Source: a virus. From it: a stretch of DNA of 26,292 nucleotides. Numbering within the stretch: the stretch's first letter is position 1; each line of letters begins with the position of its first letter. Below are positions 1 through 26,292 of the stretch, in pieces. A program made the translations under genes and the position numbers. The notes beneath the pieces are model-generated. The model saw only the letters and a list, made by a program, of their open reading frames with translations. It made no database searches and was not told the DNA's origin. The DNA is taken from IMG/VR virus record IMGVR_UViG_3300013103_001331, positions 1 to 26,292 of that record. One strand, given 5' to 3'.

Positions 1-636
1 GATCCTCCCGGGACTAAAGGTAACGTGGAGTATGCGGCATACAGCCCGCTGCAGCTCCTGACAGCCAGCATAGTGTGTCGCAAGCTCGAGACAGCCTTCC
101 CTGCGATCAAGGGTCGTTATTTGAGTTTTGAGAGACGGTCACAGGGCAAGACAAGCCCTCCGGGCTACTTCATGCACGACTTCGCCAAGGGTTCGACGCA
201 CTTCGATGTGTCTCCTAGTTTCCTGGAGCAAGAGACCTGGGATCGTTTCTGGGACCTCGTAGATTCACATACGCACATCACGACGACAAACGTGTGGAAG
301 CCTCGCCAAAAATACAAATCCAGCGGTGCTGGGGAAGACCTCATCCGGGCTCCCCTTTCGGAAGAAGTTACGAGTAATTTTACCAAACTCCTTTTGGGCC
401 CTTCTCATGATTCAGGAGTGGGGATCGCCCGGGCTTCTATGTCGTCGGATATCGAGAAGCCTGCGGTCAACAATGAGGCTGGAAATCAAGCCGTACAGGA
501 ATCACAGAAGGTTTTACAAGAAGCCGCAAACACTTATAATATGACACAGCAAGCGGAAAATCCGCCGGTATCGCGTGTGTCGCGGAACATAGCAGTTGCG
601 CAAGAAATCCAGGCGCAGACATCGGACTACTGGTAA
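1..636 (+). CDS. Unknown phage protein, probably 5'-truncated by the window
   Basis: The frame is open from base 1, so the gene may begin upstream of the window. A GTG at 25 preceded by AAAGG is a possible internal or true start and would give 203 aa. I do not recognise a family. The N-terminal two thirds contain many aromatic residues (motif WDRFWDLVDSH). The last ~60 residues are rich in Ala, Gln and Asn and look like a flexible or helical tail. The stop codon TAA shares its last base with the ATG of the gp25-like gene (TAATG), so the two are probably translationally coupled. Position directly before baseplate genes suggests a tail or baseplate role, but this is inference from context only. 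Confidence 0.75.
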   Translation, partial: DPPGTKGNVEYAAYSPLQLLTASIVCRKLETAFPAIKGRYLSFERRSQGKTSPPGYFMHDFAKGSTHFDVSPSFLEQETWDRFWDLVDSHTHITTTNVWKPRQKYKSSGAGEDLIRAPLSEEVTSNFTKLLLGPSHDSGVGIARASMSSDIEKPAVNNEAGNQAVQESQKVLQEAANTYNMTQQAENPPVSRVSRNIAVAQEIQAQTSDYW

Positions 637-1085
637 TGACGTATGACATTCATTTTCAGCCTGTTCCACGAGGAGAAGTAAGCAGTACGCGTGTCTTCAC
701 GTTTGGGTTTCGTGCGGCTTTAAAGGTTAGTGGTCCGCAAGCATTGGTTAACCGATGGGCCAAAACTTTCATGACTCCCAAAGGGAGTAACCCATTGGAT
801 AAGAGTGAAGGGACGGCTTTTGGTCGGCTTTTCGGTTCTTCGAACATCAATGCGTTTGCTCGCGGAATCGAAGATGTGGTGTTGCTTTCCATTGAGGACG
901 CTAATGACCAAGTACGAAAGCAAGACTTGGAGGGGTTGTTTCCGGAAGATGAGCGGTTAGCGAATGCTACGTTGTTTCGTTTGCAGACGGTGGAAACGCA
1001 GGACGGTGTAGAAGTGTGGGTTCGTATCGTCAATGTTGCCGGACGGGTACTCCCTGTACGGCTTGTTGGCTTAGCAGATAGGTGA
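636..1085 (+). CDS. Baseplate wedge protein, gp25-like
   Basis: A protein of 149 aa, the usual size of gp25/lysozyme-like baseplate wedge subunits. Residues 46-70 (MTPKGSNPLDKSEGTAFGRL, then FGSSN) match the family pattern in which a (T)xKGxxP segment is followed by a Gly-rich turn and a short helix. The C-terminal half alternates strands and ends with a polar strand, as in the family. In contractile-tailed phages this protein sits in the inner baseplate and touches the first sheath ring and the J/gp6 wedge. The neighbouring J-like gene, starting 8 bases later, supports the assignment. The match is by pattern only and the sequence is divergent, so a different small baseplate protein remains possible. 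Confidence 0.6.
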   Translation: MTYDIHFQPVPRGEVSSTRVFTFGFRAALKVSGPQALVNRWAKTFMTPKGSNPLDKSEGTAFGRLFGSSNINAFARGIEDVVLLSIEDANDQVRKQDLEGLFPEDERLANATLFRLQTVETQDGVEVWVRIVNVAGRVLPVRLVGLADR

Positions 1086-1092
1086 GCAGCTC

Positions 1093-3213
1093 ATGGCTGA
1101 GATCAACATCACGGAAGAAGACCTGCAAGCTGCTGAGAACTTTCTGGTTCAATACCTGACTGAAAAGGTACCGGACGCATCGTTCGAGCGTGGAAGTGCC
1201 ATGCGAGATTTCGTGATCAATGCTTTCACGTATATCTTTGCATATATGAAGTATGAAGTGGATTTCAGTAGAATGCGTCAGTCGTTGTTGCGTATTCAGG
1301 AACTCACGGACGCTGACGACATCTCGCAAGCTGCAGATGAGATTCTTTCAAACTGGTTCCTTTCTCGTAAGGGTGGGCAGCTCGCAAGAGTAACTGCTCG
1401 ACTTCATTTCTTGGAGCGCCGAACCTATAACTTGGATCTCGCTACCAAGTTCTGGCGTACGTCTACCCTGGCGTTCTACATTGACGCATTGACCGGGCCC
1501 TTCACGATTACTGATGACATGCTCTACCCCGTTTATGGAACGGACGGAGAGCGCATCGATTACATTGTGGATGTCCCTCTCAAGAGTGGGCGTGTCGGTG
1601 AGGGTTACAATGTTGATCCTGGTACGTTCATTCGGGTGGACTTTCCCGGAGGTATGCCGTTCTTCACATACGCTGAGCATCTCAATCGTTCCAGCGGAGG
1701 GCTGAATGTTGAGGCAACAGATGAGATAATCGACCGGGCGCAGACAGCCATCACGGTACGCAATCTCATTAACAACCGTTCGTGTGACACCGTACTTCAG
1801 CAGGAATTTCCTGAGATTCTAGAGACGCTCACCATCGGTATGGGAGAGCCTGAGATGGTCCGGGATCGCCGTACGGAAATCGCGTCACACATTTCTCTCC
1901 ATACTGGTGGGCATTACGATACGTATTTGGAACTTCCGATGATGACTGTGGAGGATGCGGGTGTGATCGGAGGGTACTTCCAACGTCCGGACAATGTCAT
2001 CAATATTTTCCGAGATCCGCTTTTGACATACGGGGATGGAACGCCTGGCTCGGATACGCCTTTCACGGATCCGACTATCGACTTGAAGACGGGTGATGTT
2101 CTTTACATCCTGGATGGGATGCTAGGAGCTCCGCGTGCCTTTACGATTTTGAGTGTGACGGCCCACGAGCTGGAAGTCAGCGCAGCGGTTCCGTTCACGG
2201 AGGCGTCTGACGAGACAGGAAATACAGTCTTGTATTCCGCGGGAGCTATTGGACCGGCGTTCGACGACAAGATCCCTTCTCGTTTTGCGCAGGCGAGCAC
2301 TAATCCCACATACACAGATGTCCCCGTAGGTACTTCGCGTCACATCAAGTCGCCTGGTAAGATCGTACTGACGGGAAGACCTGTACAGGACATCGAATGG
2401 GTGGAGATCACGGATCCCCCCGCGTCGATGAGTCAAATAATCGATCCCACGTCTGGTACCATTGTCTTTCCTGTGCGTGTGAACGCTGATCCTATTGGCC
2501 CTATGGCTGAACCTTCGTTGAACCAATATCAAGCCAACGTACGTAATCCGACGTACTCTCAGTCTGCCGAGATGGTAACAGAAATCAATGTGGGGTTCGG
2601 CGGTCCTGCGCCTGACCCGGCATACTTCGACGGTTATAACCTTCGAGTAGTGTACAAAACGTTGTCAGGGTTCACTAACATCCACGCATTCGTGGAGAAC
2701 CAGGATCGTCGAGTTCTTGCTGCGAATCAACTAGCGCGTGCGCGCCATCCTGTCTGGGTCGAGGCGAACATCCCGTACAAGATGAAGCCCACGATGTCCA
2801 GTTCGGTGATAGATGAGGAAGCAGCAGCACAACTCATTTCGGACTACATCAACGCCTTCGATCCCAACGACGATTTGGATATGAACGACCTTGCTACGCA
2901 GTTCCGCCTAGCATACACCGCAGTGGGGAATGTGGCACCGTTTACGCTCTATTACGATTTCCACGCTCCCGATGGGCAGCTCGTGCGTTTCTCGACGTCT
3001 TCGATTGTCTCTATCTTCATCACTGCAGACAATGGCGTAGTGCTTGAGAATAGTGCGGACATTGTTGTGCCGCAGACATTGATTGACCAGGGAATTACCG
3101 CTATTGATGACGCGGATTCTTTGAACGCTTGGTACGACTTGTTAGGGGTGTCGGACCGCACGATCAAATACCGGAGCGCTGAGACCTATATCTCGTTCGT
3201 GAAACAGGGGTAG
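1093..3213 (+). CDS. Baseplate J-like protein (gp6/gp47 family wedge)
   Basis: A protein of 706 aa. Residues 158-215 carry the hallmark of the baseplate J family: a strand (YIVDVPLKSGRVGEGYNV), then DPGTF, then NRSSGGLNVEATDEIIDRA, corresponding to the family pattern GxxxNvpxGt...n...sGGxdxEsdeeLr.R. The region after ~220 (ITVRNLINNRSCDTVLQQEF) fits the usual helical/loop segment. The family forms the wedge heterodimer ring of the contractile tail baseplate. The protein is longer than P2 J (about 300 aa) and nearer T4 gp6 (660 aa); residues ~310-550 look like extra beta-rich domains. A GGTGAG element lies just before the ATG. It is preceded by the gp25-like gene and followed 3 bases later by a large tail gene, a normal baseplate order. 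Confidence 0.85.
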   Translation: MAEINITEEDLQAAENFLVQYLTEKVPDASFERGSAMRDFVINAFTYIFAYMKYEVDFSRMRQSLLRIQELTDADDISQAADEILSNWFLSRKGGQLARVTARLHFLERRTYNLDLATKFWRTSTLAFYIDALTGPFTITDDMLYPVYGTDGERIDYIVDVPLKSGRVGEGYNVDPGTFIRVDFPGGMPFFTYAEHLNRSSGGLNVEATDEIIDRAQTAITVRNLINNRSCDTVLQQEFPEILETLTIGMGEPEMVRDRRTEIASHISLHTGGHYDTYLELPMMTVEDAGVIGGYFQRPDNVINIFRDPLLTYGDGTPGSDTPFTDPTIDLKTGDVLYILDGMLGAPRAFTILSVTAHELEVSAAVPFTEASDETGNTVLYSAGAIGPAFDDKIPSRFAQASTNPTYTDVPVGTSRHIKSPGKIVLTGRPVQDIEWVEITDPPASMSQIIDPTSGTIVFPVRVNADPIGPMAEPSLNQYQANVRNPTYSQSAEMVTEINVGFGGPAPDPAYFDGYNLRVVYKTLSGFTNIHAFVENQDRRVLAANQLARARHPVWVEANIPYKMKPTMSSSVIDEEAAAQLISDYINAFDPNDDLDMNDLATQFRLAYTAVGNVAPFTLYYDFHAPDGQLVRFSTSSIVSIFITADNGVVLENSADIVVPQTLIDQGITAIDDADSLNAWYDLLGVSDRTIKYRSAETYISFVKQG

Positions 3214-3216
3214 ACC

Positions 3217-6200
3217 ATGGCTATCACAATCGGCGACTACCCATCGACTCTCCTCTACGGACTCTCGGATTTTTGGCAACGCTTTTTTAGGGATGCCGAT
3301 GATCTACAGGCGTACTACCAGTCTTCTGAGATCGCATTGGGGGAGGCGTACCTGGACCTTTTGACGTCGGTACTGAACGTCGGAGTCGTTGATACTCCTC
3401 TCTTTGATAAAGAATTCTGGCGCCTGTTTGCGATTAAGGAAACCGATCTGCAGTTCATGGCTGGAGTGGCGGCATCTGAGGATCGCTTCATCTATGATAT
3501 GCCAGGGTCTTCTGTGAACGCGGAGTTTCTCCAGAACACAATTTTTTCTCCTACCATTGAGCTTGAGCGAGATGTGGATTTTGAGGTGCAGGACAATGAT
3601 GGTTACCTGCGTTTTTTCTCTGATCCTTTCCGTGCTTACCAGGAGTCCGATGGGGAATGGTTTCCTGCTAAGGGGTTAGCGTGGCGTTACGCCAACATCG
3701 AGGTCGGTAATAAATTTACGGATCGAAAGCGCGGAAATGTGCATTGGTACGCGGACAGTGACGTCAAGCGTGGCGATACCTTACGCATTCTGGCGTATAC
3801 GGGAACACAACTCTATGACTCAGGCGGCGTCGCTAACGGGCAGATCACTTACGTTGCTCCGGATATGTTCTTCACAACTGTGGTCGCGTTGTTCGATGCC
3901 ACCAATGTTGGGGATATCATCAAGGTTAAGAATTCCACGCCCGTCTATGATGGCTTTTACGTAGTAAAGGAAGTGCTCTCGGCGTTTCAAGTTCTTCTTG
4001 AGCCTATGTTCTATGGGGTCACTTCTTCTTCGGGTCCTGTTGAGTGGGAGTTCTATAAAGAAGTGTATTACGGAACGTTCCAGGACTACGAGATTGATTA
4101 CATTGACAAAACGTTCTTAGTTGGGCCAATTGTTGCGCCGTATCCGTTGGATCTGAACCCTACATTGGTGTACTCCGTGGTGCGGGAGCGTGCGGGTGAC
4201 GCTGTTGTGGGGTATCCCCTTGCGGGTCCAATTCCCCCTCCAGCGTTCATGGACGCTAGTGGAGACCCTCTTAATGTTTTGAAGAACGTAGGCGGAGATC
4301 TATACGTAGAGTTGAATGCGTTTACACCGTTCACTTCTGCAATGGTCAGCGCAACTCCCCCTTGGGGAATTACATTGGGGGCGCCTTATAACCAGTCATT
4401 TGCGATTGTAGATGTGGCGGTAGGCCCTCCTACGAATGAAGCGAAGCTCGACGTGGATCCTTCCACTTTGGGGTTGGCGGACGGTGATTCCGTGAACTTT
4501 GATAGTGGCTGGGCCGTTGCGCAAGCGCCTCCACCGTCGGACCTTAGCGTGCGCCATGTTGTTCCTGGGAGTGTACGCGTTTACGCAAATCGCACGTTTG
4601 GAGGGACCGTAGTTGAGAACGAGGACTTCGTTGTTGATTACTATCGTGGTCGCATTATTCCTACCAAGCCGTGGGACGTAGGATCGAGCAACCACGCAAG
4701 TTTCCAGTATATGCATGAGGTCTTTTTCTCGGCGGGGGGCGAGACCTTTGAGATGCAAGAGGGACGCGTCAAGGAAATTTCTTACTGGGTGCCGCAAGTC
4801 GACGTTGATAATTTTTCGCTGTATTACAACTATGGTTCGATGCTCAATCGCTTTGAAGCGTCGTCTGAGAGTTACAAAGCATTTCTTCGCGGCATCATGC
4901 ACTTTTACGTTTTTGGTCCCATCTTGAAGCGCACAGAAGCGGCTTTGAACGTGATTGCGGGTCTGCCGTTGGTCCGAGCTGACGGGGAGATTCTGCAGTC
5001 TTATAGCGATGGAGTTGACGGGGCTGGAAACGATGGAACGCTCGTCGCCGCGTCTTCACAATTCAACACCCCTACTTACACATTTTCAGAGTTGGATGTT
5101 GGTGGTTATGTGGTGATCTCCGATGCTGTAAATGCGGCTAACGAGGGTTCTTTTAAGATCTTGGAAGTGGTCGATGCCAATACTGTTGAGCTTGAGACTA
5201 CGTATGGGTTCGTTGACGAAACTCCGCTGGACTGGCAGGTAACGCGGTTTTATCAACAGACAGTCGTAACGGACAAGCGCACCTATGCGTACCCCTTCTT
5301 GATTCCTTTGCGTCCTGACGTGATGGATTCCGACAACTACGGAGTTCTTACGTTTAACGCGTTTGAGCCTTTGACGCTTGCGTTCACGGTTGTGGACTAC
5401 TTAGAAGACCCGACTTGGTGGCATAACGAATACATTCCGGAAATTCTTTGGAAGGGGCAGCCTGCGATCCGTAGACTTGCGTCTACGAGCTTGGTTGATA
5501 ACGTATTCTTTCCGAGTGACGATGCGCGCGTGGGTGATCCAGGATTATATTATGGTGCAGACGATGAGGGAAATGTGACTGTCGCTGATTCTGACTATCG
5601 GCATACTGTCGCGTTTGTGCTTTTTGACCGGTATCTGAAGATGCACATGTTCAACATTGAGATCGACGAGAATCTCGAAATGGACGCAGAATTTCGTCAG
5701 GATCTGGACGAGCTCATCCTTGTGGCTAAGCCTTCCTACACGTATCCGTATGTGCGCCCCGGGCAGTTCTTCGAGGATTCTGCTGAACTCTGGGATCTCC
5801 TGGAGTGGTACTTGACTCAAGAACTCAGTGACACCGTTGAAATCGCGGATAATTATTTGACGTTTGGATCGTTCCTGACGTTCGGGGATTTCTATACCTA
5901 CAATGAGTACACGGTAGTTCCTACCGGAGTCGTGTCTCCTCCTCCGCCAGGGCCGAGTCCGCCGTTACCCATTGCCCCCAACGAGCACATTGTTCGGGTT
6001 AGCTTGGACGCTACGGTTGACGGCGGTGTTCCTGTAGTTGAAGGGACGCATTACACATTTGACTACGATCCGACGTCGCCTACGGCGTGGACATTCACCC
6101 CAGATGTGCTCTCGTTTTCGTGGGATCCGGGCCCGATCAATTTTTCGGCGTTGGTGGTACCGACTGACAACATCGCACCTCCTCCGCAGCCGGATACACG

Positions 6201-6348
6201 ACTTGGCTATACACCCATTTTCTTTGGAGGTTTAGAACCTCTTTATGTACGTAAAGGTCTTCCGGGGCCTCCTGTTGGATCGGAAGAGATCGACCGTGCA
6301 ATCGAAGTAGAGATTGATGATGGTGGTTTGTCCTATATTTATCCGTAG
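3217..6348 (+). CDS. Large tail/baseplate structural protein
   Basis: A protein of 1043 aa starting 3 bases after the J-like stop, with a GGGG-containing ribosome site inside the upstream gene's end. I see no enzyme motif. The N-terminal ~60 residues are helical (FWQRFFRDADDLQAYYQ), which resembles the start of large baseplate wedge proteins, and the remainder is beta-rich and strongly acidic and aromatic. Around residues 906-924 there is a proline-rich linker (VVSPPPPGPSPPLP) followed by a ~80-residue module with repeated V/T/D strands, suggesting an appended domain. By position (after gp25-like and J-like) it could be the third wedge component, analogous in place to T4 gp7, but I cannot show homology. 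Confidence is high for the gene and low for the exact role. Confidence 0.75.
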   Translation: MAITIGDYPSTLLYGLSDFWQRFFRDADDLQAYYQSSEIALGEAYLDLLTSVLNVGVVDTPLFDKEFWRLFAIKETDLQFMAGVAASEDRFIYDMPGSSVNAEFLQNTIFSPTIELERDVDFEVQDNDGYLRFFSDPFRAYQESDGEWFPAKGLAWRYANIEVGNKFTDRKRGNVHWYADSDVKRGDTLRILAYTGTQLYDSGGVANGQITYVAPDMFFTTVVALFDATNVGDIIKVKNSTPVYDGFYVVKEVLSAFQVLLEPMFYGVTSSSGPVEWEFYKEVYYGTFQDYEIDYIDKTFLVGPIVAPYPLDLNPTLVYSVVRERAGDAVVGYPLAGPIPPPAFMDASGDPLNVLKNVGGDLYVELNAFTPFTSAMVSATPPWGITLGAPYNQSFAIVDVAVGPPTNEAKLDVDPSTLGLADGDSVNFDSGWAVAQAPPPSDLSVRHVVPGSVRVYANRTFGGTVVENEDFVVDYYRGRIIPTKPWDVGSSNHASFQYMHEVFFSAGGETFEMQEGRVKEISYWVPQVDVDNFSLYYNYGSMLNRFEASSESYKAFLRGIMHFYVFGPILKRTEAALNVIAGLPLVRADGEILQSYSDGVDGAGNDGTLVAASSQFNTPTYTFSELDVGGYVVISDAVNAANEGSFKILEVVDANTVELETTYGFVDETPLDWQVTRFYQQTVVTDKRTYAYPFLIPLRPDVMDSDNYGVLTFNAFEPLTLAFTVVDYLEDPTWWHNEYIPEILWKGQPAIRRLASTSLVDNVFFPSDDARVGDPGLYYGADDEGNVTVADSDYRHTVAFVLFDRYLKMHMFNIEIDENLEMDAEFRQDLDELILVAKPSYTYPYVRPGQFFEDSAELWDLLEWYLTQELSDTVEIADNYLTFGSFLTFGDFYTYNEYTVVPTGVVSPPPPGPSPPLPIAPNEHIVRVSLDATVDGGVPVVEGTHYTFDYDPTSPTAWTFTPDVLSFSWDPGPINFSALVVPTDNIAPPPQPDTRLGYTPIFFGGLEPLYVRKGLPGPPVGSEEIDRAIEVEIDDGGLSYIYP

Positions 6349-6390
6349 GGTCATGGTAAAGTACCCGAGTCGCTGTCAGCGAGGGCTCTA

Positions 6391-6975
6391 ATGTATGAGA
6401 TTTTCAAGAAGTTCGCCGAAAGGTTTAACAAGAGTGGCGCGATTCCGCACCGGGATGTTGCGCAGCTTTACGGGCACATTGAAGTCAGTGTTTTCGATGC
6501 GGCTCGCGGGGGTAAGCGGGTTTACCACGTAAAGAAACGGAATCAAGTGGTGAACACTGGGCGTCAAGCAGTTCTCGAAATGCTCACGCAGTACGGAGCC
6601 GGTAGTCCGGGGCAGCAGAACCCCAATTATAATCAGCTTTGGTCTTTGGGTGTCGGGACTGACGGTACGCCCCCTACGGTGAATCAGACAAGTCTCGGGG
6701 CTGAGGTTTTGACTAAGGTGTTTGCACGCCCAACAGAAGTCTTGTACGTTCCAGATCCGACTTTTGAGATTCACTGTTCAATGACATTTGCGACCACCGA
6801 GGCCAATGACCCTTCACCACTTCAAGAGGTCGCAATTTTCACTCGTGGCGATAACGACGACCCGTATGTCGCGGCGGACCGGTTGTTGTACGCCCGCCAA
6901 ACGTTCTCTCCGTTTGTCAAGACCAACACCATGACCGTGGTGTTCAATTGGATTCTTGGTATGACGGTGGCCTAG
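6391..6975 (+). CDS. Small virion structural protein (tail, fibre-adaptor-like)
   Basis: A protein of 194 aa. The sequence follows a pattern I associate with small phage tail proteins preceding fibres: a strand, then a KRNQVVNTGRQAVLEML segment, a WSLGVGTDGTPP turn, a TSLGAEVL segment, and a C-terminal strand pair ending in FNWILGMTV. I cannot name a family. The start is set by GAGGG at 6381-6385, five bases before the ATG. The 42-base gap before it holds a small inverted repeat (TCGC at 6370-6373 and GCGA at 6379-6382) that touches this ribosome site. The gene lies between a large baseplate protein and the tail fibre with a 12-base gap downstream, so an attachment or adaptor role for the fibre is a reasonable guess from position. 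Confidence 0.6.
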   Translation: MYEIFKKFAERFNKSGAIPHRDVAQLYGHIEVSVFDAARGGKRVYHVKKRNQVVNTGRQAVLEMLTQYGAGSPGQQNPNYNQLWSLGVGTDGTPPTVNQTSLGAEVLTKVFARPTEVLYVPDPTFEIHCSMTFATTEANDPSPLQEVAIFTRGDNDDPYVAADRLLYARQTFSPFVKTNTMTVVFNWILGMTVA

Positions 6976-6987
6976 GAGGAGCGCGCA

Positions 6988-9900
6988 ATGGGAACGCAGA
7001 GAGTTAATTACCGTCAAGGTTCCGACACCGGTGAGCGGGATGACGCTAACGCAATCAGTCCGATCATAGACGGTGAGCGTGTAAACGCAGCGACTTCTAA
7101 TCGCCCGGGTGAGAATATCCGGAGTCGTACAGAGTCTGCGAGATCCGACCTTGAAGACCAGATGTATCTGTCTGATACGGACATGCGTTGGATTATTCGG
7201 GGTGGGCATATCGCATCGCCCGGACCTCCTAGCCCAGATTATATGCTCAGTGAGAGTGTGGCGTCGGTTACAGAATGGTACCCCGCTAGTAGTGGGTCTG
7301 GGAATCCCCCTTGGCACACTGCAGATCCGGAGCGTGGGTACTTTACGGTAGCTCCAGACGCTCCTGATTTGGGGATTGTCTTAGAGGGGATACTGTCTAC
7401 GGCAGCGGATTTCCCCCACGTATTAACATTGTTTGCGGAGAATAACCTACCTCCCCGCACGTATGAATTCACGCTTACTTCTCGGTATCAGGCGGCAGAA
7501 GGCGGTGACATTATTCGTCTGCGTTGGCGATACGAGGATGATACTTTAACCCCCTTCCCATCGGGGTATTTGAGTGTGTACGCCACGGGAGATCCCATTC
7601 ACGTGATCAATGTGGATGTCGCAGGAGACGGCACCGTGACACTCGAAGATGTGCGAGCCGCCTTAGAAGGGGATCTTGATATTACAAATCTCGTGTCAAT
7701 TCCTATCTTGGGAACTGGGGACACGGGAACGGTTATTGACGTTGCCGATGTTGCTGCACCTCCTGCGGGTGAATTCATATTTGATAAGGAGTACCAGCGT
7801 GAGCTGCACCTCATCTCGAATGTCGCGTTACAGGCATTCTTTAATATCAATCCTCCTACCGCTCCTTACCCCTTCCCCAACCAGCTCAAGGACGGAGACA
7901 CGTTAGGGATTTACTACCCGTACATCAAGGATCCCGAAGCGTTCTTTGGTCCGCACGCGGACCCCACTAAGGTTGGGGGACGAAGACAAGCAACGCTTAC
8001 TAATAATGCACTTGCGGCGGTTGTCGAAACGGATTCTTCGCAACTTTTCAACAGCACATACGAGCCTGAAAAAGTCGCGCAGGGTATTCCGATCTGCAAG
8101 CGCATCGGAGACGACCTGATCTTCATTGACGGTACGATAGTGAAGGGAGAACTCGACCCGTTAGATCCGCTTTATCCGCCAGACGGTGTCCGCTTTGGCG
8201 AGCATGGATACACGCTGGAGCGCATCATGCTGGGCGCTTCCAGCATCATGGTTACCCTCACCGAAGATTGGTTCGGTGCAGTACCTCTTAGCTCAGGATC
8301 CCCCGCGTCAATCCAGGACGTGATTAACGCTATACTCAAAGACCTGGCAGGTACTGGAAGTCCTGAAGGGTCCGAGTTGATTGGAAGTCAGGGTAATGCG
8401 GGCGGAGGCGTGAGTGCACTGATTACTTCGTTAGTAGCGGGCAGTCTTTGGGGGCAATTGATTGCGTTGCAGGCAGGACAAAATGCGCGCGCAGCTCTTG
8501 GATGGGACGAAACTGTTACTGGGGAGTGGTTATTTCAAAATGTTCAAAATTTCCAACAGGAACAGTTTTTCGATTTTCCTCCGTTAGTACCTGTTTCCCC
8601 TTATTTACGAGGGAAGGCGGCTACGGCAACTGAGTCCTATGAAGTGACGTTGGGAACTTGGAGTTATTACCATAGTAGTCAGGGAGACTATTATACCGTA
8701 GGATTAGCTCCCAATGTTGTTCCGGCAGGTACATGGACTGTTGCACCGCAGAGTGTTCCGGGAACTCCTGGTAACGCTATGTTTTTTGGTAAGACGGACG
8801 ACGGATGGGTGTTCTATTTATTTGAAGGAGTTCTTGCTGGAGATATAATTTCGAATTTTGATGTGGCTTGTACCGCTAAATACGAGCTTACAAAAAGCGG
8901 GGGACTCTGGTATCACAATTTCAAAAGTGATCGTTATAATTTCGATACACCTAACGGAGGAGTACTGGGAGGGGATTGCTTTATAGGAGGTAAGCTCACG
9001 GTTAACGGCGGAACCTTTGGTTCTCCAAGTTATTTTAACGGGTCTGTCGATGTTAGCCCAGTAGGAGGAGCACATCTTACATTTGGGGGGCGGTCGTTTA
9101 ACGGGCCAATTCATGGACTGGAAGCCAAGTTTGAGTCAGTGTCCCCAACGATTAATCGGTTAGAATTTCATGCTGGTTTTGGGCTAGTTACGGGTCGCGG
9201 AATTCGAGTGGTTGCGGATAAGCCTTATCCGGATGCTGTGGGGCAGTTCATGCCCAGCACCGCACTTCCGGTGTCCTTCAACGAGAGTAAGTTTTACTAT
9301 GTGTGGGTAGACCCAGATGGTGAATTTTGGTTGGACGATATTGGACCTGTTTGGAATTCAACATACGGTGCGTATTTAGTGGATGCGTCACAAGTTATCG
9401 CTCCATATAGTGTTTATGAATACGCATTAGTGGATATCGTATGGAGTGTTGAGGGTAATACGCCTGGGACTATTCGGTTTGGTACGTGTCCGGATCTCGG
9501 AGGAGGGAGGCGTTACTGGCAGGAGGTTGATACGGGTACCCCGATGGAACATCAGGTAACAGAGCGGGAAACCGTGTGGATTAATGCGGGAAACACGGAT
9601 TTTTCGAACAGAGACTTAAAGGTAGCTGGAGGTGTGGGTGTACGCAATCCTGGAGTTCCCCTAGCAGTTACTAAGACCGCGATATTGAAGTTGCACGCTG
9701 AAGGACGACACACATCTTCGAGTCCTACGGATTTTATTAACGTCGTTGCTCAGGTTGTTAATTTGGCTAATGTCTATCAACCACCAATCCCTTCTCTTTA
9801 CCGCGGTGCGGGATACGCTGCAGTACACGTGAATGGTTATATGGAATACGGCACAGAACCCTCGGAAAGGGTTATGTCAGGAATTTTACAAGATGTTGTA

Positions 9901-10041
9901 GTTGACGCTGTAGGTGGAGGACAGGTTCGTTGTGGTGTAGAATCTGATGCTTCTGGGAACGTGTTTACCGAGGCGTATGCTTCGATTCACCATTGTGGTT
10001 TTATCTGGGATCGAATGAGTAATCCGCAAATCCCTCAGTAA
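6988..10041 (+). CDS. Tail fibre / receptor-binding protein, mosaic
   Basis: A protein of 1017 aa with an excellent ribosome site (AGGAGG, 8 bases before ATG). The N-terminal ~500 residues are polar and regular and probably attach the fibre to the baseplate. Near residues 497-512 there is an ALGWDETVTGEWLF segment, like the G-x-W-x-F linkers common where fibre shafts meet receptor-binding domains. The C-terminal half is rich in G, S, T and aromatic residues (for example YFNGSVDVSPVGGAHLTFGG), consistent with trimeric beta-rich fibre tips. No enzyme motif is visible. Base composition falls sharply at about 8500: line 7621-7680 is 35/60 G+C and 8161-8220 is 34/60, while 8521-8580 is 21/60 and 8881-8940 is 23/60. 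This suggests the tip was acquired by exchange. It ends 4 bases from a convergent gene. Confidence 0.7.
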   Translation: MGTQRVNYRQGSDTGERDDANAISPIIDGERVNAATSNRPGENIRSRTESARSDLEDQMYLSDTDMRWIIRGGHIASPGPPSPDYMLSESVASVTEWYPASSGSGNPPWHTADPERGYFTVAPDAPDLGIVLEGILSTAADFPHVLTLFAENNLPPRTYEFTLTSRYQAAEGGDIIRLRWRYEDDTLTPFPSGYLSVYATGDPIHVINVDVAGDGTVTLEDVRAALEGDLDITNLVSIPILGTGDTGTVIDVADVAAPPAGEFIFDKEYQRELHLISNVALQAFFNINPPTAPYPFPNQLKDGDTLGIYYPYIKDPEAFFGPHADPTKVGGRRQATLTNNALAAVVETDSSQLFNSTYEPEKVAQGIPICKRIGDDLIFIDGTIVKGELDPLDPLYPPDGVRFGEHGYTLERIMLGASSIMVTLTEDWFGAVPLSSGSPASIQDVINAILKDLAGTGSPEGSELIGSQGNAGGGVSALITSLVAGSLWGQLIALQAGQNARAALGWDETVTGEWLFQNVQNFQQEQFFDFPPLVPVSPYLRGKAATATESYEVTLGTWSYYHSSQGDYYTVGLAPNVVPAGTWTVAPQSVPGTPGNAMFFGKTDDGWVFYLFEGVLAGDIISNFDVACTAKYELTKSGGLWYHNFKSDRYNFDTPNGGVLGGDCFIGGKLTVNGGTFGSPSYFNGSVDVSPVGGAHLTFGGRSFNGPIHGLEAKFESVSPTINRLEFHAGFGLVTGRGIRVVADKPYPDAVGQFMPSTALPVSFNESKFYYVWVDPDGEFWLDDIGPVWNSTYGAYLVDASQVIAPYSVYEYALVDIVWSVEGNTPGTIRFGTCPDLGGGRRYWQEVDTGTPMEHQVTERETVWINAGNTDFSNRDLKVAGGVGVRNPGVPLAVTKTAILKLHAEGRHTSSSPTDFINVVAQVVNLANVYQPPIPSLYRGAGYAAVHVNGYMEYGTEPSERVMSGILQDVVVDAVGGGQVRCGVESDASGNVFTEAYASIHHCGFIWDRMSNPQIPQ

Positions 10042-10045
10042 CTTA

Positions 10046-10537
10046 TTAGGTAATTGGTGCCTTAATATCCGAAGGCGACCCCGGGAAAATAATAGCAAAT
10101 CCGCTCGGACCTGCGTTTAGCCACGCGGTGATTGCAGCAACTAGTGTAGCTTTCGCGGAAGATTGTTCAGGTATAGGTGTGTTGATTCCTGATGTGAAGT
10201 TCGAAAGGGGTACGAAGATACTCGCGCTTAGCGCCGAAGTAAAGAACGCACTTACGGGTCCGGCGTTGAAAAATGCGAGTATTGCGGCACCGATGGCGTC
10301 GGATACTGCAGGTCCCGAAGCCAAAGCAAAGGCTCCTGCGATTCCTCCCCTCAGCGCGTTTTGTGCCGAGGGGAGGTCGCAAGTTGGTTGAGTGATGGGA
10401 ACGCCGTTGGAGACGCCCCCTTTTATGTAAGGGATGAACGCGTCCACGAACCCTTTAGCTTGTTGGTCAATGGACTCTTTCGGGGGGTTCTCCGCGGCTA
10501 TGAGTCCGTTGATAAACGCTGACTGGACGAGTGGCAT
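10046..10537 (-). CDS. Ala/Gly-rich small phage protein, unknown function
   Basis: A protein of 163 aa, last gene of the resolvase-NrdJ operon; its ATG follows the upstream stop codon directly. Composition is rich in Ala, Gly, Ser and Phe with weakly hydrophobic stretches (SDAIGAAILAFFNAGPVSAFF). NAGP occurs twice, in AFFNAGP and in AWLNAGP near the C-terminus, hinting at an internal repeat. The hydrophobic segments are short and contain Pro and Gly, so I do not call membrane spans. Small Ala-rich proteins of this look occur among structural genes of large phages, but I cannot assign a family. Its 3' end lies 4 bases from the tail fibre stop, leaving no room for a terminator between the convergent genes. 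Confidence 0.65.
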   Translation of the reverse strand: MPLVQSAFINGLIAAENPPKESIDQQAKGFVDAFIPYIKGGVSNGVPITQPTCDLPSAQNALRGGIAGAFALASGPAVSDAIGAAILAFFNAGPVSAFFTSALSASIFVPLSNFTSGINTPIPEQSSAKATLVAAITAWLNAGPSGFAIIFPGSPSDIKAPIT

Positions 10538-10753
10538 CTACTCTCGGATACTGTTGAGCGGGACAGCCTGTACCGGAACGAATTTACCGTTCTCCTTGTG
10601 GAGTGTCAGTTTGAACCCTTTAGGTCCGCGTTGACAGTTGTCGCAGATGTACCCCACCAGTTCTCCCTGGTGATGGATTTCTACCGCTTCCGGTCCTTGA
10701 ATTCCATCACAGCCTTCGAAGAGGCATGTTAGTTGTTTCATTTTAACGGTCAT
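10538..10753 (-). CDS. Small Cys-containing (possible zinc ribbon) protein
   Basis: A protein of 71 aa. I chose the ATG at 10753, which overlaps the NrdJ stop as ATGA and has AGGAG seven bases upstream; a longer open frame inside NrdJ has no such support. Four cysteines form two pairs, C-x4-C (TCLFEGC) near the N-terminus and C-x2-C (ICDNC) in the middle, separated by a short beta-like region containing two His, a spacing compatible with one zinc site. The rest is basic and beta-like (GPKGFKLTLHKENGKFVPV). It sits between NrdJ and the 163-aa gene with coupled starts on both sides, so it is co-expressed with the reductase. A role with the reductase or in nucleic-acid binding is only inference. 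Confidence 0.7.
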   Translation of the reverse strand: MTVKMKQLTCLFEGCDGIQGPEAVEIHHQGELVGYICDNCQRGPKGFKLTLHKENGKFVPVQAVPLNSIRE

Positions 10754-13386
10754 GAGCAAGCTCCTGTGTTGTATGAACAGTTGGGACAATCGTAACAGGT
10801 TGCCCCTATTTTTCGCAACTGTGATCCGCAGTGTGGACAAGGTTCGGATGCGAGATCCAGGTCTTCGTCCATAGGAGGAGGCAACATTGAAGGGCGTTCG
10901 TTTGTTATGTTTTTGCCTTCATCTGTCAGAAATCTCCAACGAATCCATTTAAAGACGTATCCGATAATGGAGTTCGCAGATGGGATGTTAGGATTGTTGG
11001 TCCATCCTGAGGGCGCAAAGCGTGTACCTTCAAACCGAGAAACGAGTTCTTCCAGGGGAATTCCGTACTGAAGCGCAACAGAGACAAGAGTGGCGAAAGC
11101 ATCCAGTAGCCCATTAACAGTGGAGCCGTGTCCGGCCATACGTAGGAAAAGTTCCCCAATTTTTCCGTCGGGGTAAAAACCTACGGTGATGTATCCCTTA
11201 TGTGGTCCAATGTGGAATTTGTGCCCTTTCTGATCGTGCTCGTCAGGTAAGGACGTGCGTTCAGGGGCGGGGAAATCATCATCGTTTTTCTGTGTCAGTT
11301 CCCGCACGCGTAGGGGCTCGCTCATCTTACTACCTTCTCGGTAGATAGTGATGCACTTCACTCCTCTTTCCCAGGCTTTTAGGAAGGTGCGTTCAACGTC
11401 TTCAACGGTAGCTTCTCGCGGCATATTAAACGTCTTGGAAATCGCACCTGACAGGAAAGGCTGCACGGCTGCGCACATGTTGATGTGTGCGTCTACGGAT
11501 AGCCTCCTAGTCCCTATAGGTAGCGCGCAATCGAAAACCGAAAGGTGTTCATCTTTCAGGTTGGAATTTTCAAAGTGACCGTGTTCTCTCATGTACTCTA
11601 AAAGCTCTTCTTGATCTTCGGGGTCGTATTCGAGAGCCTGGAGCGCGGATTCGACATTGGGGTTCACGTATTCCATAATGTCGCCTCCGACCAGTGTTTT
11701 TGTTTTCCGAAGTCCGATGTCCGGTTCTACTCCTGTAGTAGCGCAGTCCATCATGAAAGAGATCGTACCGGTAGGGGCGAGTAACGTAACCTGGGCATTT
11801 CGAAATCCCTTGTTCTTTTTGAAGGCTGTTCCGATGGCTTCTCTCCACGCGCTGATAGCTTTACTGTGTAAACCTGCTACATCTTTTCGTAGCTTTACGG
11901 TAGCAGCTTGCTGCCGTCGGAGTACGTCTTCCATGGTGGTTTTGTTGTCCGAAAAACGTTCGAAGGGCTCCAGGTGTGTTGCGATCTCGGCGCTTGTTCC
12001 GTAGGCGTAGGCGGTCATGCAGCTTGTAATCGCGGCGGCTACGTCGCGTCCTTTCGGGCTGTCGTATCCGAGGCCCCAGGACATCAAGAGACCTCCCAAG
12101 TTAGCGTAGCCGAGACCCAGAGTTCTGTAGCTATGACTATTCTTCTGGATAGCTTTTGTGGGATAGCTTGCGAGATCAACGATGATATCTTGAGCAGTGA
12201 TGAAGAGGCGCACCACGTGTTTGAAGACTTTACTGTCAAACTGGTACTTTTCTTTCGAGAATCGGCACAAGTTGAGGCTGGCTAGGTTGCAAGCCGAGTT
12301 GTTAAGCCATACGAATTCCGAGCACGGGTTCGACGCAACGATCTCACCGTCGCCCGCGCACGTGTTGTAGGTGTTGATCGTGTCCCCGAATTGGAGACCC
12401 GGATCGCCACACTTATGCGAAGCTTCAGCTATGGCTCGAAATAGTTTTTGTACAGACAGGGTTTCGGCTACTCCCCCATCTGTCCTATTTAAGGTTTGCC
12501 ATTCTACGTCGTTTTCATAGCCGTGTAGTATATTCCGGACCTCTTCCATGAACGCATCTGACACGCGTACCGAGTTGTTCCCTGACTGGTGTTTCACAAT
12601 TCCGTAAGCACTCTCAGGATCGGCGAAGTCTGTAGACATTCCTGCGAGTGCCAGGATTTGTACGATGTCTTCTTGTTCAGCTTTGGAGGTGATGAATTTC
12701 CAGATGTCAGGATGGTCCACGTCGAGAATTACCATCCGGGCGGCACGGCGTGTACGTCCGCCGCTCAGGATCACATTAGCGAAGGCGTCGTAGCCGGACA
12801 TGAAGGATACAGGACCTGAAGCGTGACCTCCTCCACGAATGTGCTCATGCGAGCCCCGAAGAGGGGAAAGATTTACGCCCGAACCTGAACCATCTTTGAA
12901 GATCATTCCTTCCGTTTTGGTGAGGTTGAGAATTGATTCCATGCTGTCATCTACCGAATTGATGAAGCATGCAGAGCATTGGGGTTTTTCGACTCCTGGA
13001 ACGCCGAGGTTGAACCACACCGGGCTATTGAACGATCCGTATTGCCCGTAAAGCGCCAGTGAGAGCTCGTCTCCAAAAATCTTGCCGTTCTCTTCGTCAA
13101 AGTAGCCTTGCGCTACACCGCCTTCTACCAGGGCGTTGATTACGCGTTCCACCATTTGTCGCACACTGATTTCAGTATGTTCGGTTACTCGCGACTGTCG
13201 GAAGTACTTACTTGCTACAATCTTGCAAGCGTCATGGGACCAGGAAGACGGGAATTCCGCGTCCAAGCATTCGTAGAGTACTTCTCCCGTCTTGTTGTTT
13301 TTGATGATGATGTCGGTCTTTGACCACTCGACTTGTTGATGGGCGTCAACATTGTCTTGAGACAAGAGTCGCGTGAATTTGAGCAT
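10750..13386 (-). CDS. nrdJ: Adenosylcobalamin-dependent (class II) ribonucleotide reductase
   Basis: A protein of 878 aa. The enzyme reduces ribonucleotides to deoxyribonucleotides using a cobalamin-generated thiyl radical, without needing a separate small subunit. Visible family features: C140 in PQCSACF (first redox Cys), NPCSE at 353-357 (Asn, radical Cys355, Glu357), C366 in NNSACNLASLNL (second redox Cys), and PTGTIS at 538-543 with the following DCATTGVEPDI typical of class II enzymes. The C-terminus carries CPHC (850-853), CYDCPNC (864-870) and C877, the Cys-rich tail seen in NrdJ-type enzymes and probably metal-binding and/or redox-active. All key residues are present, so it looks functional. 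The ribosome site AGGGAG precedes the start. It sits downstream of the resolvase and overlaps the 71-aa gene (ATGA). It would supply dNTPs for phage replication and depends on cobalamin from the host. Confidence 0.95.
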   Translation of the reverse strand: MLKFTRLLSQDNVDAHQQVEWSKTDIIIKNNKTGEVLYECLDAEFPSSWSHDACKIVASKYFRQSRVTEHTEISVRQMVERVINALVEGGVAQGYFDEENGKIFGDELSLALYGQYGSFNSPVWFNLGVPGVEKPQCSACFINSVDDSMESILNLTKTEGMIFKDGSGSGVNLSPLRGSHEHIRGGGHASGPVSFMSGYDAFANVILSGGRTRRAARMVILDVDHPDIWKFITSKAEQEDIVQILALAGMSTDFADPESAYGIVKHQSGNNSVRVSDAFMEEVRNILHGYENDVEWQTLNRTDGGVAETLSVQKLFRAIAEASHKCGDPGLQFGDTINTYNTCAGDGEIVASNPCSEFVWLNNSACNLASLNLCRFSKEKYQFDSKVFKHVVRLFITAQDIIVDLASYPTKAIQKNSHSYRTLGLGYANLGGLLMSWGLGYDSPKGRDVAAAITSCMTAYAYGTSAEIATHLEPFERFSDNKTTMEDVLRRQQAATVKLRKDVAGLHSKAISAWREAIGTAFKKNKGFRNAQVTLLAPTGTISFMMDCATTGVEPDIGLRKTKTLVGGDIMEYVNPNVESALQALEYDPEDQEELLEYMREHGHFENSNLKDEHLSVFDCALPIGTRRLSVDAHINMCAAVQPFLSGAISKTFNMPREATVEDVERTFLKAWERGVKCITIYREGSKMSEPLRVRELTQKNDDDFPAPERTSLPDEHDQKGHKFHIGPHKGYITVGFYPDGKIGELFLRMAGHGSTVNGLLDAFATLVSVALQYGIPLEELVSRFEGTRFAPSGWTNNPNIPSANSIIGYVFKWIRWRFLTDEGKNITNERPSMLPPPMDEDLDLASEPCPHCGSQLRKIGATCYDCPNCSYNTGACS

Positions 13387-13404
13387 TTCTCGAGCTCCCT
13401 TAGG

Positions 13405-13968
13405 CTAGATGTTGTCAGAAGATTTCGTAGAAATCCGGCGTTTTACTTTCGGATTTCTTATACCATGGATTACTTCCATCTGATACCGCTTCAGCAGAGA
13501 ATCCTCAGCAAGTGCGCGGGCTAGGTGCGCTAACCATATAGCGTCAGCCTCATCGTCGTTTAGGGTTATTTCCCACTCTCGCATCGCTGCTTCGATCATG
13601 CGTTCTTTGGACGCTCCTCCATTCCCTGTGGCGTATTTCTTTAGGCGGGTCGGTTCGACAAGTTGGATGTCGGGGCAGAAATCACTCGCGCATACTGCAA
13701 GTACTCCCCTTAGCTGCCCCAACGCATCTGCACGGTTAGTGGCAGCGTAAGCAGCGTCTTCAATACACACTTGTTTGATTGGCCCGTAGTGTGAAGTGAT
13801 GAATTCCAGGTGAGTTCTGAGCGCATCGCGGTACCACTTGAGGCGAGGTATCTCCCGATGCTTTCCAAAAATCGTGAGCGTGCGGCGTATTCCGGTTGCG
13901 AGAATTGCGAATCCCGTCTTGGTGAGTGACGGGTCTATACCAACATAGCTTGACTGTAAGGACCCCAT
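13405..13968 (-). CDS. RuvC-like Holliday junction resolvase
   Basis: A protein of 187 aa with the RuvC/RNase H-like fold signature. The acidic residues are in place: D12 in VGIDPSLTKTG, E70 in VCIEDAAY, and D138/D139 with D142 in LNDDEADAIWLAHLA. The segment PTRLKKYATGNGGASKERM (106-124) matches the family pattern (P.xlKkxxtG.G.a.K). The enzyme would cut four-way or branched DNA during recombination or before packaging, where branches block the terminase. The C-terminus is basic (NPKVKRRISTK), suitable for DNA contact. First gene of the operon with NrdJ; 18 bases separate them. The start ATG is preceded by TAGGA, and its 5' region overlaps the promoter of the opposite-strand genes. Phage RuvC-like proteins are diverse, so exact substrate is uncertain. 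Confidence 0.88.
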   Translation of the reverse strand: MGSLQSSYVGIDPSLTKTGFAILATGIRRTLTIFGKHREIPRLKWYRDALRTHLEFITSHYGPIKQVCIEDAAYAATNRADALGQLRGVLAVCASDFCPDIQLVEPTRLKKYATGNGGASKERMIEAAMREWEITLNDDEADAIWLAHLARALAEDSLLKRYQMEVIHGIRNPKVKRRISTKSSDNI

Positions 13969-13978
13969 GTCCTACTAT
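13950..13978 (+). promoter_or_regulatory. Sigma70-like promoter for the 14013-16080 genes
   Basis: The -35 box TTGACT (13950-13955, 5/6 to consensus) and the -10 box TACTAT (13973-13978, 4/6) are separated by exactly 17 bases. The predicted start near 13985 leaves a ~28-base leader before the ATG at 14013, which has GAGG at 13999-14002. A weaker reverse-strand pair (TTGACC, 16-base spacer, TAAAAA; plus-strand 13979-14006) overlaps it and could drive the resolvase, but would leave almost no leader. Confidence 0.5.
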
Positions 13979-14012
13979 TTTTTACAGAAATTCTCAGCGA
14001 GGTCAATGCGTT

Positions 14013-14672
14013 ATGGCACAGCTTACAGTTGAGTTTATTCGAGACACTCTCTCGGACGGCTTTTATTTGGGCGTGGATGTCTTAAGTGGGGTAGATGTCG
14101 ATCCTGTGTGTATTGTCGTGCGTAAGGGTGCAGCTAGCACGCCTGAATACATTGCGCGTATCGCGACTTTAACGGACTTAGCGGGAATACCGGCGGCACC
14201 TGTTGTAGCAGGATACAACCAGTTCTACAGTCAAGAGTTCGACCTAGTTGTACCTGTGGCGGGTGACTACATCCAGTTGGTATCTCCTCCGGGCTTGTGG
14301 GATTACCTAGGGTATGTTCCGGGTACGTACCATGAGGTTGCGGCGTATGACCCGGTACATAAAGTGTGTGAGGTAGTTCCTGGTGATGAGTTTCCTGCGT
14401 ACGCTGGACGCTTGTCATTTGCGCTTTTTGATTCAGGGCTACTTCCCAAGGGGTCGTTCGTGAGCGCGGGTGCGGCTACCCTCGATGTGTACGGGGGCGC
14501 TTGGGATGATGAACTCTATTATCGGTTACAGACAATCCACACATCTATTGAACAGCTGCAGGACGCCATCAACAAGTTTGTATCGTTGCAAACAGAAGCC
14601 CAGTCACTCGTGGACAACACTGAGACGTACCTGGATGAGTACGAGGGTACGAGTACGGAGATCTACACGTGA
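14013..14672 (+). CDS. Probable virion protein, first of three related genes
   Basis: A protein of 219 aa from the ATG at 14013, chosen because GAGG lies 10 bases upstream and a promoter lies just before it; a longer in-frame version to 13926 would run into the resolvase start. I do not recognise a named family. Residues ~18-56 share a pattern with the next two proteins: a strand, a Pro, IxV, a short loop, TPEYIARIATLTDL. The middle is beta-rich (FDLVVPVAGDYIQLVSPP) and the C-terminal ~45 residues (LQTIHTSIEQLQDAINKF...) form a probable coiled coil. The beta domain plus coil suggests a structural or fibre-associated protein. Its GTGA stop/start overlap couples it to the next gene. Confidence 0.65.
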   Translation: MAQLTVEFIRDTLSDGFYLGVDVLSGVDVDPVCIVVRKGAASTPEYIARIATLTDLAGIPAAPVVAGYNQFYSQEFDLVVPVAGDYIQLVSPPGLWDYLGYVPGTYHEVAAYDPVHKVCEVVPGDEFPAYAGRLSFALFDSGLLPKGSFVSAGAATLDVYGGAWDDELYYRLQTIHTSIEQLQDAINKFVSLQTEAQSLVDNTETYLDEYEGTSTEIYT

Positions 14673-15037
14673 GTGTACGCATAGACCTTAAACAAACGAA
14701 GACCGTCGAGGCGGGTCCTGTTTACCGAGTGCTCAACCAGGTGACGTATGCTGAGAATATCCCTTCTCAGATCTTTGTACACGATACTGAGACGGAAGAG
14801 TTCGTGCATGTTGCCACGGTGTGGGATCTTCAAACTTACCCGTTTACTCGAGACGAGGCCATCAGCGGACTCATCCCGTATTACTTAGCGGCACAATGCA
14901 CGAAGGATTATTCCGACATCCAGTCCGCATTGGACTTCACTGCTCACGTGTACAGCCGTGTAGAATGGCTTGTACGCGATTACGAGACGGCGAACGATGT
15001 CTTTGAGGGCGTGCTCACGCACTCCATCACGAGTTAG
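14669..15037 (+). CDS. Probable virion protein, second of three related genes
   Basis: A protein of 122 aa that starts at a GTG overlapping the previous stop (GTGA). The whole protein aligns by eye with the N-terminal ~125 residues of the next gene: VYRV, then P-S/H-Q-(S)-IFV, then F-x2-VA-x3-DL, a Tyr, a hydrophobic stretch, and DYSD-(I/L)-x3-A(L/M) followed by RV-x2-LV. This is a clear paralogue pair, whereas similarity to the first gene is limited to the IxV...EYIxxIATxxDL segment. Function is not recognisable. It corresponds to one beta domain with a C-terminal helix and no coil extension. The next gene starts two bases after the stop, so all three are one transcript. Confidence 0.65.
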   Translation: MSVRIDLKQTKTVEAGPVYRVLNQVTYAENIPSQIFVHDTETEEFVHVATVWDLQTYPFTRDEAISGLIPYYLAAQCTKDYSDIQSALDFTAHVYSRVEWLVRDYETANDVFEGVLTHSITS

Positions 15038-15039
15038 CC

Positions 15040-16080
15040 ATGGCCAACACAGAAATATCCCAGACACGTGAGCAGGTTCTTAACGCTGCGGGTGAGCAAG
15101 TTTACCGCGTAATTTCGGTAGTGGCTGCCAAGGGGGATTTGCCACACCAGAGTATTTTTGTGTTGTCCATTAATGATGCCTCCGATCCTACGTCGGATAC
15201 ATTCCTACGCGTAGCGTCACCTTTCGATCTCACGAACCTCTACACTGATAGGCCAACGGCGATTGCGAATAGTGCAACGATTTTCCTTTCTCCCTACGTG
15301 AATAATGACTATTCGGATCTTGAAGTGGCGATGCAAGCGACGCAAGAGATCGATGGGCGTGTAAACACGTTGGTAACAACTTGGCAGACGTATTTCGGAG
15401 AGTTCTACACTCCCACATCAGAAACGCTTACGTTTCCCAATTTCGATCCAAGTTACGTGCAAGAACTCAAGGCGGCATACGCAGCAGCTAAAGAGGCGAG
15501 AGAGACCGCTGAGTCGGATCTTGAAGACAAAACGACCACCCTTACAGATGCCGAGGACGCGCTTGCTGATGCGGTTGGAATGGTTGAGCTCTTCGCATAC
15601 CTGGTGCAGGTTTGTGACAAGCTCATGCCTGCAACTACGGGCTACTGGGCTATTTTGAATGCTGAGATTACGAGTTACGTTGGCGGAACTAATAGTCTGT
15701 TTAACGCTATGAAGACTGCGTACGAGGTGTGGTCTACTATTCCATGGGTGCCCTCGTCCCCTCCAGCCCCGACAGAAGATTATTTTGATATGTATAACGC
15801 GCTAAACGCGTGGTACGGCACCATCAAAAATGATTGGGAAACTGTCGGTGTTCCGCAGGTAGCAAATGTCACTGCTACTCTCACGGACGCCTGTAATAAC
15901 GCATCCTCGGAGTATACCAGCGCCCTCAACGACCAAACCAATGCCGCGTCGGATGTCGCTGATGCTCAGGAAGCAAAAGATAAGGCGACCGCCACACTGG
16001 CGGCCGCCCAAGAAGCGGAAGACGCAGCTCTCGCCGCGGTAGTGGCGGTGTGCCCGGACTTCGATCCTGCGTCCGTCTAG
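15040..16080 (+). CDS. Probable virion protein with coiled coils, third related gene
   Basis: A protein of 346 aa. Residues ~1-125 are a paralogue of the whole preceding protein (shared VYRV, SIFV, DL, DYSD and RV-LV positions). Residues ~145-190 (AAYAAAKEARETAESDLEDK and onward) and ~295-340 (rich in A, D, E and K, for example VADAQEAKDKATATLAAAQ) are predicted long heptad-like helices, with a beta/aromatic domain (WSTIPWVPSSPPAPTEDY) between them. This head-plus-coil design fits a fibre, whisker or appendage protein. Its TAG stop lies in a CTAG palindrome that also supplies the stop codon of the convergent 455-aa gene. No enzymatic motif seen. Confidence 0.65.
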   Translation: MANTEISQTREQVLNAAGEQVYRVISVVAAKGDLPHQSIFVLSINDASDPTSDTFLRVASPFDLTNLYTDRPTAIANSATIFLSPYVNNDYSDLEVAMQATQEIDGRVNTLVTTWQTYFGEFYTPTSETLTFPNFDPSYVQELKAAYAAAKEARETAESDLEDKTTTLTDAEDALADAVGMVELFAYLVQVCDKLMPATTGYWAILNAEITSYVGGTNSLFNAMKTAYEVWSTIPWVPSSPPAPTEDYFDMYNALNAWYGTIKNDWETVGVPQVANVTATLTDACNNASSEYTSALNDQTNAASDVADAQEAKDKATATLAAAQEAEDAALAAVVAVCPDFDPASV

Positions 16081-17444
16081 TAGTAGGAATTCTTTTTACA
16101 GAGCTCGTGGGACTGACGTTCTTGGTAGATGAAGTTCTGGAAGTTCCTGTAGATGTCCTTGAGTGTACGTATGTGCAATTTCCAAGGAAGGAGTCCGCCT
16201 CCACGGTTGTAGTTTCTCCAGCGGTACGTTGCCGCTAACTCCCCGTCGTACGTAGATTCGATGTAAAGTAGCGTGTAGCTCGTGCGTTTCCAGCCGTTAT
16301 GGTAGATAGGGCTGTGGTTACGCTGAGCAAGTTCTAGTAGGACGGCTTTTTCATTTGTAGACATACGTCGATAAGGAGGTTCTATCAGAGTAGTCTTGTA
16401 CTTTTCCAGAAATCGTCGAGCAGCTTGGAAGCCCCCGATTTCTCGCATGTAGTTCAGCGGTGAGGTTTTGGGGTTGATTGCGAAGATCAACCGGTTGCGG
16501 TGGACTTTCAACGTGCCGTAGCATTTTCGCCTCTCCACTCGTTTGTCAAGTTCCCCACTGTTGGCAAGCAAGAACCGGAGTTCTGGTCCGGTGAAGGGTA
16601 CGTGTACTCTTTTGACGATGTTCTTTGCGATCTCTAAAGTGCTCTCATCATAGTATCCGTTACACCAGCGAGGAGCGCTTCTGTATTCACCCCAACAGGG
16701 CTCCTTCATCGAGCATTGAGAACACACACTTTTCTGGAATTGAGCGTAGCGACTGCGTTCGGATGCGCCTTTTTGCCTCTTTTCCAAATTCGCTCCTACG
16801 AGAGTGAAGTCGTGTTCTTTGATGTTTCGGTGCGCCTCGGGCACGCCTACGTTAGATGTCAGGGTAGACCCGATAGCCCGAAACCTACCTATTTGAGTTT
16901 TCCAGTACTGTGTGCGCTCCCAATAGTCTTCGATATCGAGGTCGGGAGCGGGAGTCTGAGCGAGTGCGCCCAAGCTCATGAGCGGACACGCCCCCCCACC
17001 TTCCACTTTTACCGGGCAACTCGTACACCCATCGATATACTTTTCTGGAAAGCTGCACCGATTTCGGATGTCAATGCCATACACGTATTCAGGGACGCCG
17101 TTAGTCATGAGCGTTACAGGGAGACGATCCGAGTCGTTCAGCGCACTACGGCACACGGGATCTGCTTCGTTAGTCGCGATCAAAAAACGCGATTCATGAT
17201 CGGATGGCCCGTACCTGTACTTTGCGCAGTGGTTTATGAAAGGGAGGATCATGAAGGTGTCACCGAGGTACTTTTGGGTTTGGGGGTCCTCTGCGATTTC
17301 TCGGTGAAGTTCCCTATCAGTCAAATCAATATTGGCGGGAGTTCGTGCAAACAGCAAACAGCACGGCACCCCCCGAGAGAGGTACCGGCTGTTGCTGAGG
17401 CACGCCGCCGTGAACACGTATTCCACGTCGGTTTTATTTATCAT
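16077..17444 (-). CDS. Unknown protein with two Cys clusters, RT-linked
   Basis: A protein of 455 aa that I do not recognise. Two Cys clusters stand out: C130-x9-C140-x2-C143-x9-C153, and C241-x2-C244-x5-C250-x10-C261. The C-x2-C-x5-C core of the second is a spacing used by some iron-sulfur and SPASM-like domains but also by zinc sites. The C-terminal third (residues ~310-440) is basic and aromatic (for example FQAARRFLEKYKTTLIEPPYRRM), compatible with nucleic-acid contact. No RT, nuclease or helicase motif is visible. Its start overlaps the end of the reverse transcriptase gene by 11 bases, so the two are translated together and probably act in the same process. Last gene of the run; its stop is shared in a CTAG with the convergent gene. 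Confidence 0.7.
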   Translation of the reverse strand: MINKTDVEYVFTAACLSNSRYLSRGVPCCLLFARTPANIDLTDRELHREIAEDPQTQKYLGDTFMILPFINHCAKYRYGPSDHESRFLIATNEADPVCRSALNDSDRLPVTLMTNGVPEYVYGIDIRNRCSFPEKYIDGCTSCPVKVEGGGACPLMSLGALAQTPAPDLDIEDYWERTQYWKTQIGRFRAIGSTLTSNVGVPEAHRNIKEHDFTLVGANLEKRQKGASERSRYAQFQKSVCSQCSMKEPCWGEYRSAPRWCNGYYDESTLEIAKNIVKRVHVPFTGPELRFLLANSGELDKRVERRKCYGTLKVHRNRLIFAINPKTSPLNYMREIGGFQAARRFLEKYKTTLIEPPYRRMSTNEKAVLLELAQRNHSPIYHNGWKRTSYTLLYIESTYDGELAATYRWRNYNRGGGLLPWKLHIRTLKDIYRNFQNFIYQERQSHELCKKNSYY

Positions 17445-18591
17445 GAGCTTTCCAATTGTCGATGGCCACGTCGAGTTCCGCTTTCAGTTTATCCCCCTTG
17501 TCCGAATGGACTTGGCGAATAAAGCTGACTTTACCTCGTAAATACTGCAAGAGCTCTTCAGGAGTCGTCATCCCAGCGCGTTCGTGCTGGGTTTCGATCC
17601 CGCTAACCATGCAGTTGTGAACAATAGCGCGGATACGTAAGTATTCGTTGTACTCGATGTTGGGTTTTTGGTTCATCACGATGCCGAGCATCTTCCTGCG
17701 GTAGAAGGCGCTCGCGATCCGAGTCTTAGCACGATTTATCTTGTAACCAGACGACTCGACAATCTGAGTTACGTCTTTGGCGATCTCCTTTTTCTCTGCT
17801 GCGGGAATGTCTTGTCCGCATGTGATGGTGAGGTCATCGGCGTACCTACTGTATCGCCAGTCCCACGGGGACTCTAGTCCTTCTCGCTTGTTCCGGTCGT
17901 TGAAATATTCGAGGATGCGCTGGTCGAATCGGTGGTTTGCTACGAGGTTGCAGATTGCTCCGGATGTAGGCGCACCTTGAGGAGTACCGTGAAAGAACTG
18001 TTGTCGCGGTGTTCCCCTGTATTTATCATCATCAATACCCTTGGAATTTTTAATGGGGACGGTCATGAGGTTCGCTAGAAGTCCGCTGACATGAAACGAG
18101 TACCCGATGGACTGGAAGTAGTGACGAATCCAAGCCCGTCGGGTACTAGGAAAGAAGTTCTTGAGGTCCATCTTGATGTAGACACCTTGCTTGGGGCACG
18201 TGTGCTGTTGGGGTGTCTGACCTTTGGGTGCAGTGTCGCAAATATCACAAGCGGGGATGTGCCGGGAAACTGCGTCTACAATGGAGCGACTGGGGCGGTA
18301 AGCAGTTACATGGTCTCCTAGTTGTTCCTGGAGGGGAAGCAGCAGCCGCGCGTGCAGGCGGTGTAAGAAGACTTTCATCAACGGAGAGGGTGCGTGAATG
18401 ATCCGTTTCTTCCCATTGCTTTTGGGAATGTGGAACACCTTGTATTGATCACTCTTATTTTGGAGGAGGTGCCACATGGTCTTGTTCCGGAATCCTATAA
18501 AGAACGCCAGGGTACAGTCGTCCAGGAGGAGGAATTCCGTATCCGGAACGGTGATTGTTTCGAACGTGCTCTCTGTGAATCCGTAGGTCAT
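17434..18591 (-). CDS. Retron-like reverse transcriptase with Cys-rich insertion
   Basis: A protein of 385 aa with a full RT core. KSNGKKRIIHAP (57-68) is motif 1; AYRPSRSIVDAVSRH (97-111) is motif 2, with the retron NAxxH position reading DAVSRH. MDLKNFFPS (141-149) is motif A with D142. GTPQGAPTSGAICN (202-215) is motif B, and YADD (250-253) is the catalytic pair. KINRAKTRI (284-292) is motif D, and MLGIVMNQKPNIEYNEYLRI (301-320) corresponds to the retron vTGlvVN...lR segment. LRGKVSFIRQV (351-361) matches the retron C-terminal G-x3-F-x4 segment. Residues 112-136 are an insertion with C115, C118, H130 and C132, a possible zinc knuckle. There is no maturase or endonuclease domain, so not a group II intron. 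Motif B has QGxxxS rather than the diversity-generating retroelement form. ATGA overlap with the upstream gene. Confidence 0.93.
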   Translation of the reverse strand: MTYGFTESTFETITVPDTEFLLLDDCTLAFFIGFRNKTMWHLLQNKSDQYKVFHIPKSNGKKRIIHAPSPLMKVFLHRLHARLLLPLQEQLGDHVTAYRPSRSIVDAVSRHIPACDICDTAPKGQTPQQHTCPKQGVYIKMDLKNFFPSTRRAWIRHYFQSIGYSFHVSGLLANLMTVPIKNSKGIDDDKYRGTPRQQFFHGTPQGAPTSGAICNLVANHRFDQRILEYFNDRNKREGLESPWDWRYSRYADDLTITCGQDIPAAEKKEIAKDVTQIVESSGYKINRAKTRIASAFYRRKMLGIVMNQKPNIEYNEYLRIRAIVHNCMVSGIETQHERAGMTTPEELLQYLRGKVSFIRQVHSDKGDKLKAELDVAIDNWKAHDK

Positions 18592-19232
18592 TCGATCTCG
18601 CCTCCTCCCTTTATCGAGGTCTCCACAACTTCGCGGAACTCCTCGTCTACGGGAAGGCGCGTGAGCTCGATGTTTCTACGACAGCGAGCTTGGCCGGGTG
18701 TGCATTTGTTGGCGTGATAGTCTGCGACGTGTTTACAGATCGCGCAGATGACTGGAATATCTTCCTTGGGAGTGTGTAGAAAAACTGTAGGCATCGGGAC
18801 ACTTAAGTTGTGGATGTCGGATACCGCGTGTGACAACGTATAAGCCAGCCGTACCTTGCGCGTGACAGGTTTCTTACTTTCAGGGTCGATTTCTTTATCA
18901 CGCGCAAGATACGTTGGAACTACGAGGAGCCATTCTCCTTCCTCAATTTCCTTGATTTCGGGAAGGTTCCCATCGGTGATACGCTGCCACTTCAGGGCGT
19001 CGTTGTCACGTTTCAGACCGATTTTACGCTGCGACTCGAAACGGATACGGTTGAGCGACTTCTTAATGACGTCGTCAACCTTCAAAATCAAGCTGTACCG
19101 AAACAAGCTTGTTGCTAGTTTTCGGTGAGTTTTGGGAATTAGGTAGAAACGGTCGAAAGGGAAGTACTCAAAAGTCTGCGTACCTCCGTCCAACCGCAAC
19201 TGCTTCAGTTTGACGCAGTATATTTCGGCCAT
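18588..19232 (-). CDS. Unknown protein with C-terminal Cys motif, RT-linked
   Basis: A protein of 214 aa, not recognised. Its N-terminal half is mixed alpha/beta and basic (SLNRIRFESQRKIGLKRD). The C-terminal part carries CAICKHVADYH, then C-x5-C (KCTPGQARC), giving a CxxC, H, C, C set that could bind one zinc ion. The stop overlaps the RT start as ATGA, so expression is coupled. Because it occupies the DNA directly upstream of the RT, a standard retron RNA gene cannot lie there unless it is inside this coding sequence. Upstream, a 17-base gap separates it from the VWA gene, so the run could extend back to 20878. Function unknown; an RNA- or DNA-binding partner of the RT is a guess from context. 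Confidence 0.7.
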   Translation of the reverse strand: MAEIYCVKLKQLRLDGGTQTFEYFPFDRFYLIPKTHRKLATSLFRYSLILKVDDVIKKSLNRIRFESQRKIGLKRDNDALKWQRITDGNLPEIKEIEEGEWLLVVPTYLARDKEIDPESKKPVTRKVRLAYTLSHAVSDIHNLSVPMPTVFLHTPKEDIPVICAICKHVADYHANKCTPGQARCRRNIELTRLPVDEEFREVVETSIKGGGEIE

Positions 19233-19249
19233 GGTTGTGTCCTTGTGGT

Positions 19250-20872
<1,623 letters not shown>

Positions 20873-20878
<6 letters not shown>

Positions 20879-20901
20879 TCCGTTGCCTCCTAACGTATAA
20901 T
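20873..20901 (+). promoter_or_regulatory. Sigma70-like promoter for 20940 gene
   Basis: A perfect -10 box TATAAT lies at 20896-20901. A weak -35 candidate TTGCAT (20873-20878) lies 17 bases upstream. Predicted start near 20908 gives a ~32-base leader before the ATG at 20940. The 61-base gap 20879-20939 also carries the minus-strand AGGAGG site of the VWA gene. I found no clear minus-strand promoter here. Confidence 0.5.
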
Positions 20902-20939
20902 TGGTTGTGTTTCACTACCCCAGAGGTTGAGGGACAGAT

Positions 20940-21947
20940 ATGACAACTATTCCGTATGACCAAACATGTGATCCTGGATACTCGCATCTTCGAGTGGTGC
21001 TGGACCGCTTCCCTGAGCTCAAGGAAGTGGCCAAGACCGCCAACATCGATGACAACGAGTTTTCGAATCTTCCGGACGACTCTTTTGCATGGCCTGGAAA
21101 GCGTCGTTATCCTCTCCACACGCGAGAACACACTGCACTCTCTTTAGGTTATCGTAAGTTGGCAGGCGCGGTGCCAACTGAGGTAGACCAGATGTTGGAG
21201 AAGGCAGCGTCCGTGTATGAGATCGATCCCTCGATCTTTGAGGTCTCCGAGGCTGAAAAAACAGCGTCGGAGGAACGTTACGTTTTCCCAGAAAAACAGC
21301 GATTCCTGGTGAAAACAGCTGAGGATGTGAAGCTTGCGGAGCAACGCATCCGGGAAGTATACCCCCAGCTCACTGTTGAAGATCGTGCTGAAGGTTTGTT
21401 CAATCTCTGCAAGTTCGCAGAGGAATTGGGTGTTACACTATCTCCTTCTACCGAGAAACTAGCGGGATTTACGCTGACCAGTACTCGAAAGCTCAAGGAC
21501 TGGTTGGAGGCGCGTCAAGAGGTTACTCGAGGTCGAGTTTACGGAGACGCGTTTGCCAAGTTGGCTGAATCCCTGGAGGGTGTCGCTCCTGAAATTCATG
21601 ATCGGACGTTCCAGGTTGAATTGGCTTCCGCGATTCACGAGCTTGACAAGGAGGCAGGGATTACCAATCTCTATGGGCGTAAGCTCCCTGATCCTATCCA
21701 GACGGTATTCAATTCGGAGAAGCTAGCAGCGAATACTTTGGAGTTCGGTACCGGTATGATGCTGGATAAGAACAAGCTCGCGGCTCTTCCTCTTTCATTT
21801 TGGAAGGACCTCTTGGGGGACAGCATAGCAGCTGAAATTTCCAGTGATGGTGAAACCGTCAATCCTGAGGCTCTGATGCAGCTGCTCCCCACGTTACCCG
21901 CTGACGTCAAAGCCATCGCACAGAAGCAACTAGCGTCGTACGTATGA
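20940..21947 (+). CDS. Unknown phage protein (FAWPxKRxYPL motif)
   Basis: A protein of 335 aa. Residues ~45-68 (LPDDSFAWPGKRRYPLHTRE) follow a pattern I have seen in proteins of many phages and prophages, in which a short FAxPxxRxyPl segment precedes an H-x4-A helix. Their role is not established to my knowledge, but they are often near head or capsid genes. The remainder is mostly helical and acidic, with several K/E-rich stretches. The protein lacks signal, membrane or catalytic motifs. A GAGGG site precedes the ATG and a promoter with perfect -10 lies just upstream. The stop overlaps the next start as ATGA. It interrupts, on the opposite strand, the interval between the VWA and MoxR genes. 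A head or scaffold role is possible but not shown. Confidence 0.65.
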   Translation: MTTIPYDQTCDPGYSHLRVVLDRFPELKEVAKTANIDDNEFSNLPDDSFAWPGKRRYPLHTREHTALSLGYRKLAGAVPTEVDQMLEKAASVYEIDPSIFEVSEAEKTASEERYVFPEKQRFLVKTAEDVKLAEQRIREVYPQLTVEDRAEGLFNLCKFAEELGVTLSPSTEKLAGFTLTSTRKLKDWLEARQEVTRGRVYGDAFAKLAESLEGVAPEIHDRTFQVELASAIHELDKEAGITNLYGRKLPDPIQTVFNSEKLAANTLEFGTGMMLDKNKLAALPLSFWKDLLGDSIAAEISSDGETVNPEALMQLLPTLPADVKAIAQKQLASYV

Positions 21948-22690
21948 TTGAAGCTTTGGAAAAACTGGGGAGTAGCATCTCAGCTATCCCTGAGTCCCTT
22001 CCTGAAACGTCCCGAATTCGTTCTATAGAGTTTCTAAAGAACGCGGACGATAGTCGGTGTGCTGCGGTATTGTACGCGGCTGCGCGGAACGCTTACAGTT
22101 TGGGTTTGCTGTCCTGGGAACCTGAAACTATCTGGCTTACGATGGAAAAGGATGGCATTGACCTGGGACTTGTGAGTCGAGACAAGTTGCTGGCAGTTAA
22201 CGCTCTCATTGTTAATCCGCAATTCTATTGGGACCACCTCGTATTTGAGAACACAGTGCACGCGTTCGTGGGGAACATCAGCAATCCTGACGTAATACAG
22301 GAGTGCCATCCCTCGGAGATGGCATGGACTGTGTACGAGGCTGACGTAGTACGAGGGATGGACCCAGAAGGCAAGGGCGATGCCGAGTTTGATGAGGATG
22401 TGCAGCAGTACATCGCTGTTTGCCTGAAGCGAGCAGGCTTCATTTGCGCGCCAGTAAACCTGGAATTCGCGGAGGATAACCTCGTAGAGCTCCAGCCAGA
22501 TGAGTCAAAAAATTTACGAAAAGAAGTTCAAGATGCTTGGGCGAAGTTGGATAAGGGGGCCCTCCGGAATACCCAGTTCGCGGAGGACCCCCTCGGAGTG
22601 AACTTGTCTCGGCTCGCAGGAACCTACGTTTACGTAGAGGACCTCGCGAAATCCATGGGACAGGACTTCCTGGAGCTCAAGGGAGTTTGA
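21944..22690 (+). CDS. Unknown phage protein, coupled to the FAWP-motif gene
   Basis: A protein of 248 aa, start overlapping the preceding stop (ATGA). Not recognised. It is mostly helical in the first half (CAAVLYAAARNAYSLGLLSW, then WEPETIWLTMEKDGIDL) and acidic overall, with no catalytic motif visible. Close to its 3' end the coding sequence contains a strong inverted repeat (22555-22592). Its last 14 bases overlap the convergent 128-aa gene. Same transcript as the 335-aa gene. Function cannot be given; a head-assembly role would only be guessed from the neighbouring terminase. Confidence 0.6.
   Translation: MIEALEKLGSSISAIPESLPETSRIRSIEFLKNADDSRCAAVLYAAARNAYSLGLLSWEPETIWLTMEKDGIDLGLVSRDKLLAVNALIVNPQFYWDHLVFENTVHAFVGNISNPDVIQECHPSEMAWTVYEADVVRGMDPEGKGDAEFDEDVQQYIAVCLKRAGFICAPVNLEFAEDNLVELQPDESKNLRKEVQDAWAKLDKGALRNTQFAEDPLGVNLSRLAGTYVYVEDLAKSMGQDFLELKGV
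22555..22592 (+). other. Intragenic inverted repeat / hairpin
   Basis: The left arm GGGGGCCCTCCG (22555-22566) and right arm CGGAGGACCCCC (22581-22592) pair over 12 bases with one G-T, around a 14-base loop. It lies in coding sequence about 100 bases before the stop of the 248-aa gene. There is no T-run after it, so it is not a canonical terminator; it could slow polymerase or protect mRNA ends. Confidence 0.6.
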
Positions 22691-23063
22691 ACTCTGGAGT
22701 GATTTCCAGCCCCATGTCCGGCAGGCTGCGACGTCCTCTATCCGTTAGGATGTTCAGGTCTACCCAAGCGTCGGTCTCCTGCAGAGCCCGAGACAAGTCT
22801 GCGAGGTAGTCGTTGCAATTCAGCTTCTGCGCGAGCGGACGCAACGCGCGCTGAACGTAGATGCGTTCATAGACCGGCAGGATGAGGAGGAGCGTGATGA
22901 GTTCGTACATCACGTCCTCCACGGGGGGCGCCTTCTCGAACACGTCCTTGAGGGCGGTGAGGCATTGCATGCGACGTTTTATCAGCTGGGTTTCGGCTTT
23001 TACGGGATCGTCAGCGTAGTCCGCGTGACTGAGGACCCCCGCGAGTTCCAGTAGTCGTGACAT
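22677..23063 (-). CDS. Unknown helical protein downstream of MoxR ATPase
   Basis: A protein of 128 aa, largely helical with a leucine-rich middle (VMYELITLLLILPVYERI), which could be a hydrophobic helix in a protein core; it is too irregular for a firm membrane call. Not recognised. It starts one base after the MoxR stop, so it is co-translated with it and is a likely partner. Its 3' end overlaps the convergent 248-aa gene by 14 bases. Small helical proteins encoded next to MoxR/VWA pairs often act as adaptors, but no such family could be matched here. Confidence 0.65.
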   Translation of the reverse strand: MSRLLELAGVLSHADYADDPVKAETQLIKRRMQCLTALKDVFEKAPPVEDVMYELITLLLILPVYERIYVQRALRPLAQKLNCNDYLADLSRALQETDAWVDLNILTDRGRRSLPDMGLEITPEFKLP

Positions 23064-23064
23064 A

Positions 23065-24315
23065 TCAGCTCCCCCTCAAGGCGCGCTCGACTTCCGTCTG
23101 GGCGTCGTCCAAGCTCGTGTGGATTTTGATCCAGCTCTTGTGTGTCTGGACGTGCCGCATCAGATCGAAGAGGTAGTCCTTGGCGTTCGCCTCGTCGGCG
23201 TACTTCTTGAGCTGCGAAAGGACGCTGACGCGCATCTCATTCGGCAGATCTTCGAGGTACATGACGAAGTTCCCTGCCGTGACCTCGACGTCGGGTTGCA
23301 GGCTGAACATGTAGGTGAGGACGTTGACGTTGAGTTCGGTGATCTTTTCCTGCTCGGACTTGTTGAGGAGGAGCCGCACCGGCTTCCGCGCCATCTTCTT
23401 GTAGTTCAGCACCACGTCCTCCGCCCGGACGGCCGTGCGGTTGTCTTTGAGGTGCTCGACGAGCTGGGTACCCATGTGGATACCGACCGAGGCCGCGAAA
23501 CGGCAGAGTGCGAACTCGTTGTCCAGCGGCTTGTTCATCTTCTCGAGCATGTAAGCATCGAGAGAGATGGTTTGCACCGTGGCCGGACACATGTACTGCT
23601 TGCCCTCTCCCTGCGCCTTCTTGTCGTACAGGTTCTTGGGGTACTGTACGATGAAGTCCAGGACGCCTTCGTGGCACGGACGGCTTTTGCCGTCGTCGAA
23701 GCACTGCCGGTCGCTCATGTGGAACTGATCGCTCGAAGCGTGCGCGACCCAGTCCTTGAACGACTCTAGCGCGAAAAACCACTTCAGACGGCGGCGAAGT
23801 GCAGCGTTGTTTTCGATCTGCGTGACAGCGTACTGCGCCGTTGCCGGGTTCATCAACGCGATGACGATGGCCTCGTCCGGGAGGACGTAGTTGAACATTC
23901 TCCGGTCTTCGATGAGCGAGAAGAACATGGCGATGCTGTGCTGGAGACCCTGGTTGATCTCCTCGAACAGCATGATGGACTTCTCGCCTTTCTTGGGGAA
24001 CACCGACGGAACAAGAAGATCGAAGTAGCCTTCGGGCGAATCCTTGGTGCTCGGGATGCCGGTGCCCACGAGGCCGTAATGCGCGGTGCGGATGTCGTAG
24101 ATGCTCGCGCCCTCTTCGCGGGCGATCTCCGCGATGATCTGGGACTTTCCGATGCCCGCTTCTCCGACGATGCAGATGGCGCCGCGGTGTTGTCGGGTCT
24201 TCCAGGTGAGCAGAATCTGGTCCTTGATCTCCGCGATGGTGGCGCGCGGGATGTCGTACTTGTCCGCGTAATGAAGTTTCTTACCTGCTTCTTCTTCTTG
24301 CCTGCCTCTTGCCAT
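23065..24315 (-). CDS. MoxR-like AAA+ ATPase
   Basis: A protein of 416 aa with a clear AAA+ core: Walker A GEAGIGKS (51-58), Walker B IMLFEEI (114-120), sensor-1-like ALMNPA (153-158), and a basic ALRRRLKWF segment (172-180) with candidate arginine-finger residues. The NQG...A and LPDEAIVIALMNP context matches the MoxR/dynein-related (AAA_5) group, which is known to pair with VWA-domain proteins. The C-terminal ~190 residues are helical and charged. It would form a ring ATPase that remodels a protein substrate together with the VWA protein at 19250-20878. The ribosome site AGAGAGG is present. The one line I counted (23401-23460) is 39/60 G+C, against 27/60 in the adjacent terminase (24541-24600) and 31/60 in the RT (17701-17760). 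Confidence 0.93.
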   Translation of the reverse strand: MARGRQEEEAGKKLHYADKYDIPRATIAEIKDQILLTWKTRQHRGAICIVGEAGIGKSQIIAEIAREEGASIYDIRTAHYGLVGTGIPSTKDSPEGYFDLLVPSVFPKKGEKSIMLFEEINQGLQHSIAMFFSLIEDRRMFNYVLPDEAIVIALMNPATAQYAVTQIENNAALRRRLKWFFALESFKDWVAHASSDQFHMSDRQCFDDGKSRPCHEGVLDFIVQYPKNLYDKKAQGEGKQYMCPATVQTISLDAYMLEKMNKPLDNEFALCRFAASVGIHMGTQLVEHLKDNRTAVRAEDVVLNYKKMARKPVRLLLNKSEQEKITELNVNVLTYMFSLQPDVEVTAGNFVMYLEDLPNEMRVSVLSQLKKYADEANAKDYLFDLMRHVQTHKSWIKIHTSLDDAQTEVERALRGS

Positions 24316-24335
24316 GCTGGTAACCTCTCTTTGTT

Positions 24336-25934
24336 ATGAGCAACTCCCGCTCTACATCATTATCCGTCGTCGCTGAAGCCTGGATTCAGCTTGACGGAAA
24401 GGATTTTCGGTTAACGGACTGGCCGATGCACCGCGCCTTCTACGACGGGCGTTATCGACGAACTTTGTTTAAAACTGCGCGCCAGGTCGCGAAGTCTACT
24501 ACGTTAGCGAATTTCTCCATCATCGAGTGCAGTCTTATACCACACTTCTCCACCATGTTTGTTAGCCCTTCCAAAGAGCAGACAACGCGATTTTCGAATA
24601 CTCGTATCGGAAAGACTATGCGGTACTCTCCGATCATTAACGAACAGTTCTTACGTACAGATCTTGCAGACCGTGTTTTCCATAAACAGTTTACGAATGG
24701 TAGCGAGATGCTCTTTACCTACGGTTGTGATGATGCTGAGCGTTTACGTGGCCCGTCTACTGACCGCAATATGTATGACGAGGTTCAGGATATTCTTTAC
24801 GACCCGGTCATCACAGTGGGTAATGAGACTATGGCCGAATCGGATTACGCTTTTGAGACTTACGCTGGAACTCCTAAGACGATGGAGAATACCATCCAAT
24901 ATCTCTGGGAGCTCAGTACCCGGAGTGAGTGGGTAATGAAGTGCGACGGGTGTGGTAGTCACGTTTTTGTGGATAGTGAAAAGTGCCTAGGTAAGTATGG
25001 ACCAGTTTGTCCGAAGTGTAAGCACTACTTGAATCCGTTTACAGGTCAGTGGATCGACATGGTTCCCAGTAAGAAATTGCAGGGATTTCACATCAGTCAA
25101 CCGATGATGCCCCGTAACGTTCCCTTAGCTATGCGTTCCGCTGGTAGGTCGAGTGCTGAGGTTAAACAGGCAGAGTTGCGCTGGGAGCGTATCCTGCAGA
25201 AGTTTGAAGAGACGCCCCTATCTACTTTCCGTAATGAGGTTCTGGGCGTCTCAGATGAGATTGGTAGTCGGCTCTTGTCGCAGGAGGAGCTCGAGTCGCT
25301 TTGTACGGGGGATCCTCTGCAACAGTTCCCAGATCGTAAAGCCCTTCAAGGAATTACGCAGATTGTCGCCGGAGCTGACTGGTCGGGGGGCGGCACGACA
25401 GGCGTCTCACGTACTGTTCTTTGGATCTGGGGTTGGCGTCCGGTTGACCAGAAACTCATAACCTTGTTTTACAAGGTATACCCTGGTACTAACCCGGTGA
25501 CTGCCGTAGAAGAAATCGCGCTGGTCTGTAAGCAGTATCAAGTGTCGATGTTCTGTGGAGATGCTGGAGAGGGCGCGCTGGCTAACGACCTCATGCGTAC
25601 TCATCTCGGGCATCACCGGGTAATCCAAGTGCAGTATGGGATGCAGGCTAAGGCACTTAAGTTCAATCAGGTAGACCGTTATACGGGTGATCGTACCACC
25701 CTGATCGATAATTACTTCATGATGCTGAAGCAAAAGAAAATAGAGTTTGGTCCCCTGGCGGAGATGCGTGTTGCTATCAACGACATCCTTAACGAGTACG
25801 AAGACGTTACACACACGGACCGAAAGGTGTGGCGCCACTCCCCGCAGAAGCCCGATGACTGTTTGCATGCGGGCCTCTTTGGGTGGTTGGCGTGGAAGAT
25901 AATCAATAAAGACTTCAAATTCTGGCAAGAGTAG
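24336..25934 (+). CDS. terL: Terminase large subunit (ATPase-nuclease)
   Basis: A protein of 532 aa, typical for TerL. It powers packaging of DNA into the prohead and cuts the concatemer. Features: Walker A-like TARQVAKST (47-55), the phage-type motif with Ala in place of the usual Gly before Lys53; Walker B with D148/E149 in NMYDEVQD; a zinc-ribbon-like pair CDGC (203-206) and CPKC (225-228) between ATPase and nuclease; RNase H-like nuclease acids D348 (GADWSGGG), D409 (CGDAGEG), and D507/D508 (KPDDCLHAGLFGW). The order is complete, so it appears functional. It starts 20 bases from the divergent MoxR start with no strong ribosome site. No small terminase or portal gene is in the window. It is immediately followed by the structured region. 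Confidence 0.93.
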   Translation: MSNSRSTSLSVVAEAWIQLDGKDFRLTDWPMHRAFYDGRYRRTLFKTARQVAKSTTLANFSIIECSLIPHFSTMFVSPSKEQTTRFSNTRIGKTMRYSPIINEQFLRTDLADRVFHKQFTNGSEMLFTYGCDDAERLRGPSTDRNMYDEVQDILYDPVITVGNETMAESDYAFETYAGTPKTMENTIQYLWELSTRSEWVMKCDGCGSHVFVDSEKCLGKYGPVCPKCKHYLNPFTGQWIDMVPSKKLQGFHISQPMMPRNVPLAMRSAGRSSAEVKQAELRWERILQKFEETPLSTFRNEVLGVSDEIGSRLLSQEELESLCTGDPLQQFPDRKALQGITQIVAGADWSGGGTTGVSRTVLWIWGWRPVDQKLITLFYKVYPGTNPVTAVEEIALVCKQYQVSMFCGDAGEGALANDLMRTHLGHHRVIQVQYGMQAKALKFNQVDRYTGDRTTLIDNYFMMLKQKKIEFGPLAEMRVAINDILNEYEDVTHTDRKVWRHSPQKPDDCLHAGLFGWLAWKIINKDFKFWQE

Positions 25935-26059
25935 TGCTGCTATCCTTTCGCTGGGCGCTTACCAGCAGAGAGTGCCTCGTGTATGTAACACGAAACTCTC
26001 CGGCGTGTAGCACGCCGTAGGAGTGGGTTCTCCTTCCAGCACTGAAAAAGGTACTGCTG

Positions 26060-26153
26060 TGAGTCCCTGTAGCCCGGCCCTAGCCGAGGTTGATGTACAA
26101 GGTCCGATGAGTACATCATCCTCAGAGAGGGCTCGGGCTACCAGTGGATCTCA
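26060..26153. ncRNA. Long imperfect hairpin (about 34 bp)
   Basis: Pairs by segment: TGAG/CTCA, TCC/GGA, CTG/CAG, TAGCCCG (26070-26076)/CGGGCTA (26134-26140), GCCCT/AGGGC, an internal loop, GAGG/CCTC, a T-T mismatch, then TGATGTAC (26091-26098)/GTACATCA (26111-26118). The 12-base loop is AAGGTCCGATGA. Single-base bulges separate several segments. This many matched segments in 94 bases is unlikely to be chance and has the bulged look of a functional RNA rather than a perfect terminator. Confidence 0.7.
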
Positions 26154-26174
26154 GGTATTGCTAGCGTAATGGAG

Positions 26175-26252
26175 TCACTTCCTCCGCTGCATGTCTCGAG
26201 CCGCGTGACAACGTAGTTGTAACGCGCCGAGCATGTCGGCGGAGGTATGTGA
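26175..26252. ncRNA. Second long imperfect hairpin (about 29 bp)
   Basis: Pairs: TCAC/GTGA, CCTCCGC (26181-26187)/GCGGAGG (26239-26245), CATG/CATG, CTCG/CGAG, CGCGT/ACGCG, ACAAC/GTTGT, with loop GTA at 26213-26215 and small internal loops or bulges between them. Its segmented form resembles that of the hairpin at 26060-26153, from which it is separated by 21 bases. Confidence 0.7.
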
Positions 26253-26292
26253 AGCCATTTGCCAAGCCAGCCGCAGTCGTTACCTGTTGGGA

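What the first reader, a model, noticed from the sequence alone, without database searches (positions are those of the whole stretch)
16077..19232. Phage-borne three-gene reverse transcriptase cassette of unknown type
Three genes on one strand overlap in order: 214-aa Cys-motif protein, retron-like RT (ATGA overlap), 455-aa protein with two Cys clusters (11-base overlap). The overlaps indicate a single functional unit. Retron-like RTs are known mainly as host defence elements with an RNA just upstream; here a coding gene occupies that space and both partners are unrecognised. The unit may belong to the phage's own anti-defence, counting, or RNA-templated DNA synthesis, but this is inference.
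Basis: partly seen in the sequence, partly recalled or inferred. Interest (0 to 1): 0.85.

Follow-up and report, generated by a model that had tools for sequence, protein, structure and literature searches.

The report
Phage family's built-in reverse transcriptase operon
A whole lineage of large, uncultured bacterial viruses carries, in every relative with enough sequence to check, an intact reverse transcriptase (an enzyme that copies RNA into DNA) locked in an operon with two metal-binding proteins of unknown type, which suggests these DNA viruses use RNA-to-DNA copying in their own life cycle rather than as an optional defence gadget.

Summary
In detail: three overlapping genes (214 aa, RT 385 aa, 455 aa) lie at 16077-19232, minus strand. 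The unit is really a four-gene operon; a metallopeptidase-VWA gene precedes it by 17 bp and its MoxR-type ATPase lies nearby. The RT keeps all catalytic residues and descends from retron-type RTs, but lacks the retron VTG motif, and no retron RNA was found. The 214-aa (T214) and 455-aa (P455) proteins match no Pfam, PHROG, NCBIfam, PADLOC or PDB entry; one and two four-cysteine sites are their only strongly conserved features. Searching by terminase, not RT, showed that the RT is core: 40 of 40 relatives with enough sequence carry it, 32 distinct phages carry the same six genes, and RT and terminase trees largely agree. These phages have their own DNA polymerase A; at least three also have a multisubunit-type RNA polymerase. 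So this is neither a mobile retron nor a diversity-generating retroelement, but a retron-derived RT module fixed in a phage lineage. Its job is not shown. I favour an RNA-supplied-in-trans role in phage DNA metabolism, with counter-defence close behind. A new, strongly structured RNA follows the terminase in many of these phages; its link to the RT is untested.

The parts
18588..19232 (-). T214: 214-aa protein with one four-Cys site (C163-x2-C166-x10-C177-x6-C184), neighbour of the RT in 32/32 phages
   Evidence: no family hit; conserved Cys
17434..18591 (-). Reverse transcriptase, 385 aa, retron-related, catalytically intact
17833..17844 (-). RT active-site motif YADD (Y 32/32, first D 32/32, second D 31/32 in relatives)
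18196..18249 (-). RT insertion CxxC...HxC before motif A, probable metal site, in 25 of 32 relatives
16077..17444 (-). P455: 455-aa fast-evolving protein with two four-Cys sites
16986..17057 (-). P455 metal site 1, C130-x9-C140-x2-C143-x9-C153
16662..16724 (-). P455 metal site 2, C241-x2-C244-x5-C250-x10-C261
   Evidence: the same spacing is fused to the RT N-terminus in L034
19250..20878 (-). VWA542: HExxH putative metallopeptidase plus VWA domain, first gene of the operon
   Evidence: Pfam DUF2201_N 1.2e-14, DUF2201 8.8e-13
23065..24315 (-). AAA416: MoxR-like AAA ATPase, conserved partner gene of the VWA protein
   Evidence: AAA_5 3.4e-5, phrog_1297 4.9e-33
25935..26292 (+). Start of a large structured RNA region 3' of the terminase gene (runs off the window end; complete in L079 5697-6245); possible but untested RNA partner
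   Evidence: fold z -11.9 in L079, z about -10 for the window part, compensatory pairs in relatives

Best explanation
This is a core phage operon: VWA-metallopeptidase, T214, RT, P455, with a MoxR ATPase encoded nearby. SHOWN: the RT is intact, under purifying selection, retron-related by sequence and tree, and vertically inherited with the terminase in a lineage of large tailed phages; T214 and P455 travel with it and keep 4 and 8 cysteines. INFERRED: RT, T214 and P455 form one ribonucleoprotein-like complex; T214 and P455 bind metal (zinc or iron-sulphur) and nucleic acid; the MoxR-VWA pair assembles or remodels the complex. INFERRED, weaker: because no template RNA is encoded beside the RT and the retron VTG motif is lost, the complex uses an RNA supplied in trans (a phage or host transcript) and makes a short DNA, or extends an RNA or DNA end, during lytic infection as part of phage DNA metabolism (priming, repair or recombination), not as an accessory defence system. 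I give about 0.85 to 'core non-retron phage RT module' and about 0.35 to the DNA-metabolism role.
For: Core: terminase-based search, 40/40 loci with more than 7 kb upstream of TerL carry the RT. Vertical: RT-TerL pairwise identity correlation 0.88, like AAA-TerL 0.91 and VWA-TerL 0.90; 16 of 29 splits shared against 0.23 in shuffles. Active: catalytic Asp and YxDD conserved; omega about 0.2. Physical unit: overlapping genes; in L034 a P455-type Cys cluster is fused to the RT N-terminus. Not a retron: 32/32 have LG at the VTG site; no synonymous-conservation peak and no structured RNA in the cassette; no Rfam match. DNA-metabolism setting: same strand as RNR and RuvC, and in G001 as DNA polymerase A, primase and helicase, opposite to structural genes. 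RT is one of the genes found in all four larger genomes compared, with TerL, RNR, DNA polymerase and primase.
Against: No template, product or phenotype is known. P455 evolves fast (41% identity where TerL is 87%; omega up to 0.5), which fits an arms-race role better than a housekeeping one. Strand and neighbours are weak clues to function. The 40 loci were drawn from the best 80 of 152 terminase relatives; the more distant 72 were not examined, and many loci were too short to tell.
Confidence: 0.42

Rival explanations
1. Counter-defence: the RT complex makes DNA or DNA-RNA hybrid decoys, or copies and neutralises an RNA of a host defence system; P455 is the variable recognition part.
For: P455 is the fastest-evolving gene of the block and keeps little but its cysteines and one Phe. 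The RT comes from the retron group, whose normal business is phage-host conflict (and established knowledge).
Against: Anti-defence genes usually come and go; this one is present in 40/40 relatives and vertically inherited across pairwise terminase identities down to about 0.44.
Confidence: 0.25
2. Phage-carried retron that protects the infected cell against other phages (superinfection exclusion), with P455 or T214 as effector and a diverged ncRNA not recognised here.
For: Best PADLOC profile RT_XIII (3e-59), retron RTs are the closest solved structures; partners encoded in an operon as in tripartite retrons.
Against: No space for msr-msd beside the RT, no conserved or structured RNA in the cassette; VTG changed to LG in 32/32; no effector domain found; strictly core distribution.
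Confidence: 0.15
3. The structured RNA 3' of the terminase gene is the dedicated template or scaffold of this RT, making a trans-encoded retron-like system.
For: Very strong folding (z -11.9), compensatory changes in 6 of 7 pairs of its 3' hairpin, modular GGTACTGCT-flanked units, found at the same place in many RT phages.
Against: RT-positive phages L094, L104, L108 and L114 have no room for it at that site, and L083 and L097 have only 165 and 128 bp; it lies between convergent genes, so a terminator or an unrelated ornate RNA is as likely.
Confidence: 0.1
4. Diversity-generating retroelement acting on a tail gene.
For: Phage-borne RT; tail fibre genes nearby.
Against: No template/variable repeat pair with adenine-biased mismatches in four genomes; RT groups with retron-type RTs.
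Confidence: 0.02

Closest known systems
Retrons (type XIII in PADLOC and others; Ec67, Ec86 RTs solved)
   Same: RT fold and catalytic core; tree places this RT among retron-type RTs; partner genes in an operon
   Different: VTG motif replaced by LG in all core members, asparagine of NAxxH replaced, no adjacent msr-msd RNA found, partners unrelated to known effectors, core phage gene instead of accessory defence
Conserved RT of staphylococcal jumbo phages (vB_SauM-UFV_DC4, MarsHill; PMC10638138)
   Same: RT conserved throughout a group of large phages, function unknown
   Different: No tblastn hit of our RT to them at 1e-5 (their presence in the collection was not checked); no T214 or P455 partners found in phage records
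G2L4 group II intron-like RT (double-strand break repair; PMC12337344)
   Same: Precedent for an RT domesticated for DNA repair
   Different: Group II intron lineage in bacteria; ours is retron-type with metal-binding partners
Phage MoxR-VWA pairs (Vibrio SBP1-like, Roseobacter, Moorella phages)
   Same: Same ATPase and VWA families
   Different: Those phages carry the pair without any RT detected at 1e-5; Moorella phage MTATph1 region inspected, no RT annotated

Membership tests
Retron | Retron-type RT domain | tested here: met
   PADLOC and NCBIfam best hits retron, PDB best hits Ec67 and Ec86 RT, tree
Retron | NAxxH motif (region X) | tested here: inconclusive
   H kept 31/32, A mostly kept, N replaced by D or others
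Retron | VTG motif (region Y) | tested here: not met
   LG in 32/32; VTG present in the sister RT L035
Retron | msr-msd RNA near the RT | tested here: not met
   No gap, no synonymous peak, no structured RNA in the cassette, no Rfam match; an RNA elsewhere cannot be excluded
Retron | msDNA production and anti-phage effect | not testable with these tools
   needs experiment
Diversity-generating retroelement | TR/VR repeats with adenine-specific differences | tested here: not met
   genomes G001, G002, G003, G012
DRT / UG / Abi RTs | RT groups with UG/DRT profiles | tested here: not met
   NCBIfam Drt2 2.5e-7 against retron St85 1.1e-43
Group II intron | Maturase RT grouping with LtrA, intron RNA | tested here: not met
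   group_II_RT_mat 67 bits against cutoff 300; GII RTs used as outgroup in the tree; no intron RNA in Rfam scan

The most novel reading that the evidence does not exclude
A lineage of double-stranded DNA phages depends on reverse transcription as an essential step of its own infection cycle, carried out by a retron-derived RT bound to two new metalloprotein subunits and serviced by a MoxR-VWA ATPase, with template RNA supplied in trans.
Probability: 0.35. Interest if true: 0.92.

Novelty: new variant of a known kind. Interest (0 to 1): 0.76.

Why it matters
Known prokaryotic RTs are mostly introns, retrons, DGRs or defence RTs, present in some members of a group and absent in others. An RT that is as fixed as the terminase in a broad phage lineage, with two dedicated protein partners of no known family, points to an unrecognised use of RNA-to-DNA copying in DNA viruses. 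Because every member examined has it, the question 'what does a DNA phage need an RT for' becomes testable in any cultivated relative.

Tried and rejected
AlphaFold models of P455 (pLDDT 76) and T214 (pLDDT 71) gave no PDB match better than E 0.2. Profile searches of PDB sequences with P455 and T214: nothing. Hidden ncRNA in the cassette: not supported. Extra space between VWA and T214 in some phages is extra ORFs, including a possible HNH gene, not ncRNA. Host-genome origin: the only genome contigs match (L059, labelled Archaeoglobales MAG) has the same length as the contig of phage L011 and the same cassette, so most likely a binning effect. DGR rejected. First RT tree run failed for a thread setting and was repeated. 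P455 and T214 against the L053 proteins by hhalign: only weak (E 0.04 and 0.35). Rfam scans of the RNA 3' of TerL: no match.

Full report
1. What is there. The RT matches Pfam RVT_1 (2.9e-21), PADLOC retron RT profiles (best RT_XIII 3e-59) and retron St85 (1.1e-43, below its curated cutoff). T214 and P455 match nothing above chance in Pfam, PHROGs, PADLOC or NCBIfam or among solved structures by profile; predicted models of moderate confidence have no fold match. Seventeen bases upstream, on the same strand, is a 542-aa HExxH metallopeptidase-VWA protein; its usual partner, a MoxR-like ATPase, is at 23065-24315.

2. The window is part of a large-phage lineage. Baseplate, class II RNR, RuvC and terminase genes surround the unit. 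A contig with 99.8% identity over window 20236-26061 extends it (L079). Relatives of 79-91 kb contain the same order AAA, p128, [two opposite genes], VWA, T214, RT, P455, [three opposite genes], RuvC, RNR; p128 was not detected in the most distant of these (L011). A wider RT-based search found the VWA-T214-RT-P455 block in about 17 distinct phages, down to 31-36% RT identity, in contigs up to 198 kb.

3. The RT is core, not accessory. To avoid choosing phages by their RT, I searched with the terminase. Among the 80 relatives kept (46-100% identity) and the window, 40 loci have more than 7 kb upstream of the terminase; all 40 carry the RT, none lacks it. Thirty-two distinct phages contain the full set of six genes. 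Pairwise identities of RT and terminase correlate at 0.88, close to the MoxR (0.91) and VWA (0.90) values. The RT and terminase trees share 16 of 29 splits, against 0.23 for shuffled labels, with few supported conflicts. One genome with terminal repeats, thus probably complete, is 198 kb (G012). The more distant 72 terminase relatives were not examined.

4. The RT is intact but no longer looks like a retron RT. The catalytic Asp of motif A is conserved in 32/32, YxDD in 31/32 (one YxDN). Selection is purifying (omega about 0.2 in unsaturated pairs). At the retron VTG site all 32 have LG. In the tree, the 32 RTs plus L028, L034 and L035 form a fully supported clade among retron-type RTs; L035 keeps VTG and NAxxH, so the loss most simply happened inside this lineage. 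Twenty-five of 32 carry an extra CxxC...HxC insertion before motif A.

5. The partners. T214 keeps four cysteines in 32/32; P455 keeps eight (seven in 32/32, one in 31/32) while the rest diverges quickly. Neither was found in 50,697 deposited phage records, whereas MoxR and VWA relatives are found there without RT (RT search). In L034, a basal member without T214, a C-x2-C-x5-C-x10-C cluster of the P455 type is fused to the RT N-terminus, and L035 has two such clusters. These fusions are the best evidence that the cysteine modules work directly with the RT. A re-ordered version (cysteine-rich protein, small CxxC protein, RT, MoxR, VWA) is found in a distant phage, L053, though sequence comparison with P455 is only suggestive.

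6. No template RNA in the unit. There is no intergenic room, no peak of synonymous conservation in T214, RT or P455 shared by pairs, no unusual folding in the cassette, and no Rfam match. No DGR-type repeats were found.

7. A possible RNA elsewhere. The region between terminase and the convergent DNA polymerase gene folds far better than shuffles (z -11.9 in L079; z at or below -5 on the forward strand in about 20 of 32 loci, 12 shuffles each). A subset of phages shares a 3' signature, hairpin then CCAGTAC...T(T/A)TACC, whose hairpin has compensatory changes in 6 of 7 pairs. The window lacks a stretch of about 117 bases that L079 has, between 12-base copies of GGTACTGCTGTG, so the RNA appears modular. 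It is missing at this place in four RT-positive phages, so it cannot be the obligatory partner unless it moved. It resembles in kind the large ornate phage RNAs ROOL and GOLLD (PMC12286853), but does not match them in Rfam.

8. What it does. The phages have their own DNA polymerase A and primase, so the RT is unlikely to be the replicative polymerase; G001, G002 and G012 share an RNA polymerase-like protein and G001 has a sigma factor. The RT operon runs with RNR and RuvC, opposite to structural genes. The best reading is a retron-derived RT complex captured for a phage-own task, using RNA supplied in trans. DNA metabolism (priming, repair, recombination) fits the core distribution best; the fast evolution of P455 keeps counter-defence as a strong rival. 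Both are inference. RTs turned to DNA repair are known in bacteria (G2L4, PMC12337344, from search), and staphylococcal jumbo phages also carry a conserved RT of unknown role (PMC10638138).

9. Verdict. Observation confirmed; interpretation partly supported and extended. Not a member of retrons (VTG and RNA criteria not met) although it descends from that group. Novelty: new variant of a known kind, with a real chance of being a new kind of use.

Noticed in passing
window 25935-26292; complete in L079 5697-6245; L080 11597-12206 and others: Large, strongly structured RNA region 3' of the terminase gene, with units flanked by GGTACTGCT and a covarying 3' hairpin; no Rfam match.
   Followed up: partly
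L163 10900-15258 (genome G001): 1452-aa multisubunit-type RNA polymerase protein (Rpb2_6 2.7e-48, Rpb1_2 4.9e-22), with homologues in G002 and G012; a sigma-70 factor is at L163 968-2020.
   Followed up: partly
G011 C1 76388-78985 (record of L022): Terminase large subunit with an in-frame insertion of about 1 kb in one open frame of about 870-900 aa, intein-like.
   Followed up: no
L053 4154-10125: Re-ordered RT module next to MoxR and VWA in a distant phage, with a 488-aa cysteine-rich protein and an RT that keeps VTG.
   Followed up: partly
L165 9619-10392; L180 4134-10724: Phage-encoded tmRNA and tRNAs (38 tRNAs and a tmRNA in L180 of genome G012), which point to bacterial hosts.
   Followed up: no
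L059 (QMZE01000001.1): Phage contig binned as an Archaeoglobales MAG in a public genome record; it has the same length as the viral contig of L011.
   Followed up: partly
window 22677-23063 and 23065-24315: The 128-aa gene product is weakly similar to the MoxR ATPase (E 3e-5 between relatives), a possible partial duplicate.
   Followed up: no
window 14669-16080: Adjacent plus-strand genes (122 aa, 346 aa) look like paralogues of each other.
   Followed up: no
window 19250-20878: VWA542 contains a long Gln-Gly repeat linker (QGQGQG...).
   Followed up: no
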